64,000 nt of DNA from an uncultured Schlesneria sp. (lineage in GTDB: Bacteria > Planctomycetota > Planctomycetia > Planctomycetales > Planctomycetaceae): contig CAIVEI010000146.1 in assembly GCA_903904835.1 (NCBI GenBank), forward strand, positions 1-64,000, in the 5' to 3' direction. The position numbers were made by a program, and so were the translations under genes. Under the pieces are notes generated by a model, which did no database searches, was not told the DNA's origin, and saw nothing but the letters and a program-made list of their open reading frames with translations. Position 1 is the first letter of the stretch. The number at the start of each line of letters is the position of its first letter. This document shows positions 1 through 64,000 of this stretch, piece after piece.

Positions 1-48
1 AATCGCATGCTGCCGAGCCTCTTCCCGAGTGGAAAATCGTTGAACCAT
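1..48 (-). CDS. N-terminus of a gene cut by the left edge
   Basis: On the minus strand an ATG (46-48) is preceded by GGAG about 8 nt upstream, and the frame stays open to the window edge, giving MVQRFSTREEARQHAI. The Shine-Dalgarno spacing makes this a credible gene start. Only 16 residues are visible, so no family can be named. It points away from the glycyl-tRNA synthetase gene, with a repeat-bearing gap between them. Confidence 0.5.
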   Translation of the reverse strand, partial: MVQRFSTREEARQHAI

Positions 49-177
49 CTGAAAATCTCCTGTCAAAGTAAATAACACAACACAACGACAAGAAATATAC
101 CGCACCGACAAGTAATGTCAACACAAAAGCACGACATAGATTGTTGACGTTTGGAAGCTGCTGGTGGGAAGAAAAGA

Positions 178-272
178 ATGGGACGGTATGGGATCGATGG
201 GACTTATGGGACGGTATGACGACGATCGTGCTGTTTTTGTCCCATAGGTCCCATTCGTCCCATAAGTCCCAT
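178..272. repeat. Inverted array of TGGGAC-type repeats
   Basis: The left part (178-219) carries several direct copies of an ATGGGAC unit. The right part (239-272) carries the reverse complement, GTCCCAT, at 8-9 nt spacing. A perfect 17-bp inverted repeat joins 197-213 to 256-272. No credible gene is seen from 49 to 583; this array and the REPIN-like copy at 480-568 are the only structures I recognise there. Confidence 0.7.
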
Positions 273-479
273 GAAAGACCGGCCCCAATCGGAAAAACAA
301 GCAAAGACCGACCCCACAACAGCAGACTATCATTTTTGAAACGATTCAAACGTTGCCGAAGCTTCGGGACAGATATTCCGTTTGAATTTCTGATTTGAGA
401 CGTTGCGTATTGAAATTTGATAGCTTCTCGAACAAAGCTCATTACGCGGAGCGATGATGGCAACTTTGGTGTGAGGTAA

Positions 480-568
480 AGCCTCAATGGAGACTTCGGA
501 GAAGCAGTGCCTTTTCTTTCTGCGATGAGAAGAGCACTGCTTGACGGAAGACCGTCAAGCAGTGGCAC
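480..568 (+). repeat. REPIN-like element, copy 1 (left end eroded)
   Basis: The right hairpin is perfect: 13 bp, 535-547 with 552-564, loop AAGA. The left hairpin keeps the GGAGaCTTCGGAG loop and the AAGCAGTG 3' strand, but its 5' strand is degenerate. A middle arm pairs CTTTTC (511-516) with GAGAAG. The TGGCAC end is present; its GTGCCA partner is lost. It lies 16 bp beyond the stop codon of the minus-strand glycyl-tRNA synthetase gene. It could act as a 3' structure for that transcript, but no T-run follows on that strand. Confidence 0.75.
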
Positions 569-583
569 ATGAATTTTTACCGA

Positions 584-2050
<1,467 letters not shown>

Positions 2051-2159
2051 GTCGGGAATAACCTTGAAAAATAGGATCTAACGGAAGGATAACAGTTGAA
2101 TCAGAAAAGGTGCGGACGAACATTCGACCGTCACTCTTTCTCGTTCATCTCGATGTTGA

Positions 2160-3275
2160 TTACGTCAGGGTGAATTCTGGCAGACGAATGACTTCGCCAC
2201 CTTTGAGCGCTGATTCGTGAGCGAGGATACCAACACAGGTCCAGTTTGCCGACAACGTGGCGTTCGGCCATGGGTCACGGTTTTCGATCAGGGCACTGAC
2301 CATTTCGTGGACCAGGTGCGGATGTGAGCCGCCATGACCACCACCTTGGATGAAGGAGAGGTGATCGGCATCCTGGATCGTCTGGGTAAATTTTCGGATC
2401 GGTTCGGGGAGCCGATGGGCAAAGTCAGGAACTTCGACTTTTGAGGCAATTTCGTGTTCTGGCTTCTTCGCTGTGTGGATCACGTGTGGTTCCCCTTCGA
2501 CCAGAGTCCATTCAAAGCTTTTTTTCGTGCCATAAACGTCAAAGCTTTCGCGATACTGACGGGCGACGTCGTAGAGGAATCGCCAGATATGAGCTGAAAC
2601 ATCCGAGTCTTTAATCTTGATGTGGCAGGACTCGACGGCGAATTTGTTACCGGACTTCTGAGCGATGTCATCGCGAACGGTCCCGGAGCCGAAGCAACTG
2701 ACGTATTCGGCCCGGCCGTTGACCAGGCCGAGGCACGGGCTGACGACGTGCGTCGCGTAGTGCATCGGAATCATTTTTTCCCAGTAGGCAGGCCAGCCAT
2801 CCATATCTTGCGGGTGCGAAGCGGCCAGGTGCTGAATCTTGCCGAGTTCACCTTTTTCATAAAGGTCTTTGATGAACAGGAACTCGCGCGAATAGACGAC
2901 GGTTTCGGCCATCATGTATTTCAGGCCGGTCTGCTTGACCAGTTCGCAGATCTGACGGCATTCCTCGACGGTCGTTGCCATGGGGACCGTACACATGACG
3001 TTCTTGCCCGCTCGAAGAGCCTGCATCGACATGCTGGCGTGGTCGGGAATCGGCGAATTGATATGGACGAAATCGACGTTCGGGTCTTTCAGGACTTCGC
3101 TGTAGTCGGTAAAGCGTTTTTCGATTTTGAACCGGTCACCGATCGTATTGAGATGCTCTTTGTTCCTTTGACAGATGGCATAGACATTGGCGTTGGGGTG
3201 CGCCTGGTAAATTGGAATGAACTCGGCACCGAAACCCAAACCGATCATTGCGACGTTGACTTGTTTGCTTGACAT
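2160..3275 (-). CDS. Gfo/Idh/MocA-family protein without the EKP lysine
   Basis: A protein of 371 residues with an N-terminal Rossmann fold (VAMIGLGFGAEF, about 8-19, a G-x-G-x-x-G dinucleotide site) and the alpha/beta C-terminal domain of the Gfo/Idh/MocA oxidoreductases. These usually oxidise or reduce sugars and cyclitols with NAD(P). The start at 3275 (MSSKQVNV) is preferred because the Rossmann strand begins at residue 6; a start 11 codons upstream is also open. The usual catalytic EKP motif reads TVP (about 96-98), so the lysine is missing and catalysis is uncertain. The neighbours give no substrate clue. Confidence 0.88.
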   Translation of the reverse strand: MSSKQVNVAMIGLGFGAEFIPIYQAHPNANVYAICQRNKEHLNTIGDRFKIEKRFTDYSEVLKDPNVDFVHINSPIPDHASMSMQALRAGKNVMCTVPMATTVEECRQICELVKQTGLKYMMAETVVYSREFLFIKDLYEKGELGKIQHLAASHPQDMDGWPAYWEKMIPMHYATHVVSPCLGLVNGRAEYVSCFGSGTVRDDIAQKSGNKFAVESCHIKIKDSDVSAHIWRFLYDVARQYRESFDVYGTKKSFEWTLVEGEPHVIHTAKKPEHEIASKVEVPDFAHRLPEPIRKFTQTIQDADHLSFIQGGGHGGSHPHLVHEMVSALIENRDPWPNATLSANWTCVGILAHESALKGGEVIRLPEFTLT

Positions 3276-3999
3276 GGTGAGGAACCTCTCGGAAATGAAT
3301 GTGGTCAATTATCGAGCCATCGCGGCGCAGTCGTACGAATTTGTCTTCAAGGATTGGCGAGGCAGGTGGCGCCAGCGGACGCAGTTTTCGATCGACGGAT
3401 GAGGAGACATTCGAAGCTGACGAACAAGGTGACTGACCCTGACCGACTTGCCCGTTGATCTCAATTTTGCCCCTCGACAGCGTTATTTTGTAATCCAAAT
3501 GTGAACGCGTTGCCAACGACCGACTGGCAAAGGGCTTTTTCTGTGGGCTATCAGAGGGCGAAATTGTCCAAGGGCCGATGCTTCGCTCAACCGACGGCAA
3601 TTGGCTTTAATCCGTCCACGACACAAAAAACGAAAAAAAAGAAGAATTTTTCCTGGACCAGATCGTTACCTCTGTTGAGTGGAATCTGATTTCGTGGTTT
3701 TCGGTTGTTCTTCGTTTCCCGAACTTCTTCGGAACAGTGGAAATCTATAGCGGTTCACGAAACCGAAGCGATCTTGAGGAAAATGTCGCGGCGTCCAAAA
3801 ACAATTTGGAAATCTTTTGTTTCAGGACTAAAAAACATCCGTTGACAGATCTTTATAGCGCGCATAATGGGAACCACGGAGTGAGCGAAGACTGTTACAA
3901 AACGAGCTGACGTGTGTTGTCCTCGTGCCCCATGCTGCGGATCGGCTGAGGCGTTTTTGTGGATCGATTTGGGTTTAGCTTCAGAGAAGCGAGACAACG
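3276..3999. other. Intergenic region, 724 bp
   Basis: This lies between two divergent genes and must hold both promoters. I see A-rich tracts (about 3627-3650) but no convincing small gene, repeat or terminator. Short open frames here lack ribosome-binding sites and recognisable composition. Confidence 0.5.
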
Positions 4000-5061
4000 A
4001 TGTATTTCCCTGCCTTAGTTCGCCCTGCTTGTGTATTGTTCTCAATCCTTGCCGTCGCCCCGTTGTCCGCACAGGACCAGGATTGGGGCAAAAAGATGTT
4101 CGACAAACGGGACATCAAATTTGGCTCCGTTGCCAAGAATTCTGATGTCACGTTCAAATTCACGGTGAAGAACATTTTCAAGGAGTCGATTCAGGTTTCC
4201 AGCCTTTCCACGTCCTGCGGTTGCATCTCGTGGCAGGAAAAATCGCCGATCACGATTCCATCCGGACAATCGCAAGAACTGACAATTCGTCTCGATACGG
4301 TTCGTCACCAGGGTGACAAGCACGTCACCGCCTTTGCAACGCTGCTAGAGCCGACACGCGGTTCGACTTCGACGGTTTCGATTCCTGTCGAAGGTCGCAT
4401 CCGCCAGGATGTCGTCCTGCAAAGCAATACTCTTAATTTCGGTCAGGTCGACCAGGGTCGTCCGATGGAACATCGATTGAACGTCGCTTATTCCGGTGGA
4501 CGGCCTGATTGGAAGATTACCCAGGTTAAAGTCAACAATCCTCATCTGACCACGAAAATCGTTGAAAAAGGGCGGAACGGCGGGAGTGCCAACTACGACG
4601 TTGTGGTGACTTTGGACGGAACGACCCCTGTTTCAAAGCTGCGAGATCAAATGTTGATCGTGACAAATGACGTCGGCGACGCCGGATATGCCGTCAGTGT
4701 TGAAGCGCAAGTTGAACCAGACATTGTTGTTGCAGACGTGCAGTTTGGTCAGGTCGCTGCCGGTCAGCCAAAGACAGTCATGGTTGTGGTCCGAGGCAAG
4801 AAGCCGTTCAAGATTGAAAAAGTCGAATCTGCGAAACAGGACGAGCATTTCAAGGTGAAACCGTCTGAAGCGGTCTCGCAAGTCCACATGTTGTCGCTGA
4901 CTTTCACTCCTTCTGCTCAAGACGGGTTGTTTGAAGAGGAATTCTTTCTTACTATCTCCGGTCGTGAGCAACAGGTGACCTTTAAGGCCAAAGGTCGCGT
5001 CGTAGAACAATCAGTCACGGCTGCAAAACCGGTGGTTCAACCATCGGTGACACAACCGTAA
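4000..5061 (+). CDS. DUF1573 periplasmic protein, first of a tandem pair
   Basis: A 353-residue exported protein. A signal peptide (about 1-24) ends at PLSAQ. An N-terminal DUF1573 domain, an Ig-like beta sandwich common in planctomycete and Bacteroidetes envelopes, carries the typical SSLSTSCGCISW motif at about 67-78. Two further beta-sandwich segments begin near VVLQSNTLNFGQV and IVVADVQFGQV. The function of the family is unknown. The gene after it, 50 bp downstream on the same strand, is a close paralogue in the same order of domains, so the pair probably arose by tandem duplication and is co-transcribed. Confidence 0.85.
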   Translation: MYFPALVRPACVLFSILAVAPLSAQDQDWGKKMFDKRDIKFGSVAKNSDVTFKFTVKNIFKESIQVSSLSTSCGCISWQEKSPITIPSGQSQELTIRLDTVRHQGDKHVTAFATLLEPTRGSTSTVSIPVEGRIRQDVVLQSNTLNFGQVDQGRPMEHRLNVAYSGGRPDWKITQVKVNNPHLTTKIVEKGRNGGSANYDVVVTLDGTTPVSKLRDQMLIVTNDVGDAGYAVSVEAQVEPDIVVADVQFGQVAAGQPKTVMVVVRGKKPFKIEKVESAKQDEHFKVKPSEAVSQVHMLSLTFTPSAQDGLFEEEFFLTISGREQQVTFKAKGRVVEQSVTAAKPVVQPSVTQP

Positions 5062-5111
5062 TCGTGAAGTTGCTCAGCACGATCCTATTCGTGTTTACAG
5101 GAAGTTGAGCA

Positions 5112-6182
5112 ATGTCGAATACGCTCGTTGTCCGGTGTTTAACGTCGATCGGAATTTTTCTGACCGCTGTCTCGACGCTGCACGCACAAGACGCCGAATG
5201 GGCGCGAGCGATGATCGACAAGGATCAGTTGAAGATCAACTATAAAAGCGTCGCGAAGGGGCAAGATGTCTCTTTCAAGATCCGCATCAATAATGTTCAT
5301 GCCGATGACATTCAGGTAACCGCACTGTCGACGTCGTGCGGTTGCCTTTCCTGGGACGAAAACCGGGTTGCCCCGAACGGTCAATTGGTTCTGCCGGCGG
5401 TGATCAGTATTCCTGCGGGCCAGTCAAAAAACGTGACGCTTCGACTCGACACGATTCGTCATCACGGAGAGAAGAAAGGGACATACGGGACGGTGACGTT
5501 CTTTATTCCGTCCAAGAATCAGTTCGGTTTGGCCACAATCTATGCCGAAGGTTACATTCGAACCGATGTTGTGCTGCAACCGGGATCCGTCAATTTCGGG
5601 TCAGTTTCACCGAATAAAGGGGCCGAACAGCGGTTGACCGTCAACTATGCCGGGCGCAATAACTGGACCTTGTCGTCTGCCAAATTCAACAGTCCCTATT
5701 TATCAGCGGAAATCGTCGAAAAGTCTCGTGGAAACGGGCTGGTCAACTATGACCTGATTGTGAGATTGAAAGAGACAGCTCCGATCGGCCCGATTCGCGA
5801 TCAAATGGTGCTGGTCACCGACGATGCCAACAATCCTCAAATTCCTGTTCAAGTCGAAGGGAAAATTGAACCGGACATCGTCGTTACCGATGCAAATTTT
5901 GGAACATTAGTTCCAGGTAAGCCAAAAGACGCTCAGGTGATCGTTCGATCAACAAAGGTCCCGGCCAAACCGTTCAAGATTGAAAAGTTCGAGCGGACTG
6001 AACAGGATTCGTCTGTGAAAGTGAAGAAAACGGACGAGATGAAAGCCTTGCATCAGTTAACGCTGACATTCACCCCGCCAAACAAGCCTGGTTTATTTGA
6101 AGAAACGTTTTTCCTGACGATCAGCGGCCAGGAAGAACCTATTACGTTCAAGGCGAAAGGACGAATTCTGGAAGCTCAATAA
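5112..6182 (+). CDS. DUF1573 periplasmic protein, second of a tandem pair
   Basis: A 356-residue paralogue of the preceding gene. It has a signal peptide ending near STLHAQ, the TALSTSCGCLSW motif, then VVLQPGSVNFGSV and IVVTDANFGTLVP repeats aligned with those of its neighbour, and the same FKAKGR ending. A short insertion after SCGC and TKVPAKPFKIEKFER near the third sandwich distinguish it. Presumed periplasmic; role unknown. It lies 50 bp after its paralogue and 83 bp before cysK on the same strand, so a three-gene transcript is possible, but no functional link to cysteine synthesis is evident. Confidence 0.85.
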   Translation: MSNTLVVRCLTSIGIFLTAVSTLHAQDAEWARAMIDKDQLKINYKSVAKGQDVSFKIRINNVHADDIQVTALSTSCGCLSWDENRVAPNGQLVLPAVISIPAGQSKNVTLRLDTIRHHGEKKGTYGTVTFFIPSKNQFGLATIYAEGYIRTDVVLQPGSVNFGSVSPNKGAEQRLTVNYAGRNNWTLSSAKFNSPYLSAEIVEKSRGNGLVNYDLIVRLKETAPIGPIRDQMVLVTDDANNPQIPVQVEGKIEPDIVVTDANFGTLVPGKPKDAQVIVRSTKVPAKPFKIEKFERTEQDSSVKVKKTDEMKALHQLTLTFTPPNKPGLFEETFFLTISGQEEPITFKAKGRILEAQ

Positions 6183-6265
6183 CTTTCAGATTCATCAACA
6201 CTGCTCAAATCTACAGTCGGGTCAAATCTACAGTCGAGTAACCGAAATTCAGAAGGAGTTGGCTG

Positions 6266-7198
6266 ATGGCGTATTTCAAGGATAATTCAGAATCCATTGG
6301 TCGCACACCTCTCATCAAGATCAATCGCTTAACGCAAGGTCTTAACGCAACTGTCCTTGCAAAGATTGAAGGCCGAAATCCAGCTTATAGCGTCAAGTGC
6401 CGAATCGGCGCGGCGATGATTTGGGATGCAGAAGCGAATGGAACCTTGAAGCCAGGAATGCATGTCGTCGAACCAACCAGTGGTAACACCGGGATTGCTC
6501 TGGCTTATGTGTGTGCCGCTCGCGGGTATTCACTGACGTTGACGATGCCCGAAACCATGTCTGTCGAACGCCGTATGATGCTTCGCAGCTTCGGTGCGAA
6601 CCTGATCCTGACTCCCGGTGCTGACGGGATGAAGGGGGCGATCTCAAAGGCTGAAGAGCTTTCCAAGCAGGAAGGCTGGTTCATGCCGCAGCAATTCAAG
6701 AATCCGGCCAATCCCGCGATCCATTTCAAGACGACGGGTCCTGAGATTTATCACGACACCGACGGCAAGATCGACATTTTTGTGGCGGGAGTGGGGACTG
6801 GCGGCACGATCACAGGTGTTTCGAGGTATCTTAAGCACGAGAAGCACCTGCCGATCAAAACCATTGCTGTCGAACCAGCAAACAGCCCGGTTTTGTCGGG
6901 TGGTGCTCCTGGAAAGCATAAGATTCAGGGGATTGGAGCGGGATTCGTTCCTGATATCCTTGATCGATCGATCATTGATGAAGTGATGCAGGTGACTGAT
7001 GATGAAGCGATCGAAACGGCAAAAAAGCTGATGAAACTTGAGGGAATCACCTGCGGTATCAGTTGTGGCGCTGCCATGGCAGCCGCTCTGAAAGTCGCAG
7101 CTCGTCCGGAATCAGCTGGCAAAATCATTGTAACGGTCCTTCCAGACAGCGGCGAACGCTACCTTTCGACCGCTCTGTTTGAAGATCTTCGCGCTTAA
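6266..7198 (+). CDS. cysK: Cysteine synthase A (O-acetylserine sulfhydrylase)
   Basis: A PLP enzyme making L-cysteine from O-acetylserine and sulfide. Its 310 residues match the family. The N-terminus has [12 protein letters not shown]. The Schiff-base lysine is in [15 protein letters not shown]; classic CysK reads S-x-K-D/C-R. The [11 protein letters not shown] loop (about 70-80) binds substrate, [14 protein letters not shown] binds PLP phosphate, and [13 protein letters not shown] follows. AGGAG at 6253-6257 supports the ATG at 6266. Cystathionine beta-synthase-like family members look similar, but there is no CBS domain. Confidence 0.93.
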
Positions 7199-7314
7199 TC
7201 AGCGTTCAACTTGCATCCCCGGACGCAATAGTTATACTTTTGCGTTCCGCACTGGTAGCAATTGGCCAGTGGCATTCAAAAACAAGAGATTTCAGCACGC
7301 GATTTGAGGTTGTC

Positions 7315-7572
7315 ATGGGTTCGGAATGCGCAATTTGTTCAAAGAAACCGGTTCGCGGCAACCAGAAGGTCGAACGCGGTAAGGCGAAATACCTGGGTGG
7401 TAACGGTCGTAAAACGACGGGAATCACCAAGCGATGGTTTCGTCCAAACCTTCAGTCGTTGCGGATGCAGGATGGCGAGACCTCAAAGCGAGTTCGCGTC
7501 TGTGTTCAATGCCTGCGTTCAGGCCTTGTCGTGAAGCGCGTCGTGAAGAAGCCATTCACGATCGAAGGCTGA
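7315..7572 (+). CDS. rpmB: 50S ribosomal protein L28, zinc-binding form
   Basis: A protein of 85 residues in the large ribosomal subunit. Two CxxC pairs (CAIC near residue 5, CVQC near residue 64) mark the zinc-ribbon form of L28. RRWFRPNLQSLR-like residues (KRWFRPNLQ) and the basic composition fit the family. The start is MGSECAIC at 7315; a longer open frame upstream adds 25 residues absent from L28. gatC follows 85 bp later on the same strand, so both may belong to a translation-related unit. Confidence 0.92.
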   Translation: MGSECAICSKKPVRGNQKVERGKAKYLGGNGRKTTGITKRWFRPNLQSLRMQDGETSKRVRVCVQCLRSGLVVKRVVKKPFTIEG

Positions 7573-7657
7573 TCGCATTGTGGTCAGACCGCCGTCGCAA
7601 ATTTGGGGGGATGACTTTGGTGTCAGCCCCCTGTTTTGTCTTTGAATGAGACCGTCG

Positions 7658-7951
7658 ATGGAACTCTCGCGCGATGTCGTACGTAAAGTTGCCGACCTGG
7701 CACGCCTGAAGGTGTCGGAAGGCGAATTGGACTCGCTCGTCAGCGATCTGAGCGCCATGATTGGCTACGTGCAGGTGTTAAACGAGGTTGATACGACTGA
7801 TGTGGCACCGATGGTTCACGCCGTTGAACTGCACAACGTGCTGAGAAGCGACACGATTATCGAATCTCTTCCACGTTCCGAGGCCTTGTCGAACGCACCT
7901 CGTTCGGACGGCAGCTATTTTCTGGTGCCAGCAATCATTGAGAGCGAATGA
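7658..7951 (+). CDS. gatC: Asp-tRNA(Asn)/Glu-tRNA(Gln) amidotransferase subunit C
   Basis: The small subunit that holds GatA and GatB together in the enzyme that amidates mischarged Glu-tRNA-Gln or Asp-tRNA-Asn. It has 97 residues from MELSRDVV; an ATG 12 nt upstream is less like the family. Family signs are VRKVADLARLKVSE (about 6-19), VLNEVDTTDVAPMVHAVEL in the middle, and the C-terminal SYFLVPAII. gatA and gatB are not in the window, so the subunits are encoded apart in this genome or beyond the window. Confidence 0.9.
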   Translation: MELSRDVVRKVADLARLKVSEGELDSLVSDLSAMIGYVQVLNEVDTTDVAPMVHAVELHNVLRSDTIIESLPRSEALSNAPRSDGSYFLVPAIIESE

Positions 7952-8178
7952 GGCCAGGCCAGGCAAGGGGAAAAACGCGAGGAGTCCTATCGACTTGCAT
8001 TTTTTCCCGAACGGGCGAAAGCGATTATCGGTAGCATGGGCTTCAGCGCGTGCAGCAGAGAATCTTTTGCAGGCAGAAAGCCTCAAGATAGAAACTGACA
8101 ACCCCTTCGGGGATAGTTCAGATGTCTGGCCAAACCGACAAAAGAAAAGGGTGGCCTGTTTTGAGTGGCACCCGGTCT

Positions 8179-8394
8179 TTAGCTGATAATCTGTTTTGCC
8201 AATTGACGGCTCGTTTCAGTTCGCGATTCTAACAGGTCAACTGCCGGTTTTTCGGGAACATTTACCCAAAAGAAAAGCCGGAAAAGATGACAGCAGCGAT
8301 GACACCTTGCTCCCTTGGTCAAAAACCAAAAGATCCCTGGATTCCCGCTGGAGCTCAAATAGACGTCATTCTGTTTGCACCGAGGACAACGCAT
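8179..8394 (-). CDS. Small zinc-ribbon protein
   Basis: A 71-residue protein starting at MRCPRCKQNDVYLSS. Two knuckles, CPRC (about 3-6) and CHRCCH (about 33-38), suggest one zinc ribbon. A hydrophobic stretch, LFRLFFWV, follows and might touch the membrane. GGAG about 8 nt upstream of the ATG at 8394 supports this start; the open frame continues upstream for 62 codons with no zinc-ribbon-like content. I do not recognise a named family. It lies downstream of the STAS gene on the same strand. Confidence 0.55.
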   Translation of the reverse strand: MRCPRCKQNDVYLSSSGNPGIFWFLTKGARCHRCCHLFRLFFWVNVPEKPAVDLLESRTETSRQLAKQIIS

Positions 8395-8527
8395 TACCGA
8401 CTCCACGCGAGAGATGGTTTTCAAATCTCTTGGACGGACATACCAAAACCGAGCAGTCCCTGATGGTTTTGTAGTTGGAACAACGTTGTCTGAAAACCCC
8501 AACTTTTGCCCGACTGATGCGGTTCGC

Positions 8528-8935
8528 TCAAACCGATTGACTGGAAAGACAACTCTCTGACATTGGCTCCGGAATGACAAGCGATTCGGTAGGCTCGAGC
8601 AAGAGTTCGTACATGCCGTCGTTATTCAGTTTGAAAAACTGACGAAACCAAAGCATTCTCTGGACGTTGGGTTGCGGTGGTGTTAAGGCGAACCGGGTAC
8701 CACATTTCTCTTGCCAGTCGAATAACATCCCAAAAAATCCGCTGGGGATGTATTTCACGTAAAGCATATCGATGGCGATCGACTCGCAGCCTTCTTCGTC
8801 GATCAGACAAAACAGGCTTTCACGGAGCAAAGCGAGATCAGCTCCGTCCCAGATTTCCATTTCGCCCAGATGTAGAAGAAGGAAATCATTTCGAACGTCG
8901 ATCAGCATCCGTTTAAAGCGTCGCTGAGCAATCAT
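8528..8935 (-). CDS. STAS-domain-like protein
   Basis: A 135-residue protein whose core (from FLLLHLGEMEIWDGADLALL to GTRFALTPPQPNVQRML) has the strand-helix order of STAS domains, as in anti-anti-sigma factors. SIAIDMLYVKYIPSGFFGML occupies the position of the usual D-S-S/T-G phosphoserine loop but has only a later serine. ATG at 8935 is preceded by GGGG; ATG at 9049 in the same frame would add 38 Cys-rich residues. No anti-sigma kinase or sigma factor is adjacent, so a partner-switching role is an inference from fold only. Confidence 0.6.
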   Translation of the reverse strand: MIAQRRFKRMLIDVRNDFLLLHLGEMEIWDGADLALLRESLFCLIDEEGCESIAIDMLYVKYIPSGFFGMLFDWQEKCGTRFALTPPQPNVQRMLWFRQFFKLNNDGMYELLLEPTESLVIPEPMSESCLSSQSV

Positions 8936-9218
8936 GCCTGGCCCCGTCGTGTCGTGTGTTGACCGAATGTAAATCTCGAAAGACAAGTCTTGCGAGCACG
9001 CACATTCAGTAACGCAAACACCGGGCCGACAAATAAATTCGTTCAACATCAAGGTTGAACAAAATTGTAAAGTGTTGACGTGTATATTGTTGTGGCAAAG
9101 AAAGGGATTGTTTGAGGTCTTCAGTTGTCTCGCCACCGTTGATATTCGGCAACGTGGCGAACAGACAACGTGGCGAGTGGGCATCATTCGGTCGGGCTAT
9201 TTCAGCCTCAAAAACCGA

Positions 9219-9923
9219 CTAATCCTCATCAGGAACGTACATCAATCGTCCGCACGTACAAAAGCGAGTCTTGCCGGCACGCAGTTCAAGATAGACTTGG
9301 GTGGTGAGAGAAACGTAACACGCGCTGCACGACTTGTTCACAACGGGGGCAAGTGCATCGGAGCCGTAGGCCTGCACCAGACGGCGGTACTGAGGAACGA
9401 GATCTGGCGGAAGAACTTTTTCTGCTTCAGAGACCTGAAGCTCCAATGCTGCGGCACTCGCTTTCAGCCCCGCCTCTTTCGCCTGAACTTCTGCAGTCAA
9501 GACTTGCAGCTCTTTTTCGATCGCAACAACGTCCAATTCGACCTTCTTGACTTCGATCTGAACCGCGTCGACCTTTTCAAGAGCTTCCAGGATTTCGTCT
9601 TCGAGCACGCTTTTCGCCATCGTGTCAGCAGCGATTTGAGAACGTAGTGCTTCGTATTCGCGATTATTGGCAGCGGAGTTCAACTTTCCGGACAAGTCGT
9701 AAATCCGACTTTCGCTTGTCTTCAGTTGCAGATTCTTATTATCTGCGGCAACCTTCGTTGTCTTAAGCTTGTTGCGCTGCGCTTCAAGTTCTTCTTTTTT
9801 CTTCTCGATCAATTGTTTTCGAGCCGCAATCTGTCGCGGTCCTTTTTCCAATTGGTCAGAAATCTCACGCAGCTTTATCCGCAAGTCATGCAACTGTTTC
9901 ATGCCAGCTGAAGTCGAACTCAT
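9219..9923 (-). CDS. Coiled-coil protein with C4-type zinc ribbon
   Basis: A 234-residue protein. About 170 residues of heptad-rich helix (LHDLRIKLREISDQLEKGP to LELQVSEAEKVLP) are followed by a zinc ribbon: CSAC near residue 197 and CTCG near residue 223. This is the layout of the CT398-like (C4-type zinc ribbon) family, often annotated as nucleic-acid binding or as linked to flagella or secretion; its function is not settled. YGSDALAPVVNKSCSAC is typical of the linker. Cytosolic, apparently monocistronic. The 430 bp upstream hold no gene I can support. Confidence 0.8.
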   Translation of the reverse strand: MSSTSAGMKQLHDLRIKLREISDQLEKGPRQIAARKQLIEKKKEELEAQRNKLKTTKVAADNKNLQLKTSESRIYDLSGKLNSAANNREYEALRSQIAADTMAKSVLEDEILEALEKVDAVQIEVKKVELDVVAIEKELQVLTAEVQAKEAGLKASAAALELQVSEAEKVLPPDLVPQYRRLVQAYGSDALAPVVNKSCSACYVSLTTQVYLELRAGKTRFCTCGRLMYVPDED

Positions 9924-10353
9924 CCACTACTCTCCTCGGGGTCAAACAATGTGATGTTACCATTACTATAACAGAAACCTCTTCAATGCGCATTCCGTTC
10001 GATGAAATCTCGCGGAGCGTTCCTTGAGGACTGTCATTTCAACTGAATCTTAAACTCACTTCGGGTTTCTCAGTCACGACTTCAGGGACGAGCGGCTTGC
10101 ACTTGATGGACTCTTTAACCATTCTTGTTGGTGTCTCCGTTCCCGTTCGAAACCCCCTGCCGAAATCGACATCGGTGACAGCGGGTACAGTTGAAACTTG
10201 CCCCCTTTCATGGCCGCAAACAGGTTTGTTGATCATGTATACCCAGCATCAACGAGGCGATTTTGCGAGATTCGCAATCGCTGAATCTGCGACCAATCGT
10301 TGCCCAACCGAAGTCGTTGAAAATCCAGGCCAGCCGATAAAAAGGATTTCGAG
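9924..10353. other. Intergenic region, 430 bp
   Basis: A divergent gap between the zinc-ribbon gene and the metallophosphoesterase. It should hold two promoters. I see no credible small gene, strong hairpin or repeat. Confidence 0.45.
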
Positions 10354-11571
10354 ATGACCGGGTTGATTCTTGTCGCTGCCATTTTGCTGAGCGCGGGGTA
10401 TGCGAAGCTGTCGACGATGGTCTTGAATCGAATGCTGGCGGTGACTCTACCGACGTGGGCGAACAAGCTGCTGGAAATCATTCAACTCCTTTCCATGCCT
10501 GCCTACGCGATGATCTTGCTGATTGCCTTCTATTCCCGCCATGCGGGATTCGGCGGATTAAGCTGGCAAACAATCAGTTACTGGGAACTGGTCCTGATTT
10601 TGGCAGGTGCGATCGGGTTCGGATTTCTGGTTCATTCCACGATCGTTTTTCAGTCTTATCGGCCCCCTCGTTGCGAAATCACTTGTGACTCGCGAATCGT
10701 CGACTTTCGAACGCCCCTGACAGCAATCGCTGCTGATCAGGTCTCTGCCCCCAGCGACTGGCTTTCCACATTTGTCGGACCGGGACCGAGGCGAAGAGTC
10801 GCTTTACTTCCAGGTAATCAACAATTCTCGCTGGAAGTCAGTACAAAAACATATTCGTTGCCCCGACTGCCTCAGGCTTGGGAAGGTCTGTCAATTGTCC
10901 ATTTTGCCGACACTCATTTTCGCGGCGCGGTGACTCGCCGATATTTTGAAAAAGTTTGCGAACACGCTCGGGCACTCAAACCGGACCTGTTCGTTTTCTC
11001 TGGCGACCTCTTCGATGATCTGGCGCTACTGGATTGGCTTGAGCCAACACTGGGTCAACTGAAAGCGCCGCTGGGACAGTATTTTATTCTGGGGAATCAC
11101 GATTGGTATCTTGGCACGAACGTCGTTCGACAAGAGTACGAGCGACATGGCTGGGTCGATCTTTCCAGTCGATGTATCGAGTTGAAATCAGACAAATCAG
11201 GTCCGCCGATCGTCATTGCTGGGGATGAAACGCCGTGGATGGGAAAGCACCCCGATCTGAGTCACGTTTCACCTGAAACGTTTCGGATCTTGCTCAGCCA
11301 TACTCCTGACAACGTCTATTGGGCGCAGAAGCAGAAGTTTGACCTGATGCTGGCCGGTCACACGCACGGCGGTCAGATTCGATTACCGCTGTTAGGGCCC
11401 GTTTACGCACCCAGCCGATACGGATGCCGTTTCGCGTCAGGCGTGTTCTGGCTGAATCCGACGCTGATGTATGTTTCACGCGGAATCAGCGGTCGAGAAC
11501 CGATCCGGTATAATTGTGTCCCCGAACTGACCAAGCTTGTATTGCGAAGCGGAAGCAATTTTCGCGAGTGA
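10354..11571 (+). CDS. Membrane-anchored metallophosphoesterase
   Basis: A 405-residue protein with about three hydrophobic segments in the first 95 residues, then a calcineurin-like domain. The dimetal ligands are present in order: FADTHFRG (about 187), SGDLFDD, GNHDW, LLSHTPD and AGHTHGGQIRLP. It resembles YkuE-type membrane phosphoesterases, some of which act on lipid A precursors such as UDP-diacylglucosamine; the substrate here is not known. The ATG at 10354 follows AAAGGATTTCGAG. The ABC ATPase gene begins 29 bp after its stop, so the two may be co-transcribed. Confidence 0.85.
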   Translation: MTGLILVAAILLSAGYAKLSTMVLNRMLAVTLPTWANKLLEIIQLLSMPAYAMILLIAFYSRHAGFGGLSWQTISYWELVLILAGAIGFGFLVHSTIVFQSYRPPRCEITCDSRIVDFRTPLTAIAADQVSAPSDWLSTFVGPGPRRRVALLPGNQQFSLEVSTKTYSLPRLPQAWEGLSIVHFADTHFRGAVTRRYFEKVCEHARALKPDLFVFSGDLFDDLALLDWLEPTLGQLKAPLGQYFILGNHDWYLGTNVVRQEYERHGWVDLSSRCIELKSDKSGPPIVIAGDETPWMGKHPDLSHVSPETFRILLSHTPDNVYWAQKQKFDLMLAGHTHGGQIRLPLLGPVYAPSRYGCRFASGVFWLNPTLMYVSRGISGREPIRYNCVPELTKLVLRSGSNFRE

Positions 11572-11600
11572 ATTTATGCTTCAGGTCTTAAGGTCTTGTG

Positions 11601-13088
11601 ATGACGACAAGCGAACTGTTGACGATGTCGAAGATCTCAAAGCGGTTTGGAGCAACCAATGCGCTTAACGAGGTTTCACTGACCGTTCGCGCCGGACATG
11701 TTCTGGCTTTGATCGGCGAAAACGGCGCTGGCAAAAGCACTTTGATGAAAGTACTGAGCGGTGCGCACTCGCCCGATTCGGGAAGTATGCAACTGTCAGG
11801 TCAGACGTATTCCCCCAAAGGGCCGCAGGATGCCCGTCTGGCGGGTGTCGGGATGATCTATCAGGAATTGAACCTCGCGCCCGATTTGTCGGTTGAAGAC
11901 AACATCATGCTCGGGCAGGAACCCCATTGGCTCGGCCTGCGAGATCGGCGAACGCAACGAAAAAAGGTTCGCGTGGCGCTGGACACGCTGGGTCATCCCC
12001 ATCTGCGACCCGAAACGCCCGTACGGGACCTGTCGATTGCCTTACGCCAACTGGTGGAAATCGCTCGCGCTCTGGTCTCTGATTCAAAAGTCCTTGTGTT
12101 TGACGAGCCTACGAGTTCGTTAACGATGCAAGACGTCGAACACCTTTTTGCTGTCATCCGTAAACTGCGCGATGCAGGCTATGGAATTGTTTACATCAGC
12201 CATTTTCTGGAGGAAATTCGTCAGGTCTGTGATTGTTACGCGGTGCTTCGGGATGGTCATTCGGTGGGACATGGCGATCTGGCGGGAACGACCGATGCCG
12301 AAATTGTTTCATTGATGGTCGGACGTGGTGTTACAGAATTGTTTCCGACAGTATCGCATACGCCAGGTGAGACACTTTTATCGATTACGAACATGAGCGG
12401 TGAACGGAGTCCAAACAGCGTCTCTCTGGAACTGAAACGGGGCGAGATATTTGGCCTGGCCGGATTAATCGGGGCAGGCCGCACCGAACTGTTGCGATCC
12501 CTGTTCGCGCTTGATCCCATCCGTTGCGGAGAAGTCAAAGTCGCGAGTGTTTCAATCGATCAAAACACACAAGCGCGGATTCGTGCGGGACTGGGTCTTG
12601 TTTCTGAAGACCGCAAGACCGAAGGACTGGCGCAGACGCGATCAATCGCCGACAATCTGACTTACAGTCGCTTACAGCCCTACACCCGGTTGGGCATGTT
12701 GATGCATGGCAAACGAAGGACCGAAGTTCTTCATTGGATGAAACGGTTGCAGGTCAAAGCAGGTTCTCCCGATCAGATTATTGGCGAACTTTCGGGGGGT
12801 AACCAACAGAAAGTTGCCATCGCTCGAGTGCTGCATCAACAGGCCGACGTGTTGTTGCTCGACGAACCGACTCGCGGAATCGATGTCGGAACAAAATCAG
12901 AGATTTATCGATTGATGGGCGAATTAGCAGCGGACGGTAAAGCGATCATCTTTGTCAGTTCGTATCTGACGGAACTGCTGGCGGTCTGTGATCGCATCGG
13001 TGTGATGTCTGGCGGCGTCCTTCGTGAAGTTCGCCAGGCCAGTGAATGGACGGACGAGTCCATCATGAGTGTCGCCGTTGCGAAATGA
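11601..13088 (+). CDS. Sugar-type ABC transporter ATPase (RbsA/MglA-like)
   Basis: A 495-residue tandem ATPase of the carbohydrate-uptake type 2 class. The first half has GENGAGKST (Walker A, about 37-45), a signature region reading LSIALRQ instead of LSGGxxQ, and VFDEPTSSL. The second half has the usual relaxed P-loop (GLIGAGRTELLR), LSGGNQQKVAIARVL and LLLDEPTRGIDVG. Such proteins energise uptake of ribose, galactose, xylose or arabinose with a permease and a binding protein. Neither partner is adjacent. The next gene is an arabinofuranosidase, hinting at pentose uptake, but that is inference. Confidence 0.88.
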   Translation: MTTSELLTMSKISKRFGATNALNEVSLTVRAGHVLALIGENGAGKSTLMKVLSGAHSPDSGSMQLSGQTYSPKGPQDARLAGVGMIYQELNLAPDLSVEDNIMLGQEPHWLGLRDRRTQRKKVRVALDTLGHPHLRPETPVRDLSIALRQLVEIARALVSDSKVLVFDEPTSSLTMQDVEHLFAVIRKLRDAGYGIVYISHFLEEIRQVCDCYAVLRDGHSVGHGDLAGTTDAEIVSLMVGRGVTELFPTVSHTPGETLLSITNMSGERSPNSVSLELKRGEIFGLAGLIGAGRTELLRSLFALDPIRCGEVKVASVSIDQNTQARIRAGLGLVSEDRKTEGLAQTRSIADNLTYSRLQPYTRLGMLMHGKRRTEVLHWMKRLQVKAGSPDQIIGELSGGNQQKVAIARVLHQQADVLLLDEPTRGIDVGTKSEIYRLMGELAADGKAIIFVSSYLTELLAVCDRIGVMSGGVLREVRQASEWTDESIMSVAVAK

Positions 13089-13122
13089 TCTGAATTTGAA
13101 TTGTCTGTTAAGGACGGCACAT

Positions 13123-15594
13123 ATGTCGCTGACGCGAATTTTTGGAACGATTTTATTGTTCTCAGTAAGCCCTGTATTTGCAGCCGAGCCAGATGCGGTA
13201 ATTCAGGTGCATGCCGATCGGACTATCGCCAAGATTTCCCCTTTCACAGCGGGGGCCTGTATTGAAGATGTCAATCACGAGATCTATGGCGGTCTTTACA
13301 GCCAGATGGTCTTTGGCGAAAGCTTTCAGGAACCGCCGATCGCTGAAAGTCCGCCTGGTTTTTCGGCCTTTGGAGGAGTATGGCGTGTGCAGAATGGCGA
13401 GGTGGTCGCAGCAGCCGGTGACGGCCCGAAGCTGATTCATCAAAAGACGAAACTTTCTGATGGAGAAGCCTCTATCGAGATCCTGTTTCCCGATAAAAAG
13501 TCGGGCAATGCCGGTTTGATTCTGAGGGTCGATCGACCTGCTGTCGGTGCCGATCACTTCACGGGCTACGAAATCGCTTTGTACCCCGAGAACGGTACGC
13601 TACTGCTTGGTCGACATCGTCAGAACTGGGAACCGATCACAACAGTCCCTTGTCCCGTTCCCATCAACGAATGGATTCCACTGAAGGTTCAACTCAAGGG
13701 TCGATCGATCACGATCACCGTTCATGGTCAAGTTCAACTTCAGTACGAGGACAACGAACATCCTCTACTTGAGGGACAAGTCGGATTGCGAACATGGCGG
13801 CGCGAAGCTCGTTTCCGCAATCTGCGTGTCACAACGGGTGACAGTTCCGAACAGATCCCGTTTAAGGATTCACCAACTGATGTCGACGCCGTCAGTGGTA
13901 TGTGGCGAGCCGTCAGGCGTGGAAATTGTCAGGGAGAAATCGCGTTAGAAAAAACAGGTTTTGTAGGGCAACAGAGTCAACGAATCACATTGACGTCTGG
14001 TGATGGTCAGATCGGAGTAGAAAACCGTGGCCTCAATCGATGGGGCATGAACTTTGTCGCGGGTAAGCCATACGAAGTGATTGTCTGGGCGAAAGCAGAG
14101 CGTTCCGCAAAAATCGATGTGGCATTTGAAGGTCGTTCCGGACGTCGCATCCTGGCTGAAGCTCAGGCGACCGTGAAGCCCGGGGATTGGCAACGTCTTG
14201 AATTGACTCTGACGCCGACCGATGCCGATTCACGAGGCAACCTGGTTGTGTCACTAAAACAACCTGGTTCCGTCGTGCTTGGGTATGTTTCTGTACAACC
14301 TGGTACATGGGGTCGGTTCAAAGGATTGCCCGTTCGCCGAGACGTCAGCGAGGCATTGATTGCTCAAGGTCTGACAGTGCTTCGCTATGGGGGTTCGATG
14401 GTGAACTGCCCCGAATACCGCTGGAAGCAGATGATCGGACCGCGAGAACGGCGTCCACCGTACAAGGGGACGTGGTATCCGTATTCAACCAATGGATGGG
14501 GGATCATCGATTTCATCAACTTCTGCGAGGCGGCGGGGTTCCTGAGTATCCCGGATCTGAGCATCGATGAGACTCCTCAGGACATGGCTGATTTCGTCGA
14601 TTACGTCAATGGGTCGGCTGATAGCGAGTGGGGTCAACGCCGAGTTGCCGACGGGCATCCGGCTCCGTTTGGATTGAAATACATCCAGCTTGGAAACGAA
14701 GAAGCGGTCAACGAAGTTTACTGGCAAAAATTCAAGCCGCTGGCCGAGGCAATCTGGAGTCGCGATCCGAACATCATTCCGATTGTCGGGGACTTTGCTT
14801 ATGGAAAGCCGATTACCGATCCTTATGACTTTTCCGGTGCACCCAGTATCAAGAGCCTGGCGGCTCATAAACAGATTCTTGATTTCGCGCATCAACACGG
14901 CAAGCCGGTCTGGTTCGATGTCCACATCTGGAACGACGGATTACGCGATGCCGATCCGCAGATTGAAGTTCTTGGCGGATTGATTGACTGGTTGGGAAAA
15001 TTGAGTCCCGGTGCTGATTTTCGTGTCTGTGTCTTCGAAGAAAACTCCAATAATCACCTTTGGCGACGGGGCTTGGCCCATGCAAGAACAGTGAACCAGT
15101 TGCAGCGCTTCGGCGAAAAAGTGCCGATTGTTTGTGCGGCAAATTGTCTTCAACCCGACGGTCAGAATGACAATGGCTGGGATCAGGGTCTGGTGTTTCT
15201 GTCACCATCGCATGTCTGGTCACAATCGTCGGCTCACGTCACACGAATGATTTCGACGAACAAATTCCCTCGGTGTATCGCCACAGAATACCAAAGTCCG
15301 AATGACGCACTCGATGTCACCTCCCGCATCAGTGATGACGGAAAGGTGTTGGTCCTTCAGGTTGTGAATTCTGAAAGCCGGCCGATTTCATCTCGCCTGA
15401 ACATCACGGGATTTAAGCTGGCGGGCAAAGTCGTGAAAATCTCGCAGATCACAGGCCACCTTGACGAACGAAATCTCGAAACCGATCCCGATCGGATCGT
15501 CCCGACCGATCGAGTCTGGTACCCGGAATTTGACACAGCGGAAGCAACCTATGTTTTCCCTCCACAGTCATTTTCGATCCTGCGTTTTGAGTGA
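13123..15594 (+). CDS. Secreted GH51-like alpha-L-arabinofuranosidase
   Basis: An 823-residue exported protein: signal peptide to SPVFA (about 20), a start of the GH51 fold (KISPFTAGACIEDVNHEIYGG), a concanavalin/DUF1080-like insert (about 85-245), a CBM4/9-like segment (about 265-390), then the catalytic barrel. The acid/base is probably the glutamate in IQLGNEEAV; the nucleophile candidate is in VCVFEENSNNH. A C-terminal beta domain ends the protein. It would release arabinose from polysaccharides outside the cytoplasm. The start is MSLTRIF; an upstream in-frame codon overlaps the ABC gene. The 35-bp gap to that gene suggests co-expression. Confidence 0.82.
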   Translation: MSLTRIFGTILLFSVSPVFAAEPDAVIQVHADRTIAKISPFTAGACIEDVNHEIYGGLYSQMVFGESFQEPPIAESPPGFSAFGGVWRVQNGEVVAAAGDGPKLIHQKTKLSDGEASIEILFPDKKSGNAGLILRVDRPAVGADHFTGYEIALYPENGTLLLGRHRQNWEPITTVPCPVPINEWIPLKVQLKGRSITITVHGQVQLQYEDNEHPLLEGQVGLRTWRREARFRNLRVTTGDSSEQIPFKDSPTDVDAVSGMWRAVRRGNCQGEIALEKTGFVGQQSQRITLTSGDGQIGVENRGLNRWGMNFVAGKPYEVIVWAKAERSAKIDVAFEGRSGRRILAEAQATVKPGDWQRLELTLTPTDADSRGNLVVSLKQPGSVVLGYVSVQPGTWGRFKGLPVRRDVSEALIAQGLTVLRYGGSMVNCPEYRWKQMIGPRERRPPYKGTWYPYSTNGWGIIDFINFCEAAGFLSIPDLSIDETPQDMADFVDYVNGSADSEWGQRRVADGHPAPFGLKYIQLGNEEAVNEVYWQKFKPLAEAIWSRDPNIIPIVGDFAYGKPITDPYDFSGAPSIKSLAAHKQILDFAHQHGKPVWFDVHIWNDGLRDADPQIEVLGGLIDWLGKLSPGADFRVCVFEENSNNHLWRRGLAHARTVNQLQRFGEKVPIVCAANCLQPDGQNDNGWDQGLVFLSPSHVWSQSSAHVTRMISTNKFPRCIATEYQSPNDALDVTSRISDDGKVLVLQVVNSESRPISSRLNITGFKLAGKVVKISQITGHLDERNLETDPDRIVPTDRVWYPEFDTAEATYVFPPQSFSILRFE

Positions 15595-15712
15595 CGTTCA
15601 CTTCGTAGCGGCGGTGTCATTGATGATTTACACACAGGCAGTTCAGCATACGCATCGACATCACATCAACGCGCGAGCGATTCATTTCTCAACCCATCAT
15701 CCGACGCGCATC

Positions 15713-15732
15713 AACCGGCTGCGCCGGTTTAA
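15713..15732. terminator. Short hairpin between convergent genes
   Basis: AACCGGC (15713-15719) pairs with GCCGGTT (15723-15729) around TGC, at the 3' end of both the arabinofuranosidase and PQQ genes. Only a few T residues (TTTAATT) follow on the plus strand, so terminator activity is weakly supported. Confidence 0.35.
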
Positions 15733-18700
15733 TTCGCTTGAACTGCTTGTCTGGCGTTGTTGGGGACGACCGCGACCGGGCCATCAACGGGAACTAACCG
15801 CAGGCGCATATTGAACGACTTGAGATCGATCGACTGTTCGCCAGGGTTAATGCCGACCGCGTGAAATCCACTGTAAGCTGACGGAATCTCGGCATTAATC
15901 AGCATCTTGCCGGTTTGTTTGTGAATGGCGGCGATGTTTAATGTCCCTATTCCGATATTGGCAGGACCACGTGGCTTCCAGGATCGTGACACGCACAGCA
16001 ACACAGGCAGGTGCGAAAATCGATCGATGACCAGGTTCTGATGTTTGATCTCAAGCGGCGGCCAGGCAAATTGATGACCCGTCCGATTCCAGCAATAGAC
16101 GGTCCCGTTCATTCGAATCGAAGCAAGGCCTTCGCCGTATGTTTGATGACCGCTATCCTGAAAATTGAGGATCAGGTAAATCCGGTCGTCGTCCGAAAGC
16201 AAGTACCTTTCTTGAGGTCGCTCGGCCTTCTTTCCAGGAATTGATTCGAGAGCGTTAATCTGACCTGTCGCGACATTAATTCGTTGCACCTGACCATCCG
16301 CAAAAAGAGCGACAACTTCGTCTTCACCCAGCGGGCTGACGAACGTTCCGGGTGGGAATTCGAGTTTCCATTTTGTGGAGTCTGTAACAGGATCGTGAAG
16401 TCTCAATAGCACTTTTTGCCGGCCGATTCCGATCACTCGCAAAGGATTTGAACCAGCATACTCAAGCAATAAGAAAGAAGAGCCGTTTGCCATGATGGCG
16501 TTGTTTAATACTTTTGCGGCACCGGGAATCTCGAGCGGCTTGCCATCAAGCGCGCGATAGACCATTGCTTCGTCCTTGCCAGGATTAATGACGAACACTG
16601 CGTCGCGATGGCCAACCACAACGGCATGCGTCGGAAGTCCATCCAGTTCCCAGACTTGCTCTCCGGTTCGAGGATCGAGAATCGAAAGAGACCGACGCCC
16701 GTAGACGCACAAATAGTTTGGTTGAACAATCGCGAGACTTCCCGTGTTTTGTGCCCGTTGTAAAAACAATGATTGGGCTCCATCATTCTGGCCGGGTACC
16801 GTCATTGATTTCACGGGAATGCGATTCGAGTGACGTCCTGACGCAATACCGTCGCTGTGGTCGCCAAGCGACCTGGTCCAAAGGACTTGTTTCTCGACGG
16901 GCGAGATGGCGTGCAAGATCCCGCGATTGACGAAGAACAATTGATGCCCAATCTGCCGACAATTCATCTGACCTTCGTCGAATCCTCGACCGGCGGCACG
17001 AAGAGGGACCAGCCACTCGACGGCACCCGTTGCCGACGATTCCACGACCAGGCGTTGTTCGTTCTGGTAAGCGTCGATGCTGATTCGATCAAAGAACGGT
17101 AACGGTGTGTCGAGCATCACGTTTTGCGGCGGCTGCAGATTATTGACGACCGAATGCACTGGGCGCAATGGGGTCTCAGGCCATGTCACGACGCGGGTCT
17201 GAGGTTGAAAAATAAGCTCGTTCTTTTCCCGCGCGGCGTCTGCAAGCCTGGTCCCTGTCAACCCATCGCGAACCATCACGTCCGGGTACTTTGACTTCAG
17301 CAACCCATAGTAATAGACGGCATCAGCAGGTCGTTGACTCTGCATCATTAACGTGGCCAATCGCTCGATCGCTTGAGCAGCGACCGTCTGGTTCGGGTCG
17401 TCGACCAGTTGCTGCAAGATAATTCGGGCACCTGCAAAATCTTTGGCCGAAACCAGCCATTCCACCAGTCGTTGCCGTGCACCGATCGCCGCCGGATGGA
17501 ATGAAAACAGAGTGACAATTCGCTGGCAGTCGTTGAGGCTGCGTTGTGCCGCGTCAGAAGTAATCCGAATGATTCGATCATCAATGACTCGGCGTTCGGC
17601 TTCTGGAGTCGCTGACCACAGATCCATCATTCGGCCACTCAACCAGACAGTTCGTTTTGCGGTGATGCGGCGATCGTCGGAACGAGTGATCTCGGTATCG
17701 CCAGATTCCTCCGCCAGTTTACGGATGACATCGAATGCCTCGATCGGTTTTTGCTCACCCAAAAGTTTTTCAGCGGTCAATTCCCAATAAAGGAGTTTCT
17801 CAGCAGGCGATTGCGCCAGTTTGCCCAACTCTTGCAGTTCTTCGCCGCGATGAAGTACGTCGTTCTCAATGATGGTCGAAAGGGATTCGACGAGTGCCGC
17901 GTGATGTCGAGATCGTTCTTCCGGTAACAGTCGATCAGTGGCAATCCGTCGTAACAAAGGAAGAGCATCAGAATATTCGTGGTTCAGAAGTTGTATCTCG
18001 CTTGAACGCAACAAGGCCGTTGCATCGTCTGGATCGGCGGTCAGTCGTTGTTGAATTTCGGCGAGCAATGCATCGCGTTGTCTGTAGACCGTCAATCCTG
18101 CCGGACTGAGTGAAACCAGCTTTCCGTGATGCATTGCCAGGTTACCAAGCGATGGTTGCTGGGGGGCCACGAATGTTTGCGATAACCTCTTTCCGGTCGC
18201 CAATTCGATGGAACGCAATTCACCGTTACTCAACGGCAGATAAAAACGATCGTCAACGACAACCCCACGACCGGACGGTCGAATACCTTGGTCATGGGGT
18301 GCCGACCAGACTGTCACACCATCGGAAAGGTTGAACGCCGTGACACCTGTCTCACCGACGATCAATACTTTCTGGTCAAATACTCCAGCCAGGTAAAGTC
18401 CCTGATCTTTCGGCTGTTCCCAGATACGACGTCCGTCCACTGCGCTCAGGCAGACAAGAATAGGGTGTTCCTGCGGGGTGTAAACGACGTAATTTCCGAC
18501 AATGACGGGTGCCGAAGGCGACCATAGCTCGTTCAAGTCACGTTGTTTAAGAAGCTGTGAACCATTTTCCTGTTCGTTGTGATCCCCACCTGAATTCGGT
18601 GCGTATCGATGAGCCCAAAGGACAGACTGCCGCATGCGGTCGATCGCGACCAGCCAACCTACAGTTGTCGGACAGATGATGACTCCGTCCCCCACAGCGA

Positions 18701-20468
18701 CCTGTGATGTAATCCAACGCCGGGCGATATCAAGATCGATTTTGGTATCAGCGTACGCGATCAATTGCGACCATTTTGGTGCACCGGATTGCCGGTCGAG
18801 TGACCAAAGCTTGATATCGTCACCCTTACCAGCAACGACAAACAATTCGTCACCATCGACCGCAGGTGTTCCGTAAAAATATGATCCGGAAAGGGGCGGA
18901 TCAAACGATTCGCGGGACTCGTTTCCTCCCACGCTCCATAACGTTCGTCCGGTTTGCAGGTCATACGAGACGAGGCGGTTTGTTTTCCAGGGGAGTCCAA
19001 ACGGATCGTGTGTTTCGTTATTGCCGTCCCAACCCCAGTGTTGACCAGGCTGATTGCGCGAGAGAATTCCGTGATCTTCGATGACGAACAGTTGTTTTCC
19101 GTCGCTGCTGATCAGTCCGAAAACGCCGTCGCGAAACAACAGACTTGTCAGCGGACTGAATTCCGCCGCCGAACCCTGATATTCGCCGACATGTTGGAAT
19201 GGATTTTGACGAAACCGCCAGGCGTCTTGAGGGTCAATCTGTTGAGGAGGAAGTCCGCCAAGAATCCGTTCTGCGGATACCCCTTCTACGCTTTCCCAAA
19301 TCGGGCGACCTCGTTCGATGTCGACACTGCGTATCCCGCGCAGATCCCGGTAAATCACCTTGCCATCCACGACCAGGGGTATCGAAGTCAGAATCATTGA
19401 TCGCTGTTGATCCTGCAAGTCATGAACGAGCCATTTGAGCGAGTCTCGAACCAGGCGGCTTGAAGTGAGTGGCAAGAACCAGTCAGGAGTAAGCAGCGGA
19501 TCACCACCGATTGCGGTGCCGACACGAGCTGCTGTCCCATAAAGCTGGGTCCAATCCGCCAAAGCGATCGAGTGCGAGGCCGTTTCAACCTGTAGCTGGC
19601 TGAGCCATTCCGAGGCTTTCACAGACCCGGTTCCGACACGCACCAGTGTCTTCGGACCGTTGGAAAGTCGACTGAGGATCGTATTGGCTGCTGAGGGATC
19701 TCCTGATCGAGCAAAAGAGAGCGCGGCTTGTAATCGCCAGGAATCAGTCTTCGCAATCGGTGCAGGCGACGCGGCCAGTTCTTCAAACCACCTCGCCGCC
19801 AGGCCAAATTCCGACCGGTCAAAGTGCAGCATCCCCAGATAGTTGGCCGCCTCGTACCCGGCAGGGGTGTGGAAAAATCGGGTCGCCACATTGACGAACT
19901 CGGACGTTTGACCGCTTCGACGAGCGGCAGCGAGTTGCTGCTGAGCCAATCCACCATACTGCGACCGATACTCAACCAGTGTCGCCTCAGGAAGTTGACC
20001 AAGCATCTGATTCGTGGTTCGCCGGACCGATTGCCACGGTCCATTCGCCGATCGATGCAGCGAGTCTTCAGGTTGATCGAGCAGCCGTTGGAAGAGCTCG
20101 ATCGCTAATTTCCAGTTCTTTTGTTTCACGGACAGTTCTGCTGCCTGCAGCAGTTGTTCAATCTTCGCATCATGTGGTGCTCGACTGTCGATCGCATCGT
20201 GTCCGGTGCCTGTGCCTTCCTTGTCGGGCTGACGATCGGGAAAAAGTCGCTTTTTCTGCGGGACGCGACCGGGGTTCCCCTTAGGAACGAACAGATCGCG
20301 AAAAAAATCCTGCAGGATTCGAACTTGCGCCTCGGTCGGTGCCGGGGGGGCGTTGTTATCATCCGCAAACGAAGACGGCCCGTGCCACAGGATGAGCGCG
20401 AGAAATATTGACAGTCCACATCCTGCAAATGTCAGGCATGTTGAACGGTGAGATGGTTGACGAATCAT
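15729..20468 (-). CDS. Giant secreted TPR / PQQ-type beta-propeller protein
   Basis: A 1579-residue exported protein. The signal segment LSIFLALILWHGPSSFAD ends near residue 36. Residues about 90-300 are TPR-like helices. Two blocks of PQQ-like (BamB-type) repeats follow, at about 380-780 and 1140-1560, recognisable by units such as LVSYDLQTGRTLWSVGG, IWEQPKDQGLYLAGVF and SILDPRTGEQVWELDG. A second TPR-rich region at about 800-1070 separates them. Such proteins are frequent in planctomycetes and are probably envelope scaffolds; no quinone-dehydrogenase catalytic residues are evident. It runs convergent to the arabinofuranosidase. Confidence 0.8.
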   Translation of the reverse strand: MIRQPSHRSTCLTFAGCGLSIFLALILWHGPSSFADDNNAPPAPTEAQVRILQDFFRDLFVPKGNPGRVPQKKRLFPDRQPDKEGTGTGHDAIDSRAPHDAKIEQLLQAAELSVKQKNWKLAIELFQRLLDQPEDSLHRSANGPWQSVRRTTNQMLGQLPEATLVEYRSQYGGLAQQQLAAARRSGQTSEFVNVATRFFHTPAGYEAANYLGMLHFDRSEFGLAARWFEELAASPAPIAKTDSWRLQAALSFARSGDPSAANTILSRLSNGPKTLVRVGTGSVKASEWLSQLQVETASHSIALADWTQLYGTAARVGTAIGGDPLLTPDWFLPLTSSRLVRDSLKWLVHDLQDQQRSMILTSIPLVVDGKVIYRDLRGIRSVDIERGRPIWESVEGVSAERILGGLPPQQIDPQDAWRFRQNPFQHVGEYQGSAAEFSPLTSLLFRDGVFGLISSDGKQLFVIEDHGILSRNQPGQHWGWDGNNETHDPFGLPWKTNRLVSYDLQTGRTLWSVGGNESRESFDPPLSGSYFYGTPAVDGDELFVVAGKGDDIKLWSLDRQSGAPKWSQLIAYADTKIDLDIARRWITSQVAVGDGVIICPTTVGWLVAIDRMRQSVLWAHRYAPNSGGDHNEQENGSQLLKQRDLNELWSPSAPVIVGNYVVYTPQEHPILVCLSAVDGRRIWEQPKDQGLYLAGVFDQKVLIVGETGVTAFNLSDGVTVWSAPHDQGIRPSGRGVVVDDRFYLPLSNGELRSIELATGKRLSQTFVAPQQPSLGNLAMHHGKLVSLSPAGLTVYRQRDALLAEIQQRLTADPDDATALLRSSEIQLLNHEYSDALPLLRRIATDRLLPEERSRHHAALVESLSTIIENDVLHRGEELQELGKLAQSPAEKLLYWELTAEKLLGEQKPIEAFDVIRKLAEESGDTEITRSDDRRITAKRTVWLSGRMMDLWSATPEAERRVIDDRIIRITSDAAQRSLNDCQRIVTLFSFHPAAIGARQRLVEWLVSAKDFAGARIILQQLVDDPNQTVAAQAIERLATLMMQSQRPADAVYYYGLLKSKYPDVMVRDGLTGTRLADAAREKNELIFQPQTRVVTWPETPLRPVHSVVNNLQPPQNVMLDTPLPFFDRISIDAYQNEQRLVVESSATGAVEWLVPLRAAGRGFDEGQMNCRQIGHQLFFVNRGILHAISPVEKQVLWTRSLGDHSDGIASGRHSNRIPVKSMTVPGQNDGAQSLFLQRAQNTGSLAIVQPNYLCVYGRRSLSILDPRTGEQVWELDGLPTHAVVVGHRDAVFVINPGKDEAMVYRALDGKPLEIPGAAKVLNNAIMANGSSFLLLEYAGSNPLRVIGIGRQKVLLRLHDPVTDSTKWKLEFPPGTFVSPLGEDEVVALFADGQVQRINVATGQINALESIPGKKAERPQERYLLSDDDRIYLILNFQDSGHQTYGEGLASIRMNGTVYCWNRTGHQFAWPPLEIKHQNLVIDRFSHLPVLLCVSRSWKPRGPANIGIGTLNIAAIHKQTGKMLINAEIPSAYSGFHAVGINPGEQSIDLKSFNMRLRLVPVDGPVAVVPNNARQAVQAN

Positions 20469-20660
20469 TCTCGAATCCCTCGTTAAACCGAGCAGGACCG
20501 AATCAAAGCGAATACCAAAATGAAGCCGTGATTCGCTTGGCTTAACGCCAGGATAAGTATATCCACCACCCTACCCTGCAGGTAGGTATTGTTTCCGGAG
20601 ATCCCCGGTAATTTCGGGTTTCATCCGGTGGTCGAGTCTTCGAAGCGCACCAGCATTCTT

Positions 20661-21350
20661 TCAAAACAGTGTGCGATTCTCTTTGACAGGATGAATGCAC
20701 TCGACGGAATCATGACTCACGCTGTTCACCAGCGAACTGACAGGGTTCCCCCGCAGCCATTCATTCGGGCAAGGGACAAGTAAATTTGTTAACAAGCCTG
20801 GGTCCGTCACATCGGGATTCAACCAATGGTCCCAATCCGATTTCGCAAGAATCACGGGCATACGGTCATGAATGTTTGCCATGAATTCATTGGCCTCGGT
20901 CGTGATCACTGCACAGGACTCAAGTGTATCACCATCAGGTGCCTGCCAGTGGTCCCAAATTCCTGCCATCGCCAACGGTTGACCATCTTCGCGAAAAATA
21001 TTCCAGGGTTGTTTGGATTTGTGGTCTAACCGCTTCCATTCATAAAACCCGTTGGCGGGAATCAAGCATCGGCGCTTGCGAAAGGAATCGCTGAATGAGG
21101 GTTTTGACGTAATCGTTTCACACCGAGCGTTATTCAAAGGTGGGCCGGTGACAGAACTTTTTGTCCAGCTTGGGACCAACCCCCATTGCACCGGTTCTGC
21201 GAGACGCACCCCTTTGGGGTGCATCCGAACGGTCAGGATCTGCTGCATCGGACAAAGGTTGTATCGCGGCAGCCATTCCGGTTCACGAAACAACTCAAAC
21301 ACTTCGGCCAACTCGACCGACGACATCCACAGGTTAATTCGTCCACACAC
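20661..21350 (-). CDS. SRAP-domain protein (HMCES/YedK family)
   Basis: A 229-residue member of the SOS response-associated peptidase family, which forms a covalent thiazolidine link with abasic sites in single-stranded DNA. The catalytic Cys2 is in MCGRINL after Met removal. Other hallmarks are the NARCET segment (about 74-79), GFYEWKR (about 102-108) and HDRMPVIL with the conserved histidine (about 161). The start is fixed by the need for Cys at position 2. It lies 79 bp downstream of fabI on the same strand. Confidence 0.92.
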   Translation of the reverse strand: MCGRINLWMSSVELAEVFELFREPEWLPRYNLCPMQQILTVRMHPKGVRLAEPVQWGLVPSWTKSSVTGPPLNNARCETITSKPSFSDSFRKRRCLIPANGFYEWKRLDHKSKQPWNIFREDGQPLAMAGIWDHWQAPDGDTLESCAVITTEANEFMANIHDRMPVILAKSDWDHWLNPDVTDPGLLTNLLVPCPNEWLRGNPVSSLVNSVSHDSVECIHPVKENRTLF

Positions 21351-21429
21351 GATTTTATTGCTCGCGGCGAAGATTTAAGGAGTTGACACACTCCATTGCT
21401 GTAATGTCCCGGATCGACGCGCGGACCCC

Positions 21430-22239
21430 TTATCCGAGTTTGACGTCAAGTGGCGGAGCCCCCATGACATGATAACCACTGTCACAATGATGCGTTTCGC
21501 CAGTCACACCACTGGAAAGATCACTTAGCAGATACAGACCTGACTTACCGACTTCTTCGACATCGACATTCCTGCGAAGCGGTGACATCGAACCGTACAA
21601 GTTGAGCATGAGATCAATGCCGCTGACGGCGGATGAACTGAGGGTCCTGATCGGACCGGCGCTGAGTGCGTTCACACGAATTTTCTTTTGACCCAATTCG
21701 GCAGCCAGGTACTCAACGGATGATTCCAGCGCCGCTTTACATAGCCCCATGACGTTGTAGCCGGGGATCACCTTTTCGCCGCCGAGATATGACAGCGTAA
21801 TGATACTGCCTCCGTTCGGCATCAATTCTTGAGCCCGCTTGCAGATGGCCATCAAGCTGTACACGCTGATATCCATCGAGGTCTTGAAACCTTCGCGACT
21901 GACCGCGTAGACAGGACCTTTCAGGTCTTCCATAGGAGCGTAAGCGATCGAGTGAACGATAAAGTCGATCGTTCCAAATGTTTCTTTTGCCAGGGCAAAT
22001 GTCTTGTCCAGATCGTCATCCTTCTGAACATCGCACGACACCACCATCTTGGCCCCAATGGGATCGACCAGCTTGCGGACGCGACGTTCCATCTTCGGAC
22101 TGGCAGGGTCTCGGTCAGGAAGATGTGTGAAACCAAGTTCAGCGCCTTCTTTATGCAATTGCTCGGTAATCGCCCATGCGATCGAGTAATCGTTGGCGAT
22201 CCCAAACACCAGCCCTTTTTTTCCCGCCATCAAACTCAT
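21430..22239 (-). CDS. fabI: Enoyl-[acyl-carrier-protein] reductase (NADH)
   Basis: A short-chain dehydrogenase/reductase that does the last reduction in each fatty-acid elongation cycle. It has 269 residues from [24 protein letters not shown] binds NADH in the FabI manner, [10 protein letters not shown] follows, and the catalytic pair lies in [24 protein letters not shown] with Y-x6-K. AAGGAA 7 nt before the ATG at 22239 supports this start over one 14 codons upstream. SRAP follows on the same strand. Cytosolic; triclosan-type inhibitors are known to act on this family. Confidence 0.94.
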
Positions 22240-22388
22240 CGTCGTTTCCTTCTGTATCCAGCGGCAACTCCGTTCCCGCATTTGATAATAACCAGCATCC
22301 TGTCGTCACACGATAACAGAGTCGGAAAAAGCCGCAACCGTCAGCCCCGAATGCTGTCACATCGAGTGTCACTTCATAATTGCGACCT

Positions 22389-22488
22389 GTGCCACTGCTT
22401 AGAGTCTTCGGAGAAGCAGTGTCTTCGCCTGTCCAGCCTCTGAAGCCCGAAGAGCACTACTTGACCCAGGGGGGTCAAGCAATGGCAC
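22389..22488 (+). repeat. REPIN-like element, copy 2
   Basis: Outer ends GTGCCA (22389-22394) and TGGCAC (22483-22488). Arm 1: CACTGCTT (22393-22400) with AAGCAGTG (22414-22421), loop holding GAGTCTTCGG. Arm 2: TCTTCG (22422-22427) with CGAAGA (22448-22453). Arm 3: 22455-22467 with 22472-22484, 11 of 13 pairs. It begins 22 bp beyond the stop of the minus-strand TPR gene at 22511. Confidence 0.85.
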
Positions 22489-22510
22489 AAGTTAAATGCA
22501 AATACGATCA

Positions 22511-25099
22511 CTACTTTCTCACCTTCAGATCTCGTTCGATCGCTTCAAATTGAGCTTTGAGTGGTTCGCCACCAAGGTCAGGGTACAGGACTTTGGTCAC
22601 CTGAATTAACTTGCGAGCTTCGTCGAATTGGTCAAGCCGAACGCAGGCTCGAAGGACTTCTTTTCTGGCAGTCAGCCAGTCCAGCGAGCCGGGTTTCGTG
22701 AGTGACTCCACTCGACGCCAGCATTGTTTCGTCAGAGAGACCGCTTCTGGTTTTGGTGTCTCGGAAAGTAGCTGGGCCAGCTCGCGCTGTTTGTCGGCGT
22801 CTTTGGCAAATTGTTCTGACAATCGTTTCGCAAGTTCGACGGTTTTTCCAATTTCGCCTGTCGCGGCGTAAGTGCTGATCAGACATTGATCGAGGAGCTG
22901 GCACTGTTCTGCGGATAGTTCGTCACGACGACGATCGAGTTGTTGAATGACAAGCCGTTGACAGGAGTCAATACGCTTTCGTTCTTCGGCAACAGTCCCC
23001 GCAAGGAACCCGGTTAATTTTTCCACAACGTCGAGCATTTGAGCGGGGGCGACCGACTTTTGATTCAAAAGTTGTTCTGCGTCGGTTATTCGTCCCATGC
23101 CGGTGAAAGCAACGATACGAAGCGGGATGATTCTCTTTCGAAATGCCTCCATCGTCGTTTCATTCGACAGATCGGAAGCATGTTGACTGACAAACGCGGT
23201 GACCTGTGTCAGCCAATTTTCGGCTTGGCGGCATCGGGATGCGATATCAACTTGAGGTCGCGTCGTAACGCGGGGAGTTCCGGCATCAGCTACGGGAGAA
23301 ATTTCCGACGATTCCATGAGCAATATCGCTGCGAGCCGGAGTGCAGTTTCCGCCGTGGAAACGGTCCATGATTCCGTTGAATCGCCGCGAGTTGAGAGAA
23401 ATTGTGATAATCGTTCGATCGCTTCTCGCTGGAAATCTGCTGACGAAAGATGCCGTTCGTTCAATCGTCGCAGGATCGTTTCGTAGCATCGCGCGGCTCC
23501 GTACAGCGCATCATCTGCTCGAACATGGCCCGCTTCAACTTGCAAATAGAGCGGCAACGCTTGAGTCGCCTGCAGTCGTTGTTCTTCCAGTTGCCCCTTG
23601 AGAAATCGGGCCTCATTCACAGTTGCGTCAACCGGGTAGTCCTTCAAATGACGATCAATTGCATCGGTGTAAGCCTGGCGGCGCTGTTCAGACTTTTTCT
23701 CATCGAACAGTCTACCAAGAGAATAAATGCCAAGAAGATGCGCCTTGGCTGCGCGTTGATTCTTGGAATATTCCGATGTTAAACGAAAGAATTCTGAAGC
23801 GGCGGTTTCGAACTGCTTTTGATCGAGCAAGATGGAGGCTCGGGTCAATCCGAGTTCCATCGCAAGTTCCGTTTGACCATCCTTTCTGGCGGTCGTTTCC
23901 GACAAGGCATATTTTGAAAGAGCCGACTCGATTCTTCCTGCGGTGAAATCCATCCTTGCCTGTTGCATCGATGAATCAAGTTCAGGGCCATATTTTTTTG
24001 TTGTTTGAACATTGTCCCAAAGCTGCCGACAACGCCGACTCCAGAAGCCGCCCACCTGTTCTTCGCAGCGCTCGATCGCCGTGATGATTTGCTCGGTCAA
24101 ACTTTCTGCTAATGTTTCCTGTTGTTTTTCCAGTGTGATCTCACGTAATGCGATTAACGCCCGCGTTTGCAATAACCACATTTCGCCCGTCAGTCGTTGG
24201 CGCCTGCTGCGCGTCTTTAAAAGTAATTGGACAGCTTCAGTTGGGCGTTGAAGTTCCATGAAAACGCGTACTCTTTCGGCAACCATCTCGTCCAAAACCG
24301 CTTCGCCCGCGTTCGGAGGGCTCTTTTCCAGGGCGGTTAGCATGTCCGAAGCGCGCTGAACATCGCCTTTCAGTCGAGAACAAGTCACCAGCAAAACTTT
24401 GGCCAGTGATTGAACCGGTTCGTCTGCGACTCCGATCAGTCGCCTGAGTGATTGTTCGGCGTTGATTGCGTTTGTCGATCGTTCGACGGAACCGATTGGT
24501 GCCAGTTCCGCGAGGTTTCGTGATGACTGAGCCAACTGCCACCGAACTTGATGCAAGAGCGCACGCAATTCGTGACCTGACGGTGTCCCCGACCCGGTTT
24601 TCTTCACGTCACGCGGCGGCTCGGTGAGCTTCTTCTCGATGACCTGCAATTGCTCGTTTGCCTTCGTCGACGCAGTTCGAGCCTGGTTCAACATTGATTC
24701 GTCAAACGGTCGAAGTTCTCGTTCGGCACGTAACCAGTCTCCCTGGGAAACCAGAACTGAAGCGAGTTGACCGTTCAATAATATCGCTTTGGGATTCTGG
24801 CGTTCTTGATCGAGCAGATCCTGAATCACACTTTGAGCTCGTTGCCAAAGTTCGTCGCGTTGTTCGTCGGAAACAAACCCGGCATGTTCGGTCAGCGTGC
24901 GCGATAATTCGATGGCGAAGACGGACCTGTCGGCCAGGGAAAGCTTCGCATTTGCCAGGCGGGCAATCGCTTCTGCTTCGGCAAGCGAAAACAGACCACG
25001 CTGACGCAATTGCTCAAAGTACCGCGCGTGTGTTTCATCGGACATGCCGGTCGATGTCGCCAGACACATCAATAAGAGTAAAACAAAACTCTTCCACAT
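22511..25099 (-). CDS. Secreted TPR-rich protein
   Basis: An 862-residue protein with a signal peptide (MWKSFVLLLLMCLATSTGMS) followed by helical repeats through to the C-terminus, for example RMDFTAGRIESALSKYALSE and LTRASILLDQKQFETAASEF, which match TPR pairs. Probably periplasmic and used for protein binding; no enzyme domain is seen. The ATG at 25099 is chosen because the signal peptide begins there; 11 more codons are open upstream. A REPIN-like element follows its stop codon. I cannot assign a partner. Confidence 0.75.
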   Translation of the reverse strand: MWKSFVLLLLMCLATSTGMSDETHARYFEQLRQRGLFSLAEAEAIARLANAKLSLADRSVFAIELSRTLTEHAGFVSDEQRDELWQRAQSVIQDLLDQERQNPKAILLNGQLASVLVSQGDWLRAERELRPFDESMLNQARTASTKANEQLQVIEKKLTEPPRDVKKTGSGTPSGHELRALLHQVRWQLAQSSRNLAELAPIGSVERSTNAINAEQSLRRLIGVADEPVQSLAKVLLVTCSRLKGDVQRASDMLTALEKSPPNAGEAVLDEMVAERVRVFMELQRPTEAVQLLLKTRSRRQRLTGEMWLLQTRALIALREITLEKQQETLAESLTEQIITAIERCEEQVGGFWSRRCRQLWDNVQTTKKYGPELDSSMQQARMDFTAGRIESALSKYALSETTARKDGQTELAMELGLTRASILLDQKQFETAASEFFRLTSEYSKNQRAAKAHLLGIYSLGRLFDEKKSEQRRQAYTDAIDRHLKDYPVDATVNEARFLKGQLEEQRLQATQALPLYLQVEAGHVRADDALYGAARCYETILRRLNERHLSSADFQREAIERLSQFLSTRGDSTESWTVSTAETALRLAAILLMESSEISPVADAGTPRVTTRPQVDIASRCRQAENWLTQVTAFVSQHASDLSNETTMEAFRKRIIPLRIVAFTGMGRITDAEQLLNQKSVAPAQMLDVVEKLTGFLAGTVAEERKRIDSCQRLVIQQLDRRRDELSAEQCQLLDQCLISTYAATGEIGKTVELAKRLSEQFAKDADKQRELAQLLSETPKPEAVSLTKQCWRRVESLTKPGSLDWLTARKEVLRACVRLDQFDEARKLIQVTKVLYPDLGGEPLKAQFEAIERDLKVRK

Positions 25100-25174
25100 G
25101 ATTCGAGTGCCCTGGACAGTGTGCGTGTCCACAGCACTGTACCATCGAGCTTACCAGTTCGGCAGTCAAATCCG

Positions 25175-27661
25175 TCACTTCAATGCATCTTGAACGATTT
25201 GAATGGTCTCGTCGCGTCGATGTGGTTTGGTCAGGTGTTCGGCGGAAATTTCGAGCTGAATCCGAGCATCCGCTTCTGAAGTCGGTTCCAGGATCAATTC
25301 GAAGGCAACGTTCGTCCGGGGGGCAAGTTCATCGATGGAATCGAAAACAATCCGATCAGCCTTCTTCTGAAAATTCCGGCCGCGAACCTCCACAAGTCGC
25401 AACTCGGATGGAAGCCGAATACTTAATTGGACATTCCTTGCGGAAGCGGTACCTGCGTTTCTCAGTTGCAGCTTGGATGTGATCCGGTCGCCAACCGTCA
25501 CGACACCTGTTGCACTAAGTGTCTCCATTTGCAGTTCCGGTCGACCGACGACATCGACGGTCGAATTGACCGAAGCTGTGCTTCCTGTCGCTCCGGTCGC
25601 CGTGATCTTTCCGCCGAGCGTTCCGGTCTCTTTAGGAACATACTTCACAGTAACAGCTCTGTCATCGCCTGGTGCCAGTGGACCGAGAGTCCAGACGACC
25701 GCTTTCAAACTGGGATCGTATTTCCCTCCATCAGAAGCCGTTTCAAATTCCATCCCGGCAGGTACCACTTCGGCCACGCGAACGTTGGCGACGCGTAAGT
25801 TCCCATCGTTGCGGACGTTATTTGTAAAAACGACTGGTCGCTCGACGTAAACTCGATTCTGGCCTGATCGCGTCAGCACCAGCAGTTCGCCCACAACATT
25901 AATCGTACTTTCAAGTTCTTTTTTGATCCCGCTATCGGCAGTCAGAAACGCTCGATTGCTGCCGCTTCCTGTCGCAGTCGCAGTGACAGGCAAAACAATC
26001 TCTCGGACTTCGTTTGGGGCCAGTTTGCCGATCGGACATTCGATGTCAGTACCGGCTTCATGTTTCAAATGTCCTGGAATGATGTCTCGAACCGAAATAT
26101 TGCTGGCATCAACGGTGCCGATATTTTTCAGATTGAAGACCATGTCGAAAGTTTGTCCAAGACGTACTTCCGGCGGTGCTTTTACGGTGAATTCCAATTG
26201 CGGACTGGCCACCTGAATTTCGGCCGAGACTTCGGTAGCAAAGTAAACGCGAGCAACACTACCGATCGGACCTTCCTGCTTAGGAATCACTTTAATCGAG
26301 ATTTTCTTTTCTTCGTTTGGCTTCAGGGCCGGTTCATTCCAGATCAACCGTTTACCGGAAAGTTCGGCTCGTGGCGAAGTTCCGAGAAGTTCTGTCCCTT
26401 TCGGAATTCGATCTTCAATCACGACGTTATGCGCGACGACGGACCCCGTGTTTTTTACGATGATGGTGTAGATCAACGGCTGGTCCAATACGGCCTGTTG
26501 CTGAGCGATTTTCTCGATCGTCAACCGGGGTTGTTGAAGACCTTTCTGCGACGCATCGCCGACGACACCGTCTCCGCTGAGATCCATGGTCGTCGGTTGA
26601 TCGATATCCGCACGACGCTTCTTCGTGGCAGGTGAACGATCTGGCGGGGCGTCGTTGAATTCTCCCCCTAACTCCGTCGGCATTGCGGGGCGATTCTTTG
26701 AAGGCGATTTCCCCACAGGTGTCTCACCTTCGGTGGAAATGCTGGACGGTTCAGCAGGCAAATTTCGACGAGTTGCCGGTAAAGGCGATTTGTCTGAGTT
26801 CGATGGTTCGAGGGGCGTCGATTCATAGCTCGGTTCTGGAATGTCCGAGTCGGGAAGCTCCAGCGAAGGGGGCTTCGTTGTTTTCGGGTCGTTGTCGAAG
26901 GGGTTCAATTCCTCATCGGCCTTCATCTCGGCCTTCTGTTGTCTGGACATTGCCCGTCGAGACCGTGGAATATCTGCCTCATCGCCGAAATCGAGAGTGC
27001 GAGGTGGCTGTTGCTCTTCTGTCGTGACAGGTGTCTCGTTGCCGGGCGTTGGAATGACCGCATCGGCAAAGGGATCATCCTTCGATTCCGGCGTCCCGTT
27101 CTCACCTTCAATCGAAATCTCGTTGACCTGCCGAATTGGCTGCCGGGGTGCTTCAGGTGTTTCTTCAGGGTGACTCGTCGAAAAATCGGCGTCCGCCAGG
27201 TTTTTCGGTTCGCTGGCAAACTCATCTGAATTCTCGTCTTCAGCGGGAGTTTCTTCGTCTTGCAAACTGGATCCCAGGCGTCGCGGTCCTCGTTTAATGG
27301 GCTCACGTTTTTGACGATTCGGATCATTTGAACCAACAGCGGTCGTTATGTTCGACGCTTCAGGTTCGAAATTACTGACGAGCTCAATTCGATTTTTTTC
27401 CAAAGAACTCGATGGCCGTGGCCTTTTTGGAAGTGGTCGACCTTCGTCAAGTTGGTCCATTGAAACAACAGGCAATGCGTCGCCAGGCCGGTCGGCTGAT
27501 CGGCTGAATTCATTCGAGTTGTCTGCATCTTCAGCACGCTCATCGTCGGAAGAGGTCGAGGTCGCTACTCGGCTCATTCCCTGCTGTGCTTGATAGACCG
27601 CAAAAAGTCCTACCCCGATGACACCCACCATGACGGTGAGTTTCCAGATTCCATTCCACAT
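25175..27661 (-). CDS. Membrane-anchored protein with four DUF11/CARDB-like repeats
   Basis: An 828-residue protein. A single N-terminal membrane segment (KLTVMVGVIGVGLFAVYQA, about 7-25) is followed by about 330 residues of low-complexity, acidic, Pro/Ser/Glu-rich sequence, then four beta-sandwich repeats starting near LIYTIIVKNTGSVVAHNV, FDMVFNLKNIGTVDASNI, VVFTNNVRNDGNLRVANV and TSKLQLRNAGTASARNV. These are DUF11/CARDB-type repeats of surface proteins. The start at 27661 follows GAAGGGATTCCC; the open frame extends 92 codons further but lacks protein-like composition. Probably an envelope linker or adhesion protein. Confidence 0.8.
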   Translation of the reverse strand: MWNGIWKLTVMVGVIGVGLFAVYQAQQGMSRVATSTSSDDERAEDADNSNEFSRSADRPGDALPVVSMDQLDEGRPLPKRPRPSSSLEKNRIELVSNFEPEASNITTAVGSNDPNRQKREPIKRGPRRLGSSLQDEETPAEDENSDEFASEPKNLADADFSTSHPEETPEAPRQPIRQVNEISIEGENGTPESKDDPFADAVIPTPGNETPVTTEEQQPPRTLDFGDEADIPRSRRAMSRQQKAEMKADEELNPFDNDPKTTKPPSLELPDSDIPEPSYESTPLEPSNSDKSPLPATRRNLPAEPSSISTEGETPVGKSPSKNRPAMPTELGGEFNDAPPDRSPATKKRRADIDQPTTMDLSGDGVVGDASQKGLQQPRLTIEKIAQQQAVLDQPLIYTIIVKNTGSVVAHNVVIEDRIPKGTELLGTSPRAELSGKRLIWNEPALKPNEEKKISIKVIPKQEGPIGSVARVYFATEVSAEIQVASPQLEFTVKAPPEVRLGQTFDMVFNLKNIGTVDASNISVRDIIPGHLKHEAGTDIECPIGKLAPNEVREIVLPVTATATGSGSNRAFLTADSGIKKELESTINVVGELLVLTRSGQNRVYVERPVVFTNNVRNDGNLRVANVRVAEVVPAGMEFETASDGGKYDPSLKAVVWTLGPLAPGDDRAVTVKYVPKETGTLGGKITATGATGSTASVNSTVDVVGRPELQMETLSATGVVTVGDRITSKLQLRNAGTASARNVQLSIRLPSELRLVEVRGRNFQKKADRIVFDSIDELAPRTNVAFELILEPTSEADARIQLEISAEHLTKPHRRDETIQIVQDALK

Positions 27662-28049
27662 GGGAATCCCTTCCCCAAAATGCCCCCCGACACTCGCGAA
27701 ACCACCGCATAGCGGTTTGATTGCCGGTTTGACAGAAAAATGCAGTTTACAAAGGCGCAAATCCATCCGGCGGTTTCTGCCAGACCAGCAAAGGTGAGTC
27801 TCTAACAGATTTGGAATTCTCTGGAAAGAGGAATACAGAGACCGAAAACGCTGAAGATGGTCGCCCTGCGAGAACTCAAAACCGGAATCTTCGTCACATT
27901 TTGACTTAACGGCAAAGTTTTTCCAGAAGTTCGGCAATCGTTATAACCGATACTGCTGGTATAGCCGTTAGTGTCGGTGCGTCGAGTCCTTGACGGTAGG
28001 GATTCAGCGCACTGAAGACCCGTCGGGCTACACTTGTCAGGGAACCATC
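27662..28049. other. Divergent intergenic region, 388 bp
   Basis: Between the DUF11 gene and the BBP7 gene, which point apart, so it should carry both promoters. No gene, strong hairpin or repeat was recognised. Confidence 0.45.
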
Positions 28050-29522
28050 ATGACCGGACGGATTCCATTTGGTTTGCTCACAATGCTGACGGCATTGATT
28101 TGTGCACCAATTCAGGCTCAGGACCTAATGGGACCGCCTTCCGGAAACGGAGTGCAACCTGCGGGGTTTCACGCGTTTCAAGAAGCGGACAGCCCAGGCC
28201 AATATCACGGTATTCCGCTGGGATATCAGCGAACACCTGCAGGCCCTCCTGGCCCTCAGCCAACGACGATTTATGAAGAACTGCCGGATGATCAGGGCTT
28301 GGGCTTGGACGAAGGTCCGCTCGGCCGGATGCTGACAGATACGTTCCGGCACGCCTGGTTCCGCAGCGAATACCTTCTATGGAACATCTCGGCTCCAGGA
28401 CACGGCATTCTCGGTGCACAACCGCAGAACGGAAGTGTGACTGCGGTAAACGCATTCAACCCGTATTCGAACTATGGTGCGCCAGGCCCCCAGAATCTTG
28501 CCAATGGCGTGGTGTTTGCCAGAACGGTCAACACGATTCAGGGTGTGGCAACGACTCCGGGGCTTGACAACTTTTCTATCAATAACCTGAACGGGTTCCG
28601 TGGTACGTTTGGAATGCCCGTTGCGACAGGTTCGTTAGAAATCAGTTCGTTCGTACTTCAATCGAGTTCCGACACCTACAACGGTGGGAATATTAACGCG
28701 AACGTTTACGAGGGGAATGTTTCCCCCGGCGTTGGAACAGGCTTCATCCAGGTCCAGAAGACGGCGACGCCCGCCGTACTCGGTACGTTCCCGCTTGTCG
28801 GTAGCAACGCTCAGGAAGCTCAGTTCATCACGCAGCCACTACTGGTTAACGGCGTTCAGCAGCCCTTAACAGCGACCTCGCCTGGCCTCGACTATGATGT
28901 GAGTTACCAGGCTCGGCTGACAACGTTTGCTTGGGGAGCGGAAGCCAACTACGTCCCCGACAGCCCTGACCCGAATTCGCTGTTTCAATTTCGTCCTGTC
29001 TTCGGTGCACGCTACTTTAACTTCCGAGACAGCCTTGATCAGTTCGGTCAGTACAATTATGCAACCGGAACCCCAGCGGTAAGCTCGGTTGTTTCCCGAA
29101 GTATTAATTCTGCCGCAACGAACCACATTTTTGGACCTCAGGTCGGTGTGCGAGCCGAAGCAATGCACTCGCGGTTCCTGTTCGGGGTCGAACCAAAGAT
29201 CATGTTAGGTATGAACTCCTGGCAATCGACTCTCGATACCAGCAATGTGCTAAGCCCAACCGATCCGTCTCAAAGCCTTGTTCAGAAGGGAACAACGTTC
29301 ACACCGTTGTTTGACGCCAAGTTCTATTCAAACGTGGCCGTGACGAAAAACTTTTCGGCTTACGTCGCTTACAACTACATCTGGGCGGGTCAGGTTAATC
29401 GAAGCTACAACGATATTCAGTACAACATCCTGAATGCGAATCATTCGAATTTCGGTCTGCTCAGAAACTACTCGGGAGCCACTTTGCAGGGACTTTCGTT
29501 CGGATGCGAATTCCGTTATTGA
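28050..29522 (+). CDS. BBP7-family outer-membrane beta-barrel protein
   Basis: A 490-residue protein with a signal peptide (MTGRIPFGLLTMLTALICAP...QAQD), an N-terminal low-complexity segment, a WFRSEYLLWNISAPG motif (about 107-121) typical of the planctomycete BBP7 barrels, alternating aromatic/polar strands such as FRPVFGARYFNFRDSL and FSAYVAYNYIWAGQV, and a C-terminal aromatic residue (SFGCEFRY) as in Bam-inserted outer-membrane proteins. The ATG at 28050 follows AGGGA. It should sit in the outer membrane; transport or structural role is unknown. Confidence 0.82.
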   Translation: MTGRIPFGLLTMLTALICAPIQAQDLMGPPSGNGVQPAGFHAFQEADSPGQYHGIPLGYQRTPAGPPGPQPTTIYEELPDDQGLGLDEGPLGRMLTDTFRHAWFRSEYLLWNISAPGHGILGAQPQNGSVTAVNAFNPYSNYGAPGPQNLANGVVFARTVNTIQGVATTPGLDNFSINNLNGFRGTFGMPVATGSLEISSFVLQSSSDTYNGGNINANVYEGNVSPGVGTGFIQVQKTATPAVLGTFPLVGSNAQEAQFITQPLLVNGVQQPLTATSPGLDYDVSYQARLTTFAWGAEANYVPDSPDPNSLFQFRPVFGARYFNFRDSLDQFGQYNYATGTPAVSSVVSRSINSAATNHIFGPQVGVRAEAMHSRFLFGVEPKIMLGMNSWQSTLDTSNVLSPTDPSQSLVQKGTTFTPLFDAKFYSNVAVTKNFSAYVAYNYIWAGQVNRSYNDIQYNILNANHSNFGLLRNYSGATLQGLSFGCEFRY

Positions 29523-29597
29523 CCTCAATGGATTTCCGGCCTAGAGTCCGCCACTTTGATCGTCAATCGTTGTCAACGGATGCGAAAGGAATCGCAG

Positions 29598-30782
29598 ATG
29601 ACCTACACCCTGACTATGACCGAAGATCGACCGGTGCCGTTTATCGATCTGGTGCCTCAATTTAACGCCATGTCTGCAGAAATCATGGCCACCGTCGAAA
29701 AAGTCTTCTCAGAACAAAAATTTATTCTGGGCGAAGAGGTTTCCGAGCTGGAACGCGAAATCGCTGAATACTGCGATGCACGTCACGCAATCGGTTGTAA
29801 CTCGGGAACTGACGCACTGATTATTGCATTGCAAGCTTTGGGAATTGGCGAAGGTGACGAAGTCATCACGACACCGTTCTCGTTCTTCGCCACTGCAAGT
29901 TCGATCTGCCGGGCTGGTGCGACACCTGTTTTTGTCGACATCAACCCTGAAACGTTCAATCTCGATGCCAATGCCGTTGAAGATGCGATTACGCCGCGAA
30001 CTAAAGCGATCATGCCAGTGCATCTCTTCGGGCAATGCTGCGATATGGAAAGCCTGTGGCGGATCGCCCAGAAGTACGACCTGGAAATTGTCGAAGATGC
30101 CTGTCAGGCGATTGGTGCTGAATACCAGGGCCGACGAACGGGTGTTTTGGGATCTGTCGGTTGCTTCAGCTTCTTCCCGACGAAAAACCTCGGTGGAGCG
30201 GGCGATGGCGGAATGATGACCACCGACGACCCTGAATTGGCCAAACGACTGAAATGCCTTCGAGTCCACGGTGACGTCGGCCAGTACGAACATATTGAAG
30301 TCGGAATGAACAGCCGCCTGGATTCGCTGCAAGCCGCAGTCCTGCGAGTGAAGCTGAGAAAGCTTGATTCCTGGACCGAAGCACGCCAGCAGAACGCTAA
30401 TCATTATGGCGAAATGTTCCGACAGGAAGGTGTCCTCGACACGATCATTCTTCCGAAGATTGAACCGAACCGGCGACATGTCTTCAACCAGTATTGCATC
30501 CGAGTCCGTCAGGGCCACCGAGATCAATTGATGCAGCACCTGAAGGGGAAAAAAATCGGCTGTGCCGTTTATTATCCAAAGCCGCTGCATCTGCAAAAAT
30601 GCTTCAAGCACCTGGGCTACCGACCCGGTCAATTCCCGGAATCAGAAGCCGCTTCACGTGACATCCTCGCACTGCCCAGCTACCCCGAATTGCCGGTGAG
30701 CGATCAAGCTCGGGTCGTTGCTGCTGTCAGTGATGCATGCAAAGAGCTGCGAGCAAACCGAAGTCAGCGTCGCGCTGCGTGA
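29598..30782 (+). CDS. DegT/DnrJ/EryC1/StrS-family aminotransferase
   Basis: A PLP-dependent sugar aminotransferase of 394 residues. PFIDLVPQFNAM starts the fold, GCNSGTDALIIALQALGI (about 67-84) binds PLP phosphate, VEDACQAIGAEY (about 165-176) holds the ring-contacting aspartate, and Lys196 in FFPTKNLGGAGDGGM is the Schiff-base lysine. These enzymes aminate keto-sugar nucleotides for polysaccharide or glycan synthesis. AAAGGA 6-11 nt before the ATG at 29598 supports that start. No sugar-nucleotide genes are adjacent. A strong terminator follows. Confidence 0.92.
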   Translation: MTYTLTMTEDRPVPFIDLVPQFNAMSAEIMATVEKVFSEQKFILGEEVSELEREIAEYCDARHAIGCNSGTDALIIALQALGIGEGDEVITTPFSFFATASSICRAGATPVFVDINPETFNLDANAVEDAITPRTKAIMPVHLFGQCCDMESLWRIAQKYDLEIVEDACQAIGAEYQGRRTGVLGSVGCFSFFPTKNLGGAGDGGMMTTDDPELAKRLKCLRVHGDVGQYEHIEVGMNSRLDSLQAAVLRVKLRKLDSWTEARQQNANHYGEMFRQEGVLDTIILPKIEPNRRHVFNQYCIRVRQGHRDQLMQHLKGKKIGCAVYYPKPLHLQKCFKHLGYRPGQFPESEAASRDILALPSYPELPVSDQARVVAAVSDACKELRANRSQRRAA

Positions 30783-30794
30783 CCTACGTCTTTT

Positions 30795-30839
30795 GAAAAC
30801 GGCATAATCGAATTCGGTTATGCCGTTTTCTTTTTCTTT
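30795..30839 (+). terminator. Rho-independent terminator after the aminotransferase
   Basis: GAAAACGGCATAA (30795-30807) pairs perfectly with TTATGCCGTTTTC (30818-30830). The interior CG/CG and a T-G pair extend the stem to 16 bp around an AATT loop. TTTTTCTTT follows directly. The flanking A and T tracts may let it also work on the minus strand for moaE. Confidence 0.9.
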
Positions 30840-30992
30840 GCAAACGAAAGCTCAGCGCAAGCATCATCGTCATCAGCAACCCAATCTGAGGGGTAGGCCC
30901 GCCGAATGGCCGAGTCGATGAGTCTTCGTCTCACTTTGCAAATTCCATCGGTTTAGGGTTCAAAGCGATCGATCTGACCGATCATCGTTTGT

Positions 30993-31403
30993 TCAATTCG
31001 GGTGAACCCATTCTGTTGTACCATCATCCCAATTCTCCTTTTTCCAGATTGGGACCGAGACTTTTAATTCATCGATCAAGAACTGGCCTGCTTCAAAGGC
31101 CTGTTTTCGATGAGGGCAACTGACGGCAATCGCGACGCTGATGTCGCCGAGTTCCAGATGACCTAATCGATGCATAATTGCAACTCGATCAATGGGCCAT
31201 CTGGATCTGGCCTGGGACTCAAGCTCGGCAAGCTTGGCTTCGGCCATTTGTGGATAACCTTCGTATTCCAGTGCCATCGTTCGACGACCTTCAGTCATTT
31301 CCCGCACGGTTCCTAGAAACAGCACGACGGCCCCTGATTGCGACGACCGAACTGATTCGGTCAAGGCATGATAATCGATCGGTGCATTTGTCATTGCGAT
31401 CAT
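30993..31403 (-). CDS. moaE: Molybdopterin synthase catalytic subunit
   Basis: The large subunit of molybdopterin synthase, which transfers sulfur from thiocarboxylated MoaD to precursor Z (cPMP). It has 136 residues, close to the family norm. VLFLGTVREMTEGRRTMALEYEG-type residues (GAVVLFLGTVR, LEYEGYP), HRLGHLELGD, CPHRKQAFEA and PIWKKENW with the active lysines are all present. Starts at 31403 and 31394 are both open. moaD lies upstream on the same strand, separated by 266 bp of repeat-like DNA. Confidence 0.93.
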   Translation of the reverse strand: MIAMTNAPIDYHALTESVRSSQSGAVVLFLGTVREMTEGRRTMALEYEGYPQMAEAKLAELESQARSRWPIDRVAIMHRLGHLELGDISVAIAVSCPHRKQAFEAGQFLIDELKVSVPIWKKENWDDGTTEWVHPN

Positions 31404-31669
31404 ATTCAGGCCGATTCCTCACAAAGCTGATGGAAATTCTTTTTTAGGCGAAATACGTCTTGTGGGACCTGTTTTGCTTAGGGCAAACAAATTTTCCAAA
31501 CCAGAGGTTTGATTAGGGCAATTTTTGCATTGCTGTCTTCCGGCCCAACGGGCCAGCGGAAAGTTGAAGGAACCTTTAACGAACCACAAATCGTGTATTT
31601 GCGCTGCATCAAACACGATTGTTACTGGCAATGAAATTAAGCATCCGCCCTCCCAAAAGCCAGAATACC
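31404..31669. repeat. Repeat-like spacer between moaD and moaE
   Basis: This 266-bp stretch contains three small hairpins: AAACC-AGA-GGTTT near 31498, TTCC/GGCCC with GGGCC/GGAA at 31538-31561 (bulged), and AATCGTGT (31590-31597) with ACACGATT (31614-31621). An open frame crosses it but looks like translated repeat, with no ribosome-binding site. Such spacers between moaD and moaE are unusual; I treat the region as noncoding repetitive DNA. Confidence 0.5.
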
Positions 31670-31912
31670 CTATCCTCCACTGACCGGTGGAAAACAGGCG
31701 ACTTCATCGCTTGTTTTTATGGGCGCATCATCTGCCGCATAGTCATTATTCACCGCAACCAGCAGTCGCGAAATCATCGGTTGTAAATCGGGATGCTTTT
31801 CCACAAGCACCCGTTTCAACTGCAAAACAGTCTGCCCGTCCGTCCAGTGAACCTCTGCAACCGGACTTCCAACGACTTCGCGAGCTTTCGCGAAAAGCTT
31901 GACTTGTAACAT
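31670..31912 (-). CDS. moaD: Molybdopterin synthase sulfur carrier subunit
   Basis: A ubiquitin-fold protein of 80 residues (MoaD/ThiS family). The essential C-terminal Gly-Gly is present in FPPVSGG, where adenylation and thiocarboxylation occur before sulfur transfer by MoaE. MLQVKLFAKAREVVG at the start and VNNDYAADDAPI in the middle fit the family. It begins 22 bp after the Hsp70-like gene on the same strand, so those two are probably co-transcribed, although no functional link is known. Confidence 0.92.
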   Translation of the reverse strand: MLQVKLFAKAREVVGSPVAEVHWTDGQTVLQLKRVLVEKHPDLQPMISRLLVAVNNDYAADDAPIKTSDEVACFPPVSGG

Positions 31913-31934
31913 GGCGACCTGATTTCCACCCGGC

Positions 31935-34900
31935 TTAAAGTATTCTTAATCCCTTTGGTAGCGAATCACCTAAGATCAGTGATTCGTCTTCCGTTTCAAG
32001 GTTGGTAACCTGAAAAACCAATTCGCGATAGTGGCTTGCAACGGCAGCTCGTTCCATGGACTTAAGAACATGACTCCGTGTCGATTCATCGATATCCCGG
32101 TAGCGATCACCGGTCTTTCTGGCAAGTTGCATGGCGGCGAATGCGACCAGATGTTCGGTGAAATCGTGTTTCACAAGTCCCATTAACCATCGTGATGCCA
32201 TGTCCGCTGGAACGACCGTATTTAAAGGTCCGTAAACCGGACGACGTGCACCGACTCGACCGAGTGACCAATAGCCGGACGGACGTAACGCCGCGAACTT
32301 GGGCTTTTCCAACATTTCCAGCAACAGATCGCCCAGTTCTCGCTTCATTGCGATCGGAAGAAGCTCGCACGCACCCAGCAGCCGAATCAGTTCTGCGGAT
32401 TCATGCGTATTGCTTCCGAAATCCACACTCTTCCCCTTTGATCCCGGTTGTCGGACGGCTTGTCTGAGCTGGCTGATCAGTGGGGCCGACAACGCTTGTT
32501 GTTGTCCGGCCGTCAGCCCCCCCGCGATCCTTCGCCAAAGGATATACCATTCGGCGCGACAGGCTGTGGTCGCGAATGCCAGATTGGTCTGAAGCAGTTT
32601 CCATGTTTCGTTACACCGCCAGTCATCAACCGCCAGGCCATAGCCGGGCCTTAACGAGTACCCCACCAGATTCAGCCACCGGGCTTCGTGCTGAGCACTC
32701 ATCTTCCGACCCGGCTCACACTCGATCAACACTTCCCACAATTGCCGCAACAGAGACGTTGGCCACTCCTCACGATCAAGCGCCAAAACCTCCACGAGAT
32801 TTTTAACAACAGTCGCCGCCGCCGCCACAGGCGGTTGATGCGCGTCGCGAGACGGGTTGGGTATTGGAATATCTTTCGCGCGTTGTGGGCTTTTAAATTT
32901 TTCGATACCGACTGCTGCTTCAGCAGTCGGTGTCGAAAACGTATTGATGATGACATTTCGTGCTGATTGAATGACATCGTCGTCAAACAATCCCTGGCGT
33001 TCACCTGACGCGTCATGTGCTGACACATCGGTTTGTGTTGCTGATCGTACATCGAACAGGAGTTTCCAGGAACGTTTGCCATCTACCTCGCTGCACCAGA
33101 GGTCGAGCGTGCCGATTTCCGTGAGCTTGGCCTTCAGGATCACGGCCACCGAGGCCGCCTCTTTCGACTTGCCGGTCTTGAGGACCGTTCGGATCGGCGG
33201 CAATGACTTGATCTGTTCGGGATCAATCGGGATCAAGTCACCTGGCCGATCCGTCAATCGGGTACTCGAAACGTACAAAGGAAATTCAATCGGTTGTGAA
33301 ACGAGCAAATGAAACTTATGACGACTCAGATCGATTTCTTGCCCTGGCTCAATCCCAGCAGGAACAAGGCACAATGCCGAATGTCCTGAGACTTCAGAAT
33401 TGGACGGCTGATCGCTTGATGATCCGTCAATCGTCGACGATTCCAGGTCCGCAGCAGAACCTTCAACCCCGATGTAATAAGACCTGGCCAGCCCGGCATT
33501 GATGCGGACCCCAACACCGCGCCGCACCATTCCGTAATACGCAGCTCCTCGTGCCACAGCAAGATCCAGCCGCTCATTATCAAGCACGATCGGCGACCAG
33601 TTCGGATCACTGACGCGGAACCAGCGTTCCAAGGCTCGAATCAATCGATCCCGCAAAACCGGCGAAGCAAACACCCCCCCATTAAACAAAACCGCCGCCG
33701 CCACAGGCGGTTCATGCGCGATGAGAGATGGGTTCAGAATAGGGTGATCGCTTGCGCGTTGCGGCTCTTCTGGAGAGACTGACTTCTTTGGTGGGGTGTT
33801 GGACGTTGCGACTTGCTGGCTTGGTGATGGAACGGAACCCGCGATCAATTCGTCGTTTGCGGCAACGTCACGATGTGCTGACAGGAACGATGCCAGATAT
33901 TTTGTGATCGCTGGATCGGAGGCATACGGAAGACCAAACTCTTGGAATCCTGACTTTGAAGACAAGGGCTTCGTGTCGAGTGGCACATCTGGAAAGAAAC
34001 CATCGGCTAATAATGATTCAACTTCCTCGCGAGTCACCTGGATCTGGATCGAACCGCCGATCAGTTTGGAACCGCTGCCTGGCATGGTCAGTGTCCATTT
34101 TTCGGGGGCGTTTTCCCCCATCAACACTTCCTTCAATTGGCGGCAACTGCGAACTAATACACCCCACTGCCGTGGTTCGAGTTGCCCACCCGGTTTGATC
34201 CGATTTTCCAGGTGATGTGCCAGCGCAAGATCGAGGTTATCGCCGCCGAGGATCAGGTGGTCACCCACGGCAACTCGATGGAATTGGATTTTTCCGTCAG
34301 CACCGCTTCTCACCCGGATCAAGGTAAAGTCTGTTGTTCCTCCACCAACGTCGCATACCAGAATATTCTGACCCGGTGAAACAAGTTGTTCCCAGGTCTG
34401 AGCATGTTTATCGATCCAGGCGTAAAACGCGGCTTGAGGTTCTTCGATCAGCACGACACGATTCAGTCCCGCCTCTTTCGCGGCCTTAATCGTCAGCTCT
34501 CGAGCAACTTCGTCGAACGATGCCGGTAATGTCAGAACGAAGTCCTGATCGGCAAGCGGGTGTTCGGGAAATTGAGCATCCCAGGCGTGACGAAAATGCT
34601 CGAGATAACGGGCGCTAACCCTGACCGGTGAAAGTCGATCAACATCTTCAGCTCCTTGCCAGGGCAAGAGATCTGCTGTCCGATCGACTCCGTTATGGCA
34701 GAGCCACGACTTCGCCGAAGAAATCTGTCTTCCGGGAACGAGCGTACCATGTTCGCGAGCAAAATGTCCGACGGTGTAGTTTCCGGTTGCTGACCACGGT
34801 AGGTGTAGCGATTCGGCGGGAAATTCTCCGCTGGCCGGTTGATAGTGGAACGACGGCAAGGTTTCACGCGCTTCCACCAGACCAGGTGCCACCACCTGGG

Positions 34901-35027
34901 GGACCAGAAAAGTGTGGATGGTGCGTTTTTTTTCGGTCGTGTCTACGAACGCCATCGCGGAGTTCGTCGTCCCGAGATCGAGTCCGACGACATATCGGCT
35001 GGGTTGAGACGGATCTGCTGCGGTCAC
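31935..35027 (-). CDS. Hsp70-like ATPase with long C-terminal extension and inserted repeats
   Basis: A 1030-residue protein. The actin/Hsp70 ATPase fold is clear: VGLDLGTTNSAMAFVD (phosphate 1, about 13-28), LVCDVGGGTTDFTL (phosphate 2, about 222-235), VLFNGGVFASPVLRDRL (adenosine region, about 446-462). The usual DnaK substrate domain is not recognisable. The C-terminal approximately 280 residues resemble the DUF3731-type extension of bacterial Hsp70-like proteins. Residues about 420-445 and 713-738 are near-identical 26-residue insertions matching a DNA repeat. No DnaJ or GrpE gene is adjacent. Chaperone activity and client are unknown. moaD follows 22 bp later. Confidence 0.85.
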   Translation of the reverse strand: MTAADPSQPSRYVVGLDLGTTNSAMAFVDTTEKKRTIHTFLVPQVVAPGLVEARETLPSFHYQPASGEFPAESLHLPWSATGNYTVGHFAREHGTLVPGRQISSAKSWLCHNGVDRTADLLPWQGAEDVDRLSPVRVSARYLEHFRHAWDAQFPEHPLADQDFVLTLPASFDEVARELTIKAAKEAGLNRVVLIEEPQAAFYAWIDKHAQTWEQLVSPGQNILVCDVGGGTTDFTLIRVRSGADGKIQFHRVAVGDHLILGGDNLDLALAHHLENRIKPGGQLEPRQWGVLVRSCRQLKEVLMGENAPEKWTLTMPGSGSKLIGGSIQIQVTREEVESLLADGFFPDVPLDTKPLSSKSGFQEFGLPYASDPAITKYLASFLSAHRDVAANDELIAGSVPSPSQQVATSNTPPKKSVSPEEPQRASDHPILNPSLIAHEPPVAAAVLFNGGVFASPVLRDRLIRALERWFRVSDPNWSPIVLDNERLDLAVARGAAYYGMVRRGVGVRINAGLARSYYIGVEGSAADLESSTIDGSSSDQPSNSEVSGHSALCLVPAGIEPGQEIDLSRHKFHLLVSQPIEFPLYVSSTRLTDRPGDLIPIDPEQIKSLPPIRTVLKTGKSKEAASVAVILKAKLTEIGTLDLWCSEVDGKRSWKLLFDVRSATQTDVSAHDASGERQGLFDDDVIQSARNVIINTFSTPTAEAAVGIEKFKSPQRAKDIPIPNPSRDAHQPPVAAAATVVKNLVEVLALDREEWPTSLLRQLWEVLIECEPGRKMSAQHEARWLNLVGYSLRPGYGLAVDDWRCNETWKLLQTNLAFATTACRAEWYILWRRIAGGLTAGQQQALSAPLISQLRQAVRQPGSKGKSVDFGSNTHESAELIRLLGACELLPIAMKRELGDLLLEMLEKPKFAALRPSGYWSLGRVGARRPVYGPLNTVVPADMASRWLMGLVKHDFTEHLVAFAAMQLARKTGDRYRDIDESTRSHVLKSMERAAVASHYRELVFQVTNLETEDESLILGDSLPKGLRIL
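32814..32891. repeat. Intragenic repeat, copy B, inside the Hsp70-like gene
   Basis: A 78-bp unit 58/78 identical, without gaps, to 33693-33770, with the first 20 bases identical (CGCCGCCGCCACAGGCGGTT). Read in the gene's frame it gives a PQRAxDxPIxNPSxxAHxPPVAAA peptide at residues about 713-738. A CCGCC/GGCGG hairpin is part of it. Confidence 0.85.
32896..32936. repeat. 19-bp hairpin inside the Hsp70-like coding sequence
   Basis: Bases 32896-32914 pair with 32918-32936 around a CTT loop, 19 bp with a single T-G wobble (plus strand). The core is CCGACTGCTG/CAGCAGTCGG. It encodes residues about 697-711 (FSTPTAEAAVGIEKF region), directly next to intragenic repeat copy B, so both may belong to one inserted unit. 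Confidence 0.85.
33693..33770. repeat. Intragenic repeat, copy A, inside the Hsp70-like gene
   Basis: The partner of the unit at 32814-32891, in the same orientation and reading frame. It encodes residues about 420-445, just before the VLFNGGVF strand of the ATPase domain, so it lengthens a loop there and not a core element. It is preceded by a Ser/Pro-rich stretch that also looks like linker. Confidence 0.85.
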
Positions 35028-35208
35028 TGAACGTCTGGCCTTCTGTTTTTATTTGTCGATGAATAATTCGAGTAAATTGTTGTACCACAAGATTCATTCG
35101 CATTCTCTATTATCGCGAGACTCATCTCGCCGCAAAGTCGCCATTTCCACTAAACTGTCGGCTTGTTCGTCAAAGTCGGATGAACACGTTTGCAGCGGCA
35201 GGGAAGTC

Positions 35209-36105
35209 ATGAGTCTGATCAGATCTCAAATTGAAGGCGGACGCCGACCACTGGCGGTCGGAATCTGGTCCTTTCTCGTGATGTTGATGCCCATAACCGG
35301 GACGCACGTTTCTTCGGAGTTGTCGTTCTGGGTGTTGATTCTGGTCTCGTTGTTATGTTCAGCGGCAATTTTGATTGATGACGATAGACAGAGGCACGTG
35401 GGACCGAATTCGAGGTTCCGAGGAGATATTCCGGTAGCAATCTCGATCGTGATCGTTGCCTTATGGGCAATTTTTCTCGGCGAGAGAAGCCGACCGTTAG
35501 AATGTACCGGGTCAGCCATCGTGGGGCTTGTCCCCGTCGTGTTTGCCGCGATCTGGCGTACATCGCCTTCCGGACTTCCTGCAAAAGTCATCCTGGCGAC
35601 GGACCAAGCGGCCAACAATCGTTGCCAGTTCGAAACTGCAATTAAAGCCACACTGGAACGAACTGTCGCGCAGACTCGTAAAGCAGCGTCCACAGTTCCG
35701 TTCTCTCAGACGCCGTTGTCGATCCTGGACGAATTCTCTGAAAAACCCGATTGTGATTCATCGGATTTTGCACAGCCAGACGAAGTCACACAATGGTTGA
35801 CTCGGTCAAATACGACTGACGGAGAAATCATCGAAGGGGGTGTCCGAGTCGAATTCGCTGACCGGCAGCGAGATGTCACGGTTCATATTTCGTTCTGTCC
35901 CCCTTTTCATTCCGTTCCCACGATCGATTCGGAAGATCTCGACGGTAATGGACTCGAAATTCGGGTTGCCGCCGTGTTTCCGTTCGGAGCTCGGCTGACG
36001 GTTCGACGTTCGTCCGTTTCTAAATCGGAGGATCAGTCAAATTCGATCCGTTCAAGCCGAATTGGATTCGTCGCGATTTCCAGCAACGTTCAGCGAGTTG
36101 CATAA
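35209..36105 (+). CDS. Unknown membrane protein
   Basis: A 298-residue protein with about three to four hydrophobic segments in its first 125 residues (LAVGIWSFLVMLMPITGTHV, FWVLILVSLLCSAAILI, ISIVIVALWAIFL, AIVGLVPVVFAAIW) and a soluble C-terminal region of about 170 residues with predicted beta content (VRVEFADRQRDVTVHISF). GGGAAG 2-7 nt before the ATG at 35209 supports the start, though the spacing is short. I do not recognise the family. It stands alone, with a REPIN-like element 31 bp after its stop. Confidence 0.7.
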   Translation: MSLIRSQIEGGRRPLAVGIWSFLVMLMPITGTHVSSELSFWVLILVSLLCSAAILIDDDRQRHVGPNSRFRGDIPVAISIVIVALWAIFLGERSRPLECTGSAIVGLVPVVFAAIWRTSPSGLPAKVILATDQAANNRCQFETAIKATLERTVAQTRKAASTVPFSQTPLSILDEFSEKPDCDSSDFAQPDEVTQWLTRSNTTDGEIIEGGVRVEFADRQRDVTVHISFCPPFHSVPTIDSEDLDGNGLEIRVAAVFPFGARLTVRRSSVSKSEDQSNSIRSSRIGFVAISSNVQRVA

Positions 36106-36135
36106 TCGTTTGGCAAACTTCGAAATCAGAATTTT

Positions 36136-36229
36136 GTGCCGCTGCTTCGGAGTCCTCTGAGAAGCAGTGGCTTCTCCTCAACACCGGACGAAAAGTACTG
36201 CCTGATCGAGTCCGGTCAAGCAGAGGCAC
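36136..36229 (+). repeat. REPIN-like element, copy 3 (degenerate right arm)
   Basis: Ends GTGCC (36136-36140) and GGCAC (36225-36229). Arm 1 pairs 36140-36148 with 36161-36169 (one G-T wobble) around GGAGTCCTCTGA. The middle and right arms are recognisable but eroded (TACTGCCTGATC / GGTCAAGCAG). Located between an unknown membrane-protein gene and glnA, 31 bp beyond the former. Confidence 0.75.
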
Positions 36230-36358
36230 AAGAAGATTATTCCCAATCCTTGCCCAAAACGCATCAATCGACACTAATGGGTTCAATTGCTGGCATCTGA
36301 AAACCTGCCTGATTGCGCGGCAACTAAACGTCGCTCGGAATTCAACCAGCTTGCCTGA

Positions 36359-36374
36359 CGGCATTGGGTTTGCA
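36359..36374 (+). promoter_or_regulatory. Candidate sigma-54 (-24/-12) promoter of glnA
   Basis: GG (36360-36361), ten bases, then GC (36372-36373), reading CGGCATTGGGTTTGCA. This keeps GG-N10-GC, the CA after GG and TTGCA of the TGGCAC-N5-TTGCA consensus, but lacks the T before GG. It would place the start of transcription about 50 nt before the glnA start. glnA is a classic sigma-54 target in other bacteria; the single-site match is only suggestive. Confidence 0.35.
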
Positions 36375-36435
36375 TATCGTGGATCTGTAAACACTGATTT
36401 GAGTTGACCGCGAACGCTCTGCGGAGATTTTCCTC

Positions 36436-37857
36436 GTGCATGTTATGACCCCGCGTGAAGTTTTGGCATTGTGTCGGCAGAAAGATCTGCGTGCCGTAGA
36501 CCTTCGTTTTATGGATTTTCCCGGAACTCAAAAGCATTTCACGATTCCAGTGACTGTCTTGACGGAAAAGAGCTTTGAAGACGGGTTCAGTTTCGACGGT
36601 TCGTCAATCCGAGGCTGGCAGTCGATCAACGAGAGTGACATGCTCGTTGTTCCAGCAGCTTCGACCGCATTCGTCGATCCGTTCATGGCTCAAACATTGG
36701 TGATGACCTGCAACATTCAGGATCCGATCACTCGAGAGGATTATGCCAAAGATCCGCGCAATGTTGCCCGCAAAGCAGAAAATTACATGAAGCTGACGGG
36801 GTTGGCTGACACCGCCTTCTTTGGTCCTGAGGCGGAGTTCTTCGTTTTCGACGACGTCCGCTTCGACCAGAACGAGCACGAAGCCTATTATCACGTCGAC
36901 AGCATCGAAGGGCAGTGGAATCGCGGACGGAGCGAGGCAAATGGTAACAACGGATACAAAATCCGGCACAAAGAAGGCTATTTCCCCGTTCCGCCTACCG
37001 ACACACTGCAAGGTGTTCGAACCGAAATGATGCTGATGCTGCAAGATTGTGGCGTCGAAGTGGAAGCGCAGCACCACGAGGTCGCGTCTGGCGGCCAGTG
37101 CGAGATCGATATGAAATATGCATCATTGGTGAATACGGCGGACAATCTGCTGCTCTATAAATATATTGTGAAAAACGTCGCTGCACGACACGGGAAATCC
37201 GCGACTTTCATGCCTAAACCATTGTGGAATGATAATGGTTCGGGCTTGCACCTCCATTTTTCACTCTGGAAAAACGGTACAAATCTTTTTGCTGGTTCGG
37301 GATACGCTGGACTGTCAGACATCGCCATGCACGCAATCGGCGGAATCCTGAAGCATTCGGCCGCCTTGATGGCGATTTGCTGCCCGACCACCAACAGTTA
37401 CAAACGATTGATTCCCGGTTTTGAAGCACCGATCAACCTGACTTACAGCAGCCGCAACCGATCGGCAGCGATCCGGATTCCGGTTCACACGCCAAGTCCC
37501 GAAGATAAACGGTTTGAATTCCGCTGTCCCGACTCATCGTCGAACGGCTACCTGGCGATGTCGGCTGTGTTGATGGCGGCAATCGACGGAATTCAGCGGC
37601 GTATCGATCCCGGTCGTCCGCTCGATAAAGATATCTACGATCTGGCTCCGGAAGAGCTTAAGGATGTTCCCAAGACGCCCGCCTCTCTGGAGGAAGCACT
37701 GGCGGCATTGCGACGGGATCACGAATTTCTACTTCGCGGAGATGTTTTCACGGAGGATGTCATCGACACCTGGATCTGGTACAAAACAGAAAAGGAAGTC
37801 GACGCCCTGAGACAACGGCCCCATCCGTTTGAGTTCGCCATGTACTACGATATTTGA
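36436..37857 (+). CDS. glnA: Glutamine synthetase, type I
   Basis: The enzyme that makes glutamine from glutamate, ammonia and ATP; a dodecamer in the cytosol. It has about 470 residues. DGSSIRGWQSINESDM (N-terminal substrate loop), EAEFFVF (metal ligands), KPLWNDNGSGLHLHFSLW and NRSAAIRIP (ATP and glutamate binding), and FRCPDSSSNGYLA are present. KDIYDLAPEEL near the C-terminus contains the adenylylation-site tyrosine of the GSI-beta group. GTG at 36436 has GGAG 9 nt upstream; ATG at 36445 gives the family's usual MTPREV start. A candidate sigma-54 promoter lies upstream. Confidence 0.95.
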   Translation: MHVMTPREVLALCRQKDLRAVDLRFMDFPGTQKHFTIPVTVLTEKSFEDGFSFDGSSIRGWQSINESDMLVVPAASTAFVDPFMAQTLVMTCNIQDPITREDYAKDPRNVARKAENYMKLTGLADTAFFGPEAEFFVFDDVRFDQNEHEAYYHVDSIEGQWNRGRSEANGNNGYKIRHKEGYFPVPPTDTLQGVRTEMMLMLQDCGVEVEAQHHEVASGGQCEIDMKYASLVNTADNLLLYKYIVKNVAARHGKSATFMPKPLWNDNGSGLHLHFSLWKNGTNLFAGSGYAGLSDIAMHAIGGILKHSAALMAICCPTTNSYKRLIPGFEAPINLTYSSRNRSAAIRIPVHTPSPEDKRFEFRCPDSSSNGYLAMSAVLMAAIDGIQRRIDPGRPLDKDIYDLAPEELKDVPKTPASLEEALAALRRDHEFLLRGDVFTEDVIDTWIWYKTEKEVDALRQRPHPFEFAMYYDI

Positions 37858-37929
37858 GCGTTCAGCCGTGGTTTTTGTCGCGTTCGCTTTAGCGCCCCAA
37901 AGCAAACTGGACATTTATAAAGCGGATTC

Positions 37930-39162
37930 ATGACTGGACACCAAATCCAACAAGCCACGCTCAGCAATGGGCTGACGGTTCTTGTCGAAACGATGCCTGC
38001 GGTTCAATCAGCGGCATTTTCCTTATTAATTCCCGCCGGAAGTGCCTTCGATCCCGTTGGTCAAAACGGGATCGCCAACGCGCTGGCCGACTGGATCACG
38101 CGCGGCGCGGGTACAATGTCCAGTCGCGAACTGCTCTCGGCCTTTGACCGGCTGGGAATCCAGGCGCATGAATCCTCGTCGCTCCATCACCTGGCGATTG
38201 GTGGATCGTGCCTGGCTGGCAATCTTCCCGCTGCGTTAAAGCTTTACGGCGACGTGATCAAGCGACCGCAATTTAACGAAGAGGATTTCGAAGCGGTCAT
38301 GGCAGGCGTCGAACAGTCGCTACTCGGAATTGAAGACGACCCACGTCAAAAAGTGATGTTTGAACTGATCCGTCGCTGTTTTCCTTCACCCTGGGGGCAG
38401 CCCGCCGAGGGAACGTTGGCTGACCTGGAACGGATAATTCCGGATTCCGTTCGAGCCCAGTTTCAACGCTGTGTTCGACCAAAGGGTGCCATCCTGGGAA
38501 TCGCGGGGAACGTGACGTTGAATGAGATTCTGCCCGTACTGGAAGAGACCTATCACGACTGGACGGGCGCGAACGAGATCACATTGAAAACCGGTGACCG
38601 AGGTGCCTTTCGCGATCATATTGATCACGAATCAACCCAGACGCACATCGGCGTTGCCTATCCGGCGGTCGCGTACGGTGCCGAGAATTACTATCACGCG
38701 TGGGCTGCCGTCAATGTTTTGAGTGGCGGTATGAGCTGCCGTCTGTTTACAGAAGTCCGCGAGAAACGGGGACTTTGTTATTCGGTTTATGCGACATTGA
38801 ATTCACTGAAAGATCAGGGACAAGTCCTGTGCTACGCCGGAACGACCACCGAACGTGCACAAGAAACGCTCGATGTCCTGCTGAAAGAACTGAAACGTCT
38901 CGGCGATGGAATCGAAGAAGCGGAACTCAACCGCTGCAAAGCCCGAGCGAAAAGTTCGCTGATTATGGCTCAGGAATCGACCGGTGGTCGTGCCGGATCA
39001 TTGGCCCGCAACTGGTTCTACCTGAACCGCATTGTCACGCTCGACGAAGTCCGTTCGAAGATCGAAGCGCTCACCACCGATAGCGTGCTTGAGTACATCA
39101 AATCGCACCCGGCTCAGGATTTCACAATTCTGACTATTGGTGAAAAATCCCTTGTGGGGTAA
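37930..39162 (+). CDS. M16-family pseudo-protease (no zinc motif)
   Basis: A 410-residue protein with the two-lobed fold of pitrilysin/processing-peptidase-like M16B proteins. The HxxEH zinc motif is replaced: GIANALADW, with Asn50, Ala53 and Asp54 in place of His, Glu and His. The second-lobe arginine/tyrosine motif is kept (SCRLFTEVREKRGLCYSVYA, about 270-290). That combination is known from the non-catalytic subunits of M16B heterodimers, which need an active partner. None is in this window. AAAGCGG precedes the ATG at 37930. No signal peptide is evident. Confidence 0.85.
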   Translation: MTGHQIQQATLSNGLTVLVETMPAVQSAAFSLLIPAGSAFDPVGQNGIANALADWITRGAGTMSSRELLSAFDRLGIQAHESSSLHHLAIGGSCLAGNLPAALKLYGDVIKRPQFNEEDFEAVMAGVEQSLLGIEDDPRQKVMFELIRRCFPSPWGQPAEGTLADLERIIPDSVRAQFQRCVRPKGAILGIAGNVTLNEILPVLEETYHDWTGANEITLKTGDRGAFRDHIDHESTQTHIGVAYPAVAYGAENYYHAWAAVNVLSGGMSCRLFTEVREKRGLCYSVYATLNSLKDQGQVLCYAGTTTERAQETLDVLLKELKRLGDGIEEAELNRCKARAKSSLIMAQESTGGRAGSLARNWFYLNRIVTLDEVRSKIEALTTDSVLEYIKSHPAQDFTILTIGEKSLVG

Positions 39163-39209
39163 GCCGGCAAATGCGATCGGGTTTGCGGTCGTTGCTGGTC
39201 ATGTCGAGA

Positions 39210-40181
39210 TTACTCAGTGATTGGTTCAAAGGCGACGTTTTCGAGGCGCTTCAATTCGTCGTTGATTTCCGTTCCTTCGAAAAATGAAACCCAGCCGCGA
39301 ACGGTTTGCGTTTCACCCGGTTCGCAGTCAGGGACCTTCGGGTCTGCATGCAGGCACGGACAAGGGGGATTGCCCCAGGCTCGGACGCAATGATCAAACC
39401 CCAGGATGACCCAGCGATTTCCATCTTGGTTTTTACAGGCGGCAAAGGGAGCGACGAAAATCTTGTTGTCGTTGGTCTGTTCCACAAATCCCGTCAGCCC
39501 CTTCAGCATCCCGCACATCTGGATATCCAGCCCTGTCAGCTTTTCGGAAGTCGGGTTCGTGATCGAGAATTCCATCCGCACCCCTGCCTTAACCGATTTG
39601 ACCTTGGTGCTGAGTGCCACCAGATTCGGCAGTTTGCGAGTGATGGAAAGCTTGCCAGGTTCGTCTCGTTTCCATTCGAGTCGTTCAAGCCGCAAACCTT
39701 GTTGATCCCAGATCGTCGCGACATGTGTGTGGGCAAGGTATAAAAGCTCGCGTTTTCCGTTGCGCAAATGCCACACCGCTTCCGGGACATCGACCACCAG
39801 ATACCCACCCTCTTTCCACGGAGCGAACACACTGAATTTCGTTTCGCGTTGAGGTTGAATGGCTCCGTCTAAAAAGCCAATTCGAGGATGTCGGCCGCCA
39901 GGGTAGGGGAGAACGACCAATGCGTGTGATTCGACGGGTTTCAACAGATCTGATACCGCTGACTGCTGAATGCGATCGACAAGCGTTTTGGTTTGAAGCG
40001 TCGAGAGCGTCAGCACGCTGCCGATTTCCTCCGTCGAACACTGATGGGCCAGCATATTGGTCAGCCAGTAGGTCAATTCCTCCGGGGCTTTCGCGGGACG
40101 TACATCGACCGCCACCGGTTCCGACGCCAATAATGCAGGTGCGACACTCAGGCAGAACACACACGCAAAAAACCGATTCAT
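39210..40181 (-). CDS. Secreted protein of unknown function
   Basis: A 323-residue protein with a signal peptide (MNRFFACVFCLSVAPALLAS). The body is mainly beta, with hydrophobic strands such as LVALSTKVKSVKAGVRMEFSI and a late segment with several cysteines and Trp (NPPCPCLHADPKVPDCEPG) followed by a WVSFFEGTEI stretch. This resembles planctomycete secreted proteins I cannot name. It is convergent with the M16 gene and lies directly downstream of the methyltransferase gene on the same strand. Confidence 0.7.
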   Translation of the reverse strand: MNRFFACVFCLSVAPALLASEPVAVDVRPAKAPEELTYWLTNMLAHQCSTEEIGSVLTLSTLQTKTLVDRIQQSAVSDLLKPVESHALVVLPYPGGRHPRIGFLDGAIQPQRETKFSVFAPWKEGGYLVVDVPEAVWHLRNGKRELLYLAHTHVATIWDQQGLRLERLEWKRDEPGKLSITRKLPNLVALSTKVKSVKAGVRMEFSITNPTSEKLTGLDIQMCGMLKGLTGFVEQTNDNKIFVAPFAACKNQDGNRWVILGFDHCVRAWGNPPCPCLHADPKVPDCEPGETQTVRGWVSFFEGTEINDELKRLENVAFEPITE

Positions 40182-40205
40182 ATTCGATCCCTTTTTGTTA
40201 CAGCG

Positions 40206-41219
40206 TCACGATTTGAAAGACACAACGGCTTGCTGGTTTGTGGGAATTAAAGCGTGAAACTCGCTGCGTCCAAATCCCGCTCGATCAAAGATGTGTTCGT
40301 ATTCCGCGAAGGTGTAGGCATCGCCGTGTGCCGTCGTGGCCAGCATTGTCAGCGCGAATCCGGCCGTGGAAGGTGGGTGAATCCGGTCAGGCTCTGGGAT
40401 GAATTCCAGCGTGATCGTTTTGCCGCCCGGTGCGGTTGCCGTGAAGGCCTTACTCGCCAGCTTGTCACAAGTTGGCTGATCGAAGTGATGGAGAAAATTG
40501 GTCAGCAGCACGATGTCGTACGGCCCACCCCATTCAACGTCGAATGCACTCCCCTGAATCAGTGAGTGACGATCAACGACGCCAGCGCGCACCGCATTTT
40601 CCGTGGCGACGGTCAAGACGTTTGGCCAGTCGAGCGCGGTAATCCGGGACTGTGGATACTGCTGGGCGATCGTAATCCCGAAAATACCGTGTCCGGCTGC
40701 GACATCGAGAACTCGCAGCGGTTGATGGGGATTACCTCCAACGAGCCCGGCAAGCAATTGAGCCGGCATCTGCATCATCGGCCCCATCGCCCGGGCAAAG
40801 GCGACCCAGACAGGATTGTCGTACGACACCGTCCCTTCATCCGAGATGGCTGTTCCACCACGGCGGACTGCTGCTGTGAGATGACTGAAACTCTCACGGA
40901 TTTGCGGCGTCAGCAGGAAATCCAGAGTTCCCCCCACAAAGGCTGGCGAATGGCGATTCAGGAAGACGTTCGTATCGGGTGTCAGTTCGTATCGATCTTC
41001 GTGCTTGGTGAGAAAGCCATTGATAGTGAGGCTATCGGCCAATATTCGAATACCTCGCGGGGAAGCCTGACACGCCTCTGCGATTTCGGTTGCTGTTCGT
41101 CTTCCTTCAGCGACTTTCGTAAACAGATCAAGGTCAATTGCAGTCCGCAGCGATTCCGTTTTCTGGTAGGCATTGATCGTGTCAAAAAATAATGCCGGCG
41201 ATGGGGGATGAGCAGTCAT
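40206..41219 (-). CDS. SAM-dependent O-methyltransferase
   Basis: A 337-residue class I methyltransferase of the plant/bacterial O-methyltransferase type. The N-terminal helical region (residues about 15-90) contains a winged-helix-like dimerisation fold (RTATEIAEACQASPRGIRILADSLTI). The SAM motif is VLDVAAGHGIFGITIAQQYP (about 177-196), and FLHHFDQPTCDKLASKAF follows. The substrate is unknown. GGAAAGAAG before the ATG at 41219 supports that start; a longer frame adds 25 unlikely residues. It is divergent from the esterase gene. Confidence 0.83.
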   Translation of the reverse strand: MTAHPPSPALFFDTINAYQKTESLRTAIDLDLFTKVAEGRRTATEIAEACQASPRGIRILADSLTINGFLTKHEDRYELTPDTNVFLNRHSPAFVGGTLDFLLTPQIRESFSHLTAAVRRGGTAISDEGTVSYDNPVWVAFARAMGPMMQMPAQLLAGLVGGNPHQPLRVLDVAAGHGIFGITIAQQYPQSRITALDWPNVLTVATENAVRAGVVDRHSLIQGSAFDVEWGGPYDIVLLTNFLHHFDQPTCDKLASKAFTATAPGGKTITLEFIPEPDRIHPPSTAGFALTMLATTAHGDAYTFAEYEHIFDRAGFGRSEFHALIPTNQQAVVSFKS

Positions 41220-41417
41220 ATCACTTCTTTCCGGAGAATGAACGCTGAAAACGATAAAGTCGGGTGTTGAGGATTCGTTTTGGGATGAATGCAATTTACC
41301 AGCGGGATTTTATCAAATCCCCTCCGTGGTGTTGTTGGAACACCCGCAGATTTCGTAAAAATGCGTGTTTGATCTGAGAAGATCAGGCCACGCTAGTTTG
41401 ACGGTAAGAGATTTGAA

Positions 41418-42356
41418 ATGCCTTTACATCCCGAAGCCGCAGCTTTTCTCGAGCAGATTGCTCGTCAGAAAGCTCATCCTTTCGAGACATTGCCGGTCGA
41501 TACCTTACGGCGTGCTGCCATCGTCGGCGCGAGCGCCAGCCCGAATCCGCCAGAACTGGCCAAAGTCGAAGACCGTTCCATCGAACAGCCTGACGGAACA
41601 TCCTTGCCGATTCGGGTCTATACCCCGCTGGGGTCCGCACCTTTTGGAGTCTGTCTTTATTTTCATGGTGGCGGTTGGGTTCTGAACAATCTCGACACTC
41701 ACGACGATCTTGTCAGACGGCTGGCTGCCGAGTCGGGTTGTTTATTCGTAAACGTCGATTATCGGTTGGCGCCCGAACACAAATTTCCGGCGGCCACCGA
41801 AGACGTTTATACGGCATTACGCTGGGTTTATGATCATGCGACAGATCTCGGTGGCGATCGAAATCGCATCGCCGTTGCGGGTGACAGCGCGGGAGCGAAC
41901 CTTGCTGCTGTGGCCTGCCTGATGACGCGCGACCGTAACGGTCCGCCGATTGCCTTTCAGGCATTGATCTATCCGATCACCGATTGTGACTTTGAACGAC
42001 CTTCGTACCGTGAAAACGCCGATGGTTATTTTCTGACGCGGCGTGAGATGACGTGGTTCTGGAACCAGTATGTCTCGTCTCCCGATCAGATGCGTGATCC
42101 GTACGCCTCGCCACTTCTGGCCAAATCACTAAAGGGGCTTCCCCCTGCATCGATTCTCACAGCCGAGTATGATCCGTTACGTGACGAAGGCGAAGCTTAT
42201 GCTGAAGCTCTTCGAGCAGCAGGGGTCAATGTCGCTCTGAAGCGTTACGATGGGATGATTCACGCATTTGTTCGTCGGGTACAACAGTTCGAATGCGCAA
42301 GGATCGCCGTGCGGGAACTCGGGCAGCAGCTTCGAGCAGCGATCGGATCGAAGTAA
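41418..42356 (+). CDS. Alpha/beta hydrolase, hormone-sensitive-lipase type
   Basis: A 312-residue esterase/lipase. HGGGW (about 83-87) supplies the oxyanion hole, GDSAGANLA (about 155-163) holds the nucleophilic serine, SILTAEYDPLRDEG holds the catalytic aspartate, and YDGMIHAFV the histidine. The catalytic set is complete for family IV (HSL). It should hydrolyse short- to medium-chain esters in the cytosol. It starts at ATG 41418. The adk gene follows after 48 bp on the same strand. Confidence 0.9.
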   Translation: MPLHPEAAAFLEQIARQKAHPFETLPVDTLRRAAIVGASASPNPPELAKVEDRSIEQPDGTSLPIRVYTPLGSAPFGVCLYFHGGGWVLNNLDTHDDLVRRLAAESGCLFVNVDYRLAPEHKFPAATEDVYTALRWVYDHATDLGGDRNRIAVAGDSAGANLAAVACLMTRDRNGPPIAFQALIYPITDCDFERPSYRENADGYFLTRREMTWFWNQYVSSPDQMRDPYASPLLAKSLKGLPPASILTAEYDPLRDEGEAYAEALRAAGVNVALKRYDGMIHAFVRRVQQFECARIAVRELGQQLRAAIGSK

Positions 42357-42404
42357 AAAGTCAGTGCTTCCTTTTTTATTTTAAAACGCGAAATCGGATT
42401 CGAG

Positions 42405-43088
42405 ATGCATAAATACGTCATCATGGGTGCTCAGGGTTGCGGCAAGGGGACGCAGGCGAAATTGCTGAAGGAAGAATTTGACATCGTTCACATTTCTGTG
42501 GGTGATATCTTTCGCTGGCATATCCAGTCGCACACGAAGCTGGGTGCGAGGATCAAGCGATTGATTGCCGACGGGCAAATGGTCAGCGACGAAACGGTCG
42601 AACAAATCATTCGCGAACGTCTCGACCAGCACGACTGGAATTTTGGATTCATTCTGGACGGATTTCCTCGAACAAAAATCCAGGCGGAATTCTTTCTCGA
42701 AAGCTACGACATTGATGCGGTGATCCACATTGTGGTGCCTGATGAAGTGGTGTTTGAACGGGTCCTTGCCCGCAGGCTCTGCAGTCAATGCGGCCTGGAC
42801 TACAACTTAATTCATCACCGACCGGCGGCCATCGACAAGTGTGACGTCTGCGGAGGTAAACTTGTGATTCGCAGCGATGATAACGAAGAAGGGCTTCGTC
42901 AACGTCTTCGCGACTACCGGTCACAGACCGAACCAGTACTCGATATTTTCGCGAGAAAAGAACTGGTCATCCAGACAGATGGCAGCCGGGACATCGCCAC
43001 CGTTCAAAAGGACATTCAAACTCAACTGGGCCTGCGTAAGACAGTCGACGCTGGAGCAAAACCGAAGGGGGCTTCGAAGAAGGGTTAG
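42405..43088 (+). CDS. adk: Adenylate kinase, zinc-LID form
   Basis: Catalyses ATP + AMP to 2 ADP, balancing nucleotides in the cytosol. The P-loop is MGAQGCGKGTQA (about 7-18), FILDGFPRT (about 84-92) and RLRDYRSQTEPV bind nucleotides, and the LID carries CSQC and CDVC, the four-cysteine zinc site. A lysine/alanine-rich tail (GAKPKGASKKG) extends the usual length to 227 residues. ATG 42405 begins with MHKYVIMGAQG; spacing to the upstream esterase allows co-transcription. Confidence 0.93.
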   Translation: MHKYVIMGAQGCGKGTQAKLLKEEFDIVHISVGDIFRWHIQSHTKLGARIKRLIADGQMVSDETVEQIIRERLDQHDWNFGFILDGFPRTKIQAEFFLESYDIDAVIHIVVPDEVVFERVLARRLCSQCGLDYNLIHHRPAAIDKCDVCGGKLVIRSDDNEEGLRQRLRDYRSQTEPVLDIFARKELVIQTDGSRDIATVQKDIQTQLGLRKTVDAGAKPKGASKKG

Positions 43089-43210
43089 CCGGTTGGTCTA
43101 ATGGCTTTAGTCCTTCCAGGACACAAGAATGCAAAACAATCGCGAGTTGTTTCTGTTCTTTGATCGTTTTAAGCTGAATGATGAAGTTGTCCGTTCTTGA
43201 CACGTGAGTT

Positions 43211-43263
43211 TTAGCCCGTACTACGTTTTGTGGCGCACGGGCTGAAGCCCATGCTACGGGTTA
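43211..43263. repeat. Nested inverted repeat downstream of adk
   Basis: The outer stem pairs TAGCCCGTA (43212-43220) with TACGGGTTA (43255-43263), 9 bp with one wobble. The inner hairpin is GGGCT-GA-AGCCC (43239-43250), extended by GCA/TGC. It sits in the gap between adk and the next gene and could end the adk transcript, though no T-run follows. Confidence 0.65.
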
Positions 43264-43300
43264 TGTAAGCGTTCTTGTCGTTAGATTCCGGGGGCTGGCC

Positions 43301-44599
43301 ATGAGTCGAAATCGGTTGTCGGTGCGGATTACTGCGATGATATTGACCTTAATGATGACCGGTGCGCTGGTGGCGACTGCCCAGGAACCGCGGAAAGACA
43401 AGCCAGTCCCTTTGCGGGGGATGATCAGTCTTATCGTCCGAGAACCCGTTCAACGGGAATTGGGAATCGAAAACGATTCGCCAGAACTCGAGAACATTCG
43501 AAAGCTGCTGAAACCACTTTCTACTGTACTTAATCAAAGATTGAACTATCCCACGGAAGAAGACAAAACCGAACGCCTGAACGCTCAAGACCTTTATTCA
43601 AAGGTCGAAGGCGAATTTGTTCTCGAATTGAAAAAGTTGTTGAAGCCCGAACAGTTTGCCCGCTTGAAACAGATCCACTGGCAGCGTTGGGGCCTGCAGG
43701 CGATCCAGGACCCTGATCTCGCGAATCAGTTAGAGATTACAGCGGATCAGTCGAACAAACTGTCTGCTGTGAATCTCGATATTGAAAAACAGCGAAAAGA
43801 AATACGAGCCCAGGGGGGCGACGATCGCGCAGCGAAGGTTCAAGAACTCGACCAAGAACGGGACAGAAAATACACCGAAGTTTTGACGCCCGAACAATTG
43901 GCCAAGTTCGAACAGTTGAAAGGAAAACCGTTTGATCTGCCGGCGCCGACGACTACGACCACGCCGGCCAACGTCGCTGTTGGGGGCCCAATTCGAACTC
44001 GACCGGGTGGGTTGATGGCATTTGCGTTAAGAGAACCAATTCTCAAGGAGCTGGGAATTAAGAATGATTCACCAGTCGTTCCGGAAATACGGAAATTGTC
44101 CGAATCGCACACAACGGAATTACGTAAAGAATTGCGGAATATTAATCCCGTTGTCCGCGAAAGAGTCCAGGAAACAGAAGCCAGGCTCCAGGGGCAGTAT
44201 GATCTGGAACTACAGAAGCTGCTGACCGCAGAACAGTTCGTTCGGCTGCGCCAAATCCATTGGCAACAACTGGGTTTGCAGGCCTTGAATGATGCTGACG
44301 TGGCAAAGGCGCTCGCGATCACGAAAGACCAGAAGGAACAACTTGCTGCCGCAGAGTTAGCTTTTTTTAAAACTGTCAGGGAATTGCTTAACCCACCGGA
44401 TGGTCGTCCTGTTGGTCCTGTACCCCCTGAGATTCAGAAGAAAATGAAACTAGCGAGGGACGAACAGGAATCGAAAGTCAATGAGATCCTGACTCAGGTT
44501 CAGCGAAACCAATTCGCCGAATTGAAAGGGAAGCCATTCGAATTGGAACTGCTGTGGGCGCCGCAGCGCCGCGATGCGAACCCGTCACCCGATCAATAG
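43301..44599 (+). CDS. Secreted protein with an internal duplication (LTxxQ-like)
   Basis: A 432-residue exported helical protein with a signal peptide (VRITAMILTLMMTGALVATAQ). Two homologous halves follow: LRGMISLIVREPVQRELGIEND, LKKLLKPEQFARLKQIHWQRWGLQAI and EVLTPEQLAKFEQLKGKPFDL in the first are repeated as LMAFALREPILKELGIKND, LQKLLTAEQFVRLRQIHWQQLGLQAL and ILTQVQRNQFAELKGKPFEL in the second. L-T/K-P-E-Q motifs recall Spy/CpxP LTxxQ periplasmic proteins, but sequence beyond that is not recognised. A linker of repeated threonines (PAPTTTTTPA) joins the halves. Confidence 0.75.
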   Translation: MSRNRLSVRITAMILTLMMTGALVATAQEPRKDKPVPLRGMISLIVREPVQRELGIENDSPELENIRKLLKPLSTVLNQRLNYPTEEDKTERLNAQDLYSKVEGEFVLELKKLLKPEQFARLKQIHWQRWGLQAIQDPDLANQLEITADQSNKLSAVNLDIEKQRKEIRAQGGDDRAAKVQELDQERDRKYTEVLTPEQLAKFEQLKGKPFDLPAPTTTTTPANVAVGGPIRTRPGGLMAFALREPILKELGIKNDSPVVPEIRKLSESHTTELRKELRNINPVVRERVQETEARLQGQYDLELQKLLTAEQFVRLRQIHWQQLGLQALNDADVAKALAITKDQKEQLAAAELAFFKTVRELLNPPDGRPVGPVPPEIQKKMKLARDEQESKVNEILTQVQRNQFAELKGKPFELELLWAPQRRDANPSPDQ

Positions 44600-44623
44600 C
44601 CTCTCTACAACGAAAGACATTTC

Positions 44624-45481
44624 ATGAAATTTGCGATCTGCCAGGAATTGTTTGAGAACTGGGATTGGAAGCGGCAGTGTCAGTTCATCGCCGAAACCGG
44701 GTACACCGGAATCGAGCTGGCGCCGTTCACGCTGGCGTCTCGCATCACGGATGTTTCCGCAGCGCGTCGCAGTGAATTGAAGTCTCAAGCCGATGAATAC
44801 GGGCTGACGATTTGTGGCTTGCACTGGCTGCTGGCGAAGACCGAGGGATTCCATCTCACGACCAGTGACCGATCGGTCCGTGAAGCGACAACGAAGTACC
44901 TGATCGAGTTGGGTAATGCCTGTGCGGACCTTGGTGGAACCGTGATGGTGTTCGGCTCACCCGGTCAGCGGAGTTTGTTGCCAGGCGTTTCCCGTGCCCA
45001 GGCGTATGACAACGCCTCTGAAGTTTTTCGAGAGGCGGTTCCGGCATTTGCGGATCGTGGCGTCAAGATTGTCATGGAACCGCTCACGACTCGCGAGACC
45101 GATTTCGTGAACACATGCGCCGAAGCAGTGGAACTGATCGACCGGGTTGGGCATCCCAACTTCGTGCTGCACCAGGACGTGAAGGCGATGCTCAGTGAAT
45201 CAACTCCGATTCCCGAACTGATCGCGAAATACGCCAACGTTACCGAACATTTCCATGTGAATGACGACAATCTTTTGGGGCCTGGCATGGGGCGAACGGA
45301 TTACCACCCGATCGTGAAGGCACTGCTTGAAACCGGCTATTCCGGTTGGGTCAGCGTCGAAGTCTTCGACTACAAACCGGGTGCCGAATATATCGCTCGC
45401 GAAAGTATTAACTACATGCGACGGATCATCGACGAAGTGACCGCGGCGAATAAAGCGGCGGGCCAAGGAGACCGAAATTGA
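44624..45481 (+). CDS. Sugar-phosphate isomerase/epimerase-type TIM barrel
   Basis: A 285-residue xylose-isomerase-like barrel. Metal ligands in the usual order are seen: glutamate in IVMEPLTTRE, aspartate in LHQDVKAML, histidine in EHFHVNDDN and glutamate in VSVEVFDY. The family includes epimerases, hydroxypyruvate isomerase and 3-dehydroshikimate dehydratase. Its stop codon overlaps the TTG start of aroB (TTGA), so the two are translationally coupled. That coupling makes a shikimate-related substrate worth considering, but this is inference; the barrel alone does not fix the reaction. Confidence 0.85.
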   Translation: MKFAICQELFENWDWKRQCQFIAETGYTGIELAPFTLASRITDVSAARRSELKSQADEYGLTICGLHWLLAKTEGFHLTTSDRSVREATTKYLIELGNACADLGGTVMVFGSPGQRSLLPGVSRAQAYDNASEVFREAVPAFADRGVKIVMEPLTTRETDFVNTCAEAVELIDRVGHPNFVLHQDVKAMLSESTPIPELIAKYANVTEHFHVNDDNLLGPGMGRTDYHPIVKALLETGYSGWVSVEVFDYKPGAEYIARESINYMRRIIDEVTAANKAAGQGDRN

Positions 45482-46668
45482 TCCATCACGACGATTCCAT
45501 CAGTGTGGATCTGGGTCCTCGTTCATACGAAATCCCCATCGTCAGTCACCAACTGGCCCACTGCGCAAAACTGTTTGAGAAATGGTGGTACATTCGCGAT
45601 GGCATGTCCTCAGCGTTTTGCACGCAGCCGCCGCCTCATGGAAGTGTCTGGTTTACCGACAAGCACAATGCTGGGCGGCCATTCGCGCTGATCGTCACCG
45701 ATGCAAACGTGGCAAAGACGCATGCGTCCACAGTACGTCAATCTTTAATTGCGGATGGTTGGAGGTGTGAAACCGAAATTCTTCCCGCCGGCGAGATGTC
45801 AAAGTCGCCCGAAATTCTGTCGAAGGTTTACGATCGGCTGATCGATCTGAACGCCGATCGACGGACACTGATCATCGCTGTCGGCGGGGGTGTCGTCGGA
45901 GATGCAGCGGGATTCGTCGCGTCGACATTCATGCGTGGTCTCCCTTTCATTCAGGTTCCCACGACCCTCTTGTCGGCTGTTGATAGTTCTGTTGGCGGGA
46001 AGACAGGCGTGAATCACCCACGTGCCAAGAACATGATCGGCGCCTTCTACCAGCCGATCGGGGTCTTGATCGACACGGCAACACTCGAAACGTTGCCTGA
46101 TCGGGAATACCGTGCCGGTCTAGCCGAAGTTGTGAAGTACGGCGTGATCCTTGATGCAGAATTTCTGGCGTATCTTGAGCATCATGTTAACGCGATCAAT
46201 TCGAGAGAACCGGTCGTATTGCGACACATCATCGCACAAAGTTGCCGTTTGAAAGCGGATGTCGTCGAGCAGGACGAATTCGAGACGAAGGGTCTTCGAG
46301 CGGCACTCAATTACGGTCATACCTTCGGCCATGCGTTCGAGGCACTGGCCGGATATGGTGAGCTGCTGCACGGAGAAGCAGTGGCAATCGGGATGATTCA
46401 TGCCAGCCGACTGGCGGAACGACGTGGTCTTGTTGATGCGACTTTGACCAATCGCCAGATCGAATTACTTAAAGCGATCCATCTGCCAACGACTTTACCT
46501 GATGGCCTGAGGTTTTCGGCAGATGACGTGATTTCACGAATGCGACTGGACAAAAAAAGCGTCTCGGGAAGCTTGCGATTCGTGCTGCCGGTTCGCGCCG
46601 GGGCAGTCAAGACTTTCTCAGACATTCCCGAATCGGATGTACGAGCAACATTGGCCGCCGGTGCCTGA
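45478..46668 (+). CDS. aroB: 3-Dehydroquinate synthase
   Basis: Second step of the shikimate pathway, converting DAHP to 3-dehydroquinate with NAD and a divalent metal. It has 396 residues, longer than the usual 350-365, with an insert near residues 38-68 (GMSSAFCTQPPPHGSVWFTDK). GGGVVGDAAGFVASTFMRG, VPTTLLSAVDSSVGGKTGVNHP and the metal-ligand region NYGHTFGHAFE are intact. The start is TTG at 45478: AAGGAG lies 8 nt upstream, and no in-frame ATG occurs before residue 42. The start overlaps the stop of the TIM-barrel gene. Confidence 0.94.
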   Translation: MIHHDDSISVDLGPRSYEIPIVSHQLAHCAKLFEKWWYIRDGMSSAFCTQPPPHGSVWFTDKHNAGRPFALIVTDANVAKTHASTVRQSLIADGWRCETEILPAGEMSKSPEILSKVYDRLIDLNADRRTLIIAVGGGVVGDAAGFVASTFMRGLPFIQVPTTLLSAVDSSVGGKTGVNHPRAKNMIGAFYQPIGVLIDTATLETLPDREYRAGLAEVVKYGVILDAEFLAYLEHHVNAINSREPVVLRHIIAQSCRLKADVVEQDEFETKGLRAALNYGHTFGHAFEALAGYGELLHGEAVAIGMIHASRLAERRGLVDATLTNRQIELLKAIHLPTTLPDGLRFSADDVISRMRLDKKSVSGSLRFVLPVRAGAVKTFSDIPESDVRATLAAGA

Positions 46669-46784
46669 AAAAGGTCGCACAAACATCAGCGGTGACTTGT
46701 TCAAAAGGGGTGATCACCTCACAATCGCGAGCCGTCCACGAGTTCTCGCATTTTTATCGTTGCCTACCTTGAGGAGCTTGAAGA

Positions 46785-48050
46785 ATGTCCTTGTTCATGC
46801 GTTGGTGCCTCGTCTTTGTTTTCGTGTGTGCTTCGGCGTCGACTCACGCCGACGAGTTCTTCTTTAAGCCTGGCGATGTGGTTGTGATGATCGGCGACAG
46901 CATTACCGAACAACATCTGTATTCCAATTATGTGGAAATGTGGACGTCGACTCGCTTTCCCAAGTGGAAGCTCACTTTCCGTAATGTCGGAATCGGTGGC
47001 GACACTTCTGGCGGTGGAAACAGTCGGTTCACTCGCGACGTGCTGGTCCACAAGCCAACCGCAATGACAGTCGACTTTGGTATGAACGACGGTCGCTACC
47101 GAGGATTTGAAGAGGGAACGTTCAGACCGTATATGGATGGCCTGCAGGGAATGGCTAATCAAGCCAAAGCGGCTAACATCCGCACGGCATGGGTCACTCC
47201 ACAGCCGCTCGATACGGATCAGCAGGGACCCACCGCATTGACCGCCTATAACCAGACGCTCGAAAAGTTCTCAGAAGGTGTGAAAGCAATCGCCGACAAG
47301 AACGGCGGGTTGTTCGTTGACCAGTTTCATCCCTACCTGGCGACACTCGATCGCGCTCGTGGTAAAGGACCAAAGTATGACCGTATTACCGGCGGCGATG
47401 CCGTTCACCCCGGTCCCCCAGGACAGGCGTTGATGGCCGCTTCAATTCTCAAGGGCTTGAACTTTCCATCTCTGGTCTCGTCCGTTGAGATCGATGCCTC
47501 AACAAAAAGGGTCGTCTCTCAAACGAACTGCGTCGTCGAAGTCGCCGATGTGAATGGCCAGGGAGTCACTTTCAAGCGGCTCGACGAAGCGTTGCCTTTC
47601 TTTCCAGCGGATGCTGCGAGCATCCTGCCGTCGGCGTCGATTCTGGAAGAACTGAATGATTATCGTTTGAAAGTGACGGGCCTTGCCGTCGGGAATTATG
47701 AAATTCGAGTGGGGGGCAAGAAGATTGCCGAACTGACCGCCGAACAACTTGCTGCAGGAGCAAACCTGGCTGCGGGCGCGCTGGCAGACGGTCCCATTGC
47801 CGATCAAGTGAAAGCGGTTCGATCGGCCATTGAGAAGAAGAACTCATTCCATCACGACGCCATTTTTCGTGGCATCGTCCTGACAGGCGTTCCTGGCTGG
47901 GTGCATGAAATCATCCCGGCACAAGAGCTTGAAGCGAAGAAGAAAGCGATCATTGAAAGACGACTCGCTGAACTTCCTGCACTCGACGCGGAAATCGCGA
48001 AGGCGCTCGAATTGAAGGCAAATACATTCGAAGTTGTCCCGGTGAAATAA
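46785..48050 (+). CDS. Secreted SGNH/GDSL-type esterase
   Basis: A 421-residue exported hydrolase. The signal peptide ends near STHADE. SGNH blocks are present: block I MIGDSITEQ (catalytic serine, about 36-38), block II GIGGDTSG, block III FGMNDGRY, and block V DAVHPGPPGQ (Asp/His). The N-terminal 240 residues are the catalytic domain; the rest is a helical and beta C-terminal extension not assigned to a family. Planctomycetes use many such esterases for deacetylating glycans. GAGGAG 8 nt before the ATG at 46785 gives a strong start. Confidence 0.88.
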   Translation: MSLFMRWCLVFVFVCASASTHADEFFFKPGDVVVMIGDSITEQHLYSNYVEMWTSTRFPKWKLTFRNVGIGGDTSGGGNSRFTRDVLVHKPTAMTVDFGMNDGRYRGFEEGTFRPYMDGLQGMANQAKAANIRTAWVTPQPLDTDQQGPTALTAYNQTLEKFSEGVKAIADKNGGLFVDQFHPYLATLDRARGKGPKYDRITGGDAVHPGPPGQALMAASILKGLNFPSLVSSVEIDASTKRVVSQTNCVVEVADVNGQGVTFKRLDEALPFFPADAASILPSASILEELNDYRLKVTGLAVGNYEIRVGGKKIAELTAEQLAAGANLAAGALADGPIADQVKAVRSAIEKKNSFHHDAIFRGIVLTGVPGWVHEIIPAQELEAKKKAIIERRLAELPALDAEIAKALELKANTFEVVPVK

Positions 48051-48098
48051 CGCTTACAACAAAGCGAAGGCTTTTTCGAACTTCGAATTCGGGGTTCC

Positions 48099-48196
48099 GT
48101 GCCACTGCATCGGAGTCTTCTCCGACGCAGTGTCTTCGCTAAATTCGAAGAGCATTAAAGAACACTGCTTGACCGAAGATGGTCAAGCAGTGGCAC
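48099..48196 (+). repeat. REPIN-like element, copy 4 (best-preserved)
   Basis: Closing stem GTGC (48099-48102) with GCAC (48193-48196). Arm 1 pairs 48103-48115 with 48120-48132 (12 of 13 bp, loop TCTT). Arm 2 pairs TCTTCG (48133-48138) with CGAAGA (48146-48151). Arm 3 pairs CACTGCTTGACC (48163-48174) with GGTCAAGCAGTG (48181-48192), perfect, loop GAAGAT. Drawn together it is a closed four-way junction. It lies between two convergent genes, 48 bp beyond the SGNH stop and 41 bp beyond the DUF1598-like stop. Confidence 0.9.
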
Positions 48197-48237
48197 TTTG
48201 ATTCAGAGGATTCACAAAGCTCTCAGTACACAGCGCC

Positions 48238-49686
48238 TTATCTTTCTGGCAACTTGCGTGTCTGAACGGCATCCCACCACCAACGATGGGTATCGCTTCT
48301 CGTGCCAGCGGTGACAGCCGTACGAGATGTCTCAAGTGCCATTGAGTCGCGTGAGTCGAATAAGGCCTTGTCGAGGGCTTTTTGGGGGTTAACGATCACT
48401 CCTCCAACAAGTCCACCGACAAGGTTTCCAGTTCGTTTATAGCTGACTAATGAGGGGATCTTCCTGGGAGTATCAAAGGTGGGATACGCCAGTCGACTTT
48501 GATCAAGCAGAAGTTCCCGCTTCCAGCCAATCCGTTCCGGAATATTGTCTTTCTGCAAAAGTGAGGCGAATACCGCCCAATCGATCAGATTCTGTAACTC
48601 AGCAAATACAGGCGATTTATCGGCCAGTTGAGGGAACTTATCAGTGAACTGCTTGGCGAAGCCGTGCGTCGACTTACGCGTCGTCGTGGCACTCGATCGG
48701 TTTCCCGCAGCATCGATGACCTCGTCTTCTGCCAGAAGTTGGGCCCGTTGACCCACGAACTGAAATGCGAGGCCGTCTTGACTGCGATAGATTGCTTCGT
48801 AGAAAGGGACGAACCACCAGCGCTGCATGACGTTCCCACCTGACCCAAGCATGGTCAGGTTACTCTTCAACCCCTTGATTGCCGGATCTTCTAATCCCAT
48901 GGCAATCCGTTTCATCCGGTAGTCTGCCTCGACCAGCATGGTCGCGAAATGAGAATCTACGGGAACACCGTCAATCCTGACGTCTTGCAGGCCAAGAATA
49001 TCGTCCATCTGATTGAATCGAGCTACCACTTCGTCGATCGTTCCAGGTGTTCCCTCGCGGATAAACTTTTTGAGTTCAGCGATCTGACTTGGAAGTGGAT
49101 CAATCGAACAACCCAACTGTTTCGATGGTGATTTCGCGACGGTCCTCAAGGCGATGACGAGATCGTCCAGTCTCAACGTTGGTCGACCCGATTCCACACC
49201 GATCATCCGTCCAACAATATCCGGTACGAAGCCTTCAGCAGGACCAGCAATGACAAGATCTTGTTCGTCAGGAAAGACAAATACGTGCTCAATTCGCTGC
49301 AGTCCCGCAAGATAAAACAATTCATCGGGCACAGGCTGTGATTGAGTCAGAATTTCGCCAAGTCGCTTTTCCAATTCGACGAGTGACACAAAACGCTGTT
49401 TTGTTTTTTGATTCACATCTTGAGAAAGATGTTTCCTGGCCAATGCTTCACGGCGTTTCTTGTCGAGCGTCATGGTGCCATCAGTAGCGACCGTTAACGA
49501 CACCACACCGTCGCCGTCGATCTTGATCCCCGAACTGTTGTTCTGACCCTGGCCATTTCCTCCCCCGCCCCCGCCAAACCCACCGCCGCCGAGGCCGCCG
49601 CCACCACCCACTTGAGCGAGAACTGTCATTGAATGACCAAAAACCAACAGAATCAAGCAAAGTATCCGTCGAGGTTGGTACATCAT
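48238..49686 (-). CDS. DUF1598-like secreted protein
   Basis: A 482-residue exported protein. The signal peptide (RRILCLILLVFGHSMTVLAQ) is followed by a glycine-rich run (about 26-44). The body resembles the planctomycete DUF1598 family: EHVFVFPDEQDLVIAGPAEGF (about 132-152), IGVESGRPTLRLDDLVIALR and GCSIDPLPSQIAELKKF. The function of the family is unknown. The ATG at 49686 follows GGAGAATCATG. It is convergent with the SGNH gene, with a REPIN-like copy in between. A family search could confirm the domain call. Confidence 0.75.
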   Translation of the reverse strand: MMYQPRRILCLILLVFGHSMTVLAQVGGGGGLGGGGFGGGGGGNGQGQNNSSGIKIDGDGVVSLTVATDGTMTLDKKRREALARKHLSQDVNQKTKQRFVSLVELEKRLGEILTQSQPVPDELFYLAGLQRIEHVFVFPDEQDLVIAGPAEGFVPDIVGRMIGVESGRPTLRLDDLVIALRTVAKSPSKQLGCSIDPLPSQIAELKKFIREGTPGTIDEVVARFNQMDDILGLQDVRIDGVPVDSHFATMLVEADYRMKRIAMGLEDPAIKGLKSNLTMLGSGGNVMQRWWFVPFYEAIYRSQDGLAFQFVGQRAQLLAEDEVIDAAGNRSSATTTRKSTHGFAKQFTDKFPQLADKSPVFAELQNLIDWAVFASLLQKDNIPERIGWKRELLLDQSRLAYPTFDTPRKIPSLVSYKRTGNLVGGLVGGVIVNPQKALDKALFDSRDSMALETSRTAVTAGTRSDTHRWWWDAVQTRKLPER

Positions 49687-49836
49687 GATTCTCCGGTCTA
49701 ACGCAGAGCGACATTAGTTCGATCGACTGGAATTCAGTCATTCCGTAAAACCATGATAACGGCGTGGCGATCTAATGACGACATTTTTAAAACACGCCGA
49801 GATAAGTTGCGTGTTTTGTGGAATTGCGAGCACGCC

Positions 49837-50541
49837 CTATTCACCGATCAAGACTCTGCCAAACTCTTCAATTTCCTTGTTGCCAGCACTGGCCTCAACA
49901 AGTGTTCGACGCACGACATCTTTCCACGTCTGCGCTTTCTGACAATCACGAAATGTCATTGTATGATTGACGTCATCGCTCTTTGCGGCAGCAATCAACG
50001 CGTGTGCCATTTCAGCATCACATTGACCGAGTGAAACGGCTAAACAGAGAATCGCTTCGGCAAAGTAACCCGTATCACCGTCATGAAGTTCACGATACTT
50101 GTTGCACCAAAGCAGGAATGATAATGCCGCCTGCGATGATTTCTCTCCAAGCGTTATTGCGCTGTCGACAAGTTGAATAATTGTGGAGTCTTCACCGGCG
50201 AAATATCCGACGTTTTCCGGTTCAGACGCAGCACGAAGTAAGATCGCGCAAGCGAATAGACGCATCCAATGCCCGCGTTCACCAGTCGAACCGGGCTTCC
50301 ATGTATGGTCTTCAGGTTCAGACCAACGAACGAGCTCAAGAACCTCTTTCGGTTCCCATGGCATCGGGGCTGGTAGATTGCCGGTTTTCGCCGCGTGTAA
50401 TGCCCGCAAATGAGCGTCGGCGTCCATGCCATAATCCGCCTCGGCAATCTCGCGCAGCATAGAATCATCCACCTGCTTAAACACGAGACGCATGAGCGGT
50501 TCGTCTGATGGTTCAGGGCTTTTGCGGGAATTCGTTGGCAT
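49837..50541 (-). CDS. Unknown helical protein
   Basis: A 234-residue protein, rich in alpha-helix-forming residues, with no signal peptide or membrane segment. Conserved-looking stretches include RGHWMRLFACAILLRAASEPENV and AALSFLLWCNKYRELHDGDTGYFAEAILCLAVSLG. I do not recognise a family. ATG at 50541 is taken as the start (MPTNSRKSPEPSD); an in-frame ATG at 50493 (MRLVFKQVDD) is also plausible, since neither has a clear ribosome-binding site. It follows the four-helix membrane gene on the same strand. Confidence 0.6.
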   Translation of the reverse strand: MPTNSRKSPEPSDEPLMRLVFKQVDDSMLREIAEADYGMDADAHLRALHAAKTGNLPAPMPWEPKEVLELVRWSEPEDHTWKPGSTGERGHWMRLFACAILLRAASEPENVGYFAGEDSTIIQLVDSAITLGEKSSQAALSFLLWCNKYRELHDGDTGYFAEAILCLAVSLGQCDAEMAHALIAAAKSDDVNHTMTFRDCQKAQTWKDVVRRTLVEASAGNKEIEEFGRVLIGE

Positions 50542-50604
50542 TTGGCGGCATACTAATGAGAGCCACGCCTGGTGCAAGCGGCGTCACCGGGGTCACTCGT
50601 GCAA

Positions 50605-51060
50605 TCAGCCGACCAGCTTCGGGCCTGCCATTTTCAGATATCCCGAGATGCCGACGATGATTGCTGCCATAATAATGATGACCAGTTGCCAGAGTTTTGC
50701 ATTCTTCCGCATCCCTTCGAACGACTTCGATCGGCCAACAAGTGCCGATGCAAGAAAGAAAATGCCAAATGCCAGCATCATCTTGGCACCCATCAGTCCA
50801 TGATAGAGCCCGTCTCCTTTATGTTTTGGAATTTGAACAACCAGATAGTTGTAGAAGCCGCTCAAAAGAAAGAGCGTGATCCCCGCGTGGACGAATTTCT
50901 TCCACGTATTCATCACCAGTTCTTTCAGTTTCTGATGCTCGGCATCCGGCAATTGAGCTGCAGCCGGGGCGAGAACAAACCTGAGAAAGACAGTTCCTCC
51001 AACGAGAACGATCGCTGTTCCAATATGTGTCCAGCGTGAAAGAAGCGAAATGACGTCCAT
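50605..51060 (-). CDS. Small integral membrane protein (CopD-like topology)
   Basis: A 151-residue protein with about four membrane segments: LLSRWTHIGTAIVLVGGTVF (about 4-23), FVHAGITLFLLSGFYNYLVV, MMLAFGIFFLASALVG and LWQLVIIIMAAIIVGISGYL. Histidines in the first two segments resemble CopD or UPF-type haem or metal proteins, but no signature is decisive. ATG at 51060 starts just before the first segment; the open frame extends 28 codons further upstream without hydrophobic or conserved content. Confidence 0.65.
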   Translation of the reverse strand: MDVISLLSRWTHIGTAIVLVGGTVFLRFVLAPAAAQLPDAEHQKLKELVMNTWKKFVHAGITLFLLSGFYNYLVVQIPKHKGDGLYHGLMGAKMMLAFGIFFLASALVGRSKSFEGMRKNAKLWQLVIIIMAAIIVGISGYLKMAGPKLVG

Positions 51061-51179
51061 CTGTGAAAATCTTTGTCGTTTGAGTGAGGTATCAGTTATT
51101 GCGATGCGTGACTTTACGAAACCTTCAGCCTCGCTCCAAGTCACTTACAGTTAACACCGTCGTTGGTTGATGGGTGGGT

Positions 51180-53300
51180 TCAAGGACTCTTCGTGATCGA
51201 GCCACCAAGATACTGATCGAACCATTCGAGATTCCGATTCATGCAGTCGAGCATTAATCGAGGTTCTTCAATGCCGTGCGGCGTCCGTGGGTAGATGACC
51301 ATTTTCGTTTTGCAGCCTTGTCGCTTAAGTGCATTGTAGAGTTCCAGACCTTGAGAGAGCGGCACTCGTTCATCCCGTTCACCATGCTGGATCAGTGTTG
51401 GTGTGGTGACCCCTTTGATCTGGAACATGGCCGAATGATTGCGATAGGTGTCGAACTTATCCCAATACTCCCCCTGAAAGTAATCAGGAAGGAATCCCGG
51501 GATGTCGGCGGTCCCAGTGAAACTCATCAAGTTCGTGACACCTGCCCCGACGGACGCCGCGCGAAATCGTTTTGTCTGAGTGATTGCCCACGAAGTCATA
51601 AAGCCACCATAGCTCCAGCCCATTACGCCCAATCGATTCGGGTCGGCAATCCCTTGAGCGATCACGTGATCGACGCCGGTCATCACGTCTCGAAAATCAC
51701 CACCACCCCAATCATTGTAGTTCGCGTGGCGAAACGTCTTTCCATACCCACTGCTTCCGCGTGGATTAGGGCGGAGAACGGCATAGCCTTTCGATGCGAA
51801 AGCCGTAATCGGATAGGTTCCGGCAGCGCCATCAAATGTCTGGGTGAACACTCCCATCGGCCCACCGTGCACAACGAGCAACAAAGGGTATTTCTCGCCC
51901 TTTTTGTAGTCATTGGGATAGGTGAGTAAGCCTTCGACCTCTAATCCGTCGGAAGATTTCCAGCGGGTGACTTCCGTTCGTGGTAACGGAGGCATCGACA
52001 GATCGTTATGAACCTTACTGACAACGACAGGCTCGAATTGCGACACCGCGCTGACAAATGCTTCGACTGGCTGATCGAGCCGTTCCCAGCCGAAACCAAA
52101 GTGAGTTCGAGTCGAGTTGAGTGAAACGCCGCCTAAGGACATTCCGGCGGACGACAATTTCGATCCATGACTGACCTCAACTGGTGTCCCTTGTTTTGGC
52201 ATGGCCAGCAACTTCATGCTCGTTCCTTGAACTTCCGTGAAGAATACCTGCTTTCCATCTGCGGACCAGCCGACCAGCTCGGAATATCGACCAAAACCAT
52301 CGTAAGTTTCGGCCAGTTTTGTCGTGGAACCATCAGCGACAGTGATCAGATGGACTGTTCGAGTTCCGCCCCATGTCGGGGGATCGTCGCTGACCGTGCA
52401 CGCGATCTGCTTCCCGTCGGGTGAAAACAGGGGCGATGTCTCCGCAGCGTTTGTTTTGAGCAATGGTTTGACCGTTCCGTCGGCAACGTTGATCAACGAG
52501 AGGTCGGCCGACGGCCAGTCATCCGGACGTGGCGAGCTCGTATGTGCCGCAGCAATCGTGGTTCCATCAGGCGACCAGTCGTATCCTGATCGCCCGGCTC
52601 GAGCCTCACTGACGATGCTCAGTGTTCCCGCTGTCAATTGTCGCGAGGACAACGGGCGGTTTGTCGGTCCAGTGAAGTTCACGATGTGCAGGCGGTTTAG
52701 TTTCACATCCTCGTCAACGACCTTTGCATCATTCTTCTGGCGAGAAGCGCGTTCCTCGGTGTCGGTTGTCGGGTCGATGGCCGTAAAGGCAATTGAATCA
52801 CCTTTTGGTGACCAACGAAAACTACCAATGTCTGACTTCACTTCCGTCAGTTGGAACGCTTCACCACCGTCAACGTGAATCGCCCAAAGATTCTTCTTAC
52901 CAACGCGAGACGAGACAAACGCAATCCACTTTCCATCGGGTGACCACTGCGGGTCGTCGGATGATTTGACCCCTTGAGTCAGTTGCCGTGTTTCTTTTCG
53001 TTGAATATCGGCAAGATGGATTTGAGTCCGATATTCGCTGTCATCGCCATTCATGACTGCGTGCCGCACAGTGTAAGCCACTTGTTTTCCATCGGGCGAA
53101 ACGACCACGCTACCAACCCGCTTCACCTCCATCATCAAAGCGGGCGTCCAGACAGACGGCGGGTCACTGTCCTTCGCACTGGCATGAAACGAGCCTTGCG
53201 ATCCGATAAGAGTCAGCAGGAGAATCCCCACTGGAAAAACGCGATTTCGTTTTGAGTTGAGGGCTAGTTGCGGAAGTTTGTTTTTCGACGAATTCATCAT
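51180..53300 (-). CDS. S9-family prolyl oligopeptidase-like peptidase, exported
   Basis: A 706-residue exported serine peptidase. The signal segment (FPVGILLLTLIGSQGSFHASA) is followed by a beta-propeller from residue about 60 (SVVVSPDGKQVAYTV, DPQWSPDGKWIAFVSS and later WSPDG repeats), then an alpha/beta hydrolase. The catalytic serine is in GVMGWSYGGFMTSW, aspartate in HGERDERVPLSQ and histidine in YPRTPHGIEEP. Family S9 (dipeptidyl/acylaminoacyl-peptidase type) would degrade short peptides in the periplasm. ATG at 53300 or 53297 with a GGGG site upstream. Confidence 0.9.
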   Translation of the reverse strand: MMNSSKNKLPQLALNSKRNRVFPVGILLLTLIGSQGSFHASAKDSDPPSVWTPALMMEVKRVGSVVVSPDGKQVAYTVRHAVMNGDDSEYRTQIHLADIQRKETRQLTQGVKSSDDPQWSPDGKWIAFVSSRVGKKNLWAIHVDGGEAFQLTEVKSDIGSFRWSPKGDSIAFTAIDPTTDTEERASRQKNDAKVVDEDVKLNRLHIVNFTGPTNRPLSSRQLTAGTLSIVSEARAGRSGYDWSPDGTTIAAAHTSSPRPDDWPSADLSLINVADGTVKPLLKTNAAETSPLFSPDGKQIACTVSDDPPTWGGTRTVHLITVADGSTTKLAETYDGFGRYSELVGWSADGKQVFFTEVQGTSMKLLAMPKQGTPVEVSHGSKLSSAGMSLGGVSLNSTRTHFGFGWERLDQPVEAFVSAVSQFEPVVVSKVHNDLSMPPLPRTEVTRWKSSDGLEVEGLLTYPNDYKKGEKYPLLLVVHGGPMGVFTQTFDGAAGTYPITAFASKGYAVLRPNPRGSSGYGKTFRHANYNDWGGGDFRDVMTGVDHVIAQGIADPNRLGVMGWSYGGFMTSWAITQTKRFRAASVGAGVTNLMSFTGTADIPGFLPDYFQGEYWDKFDTYRNHSAMFQIKGVTTPTLIQHGERDERVPLSQGLELYNALKRQGCKTKMVIYPRTPHGIEEPRLMLDCMNRNLEWFDQYLGGSITKSP

Positions 53301-53489
53301 TTGACAACCCCGATCAGGTAGGACGTTGAAACGGTTCTGTGAGGATACCGAAGCCGACGACTGAATGCGCCTCGCGGGAAGTTGCCGTTACAAAAATGGC
53401 TGTCATACTGATGTACCCGAACTCGCTGAAAAGAGGTTTGTCATGACAGGTTGTCTTTCCCTTTCACAAGTCGCAGAAAAGGTAATTCT

Positions 53490-54752
53490 ATGGGTCTGAC
53501 GGATGATCTCTCTCGCCGAGAATGGCTGAAAACTTCTGCAACTTTGGCTGTGTCCGGCCTGTTAGTGAAAAACTCGGTAGCGGATGCAGAACAGAAGAAG
53601 CCGAAGTCGGTTGCAGCCGTACTGACAGCCTACGCAAAAGGTCTGCACGCCGATGTTCTGATCGGCAAGATCCTGGAAGGCTGGAAGCAGGACGGTGGTG
53701 TCGGGCCTGCGTTAACGCTGGCTTCCATGTATGTCGATCAGTTTACGGATCGGGATCTCGCCCGAACCATGTCCAAAAAGTACAACGTCCCGCTCTTCGA
53801 TACGATCGAAAAAGCGATCACCGTAGGAAGCGACAAAATCCCGGTCGATGGAGTGATCAGCATCGGCGAACACGGTACTTATCCTTATAACGACAAAGAG
53901 CAACATCTTTACCCTCGTCGCCGATTCTTCGAAGAAATCACCGACACATTTCGGAAGTACAATCGCGTCGTCCCGGTCTTCAATGACAAGCATCTGGGAC
54001 CCGCCTGGCAAGATGCGAAGTGGATGTACGATCGTTCGAAAGAGATGAAAGTTTCCTTCATGGCGGGATCATCGCTGGCGGTGACTTTTCGTACGCCTGA
54101 GATCACTGTTCCGATGGGGAGCCCGATTGAGGCAGCGGTCGGAATTGGGTATTCAGGCCTGGATGTCTACGGTTCCCATGCGCTGGAGTGCTTTCAGACG
54201 CTTGTTGAACGGCGGCAAGGGGCCGAGACGGGGGTTAATTGGGTGCAGTTCCGGCAAGGTGACGCAATCTGGAAGGCGATTGACGACGGTCTCGTCTCAA
54301 AAGCAGTATTTGACGCAGCACTCGCGTTGGTTGCGACTGAGCCAGAACGAGTTCGACAGAGTGAAAAAGCAGGGCTATTCCTGTTCCAATACCGGGACGG
54401 CCTATTGGGCTCTGTCTTCATGTTACCCGGTTTTGCCACGGGGTCGGCAGTCGCGTTGAAGTTCAAAGGGCAGGATCAACTGCTGGCAACTCGCTTCGAA
54501 GAACGAACTGAGCCGTATTACCCTCATTTCGCATACCTGTTGAAGGGAATCGAACGGATGATTCACACGGGAAAGCCAAGCTATCCCGTTGAGCGAACGT
54601 TGCTGACAAGCGGCATACTGGACCGAGCCCTGACATCGCGAGTTCAAAACCAGGAAAAACTGATGACGCCTGAATTGGCGATACGGTATCAGCCGGTTGA
54701 TTACCCTCACGCCCCGCAGCCAGATTTAAACTCCGATCCGACGTCGTTGTAG
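53490..54752 (+). CDS. Tat-exported protein with a Rossmann-like N-terminus
   Basis: A 420-residue protein. SRREWLKTSATLAVSGLLVKN (about 8-28) is a twin-arginine signal, so the folded protein should be exported. The following AAVLTAYAKGLHADVLIGKILE and VDGVISIGEHGTYPYNDKEQ resemble the NAD-binding half of Gfo/Idh-type proteins, but no GxGxxG or EKP is seen. I do not recognise a catalytic set. It is probably a planctomycete family of unknown function. AAAGG before the ATG at 53490 supports the start, and the S9 gene is divergent. Confidence 0.75.
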   Translation: MGLTDDLSRREWLKTSATLAVSGLLVKNSVADAEQKKPKSVAAVLTAYAKGLHADVLIGKILEGWKQDGGVGPALTLASMYVDQFTDRDLARTMSKKYNVPLFDTIEKAITVGSDKIPVDGVISIGEHGTYPYNDKEQHLYPRRRFFEEITDTFRKYNRVVPVFNDKHLGPAWQDAKWMYDRSKEMKVSFMAGSSLAVTFRTPEITVPMGSPIEAAVGIGYSGLDVYGSHALECFQTLVERRQGAETGVNWVQFRQGDAIWKAIDDGLVSKAVFDAALALVATEPERVRQSEKAGLFLFQYRDGLLGSVFMLPGFATGSAVALKFKGQDQLLATRFEERTEPYYPHFAYLLKGIERMIHTGKPSYPVERTLLTSGILDRALTSRVQNQEKLMTPELAIRYQPVDYPHAPQPDLNSDPTSL

Positions 54753-54769
54753 TACTTAAAGTTTTGTTT

Positions 54770-54790
54770 CTTCGCGTGCCGCGAAGATTT
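54770..54790 (+). terminator. Weak hairpin terminator after the Tat-exported gene
   Basis: CTTCGCG (54770-54776) pairs with CGCGAAG (54780-54786) around TGC, followed by ATTTTGC. The T-run is short, so this may be a transcript 3' end or repeat debris. Confidence 0.4.
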
Positions 54791-54874
54791 TGCATTGGGA
54801 GGGCGAGGCTGGCCTCATGAAACGGTGAAACCGTCGTCGGGTAATACTGTAGCGCGTAATGGGGAGAAACGCGG

Positions 54875-54976
54875 GGGTGTCACGGTTTTGGAGTCTTCGA
54901 CAAGGCCGTGGCTTCGTGGTTCGACACTGTGTGCGAAGAGCACGGTCTTACCGAAGACGGTAACACCGTGGCACCC
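54875..54976 (+). repeat. REPIN-like element, copy 5 (CACGGT subfamily)
   Basis: Closing stem GGGTGT (54875-54880) with GCACCC (54971-54976). Arm 1 pairs 54881-54890 with 54901-54910 (10 bp including two T-G wobbles), loop GAGTCTTCGA. Arm 2 pairs CTTCG (54912-54916) with CGAAG (54934-54938). Arm 3 pairs 54941-54953 with 54958-54970, 12 of 13 bp, loop AAGA. Same orientation as copies 1-4. Located between two convergent genes. Confidence 0.85.
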
Positions 54977-55067
54977 ATCATCGTGGCTTTCTGTCCCAAA
55001 GGCAGGTCGTCTCCAACAACGTAAGCATTCCATCGGGCTGAGGGTGAAGCCCGCGCCGTGATTTTAG

Positions 55068-56423
55068 TTAGACTTGCAAGACATCCTGCTTCAGACCGGC
55101 AAAAGTATTGTCCAGAAGATTGATTTGTTTGGTTTCTTTACCCAGGCGAATGCCGATGCGCTGGGCTGCTTCGCGGGTTTCCTTAATCGTGTTCTGTCGC
55201 AGTGTGACGAGTTCGGTCCCACCTTGAACATCGATGGCGACACCATCCGCTGGCCCGCTGTTTTCGATGACGTTCTGTTCGATCAGATTGCGATGTCCGC
55301 AAAATCCGGCTCCCCGTTCGGGTCGGAACAGAACCCCGGTCTGGCCGCTGTTTCGAACAACGTTCTTCCGCACGATGTTGTCGGTATCGCGGTGCCCGAT
55401 GGAGATCCCCTGCCCTTTGATATCGAGGATCGTATTCTCTTCGGCCAGACCGTATTTGACGCCCCAACAGAAGAAGAGCCCGATTTGGCAACGTTCAAGC
55501 TTGTTGCGCCGCATGACAGGCCGTTGGGAACCTGATCCAGGATGCAGGCCGAGACCCGCGTGATCATGGCTGTGGCAGTCTTCGACCGTGACATCGTGGC
55601 AAATTTGCCAACTGATACCATCGCCATTGTTATGCCTGGCTGTCACGTTACGGATCAGCACCTGATTGACATCTTGTAAGAAGACGCAGCCACCATAGTT
55701 GCCATCCAGGTTTTCATTGTTAGCTCGATTACCATCGAGTGTCAGACGTTCAATGACGAGGTTGTCAATTTCTTCTCCAGTGACCAATGGGAACAGCGTC
55801 GAGCATGTTGATTCGCCGATCGTCCAGAAGTTTTCTCTCAAGGCGCGGTCAAGCTTAAATCGATTTCCTGATCGGGCGATAAGCGTCCGCTTGAGTACCG
55901 TTGGGCTCCCGTTGTGAGGGTTTCGTGTCCGCAAACAAACACTGTCACCAACTTCAAAACCTTTCGCATCGTCGAGCGTAATTTCCTGGTCGTACCAATC
56001 CGAATCGGCCACAAGTTTGGTACTGACAGACGCTGGTTTGGTCAGAATGGACTCGTCGCCGGTTCCAATCAGCCGGACGTTTGACCGTAGATGAACAGAA
56101 CCGCGCAATATGTAGGTGCCAGGCAAAATCTGGACAGTGCCCCCGCCCAGCCGAGCTACATAGTCGATTGCCGATTGAATCACCTTATGAGAATCGCCGA
56201 CAAGATCACCTTGTTTCTGTCCCACAGAAATCGTCAACCGCTGGTCCCAATCAGGTTCACTGTTCTTATCGCCGGACGTGGCACGCGCCTTCGTGACTCG
56301 AGGACGACCTTCAGGGCCAGCGACAGGATCATCGGCCTGAAGCAGCGAAACCAACCCCGAACTGACTGACCATCCGGTTGCAAGGCCAAGAAAACGACGT
56401 CGATTGCAAAACGAATCTTTCAT
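55068..56423 (-). CDS. Tat-exported right-handed beta-helix protein
   Basis: A 451-residue protein. NRRRFLGLATGWSVSSGLVS (about 7-26) is a twin-arginine signal. From residue about 85 the repeats fit a parallel beta-helix as in pectate lyases and related polysaccharide-binding enzymes: SVHLRSNVRLIGTGDESIL, NLVIERLTLDGNRANNENL, VLIRNVTARHNNGDGISW, NIVRKNVVRNSGQTGVLF. The aspartates and histidines that would define a lyase site cannot be assigned from sequence alone, so the activity is open. It follows the HEAT gene on the same strand, across a structured repeat. Confidence 0.82.
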   Translation of the reverse strand: MKDSFCNRRRFLGLATGWSVSSGLVSLLQADDPVAGPEGRPRVTKARATSGDKNSEPDWDQRLTISVGQKQGDLVGDSHKVIQSAIDYVARLGGGTVQILPGTYILRGSVHLRSNVRLIGTGDESILTKPASVSTKLVADSDWYDQEITLDDAKGFEVGDSVCLRTRNPHNGSPTVLKRTLIARSGNRFKLDRALRENFWTIGESTCSTLFPLVTGEEIDNLVIERLTLDGNRANNENLDGNYGGCVFLQDVNQVLIRNVTARHNNGDGISWQICHDVTVEDCHSHDHAGLGLHPGSGSQRPVMRRNKLERCQIGLFFCWGVKYGLAEENTILDIKGQGISIGHRDTDNIVRKNVVRNSGQTGVLFRPERGAGFCGHRNLIEQNVIENSGPADGVAIDVQGGTELVTLRQNTIKETREAAQRIGIRLGKETKQINLLDNTFAGLKQDVLQV

Positions 56424-56463
56424 CGATCACCCTTCAAGCTGGGAGGTTAGCCCGGATTATTTA

Positions 56464-56541
56464 TTAGCCCGACGCACAAGCGAGGGATCGTATTCCGCTT
56501 CAAAAACGAAGAGAAGATCCCTCGCTCGCGCGTCGGGCTAA
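56464..56541 (-). repeat. 26-bp inverted repeat (TTAGCCCGACGC type)
   Basis: 56464-56489 pairs with 56516-56541. Two mismatches on the plus strand become G-U pairs on the minus strand, so a minus-strand transcript forms a continuous 26-bp stem around a loop with its own CTTC/GAAG hairpin. A partial extra TTAGCCCG lies at about 56447-56454. It is downstream of the HEAT-repeat gene and upstream of the beta-helix gene, both on the minus strand. Confidence 0.85.
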
Positions 56542-56629
56542 TGTTTCACTGTGTTCTGCACCAAATCAGTTTAACTCTTGATTGCAAATTAGTGTGTCTC
56601 GAATCACTGAAGACAGCGAGAAAAAGTTT

Positions 56630-57952
56630 TCAGAAGTCGTCGTCCTCCTCGTCTTCCTCATCTTCATCTTCCGCGTATTCACCTCGTGCACCCGCTTCAA
56701 GAATCGCTCGACCGGCGGCAATCGATCGTTCATCCGGAGCACGAAGATCGTCATTCATTTCCAGTTCCCAGCAACAATGGAGTGCATAGGCATCTTCGGG
56801 AGACATGTCTGGATTAGTCTCGTCAAATAACGAGAACGTCGCGCTGCCGTAACATCCCAGACCAGAATCGTCGGATTCACCCGCTTCTTCCGCGATGTAA
56901 CGATAGCGAAATAACCAGAGTTGCCGGACATCATTTGTGGGTGGCCAGAAAAGCTCTCTCGTATCGTACTGCTCGATCTCATCTGGCGGTCGACCAAATT
57001 CCTGAGGATGAGCCAGCCAGTCACACATGTCGGCCATGGCCCGAAAATCAGGTTCATTGGCCTCATCGGGAATCGCATCGTCTCGTCCGAGTTCTTCGAG
57101 ATAAGCGCAAGCCGTTGTCGAATAATTGCGGTCCAGGCATGTACGAACGAGAAATTTTAAACCCGCATCGCTGCCAAGCCGGGCAGATGCCCAGGCAGCT
57201 TCCATCTGAACAGCGGGATCAGGGTGATCCATCGCAAGCGCCAATAACTGTTCCCGTTCCGGTTCACTAATAAAGGGAAGGGATGCCGCAGAACTGTGAG
57301 CAAAACTGAATTCGTCCTTCTTGCTGCTTCTCAGCCAGTGCTTTAACCGTTGAACGCCATCATGAGTGTTGAACGGGTGTTGAGAGATAAAATCTTCTCG
57401 AGCCAGTCGATTGACCCAGTCCAAAAATGCCACGCACGCGAATCCGTCGGGCAATGGGTCACTCAGTCGATCGATCAGTTCCGGTAACACGGGATCTTGA
57501 TCACCCAACTGCTCAAAAATCACGGACCAGAGATAGCCTTCCCTTAGAATCGGGTGATAGGCGGCTTGCACCAGTCGATCCAGCCCTTCTTCCAATCCAT
57601 AGCGAGCAAAAATCTTGATCGCGAACAACAATTCGTTCTGTTGTTCTTCGGCAAAAGAAAGTCGAGCGTCATACGCTTGAATCAAAAGGGGAATGCCTCG
57701 TTTGACCAGGTATTGAAACGGGCTGACAGCAGTGACCGACTGAAATAATGAGACCAACTGGTGAAATGCCGTAAACAGCCCCGGGGCTTCCATCGGCCGG
57801 TCGAGATACTGTTCCAGGGCATCCACAAGAGATTCGGCGTCGTCGAGAGTTTCGATTTCGTAATTTCTTAGCTCGTTAAGAGCCTCAAATAAATCTCCGC
57901 CGTCTGCCAGACCTCGTTCCAGAGCCGCCTGCAAAGGAGTCAACTTCGCCAT
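56630..57952 (-). CDS. HEAT-repeat protein with an acidic tail
   Basis: A 440-residue cytosolic protein. Helical repeats run through much of it (for example LLALAMDHPDPAVQMEAAWASARLGSD, a HEAT-type unit), followed by a folded domain and an extreme acidic tail (EDEDEEDEEDDD). No enzyme signature is seen, so it probably binds proteins. The ATG at 57952 (MAKLTPLQAAL) is preferred over one 16 codons upstream. A structured inverted repeat lies beyond its stop. smpB is upstream on the same strand with a 63-bp gap, so co-transcription is possible. Confidence 0.75.
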   Translation of the reverse strand: MAKLTPLQAALERGLADGGDLFEALNELRNYEIETLDDAESLVDALEQYLDRPMEAPGLFTAFHQLVSLFQSVTAVSPFQYLVKRGIPLLIQAYDARLSFAEEQQNELLFAIKIFARYGLEEGLDRLVQAAYHPILREGYLWSVIFEQLGDQDPVLPELIDRLSDPLPDGFACVAFLDWVNRLAREDFISQHPFNTHDGVQRLKHWLRSSKKDEFSFAHSSAASLPFISEPEREQLLALAMDHPDPAVQMEAAWASARLGSDAGLKFLVRTCLDRNYSTTACAYLEELGRDDAIPDEANEPDFRAMADMCDWLAHPQEFGRPPDEIEQYDTRELFWPPTNDVRQLWLFRYRYIAEEAGESDDSGLGCYGSATFSLFDETNPDMSPEDAYALHCCWELEMNDDLRAPDERSIAAGRAILEAGARGEYAEDEDEEDEEDDDF

Positions 57953-58015
57953 CACTATCCATTTCACTTGTATTCGAGACGCTTTCAAACGTTGATTCAC
58001 AAAACGGGTCCAGAG

Positions 58016-58504
58016 TCAATCGGGTTGCCGACGCATGGCTTGCCGAATTTCTCGATCAGCGTCATGTTCTTTCAGTTTGTCCCGCTTGTCATGTCGTTTC
58101 AGACCTTTTCCAACCGCGATGGTGACTTTGACATTTCCGCGGACGAGATGGACCTCAAGCGGGACAATTGACAGTCCCTTCTGACTTGCAACCTCGGCAA
58201 ATTTGCGGATTTCTCGACGATGGAGCAATAATTTGCGTTGCCGTTTGGGATCGTGATTCAGATAGGTCGCCTGGGGATATTCTGCGATATCACATCCCAC
58301 CAGCCAGACCTCGTGACCCTGAACTCGTACGTAGGCCTCTTCGATCGAGATTTTATTATTTCGTACGCTTTTCACTTCGCTGCCGTGCAGCATGATTCCG
58401 CATTCCAGCGATTGCGTCAGCTCGTACTCGTGCTTCGCTTTACGATTGCGACAGACCACGCGGGAAAGTGAATAGTCAGGTTTGGAGTCAGCAGGTTTGG
58501 CCAT
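58016..58504 (-). CDS. smpB: SsrA-binding protein
   Basis: The partner of tmRNA in trans-translation, rescuing stalled ribosomes. It has 162 residues from MAKPADSKPD. AKHEYELTQSLECGIMLHGSEVKSVR, IEEAYVRVQGHEVWLVGCDIAEY, DPKRQRKLLLHRREI and the basic tail after GKGLKRHDKRDKLKEHD match the family. A start four codons upstream is also open. No tmRNA gene was recognised nearby. The gene upstream is divergent. Confidence 0.95.
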   Translation of the reverse strand: MAKPADSKPDYSLSRVVCRNRKAKHEYELTQSLECGIMLHGSEVKSVRNNKISIEEAYVRVQGHEVWLVGCDIAEYPQATYLNHDPKRQRKLLLHRREIRKFAEVASQKGLSIVPLEVHLVRGNVKVTIAVGKGLKRHDKRDKLKEHDADREIRQAMRRQPD

Positions 58505-58875
58505 ATTTCGTCTCAAGGCTCTCGACAGTCAATTTCGAAAACCAATTTCTGCATCTCTGTGAGACGCTTACGTTCATACGTTCAGAAGCAATGGATTCCC
58601 ATTCTAGCCATGTCAGGTCCGTCTGCGAAATAGGTGGACGTGCCGCCGCGACCCGACTTCGGAATTCTATTCTTGAACCGATTCTCTGGAAATCGGGTGA
58701 GAATTGTCTTCCCGCGCGGGCAGAGTCGTACTTGTCGGATTAATCGATTCAGACGGCCCGGTTGAAACTGGATGTTTCTGGAAAACAACGACGATGCTGC
58801 CGCACGTTTCTTTTTGTGAACTAAGTTTCAATCAAGAGAATATTCGCGGTCATCTAGAAAAAGAGAGGTTTACGA
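58505..58875. other. Divergent intergenic region, 371 bp
   Basis: It separates smpB (minus) from a small plus-strand reading frame at 58876. It probably holds promoters for both. I see no convincing gene or repeat. Confidence 0.4.
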
Positions 58876-59069
58876 ATGACAACCGCAACCATGAATCCGA
58901 AAATCGAGAAACTGTTAGACGAGATCCTCAGCAAATTTATCGGACCTGAATCAGGAACTCGGCGACAACCCTGTTCGAGACCAGCCTCAAAGACTTATGG
59001 TCATTCAGCCGCGTCGAAAGCCTCGCAGAAGAAATGATCGCCATCGGCATCAATGGAATTGACCGCTGA
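58876..59069 (+). pseudogene. Small gene, apparently broken by a frameshift
   Basis: AGAGAGG about 7 nt before ATG 58876 is a good ribosome-binding site. The frame reads MTTATMNPKIEKLLDEILSK, then a hydrophilic, unlike tail, to a stop at 59035-59037. From about 58950 the frame that begins RNSATTLFETSLKDLWSFSR continues protein-like to a stop at 59067-59069. Joining the two would give about 64 residues of helical protein. I suspect one frameshift, but a real 53-residue protein cannot be excluded. The family is unknown. A terminator follows. Confidence 0.5.
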
Positions 59070-59101
59070 GAAAATTCCAGAGCGGTTTCGGAGCCCAAAG
59101 A

Positions 59102-59164
59102 AAACACAGTCCCCTCGTACCAGCTCTCTCCCAAAAACTGATACGAAGGGATTTGTGTTTTTTA
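59102..59164. terminator. Bidirectional terminator-like hairpin
   Basis: CCCT-CGTA-CAG (59112-59123) pairs with CTG-TACG-AGGG (59138-59150), one bulge and one mismatch. The stem is flanked by AAAACACA (59102-59109) and TGTGTTTT. On the plus strand ATTTGTGTTTTTT follows; on the minus strand GACTGTGTTTTCTTTG follows. It lies between a plus-strand small gene and the minus-strand regulator gene, so it can end both. Confidence 0.75.
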
Positions 59165-59201
59165 CGATTCAACTGCGAGTGCAGTTGGGGGCATCTTGGT
59201 A

Positions 59202-60722
59202 TCAGGCGGCACGGCGATCAATTTGATCGGAGACGCCAGCATCAGGAACAGTCGTCTGATCGCTCGGCGACCAGGCTTTCACGTTTGAGCCCGGCCCGCC
59301 ACGAGGAGGATATCCGTATTCTCGCAGCTTGCCGGAAAGTGTGCGAATTCCGATTTGCAAGGCCTTAGCGGTCTTTTCTCGGTTTCCTGCGAAACGGTTG
59401 AAGGCTGCTTCGATCAGCTTTCGTTCCATTTCGGCCAATGTCATACCGGGAAGTGCATCAGGACCGTCGTTGGAACATTCTTTTGACATCCAGGGGACGA
59501 GCATTTCAGCGGTCAGCTTCGAACCCCAGTCGAGTGCACAAGCCCGTTCGACCATGTTTTCGAGTTCGCGGACGTTGCCAGGCCAATCGTAACTCTGCAA
59601 AACATGCAGTGCATCGATCATGATGGAACGTGGCGGCTTCCCTTCGCGACCAGCAACGCGACGAAGAAAATATTCGGTTAAAGAGCCAATATCTTCTTTT
59701 CGTGAACGAAGCGTTGGCAATTCAATCCCGGATTGACAGATTTCTTCGTACAAATCGCGACGGAACAGTCCGCGGTCGACGAGTGTTTCCAGGTCGACAT
59801 GCGAGCCGAACACGAAACGAACATCAAACCGAACCCGTTCGTGACTGGTAGGATGCTCGAAGCGTTGTTCGCGAAGCAGGTTGACCAGTTGCTTCTGGAC
59901 CGGAAGAGCGATGTACTGGACCTGATCGAGCAGCAGCGTTCCACCGTCAGCTTGTTCGAGGCGGCCTGGCTTGTGGCGGGCCATGCCGCCGGGTTCATGT
60001 TCGAGTTGACCGAAAAGTTCTTCTTCCAGGGTTTCGGCAGATAACACGCTGCAATCGACTTTAACGAATGGACGATGGGCACGCCGACTGGAATCGTGAA
60101 TCGCCTGGGCAACAAGATCAATCCCTGTTCCTTGTTCACCCTTCAGCAGCACGCAGCCAGTTTGTTCTGCACTGTTTTGAACTTGCTGCCGTAAGACCTG
60201 CATTCCCTGACTGTGCCCCACCATATCGCGTAAGTTGCGATTGCTGAGCTGTCGTTTGAGTCGGCGATTTTCGGCATGCAATCGGGATCGCTGACTGGCA
60301 CTGGTCAGCACCCGAGAAAACGTGGTCGGAGAGTAAGGCTGTGACAGATGTTCAACACCTGTGGCACTCGAGAAGAGTTGCGGTGCATCAGCCGAGGCTT
60401 CGGTCACCACACAAACGACTTGAGTTGACCAACCCTTCTGTTGAATTTGACTCGTTAATCCCGAGACCGTTTCACCGGTTGAGAGAACGCCGACCAGACA
60501 AATGTCGGCACTTTGCGTATGCAGTGATTGCAAAGCCGCTTCGACGGATGAGACCGTTCGGCAGATCATTCCCAGCGTTTGACCGTCTTCGCACAATCGC
60601 CGAGCCATGTCGGGATCAGACGAGACGACCAGCACGGAAGGTGCCGGCTCGCCGGTTGGAGCAACTGGAGCCGAAATGGCTCGTTGTGGGAAGGGGATCA
60701 CATCGGGATGCGAAAAGTTCAT
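59202..60722 (-). CDS. Degenerate NtrC-type (sigma-54 enhancer-binding) regulator
   Basis: A 506-residue protein with receiver (about 28-140), AAA+ (about 168-390) and C-terminal Fis-type helix-turn-helix (AKALQIGIRTLSGKLREYG). Key residues are missing: the receiver phospho-Asp position is Gly78 (DICLVG); Walker A reads GEQGTGID (Lys to Ile201); the GAFTGA loop is absent (HEPGGM after ELFG); Walker B is LLLDQ instead of LFLDE. The DNA-binding domain looks intact. It therefore probably binds DNA without phosphorylation, ATP hydrolysis or sigma-54 contact. ATG at 60722 is chosen; a longer frame adds 47 unlike residues. Confidence 0.85.
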   Translation of the reverse strand: MNFSHPDVIPFPQRAISAPVAPTGEPAPSVLVVSSDPDMARRLCEDGQTLGMICRTVSSVEAALQSLHTQSADICLVGVLSTGETVSGLTSQIQQKGWSTQVVCVVTEASADAPQLFSSATGVEHLSQPYSPTTFSRVLTSASQRSRLHAENRRLKRQLSNRNLRDMVGHSQGMQVLRQQVQNSAEQTGCVLLKGEQGTGIDLVAQAIHDSSRRAHRPFVKVDCSVLSAETLEEELFGQLEHEPGGMARHKPGRLEQADGGTLLLDQVQYIALPVQKQLVNLLREQRFEHPTSHERVRFDVRFVFGSHVDLETLVDRGLFRRDLYEEICQSGIELPTLRSRKEDIGSLTEYFLRRVAGREGKPPRSIMIDALHVLQSYDWPGNVRELENMVERACALDWGSKLTAEMLVPWMSKECSNDGPDALPGMTLAEMERKLIEAAFNRFAGNREKTAKALQIGIRTLSGKLREYGYPPRGGPGSNVKAWSPSDQTTVPDAGVSDQIDRRAA

Positions 60723-61292
60723 ACTGGCACCGTGGTCTGGGAGGAAACCGTGCGAAGGGATGTGAGCGCACCGAAAGCGGTCAAGAAACGTGAATGTCAC
60801 GCCGTGAACGACTTCGATACAAACGAATTTTTTTGGGGGAGAAACCAACAGACAAACAGACATGAGGCAACGAACGAATGCTCGTGACCGGGGTGCCAGT
60901 CATTAACGAGAACCAGACATCGCGTTAGAAATGTAACGACGAACTGTCAGTGTTCCAATTAATGGCTGGCGGTTGAATCGAATTGTTTTTTGGGAGTTGG
61001 AGAAAGGCGGGCGAGGTGTATCGGCAAGGCCAAAGTCTGTCAACATGTTTTTCCTGTTTTTTCGAAATGTTTTTTCTTGACTTTCATTAATCATCGGTCA
61101 AGTATGCCGAGCTGATCGCGAATTCCTGAGTGCTGGCATTACCCGCAACCCCATCACGAGAAGAGTTTGAACCACGAAACAGACGAAATACACGAAAAAA
61201 TGAGTCGAGCGTAAGCCCCCGGATTCTTTTTTTCTACACAAGCTTCGCGGCGAGCGAAGAAACAAATCGTTAGTACTAACTAAGATTTTTTT
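60723..61292. other. Intergenic region, 570 bp, with a CACGAAA repeat
   Basis: It separates divergent genes. Bases 61171-61200 carry CACGAAA, ACGAAA and CACGAAA units spaced about 10 nt apart, a simple repeat that gives a misleading Phe/Val-rich frame on the minus strand. T-rich stretches at about 61045-61085 could be part of a promoter. No gene is supported. Confidence 0.5.
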
Positions 61293-61847
61293 ATGCCTCT
61301 TACGCGATATGCCCCTGAGGTCTCCTTTCCCCCTTACGCCTTCGTACCTGGAAAGCATCCTCATCCTGTCACCGATTCTCGCGGTCACAGCTTCGGGCAT
61401 TCACACGTCGTGCCAGATCCGTTGGATTCCTATTGGCCACGGAACTCAATTGAGTTTCTTTCGGCCGTTGATCTCTTCAATGCGGGCTACTACTGGGAAG
61501 CCCACGAAGCCTGGGAAGGGTTATGGATCGCTGCCGGTCGCAAGGGTGAGATCGCTGATTTTCTGAAGAGTCTGATCAAACTGGCTGCGGCGGGTGTGAA
61601 GGCACGCGAGGGCCAAATCAACGGAGTCCAGCGCCATGCGCGGCGGGCTGTCGAGTTGCTTGAGTTGATCCATACCGCACGACCGGCGGATCACGGAAAC
61701 TTTTGCGGTTTGAACCTGGATGACCTGATTCTCGGCGCACGATCATTGGCAGATCAACCAATCGTCGATGACACACCCTCGACGCTGGGTCGAGTTGTGA
61801 TTCCTATTCGACTGATGCTTAGCGATCTTGACCATGTTTCAACGTAG
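61293..61847 (+). CDS. DUF309-domain protein
   Basis: A 184-residue protein. FNAGYYWEAHEAWEGLWIAAG (about 63-83) and FLKSLIKLAAAGVKAREGQ (about 89-107) are the hallmark helices of DUF309, a small helical family with unknown function that often carries the WEAHExWE motif. The N-terminal 50 residues are unlike the family. The ATG at 61293 follows a T-rich stretch without a clear ribosome-binding site. The methyltransferase gene follows on the same strand. Confidence 0.85.
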   Translation: MPLTRYAPEVSFPPYAFVPGKHPHPVTDSRGHSFGHSHVVPDPLDSYWPRNSIEFLSAVDLFNAGYYWEAHEAWEGLWIAAGRKGEIADFLKSLIKLAAAGVKAREGQINGVQRHARRAVELLELIHTARPADHGNFCGLNLDDLILGARSLADQPIVDDTPSTLGRVVIPIRLMLSDLDHVST

Positions 61848-61988
61848 GCATATACCACGCCTTCACATCAATAAGGTAGGACGCCCAAATCCCTCGGATC
61901 GTCCAAATATCATTCGCGATCTCGACCGTCATTGCTTAACCCTTCCTCAGTCAAATACGATCACAACGAAAATTACAGGAGGCGGCTC

Positions 61989-62711
61989 GTGGTTCGCTTA
62001 TATCAACCCTCCTCCGATTCCAAAGCGATCACTGGTCTGAAATATCCCAGTCGATTACTGAAACAAGTGCTGGTCGGTCATGGTTTACGATTCGGCGGTC
62101 GTGTCCTTGTCGCAGGTTGCACGGACGGCGAACTGGTTCCATTCCTTGATGGGCTCGCATACCACGTGGATGCGATCGACGATTCCTCGGATGTCATCGA
62201 CGACGTGCGACAGAGATTTCCTCAATTCAAATTTCAATTGACGCGACTTGATGAATCGTTTCCGGTTGCCAACGAGGAATTCGATCTGGTCGTCGTCCAG
62301 GACTTATCCGTTTATCGCAATAATTTACTCGATCTGCGGACTCGAACAGCAACAGCGAATCTTCTTTCCTGCTTAAAACCAGGTGGGGATCTGGTCTTCG
62401 TCCGAAAAGAACCTGCTTCTCACGGCACTGATTCAGAACACGGTCCAGAATGCTGGAAGCGGCATCTCGCCTGTTTTCCAGGTCAGTTCGAATCAGTGAC
62501 ATACTGTGAATCGTTGCTCGAACGCTCCAATTGGGACTGGCTTTTTGGTGCACGGGAACATGGCAATTATTTTACCGTGACCCTGCAATCTCCTCCGGAA
62601 AAGCTGCACCGAAATTTCTGGCGCGACTTCGGCAGACGGGGTCTCATGACCGGACAAGGCCTCTGTTGCCAGTTGAAAACGGTCACAGAAGGCATTCGTC
62701 GCGCAGCGTGA
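61989..62711 (+). CDS. SAM-dependent methyltransferase, class I
   Basis: A 240-residue methyltransferase. RVLVAGCTDGELVPFL (about 37-52) is the SAM-binding motif I, followed by VDAIDDSSDVIDDVR (motif II) and FDLVVVQDLSVYRNNLLDL and CLKPGGDLVFVRKE. GTG at 61989 is chosen because a perfect AGGAGG (61977-61982) lies 6 nt upstream; a TTG at 61932 in frame lacks any ribosome-binding site. The substrate is unknown. It is downstream of DUF309. Confidence 0.85.
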   Translation: MVRLYQPSSDSKAITGLKYPSRLLKQVLVGHGLRFGGRVLVAGCTDGELVPFLDGLAYHVDAIDDSSDVIDDVRQRFPQFKFQLTRLDESFPVANEEFDLVVVQDLSVYRNNLLDLRTRTATANLLSCLKPGGDLVFVRKEPASHGTDSEHGPECWKRHLACFPGQFESVTYCESLLERSNWDWLFGAREHGNYFTVTLQSPPEKLHRNFWRDFGRRGLMTGQGLCCQLKTVTEGIRRAA

Positions 62712-62814
62712 CTTGCGTCTTGAAACGGCCAACTGCTAGCCTGAATAAGGACGAGAAGTTGGGACGTTCGGGTTGCTGGAGACGAAGTGATTTTGGAAAA
62801 GAAATCCGCGAAAA

Positions 62815-62916
62815 GGGTGGCACGGTTTTACCGTCTTCGGTAAGGCCGTGCTCTTCGGACACGTTATCGAACCATGAAGTCACGGCCTTGTCGAAGACTC
62901 CAAAACCGTGCCACCC
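62815..62916 (-). repeat. REPIN-like element, copy 6 (CACGGT subfamily, inverted)
   Basis: Terminal inverted repeats of 15 bp are perfect (62815-62829 with 62902-62916). Arm A pairs 62821-62833 with 62838-62850 (two T-G wobbles), loop TCTT. Arm B (62881-62910) is the exact reverse complement of arm 1 of copy 5, so this copy is inverted. CTTC (62853-62856) pairs with GAAG (62876-62879) in the middle arm. It lies between the methyltransferase gene and the cobalamin gene. Confidence 0.85.
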
Positions 62917-63104
62917 CAAGTTTCGACCTCGATTCCGGTCGTCAGCGCAACAGTATTGACCTACACCGGTTCATCGATCTTGTCGGCACGAATTGGTGAA
63001 GTCTTGTGGGCAGAGCCTGCGGCTGAACTATGATAAAACAGCCTTCGTTGAAAAAGTTTCGAGGGCAAAGTTCGTAACCGATTCTCATTTAATGAAGCCT
63101 GTAC

Positions 63105-63686
63105 ATGGTTTATCTCAACTGCATCTACACCAAAACAGGTGATTCCGGTGAAACTTCCCTTGGAGACGGTCGGCGAGTTCCCAAAACGGATCAGCGAATC
63201 GTGGCTTACGGCACGGTCGATGAATTGAATTCGGTGCTCGGATGCGTGCTCGCCGTTGGGCCATCAGCGGAAATTGTTCGCATGTTGACATTGATTCAGA
63301 ATGATCTTTTCGACGTTGGAGCCGACCTTTGTGTTCCGGAAACCGATGAACCACCCGCCTATACCCCATTACGAATGACCGTCGAGCAAGTGACACAACT
63401 CGAACGCTGGATTGATTCTGCCACCGAAAGACTGCAACCATTAACGAGTTTTATCCTTCCGGCAGGCTCCGTCGCCTCGGCAAATCTGCACGTGGCTCGA
63501 ACGGTTTGTCGTCGAGCTGAAATCGAAGTGCTTCGACTGACGCAAGTTGAACGAGTCAATCCGCAGGTCCAAATCTATCTCAATCGTCTTTCTGACCTGC
63601 TTTTTGTGGTTGCCCGGTTGGCCAACGACGACGGAAAAAGTGACGTTCTCTGGGTTCCAGGGGCAAATCGAAACGCGGATCAGTAG
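63105..63686 (+). CDS. Cob(I)alamin adenosyltransferase, PduO type
   Basis: A 193-residue ATP:cob(I)alamin adenosyltransferase (MMAB/PduO family), which adds the adenosyl group to make coenzyme B12. The ATP-binding segment YTKTGDSGETSLGDGRRV (about 8-25) and the conserved AYGTVDELNSVLG (about 34-46), FILPAGSVASANLHVARTVCRRAE (about 120-143) and YLNRLSDLLFVVARL are all present. ATG at 63105 begins MVYLNCIYTKTGD. Presumed cytosolic trimer. No B12-dependent enzyme lies beside it. Confidence 0.93.
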   Translation: MVYLNCIYTKTGDSGETSLGDGRRVPKTDQRIVAYGTVDELNSVLGCVLAVGPSAEIVRMLTLIQNDLFDVGADLCVPETDEPPAYTPLRMTVEQVTQLERWIDSATERLQPLTSFILPAGSVASANLHVARTVCRRAEIEVLRLTQVERVNPQVQIYLNRLSDLLFVVARLANDDGKSDVLWVPGANRNADQ

Positions 63687-63770
63687 AAAACCCCATTGAC
63701 CCGCACTGGTCAGGCCCGAAGAATCCAAATCTGATTGCGCCGAAAAACTTCTCGATGCCGAATGTGACAG

Positions 63771-64000
63771 ATGGGTTCTCAAATGCCTTCTCCGAATGAT
63801 CAAGAGTCCGATCCAACCCTGGAACAGGATGACCGATTCCCATCCGGACCGTGGGAAGGATATTTTCTGCAGCCCGGATTGTCCGGTCGTCAGACGATGG
63901 AACTCTTTCTAACCTTCCGCGAAGGGAAGATGCGCGGTGAGGGTCGAGACATCGTGGGCGAATTCTTGATCAGCGGCAGTTACGAACGAGATTCTGGCAA
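63771..64000 (+). CDS. Gene cut by the right edge
   Basis: The frame from ATG 63771 (or 63783) stays open to the edge. Its start reads MGSQMPSPNDQESD and continues PWEGYFLQPGLSGRQTMELF and MRGEGRDIVGEFLISGSYE, a protein-like beta-rich sequence. No family is recognised from the visible part. It follows the cobalamin adenosyltransferase gene after about 85 bp on the same strand. Confidence 0.6.
   Translation, partial: MGSQMPSPNDQESDPTLEQDDRFPSGPWEGYFLQPGLSGRQTMELFLTFREGKMRGEGRDIVGEFLISGSYERDSG

Follow-up and report, generated by a model that had tools for sequence, protein, structure and literature searches.

A short dispersed repeat of Schlesneria occurs in frame in an Hsp70-like gene and in other, unrelated genes

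The best-known mobile repeats that lie in frame in genes are those of Rickettsia and the intragenic REPs. MITEs and enterobacterial repeats such as ERIC are short and non-autonomous, with an open frame that is able to fuse to host genes. The Rickettsia palindromic elements (RPEs) were reportedly described by Ogata et al. in 2000 and 2002. As portrayed in a review (PMC10969869), RPEs are dispersed and non-autonomous; they interrupt genes of unrelated, mostly housekeeping function without breaking the frame, and they encode a single conserved peptide. The GTAG and CGTC REPs, as characterized in passages of Di Nocera et al. 2013 (PMC3733652), are short and mainly intergenic, with some copies inside ORFs of many bacteria, including those of tRNA synthetases, and with double inserts in one gene; the same passages present the CGTC REPs as having no dedicated transposase. 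In the open-licence PMC literature, we found no paper on the Schlesneria element presented here.

The window, i.e. the whole 64,000-nt stretch of DNA that was analyzed, belongs to an uncultured Schlesneria (Planctomycetes), one of a group of lake planctomycetes with the repeat. The repeat-bearing genomes are drafts, and three or more of them are MAGs. The features discussed below are as follows.

31935..35027, minus strand: Hsp70-like gene, 1030 aa (ORF and Pfam), HSP70 (PF00012) in the N-terminal part and DUF3731 'DNA-K related' (PF12531) in the C-terminal part
33697..33761, minus strand: repeat copy 1, in frame, residues ~421-443 (PQRASDHPILNPSLIAHEPPVA), directly ahead of the strand AAVLFNGGVF, 76.6 bits
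33698..33712, minus strand: tail hairpin of copy 1, CCGCC-TGT-GGCGG (family consensus CCGGC-TGT-GCCGG)
32821..32885, minus strand: repeat copy 2, also in frame, residues ~713-735 (PQRAKDIPIPNPSRDAHQPPVA), where the DUF3731 part begins, 79.5 bits
32822..32836, minus strand: tail hairpin of copy 2, CCGCC-TGT-GGCGG
15667..15728, plus strand: third copy in the window, outside any long gene; the same place is occupied in G001 and G002

The Pfam E-values of the 1030-aa protein were 6e-77 for DUF3731 and 4e-20 for HSP70. A preliminary description had placed two units in this gene, on the same strand and in the same frame, and the alignment confirmed it: positions 32816-32888 and 33692-33764 are 78% identical over 73 nt in the best gap-free register, with the first 21 bases identical and a spacing of 876. 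Both units are thus real, but the earlier register, with a spacing of 879, was off by one GCC triplet, because the end of the unit is a GCC run. The reading frame shared by the two inserts gives PQRASDHPILNPSLIAHEPPVAAA at residues ~421-443 and PQRAKDIPIPNPSRDAHQPPVAAA at ~713-735; the linkers had previously been placed at ~420-445 and ~713-738. The 15-base hairpin motif occurs twice in the window, versus 0.11 expected, and the repeat as a whole greatly exceeds what chance would give.

The two units belong to a large family. BLAST with one unit found 48 places in the source genome (G000; 8.18 Mb, 211 contigs), a 32-position unit pattern with ≤3 mismatches found 70 places there and none in the reversed control, and a covariance model built on 36 copies found at least 115 copies at E ≤ 0.01. 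The 118 distinct copies counted in the G000 loci examined support the earlier view of a DNA repeat family that enters genes in frame. The core of ~48 bp, CAACGCGCGAACGAT-nn-CCTATTCTGAACCCRTCnTnCGACGCGC, reads CAACGCGC...GACGCGC and is followed by a tail; with the usual small hairpin tail, the unit amounts to ~65 bp in all. The tail is exchangeable, being mostly a 5-bp hairpin (CCGGCTGTGCCGG) and sometimes A-rich. By a rough motif rule, loose enough to score a few A-rich copies as hairpin-like, the tails of 111 copies were divided into 91 hairpin-like, 12 A-rich, and 8 other. Tandem arrays of copies have periods of ~38, 65, 83, and 99 bp; an array of the repeat core with the 38-bp period was observed at locus L068 (7516-7809). 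We also observed a second dispersed repeat, GGGGGCTnACGCACCCCGGCTCGCC, directly upstream of 20 of the 111 G000 copies, e.g. at L029 (1980-2024). This second repeat is also translated in frame (RGLTPPGSP) in LpxK, a Cas4-Cas1 fusion, and a regulator of G005.

In three of the 36 aligned tail hairpins, one pair differs on both sides yet still pairs, and one of the three hairpins also changes the neighbouring pair. Such compensatory changes were seen only in three gene-borne copies, two in the window (32822-32836 and 33698-33712) and one at L010 (about 3023-3037). The core stems are weak, and the folding was no better than that of shuffles (z 0.04 and 0.53). The only Rfam match in 31900-35100 was sub-threshold and away from the repeats. 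A structured RNA was rejected given the weak core hairpin and the shuffle-like folding. Short hairpin inserts in yeast mitochondria are skipped by ribosomes, and this precedent, together with the compensatory changes in three of the aligned hairpins, would fit an RNA-level feature, in which the hairpin is skipped or excised and the peptide is never made. We find this very improbable, given the z values above, the eight sense gene copies that are all stop-free and frame-keeping (see below), which skipping would not need, and the insert dN/dS below 1.

The Schlesneria repeat resembles the RPEs in being dispersed, in lying in frame in unrelated genes, and in having one conserved peptide (frame 0 in 8/8 sense copies). 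It differs in length (~65 bp vs ~150 bp) and in its core, which is not a long palindrome; no RPE-type palindrome of the whole element with a stable hairpin was found, only the 5-bp tail stem and the weak core stems. Moreover, only 22 of its 118 copies are inside a gene, and the host is an unrelated bacterium, a presumably free-living planctomycete; the comparison with RPEs is by description. Like the GTAG/CGTC REPs, the repeat is mainly intergenic with some copies in ORFs, and we found no dedicated transposase. However, its tail (CATSAA-CCGGCTGTGCCGG) has a 5-bp stem and no GTAG/CGTC tag, whereas the CGTC REP stem is given as 8-9 bp in the relevant part of the REP study (PMC3733652); the Schlesneria unit is also longer, with a conserved non-palindromic core and exchangeable tails. 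In being short and non-autonomous and having an open frame joined to host genes, it is similar to MITEs and ERIC; MITE-type terminal inverted repeats were not seen by eye in the alignment of 36 copies. The Schlesneria family behaves like RPEs and intragenic REPs, yet we assign it to neither, because it has neither the long RPE palindrome nor the REP tag and stem.

Most copies lie between genes. Although proxy genes make up 81% of the bases examined, only 22 of the 118 copies were wholly inside them and 10 partly (binomial 2e-48). Within G000 genes of ≥300 aa, there are eight sense copies, all in frame 0 and none in sense frames 1 or 2; each is stop-free and keeps the downstream frame. The frame 0 peptide, QRAxDxPILNPSxDAHxPxVP, forms a linker of about 20-25 residues. 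The hosts are the Hsp70-like protein (two copies), leucyl-tRNA synthetase (LeuRS), an outer-membrane efflux protein, a DUF1501 protein, LpxK, a FAD-dependent oxidoreductase (DAO), and an SPFH protein, with the DUF1501 and DAO copies near an N-terminus whose start is uncertain. These proteins belong to unrelated Pfam families and have no pathway in common. Three antisense copies were located in long ORFs of two genes (two at L206 and one at L204), and two others at uncertain N-termini (L009 and L217, the latter of 277 aa). Frame 0 is therefore preferred, not exclusive. In the other 102 copies, frame 0 is open in 76 and each of the other five frames in 21-45, and frame 0 represents 76 of the 248 open frames. 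At that rate, the probability of 8/8 sense copies in frame 0 is 8e-5, that of 8/10 with the two antisense genes included is 0.002, and that of 6/8 without the two N-terminal copies is 0.013. Frame 0 also has the highest mean disorder propensity of the six frames, on an approximate scale.

In-frame copies were also found in other proteins of G005. A Cas4-Cas1 fusion, encoded by a 786-aa frame on contig 118 (L074/L165, 2984-5341, minus strand), contains five of them; its alignment with the solved 559-aa fusion 7mi4 runs along its length and breaks exactly at the inserts (chain positions 53-66, 212, and 353-358). On this contig, a regulator judged by eye to be WYL-like (L165, 14819-16114) has one copy. 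Similarly, the alignment of LpxK to its solved homologue 4ehw breaks exactly at the insert (82-99).

When 84,980 species genomes were scanned with the pattern, 36 stretches matched: 35 from three MAGs of uncultured Schlesneria and one from a contig assigned to an actinobacterium. The latter (L082, CAINLV010000037.1), filed under the MAG Kiruna_bin-09407, is syntenic with the G000 locus L179 and is probably a misbinned Schlesneria contig. In 15 Schlesneria genomes, the covariance model (E ≤ 1e-5) counted 101 copies in G000, 129 in G001, 113 in G002, and 112 in G005, one in each of two others, and none in nine. A second model, of the A-tailed form, added traces in G003 (1), G006 (7), G007 (4), and G014 (2); it had matches in 8 of 59 relatives, all Schlesneria, whereas the 44 genomes from other genera had none. 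Overall, the family is dense in four sister species (~100-130 copies each); five near relatives have 1-7 traces, and the six remaining congeners have none. In a protein tree of the Hsp70-like protein, LeuRS, and LpxK, the four repeat-rich species form one clade (bootstrap 100), and together with G003, G004, G006, G007, and G014 a larger one (100), with a weakly supported inner order (43-47). Some insertions are as old as the larger clade, since G000 (L207, 2233-2286) and G007 (L172, 1501-1554) share a copy immediately next to the 3' end of tRNA-Arg(CCG). Many copies are at contig ends, as is usual for repeats in short-read assemblies, which might suggest an assembly or binning artefact. The same inserts with conserved flanks nevertheless recur in four separate assemblies, and they differ between species as diverged orthologues do, making such an artefact extremely improbable.

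As proposed in the preliminary description, we aligned orthologues with and without the inserts. Among 30 Hsp70-like proteins, both segments are present only in the four sister species, and a weak relic of the second one is found in one more congener, G004 (model E 1e-5 / 2e-6; genome-wide 4e-4); the segments are therefore not an ancient domain. In LpxK, the insert is present in 4 of 14 aligned sequences, with two in tandem in G005. LeuRS of the four species has a ~20-30-residue insert immediately ahead of the strand YVLDMFPYPSG, and that of G004 a diverged one; by model, the LeuRS loci are strong in 4 of 14 and weak in G004 (E 0.007; E 0.8 with the first model). The SPFH insert occurs in 4/4 rich species and that of the WYL-like regulator in G002 and G005. 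Outside the clade, the orthologues mostly have no such segments. Orthologues that do not have the element also vary in length at the insertion sites, as would be expected of an ancient variable linker domain that merely resembles a DNA repeat. This explanation is hardly credible in view of the hundreds of copies in four genomes, mostly outside genes in the one examined, the identical sequence type in unrelated proteins, and the non-clade orthologues without the segment, the G004 relics apart; the intergenic copies already contradict it.

The inserts are under relaxed constraint, as their dN/dS (Nei-Gojobori, four species, pairs not independent) is above that of the rest of the gene: 0.56 vs 0.09 in the Hsp70-like gene, 0.43 vs 0.16 in LpxK, and 0.58 vs 0.05 in LeuRS. 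The pS of the inserts (0.28-0.33) was below that of the remaining gene sequence (0.43-0.47), which simple tolerance does not explain. Third positions account for a share of 0.53 of the differences from the consensus in coding copies and of 0.52 in the others, i.e. for the same share (Fisher p 0.88). Within the non-coding copies, the excess of synonymous differences is largest in frame 0 (0.404 vs 0.294 expected), with antisense frame 1 near it (0.382 vs 0.295). The repeat could be retained as a selected module, i.e. QRAxDxPILNPSxDAHxP would act in many proteins as a linker or as a tag for localisation or interaction. The insert dN/dS below 1 (0.43-0.58), the retention of the LeuRS, LpxK, SPFH, and both Hsp70 inserts in 4/4 species, and the frame 0 excess, largest even in non-coding copies though close to antisense frame 1, are compatible with this. 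We nevertheless consider it quite unlikely, because the third-position share is equal, the hosts have no common pathway, and the majority of copies are intergenic. There is a small chance that the open frame of the element is itself kept for protein compatibility, with the element spreading from one essential protein to another and bringing each the same prefabricated disordered linker or tag; insertion would then remodel many proteins of one lineage alike. Earlier, the inserts had been suggested to be tolerated, or selected, as a linker. Tolerance is well supported by the length-variable loops and the dN/dS of 0.43-0.58; selection gains no support from the codon-position test, in which coding and non-coding copies are equal.

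The element is thus very probably a mobile short Schlesneria repeat tolerated in proteins as a linker, a planctomycete counterpart of the RPEs. The family would date from the stem lineage of a single Schlesneria subclade, and its expansion would have taken place in the common ancestor of the four sister species. The copies probably arose by transposition-like insertion, which would occur mostly between genes. Within a gene, the sole commonly viable outcome may be the usually stop-free sense frame, giving a polar, Pro/Asn/Ser/Asp-rich peptide that would be tolerated as a linker in a surface-type, length-variable loop. The peptide is presumably disordered and surface-exposed, and it likely has no dedicated function. 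The long inheritance of the inserts could be due to the rarity of precise in-frame loss. A planctomycete clade has its own, apparently unrelated family of in-frame repeats, found in the catalytic part of LeuRS, in LpxK, and five times in one Cas4-Cas1. Two of the hosts, leucyl-tRNA synthetase and the lipid A enzyme LpxK, are essential. With four sister species that have the inserts and a series of relatives that do not, these genomes provide a natural experiment that can show how proteins come to incorporate selfish DNA and which of their loops accept it.

Nucleotide-level empty sites, which would reveal any target-site duplication of the MITE type, were not found: the 39 placeable sites of other species all have a copy in G000 as well. 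Some of the 39 were counted more than once in overlapping loci; a further 37 sites were unplaceable, and 9 had short flanks. The G000 loci examined had been picked for carrying a copy, and the 39/39 shared sites therefore give no measure of turnover. No mobilising gene was found: copies lie within ~1 kb of 2 of the 15 Y1_Tnp matches in G000, and none of the 15 has copies on both sides, so that RAYT mobilisation was rejected. An integron attC site was considered by its motifs and dropped. A composite transposon was also rejected, since the genes between inverted copy pairs are a DUF1501-like and a sigma-like ORF (both by eye) and Cas4-Cas1, with no transposase. At L181, L193, L194, L195, L205, and L213, the copies have similar flanks with TTTGAA..TTTGAACGCCC, some with an inverted partner across the copy, and are apparently nested in a third repeat.

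Follow-up and report, generated by a model that had tools for sequence, protein, structure and literature searches.

The 64,000-base window (bases 1-64000 of contig C146 in the draft genome of the source species, an uncultured Schlesneria; 8.18 Mb, 211 contigs) contains six copies of a short palindromic element, the highest-scoring of which, copy 4, lies on the forward strand at 48099-48196 (95.5 bits with covariance model R1, E 2.6e-20) and is made up of one REP hairpin (X), a spacer and a second, inverted REP hairpin (Y). The left half opens with a GTGC tag at the foot of the X hairpin (48099-48102, forward strand), where GTGC or GTGG stands at the equivalent position beside RAYT genes, and continues into the X hairpin proper, CACTGCATCGGAGTCTTCTCCGACGCAGTG (48103-48132, forward strand), whose stem has a single A-C mismatch. 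A central arm of the form TCTTCG...CGAAGA follows (48133-48151, forward strand), its TCTTCG being the 3′ tail of the X REP and, by analogy, a putative cleavage region. The Y hairpin, CACTGCTTGACCATCTTCGGTCAAGCAGTG, occupies 48163-48192 on the reverse strand and is recognized by model R2 (match 48156-48196, E 4.8e-15), which also covers the GTGC tag at its foot (48193-48196, reverse strand). The closed four-way junction proposed for this copy in the preliminary description was recovered when copy 4 was folded alone, with an energy of -50.9 kcal/mol.

The count of six copies in 64 kb given in that description was confirmed with R1, with E-values from 2.6e-20 to 7.8e-11 and no seventh copy in the window, where the next-best match was at 30793 (E 0.038). 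Copies 1 (469-568, 54.7 bits), 2 (22389-22488, 85.7 bits), 3 (36136-36229, 74.2 bits) and 5 (54877-54974, 90.1 bits) are on the forward strand and copy 6 (62817-62914, 86.7 bits) is reversed; copies 5 and 6 form a CACGGT subtype and are 90% identical. Each of the six follows the 3′ end of one or more ORFs, with copies 4 and 5 flanked by convergent ORFs. The single layout that had been described for all copies, consisting of an outer stem, a left hairpin, a TCTTCG/CGAAGA arm and a right hairpin, holds for copies 2 to 6 but not for copy 1, in which the left REP is broken. R2 matches only the right half of copy 1, the intact part being the Y REP (529-568, reverse strand), while the left tag, the 5′ arm and most of the left REP are gone and a different repeat (CTCGAACA..GATGGCAACTTTGGTGTGAGGTAAAGCCTCA) terminates within the copy.

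The two main hairpins are mutually inverted, as had been noted, but they are two different REP types in a fixed arrangement, each with GTGC at the hairpin foot and TCTTCG at the end. The X REP reads GTGC-CACTGC(T/A)T-nGGAGTCTTCGGAG (or CGGAGTCTTCTCCG)-A(A/C)GCAGTG-TCTTCG, with a hairpin interior of GGAGTCTTCGGAG or CGGAGTCTTCTCCG, and the Y REP, on the other strand, reads GTGC-CACTGCTT-GACCGTCTTCGGTC-AAGCAGTG-CTCTTCG, with GACCGTCTTCGGTC as its interior. The X-Y order was found in 16/16 aligned elements, with a few further elements, such as L030, appearing to be Y-Y. The tag of intact halves in the window is GTGC, apart from some CACGGT-subtype halves with GTGT or GTGG. When the aligned family was scored for base pairs changed on both sides, the two-hairpin form had 11 such pairs, a number reached in 0/500 shuffles, and an alternative single long hairpin had 7, reached in 9/500. 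The Y stem carries most of this signal (8/13 pairs changed on both sides) and support is lowest for the central arm, where pairing holds in 76% of cells and a single pair is changed on both sides; these pairing figures are somewhat raised by the selection of seed elements for one well-kept half. The local hairpins are therefore better supported than the single long hairpin, mainly through the Y stem, and both folds are compatible with the alignment because most bases are common to the two forms.

Searching the whole source genome with R1 gave at least 149 sites at E<=0.01 (150 rows, one site being matched on both strands), a lower bound since scoring covered 150 of 3149 candidates. A strict half-element pattern had 26 exact matches in the genome and its reversed counterpart had none, indicating that the family is not a product of chance. 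Only 1/28 high-scoring copies outside the window fell within an ORF of at least 150 aa, compared to 82% of random window segments. The preliminary description had named two outcomes that would speak against its proposal, a search returning just six copies by chance similarity or an existing repeat family of the same sequence; the genome holds at least 149 sites, an Rfam search with the element matched no family, and no paper among those listed for the string GTGCCACTG dealt with a bacterial repeat.

The covariance-model search that had been suggested was extended to other planctomycetes. A family-level sample of 61 genomes had suggested an element private to the source genome, a view overturned by a search of the genus, in which copies were found in congeners; element-bearing records beyond the genus include Phycisphaerales, and L114 has two such doublets. 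Close comparisons were made among the source genome and three others, G067 (= G459, CAILLA01), G069 and G071 (CAIULL01), G067 and G071 likewise being uncultured Schlesneria. In G071, a REPIN cluster led to a RAYT gene on L264 (ORF 10603-11322, protein conserved from 10684), with two REPINs upstream (10386-10483 and 10517-10614) and three downstream (11390-11488, 11522-11621 and 11655-11753). The same RAYT and REPIN arrangement is present in G067 (L271), 89% identical to that of G071, and in both genomes (L264/L270 and L271) the flanking REPINs are within 0.1-0.3 kb of the gene. The X REP of copy 4 in the window is identical to the X REPs adjoining the RAYT in G067 and G071. More distant RAYTs in G066, G072 and G070 (63-68% identical) are each flanked by their own REP variants, including a doublet in G070 with a GTGG tag on one side. 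On L106 (1823-2220, CAILLA01), three tandem X-Y REPINs with spacer DNA in common form a BIME-like array, and a type III restriction-modification locus (L264 3649-10361), whose Mod protein scores 1420 bits with the PADLOC type III methylase model, adjoins the RAYT and REPIN cluster of G071.

The G071 RAYT, an HUH transposase, scored 85.9 bits against NCBIfam NF047646 (REP_Tyr_transpos; cut-off 80), a model matched by 10/10 members of alignment A5, but it fell below the cut-off of Pfam Y1_Tnp (PF01797; 18.8 bits vs 23), so that Pfam alone would have overlooked the cognate RAYT. A search with the family profile gave a match to chain 4er8 of the TnpA-REP crystal structure (3e-9), and the protein contains the motifs EHVH, FWQ, YIHQNP and WSSA. 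The REPIN-like nature first proposed for the element is thus supported by a cognate RAYT embedded in REPIN copies in G071 and G067. The sequence features that mark a REPIN are present, namely an inverted hairpin doublet with a short spacer, many dispersed and mostly extragenic copies, a conserved foot tetranucleotide and, in these two congeners, a cognate RAYT flanked by matching REPs. The identification of a REPIN with its cognate RAYT in relatives is well supported.

Orthologous sites in the congeners show both retention and turnover. Copy 4 occupies the orthologous position in G067, G069 and G071, where its hairpins are better kept than the flanks; the three congeners have an older X form and the source genome has the RAYT-adjacent X form, which, at this one site, looks like the replacement of an older REP by a newer one. 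Copies 2 and 3 are common to G071 and copy 5 to G067. Copy 2 in G069 and copy 5 in G071 are gone together with their intergenic flanks, so these absences look like deletions rather than empty sites, and since the flanking DNA is missing too, both copies were dropped as guides to insertion mechanics. In the other direction, G071 has a lineage-specific REPIN at a site that is empty in the source genome (position about 44571) and in G069, indicating that copying continued after the species split. This insertion has extra bases on both sides and no duplication, and none of three polymorphic sites, with flanks often rearranged, showed a target-site duplication or a clean target-site structure. These observations bear on the possibility that the element is a MITE mobilized by a conventional DDE transposase, with GTGCCACTGCTT...AAGCAGTGGCAC as its terminal inverted repeats. 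Its inverted-repeat ends, short length and intergenic position would suit a MITE, but the lack of visible duplications at the polymorphic sites, the packing of repeats round an HUH transposase gene and the fact that either half on its own forms a tagged hairpin tracking the RAYT sequence make this origin highly improbable.

The same sites were considered with regard to selection by the host, in which the copies would be kept as RNA or DNA hairpins (3′ mRNA stabilizers, attenuators or gyrase-type sites) serving a role beyond that of mobility relics. This would be in keeping with the location of every window copy downstream of an ORF, the persistence of the copy 4 site in four species despite drifting flanks and the compensatory changes in the Y stem. 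However, a host function leaves the origin of the elements, their tandem clusters at the RAYT and their lineage-specific gains unexplained, and retention is also compatible with mobility; we regard such a role as rather unlikely. The reading of the element as a REPIN, a non-autonomous X-Y doublet copied in trans by RAYT, is very probably correct, because it draws together the dispersed extragenic doublets, the compensatory hairpin changes, the packing round congener RAYTs and a match of the tag across the phylum that is described below.

A search for a RAYT in the host genome had also been proposed; the cognate gene was found in G071 and G067, but not in the source genome. Neither the source nor the G069 assembly appears to encode a cognate-RAYT protein, their best full-length matches being 28-29% identical and belonging to other groups, and a profile search for the cognate clade at 1e-30 had no match in the source genome. 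The numbers of RAYT-identical REPs were 97 in G067 and 31 in G071, with the gene (13/31 in G071 being within the contig region of the RAYT itself), and 11 in the source genome and 7 in G069, without it; consensus halves numbered 99, 44, 26 and 13, respectively, a comparison of four related genomes that is no proof of a dose effect. The direction agrees with that in E. coli, whose RAYT-bearing genomes contain more REPINs than those without RAYT (PMC8049555). The source and G069 assemblies are drafts of 211 and about 280 contigs, from which a repeat-enclosed RAYT can drop out, and many Y1/RAYT genes of the source genome are at contig ends (L004, L009, L010, L011, L013 and L015), a sign that the surrounding repeats break this assembly. 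However, the neighboring methylase gene is missing as well; matches to the type III methylase region next to the RAYT are REPIN-sized only in both the source genome and G069. Within the limits of a draft assembly, it is likely that the RAYT has been lost in the source species. In Pseudomonas, REPs without their RAYT have been described and read as possible RAYT loss (PMC3686654).

The source genome does contain 15 Y1_Tnp genes above the Pfam cut-off. None is on the contig of the window, in agreement with the earlier remark that the window has no such transposase, and none is directly flanked by the element, which removed the PF01797 genes as partners. A RAYT of the L012 type was also rejected, its only nearby REP lying 0.85 kb from the gene and its group having different end repeats. 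The elements could in principle be moved by an L012- or L006-type enzyme still present in the source genome, in which case the system would not be orphaned, and the L012-type RAYT has one Y REP about 0.85 kb upstream, seen near its G071 ortholog too, and the L006 gene has three elements no more than 4 kb away. With an element spacing of about 10 kb in the window, however, chance alone would produce such distances; several L012-group RAYTs have their own, different end repeats (AAAAAGGTGTCAGG..), the L006 gene is surrounded by other repeats, and GTG[CG] hairpins occur at only 2/45 loci of other Y1/RAYT groups, leaving a resident partner improbable. Eight source Y1 genes (L001-L008, L075) resemble class 3 transposases, and L006 is set among a different repeat family (ATCCCGGCAGGGATATCAGTGATTAGCCGGCGGTTGAGCG). 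In congeners, the L012-group RAYTs at L228, L230, L244 and L245 have AAAAAGGTGTCAGGAACCTTTTT-type end repeats of their own and form a separate RAYT/repeat pair.

Across the phylum, a RAYT of the cognate clade was present at 1e-30 in 46/392 sampled planctomycete genomes. Tagged hairpins, taken as those with 8 or more pairs that follow GTG[CG], begin with CA and lie no more than 500 bases from the gene, were found at 30/42 cognate-clade loci (92 hairpins in total), compared to none for the reversed word and the 2/45 loci of other groups noted above. The distance between RAYTs was correlated with that between their REPs (Spearman 0.43; 0/2000 permutations as high, the best being 0.23), and, as the REPs were gathered by their tag, this correlation reflects the sequence after the tag. 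In a member of the Phycisphaerales (L348), the RAYT is about 40% identical, yet both sides of the gene carry GTGC-CACGGCTTGACCGTCTTCGGCAAGCCGTG followed by TCTTCG or TCTTGG, so that the REPs have the GACCGTCTTCGG core and the TCTTCG tail in common. A tag-defined planctomycete REP super-family is plausible and testable. The full proposal is a third such super-family, defined by GTG[CG] and then CA, co-evolved with one RAYT clade over class-level distances in Planctomycetota, arranged as an X-Y doublet in Schlesneria and deprived of its RAYT in at least two species; we favor it slightly.

REPINs have been described chiefly in gamma-proteobacteria, where they carry GTAG tags. Like the REPINs and BIMEs of E. 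coli and Pseudomonas, the Schlesneria element has two inverted REPs, high copy number, extragenic placement and a RAYT flanked by copies, and, as in E. coli REPs, the RAYT-linked form has a stem mismatch (PMC8266576). It differs in its GTGC foot tag, in having two REP types in a fixed X-Y order, in its CACTGC..GCAGTG foot stem and in its planctomycete RAYT clade. Tagged short palindromes in dimers are also typical of the GTAG and CGTC super-families, whose hosts include planctomycetes such as R. baltica, but by the tag criterion in the available text of that work the Schlesneria REPs, with GTGC or GTGG and then CA, belong to neither (PMC3733652). The element falls outside GTAG/GT[AG]G; the GTAG tags listed in that text include GTGG variants and GTGC is absent among them (PMC3733652). 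In its WQ, YIH[QN]NP and SS motifs and their spacing, a comparison by motif only, the RAYT resembles TnpA-Y1 subclass 2.6 (Bertels group 5), which is mostly from Bacteroidetes and described with atypical flanking structures (PMC6006769). TnpA-Y1 class 3, from Planctomycetes and Acidobacteria, similarly has high-copy structures near a planctomycete Y1 gene, but with a CnGA foot and a Y....Q motif in place of GTGC and Y...NP (PMC6006769). The REPIN/RAYT pair is thus of a kind already known and nothing categorically new, with a non-canonical tag and, apparently, an orphaned state in the source species.

Extrapolating from the studied systems, the REPs would fold on single-stranded DNA, as in E. 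coli and Stenotrophomonas, and the HUH enzyme would read the GTGC foot and the hairpin in a strand-specific manner (PMC8266576). The RAYT tyrosine would cut immediately downstream (3′) of the hairpin at a CT-type site (PMC8266576), such as the CT offered by the TCTTCG tail, and the released single-stranded REPIN would be joined into a new site. The RAYT was presumably present in the ancestor shared by these four closely related species, with the source species and G069 having since lost it, and REPINs left without a RAYT would be relics, decaying unless selection for extragenic hairpins keeps some of them. With its divergent foot tag, its identified cognate RAYT, copies at orthologous positions in four species, and RAYT-bearing as well as apparently RAYT-less species, the family makes two questions testable, namely the part of the foot tetranucleotide in recognition and cutting, and the rate of REPIN decay or retention after RAYT loss. 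If the super-family reading is true, the loss of RAYT in at least two Schlesneria species amounts to a natural experiment on the presence and absence of the enzyme.

Several REPINs contain, inside the X hairpin, a second repeat whose ends resemble CCAAAGTAGCCATCATCGCTCCGCG, with the junction near (T)CTGGAGTCTTC. Its sites include 421-486 in the window, L024, L028, L216 near 951 (reverse strand) and L219 at 10193, and it is possibly a small element that targets REPINs.
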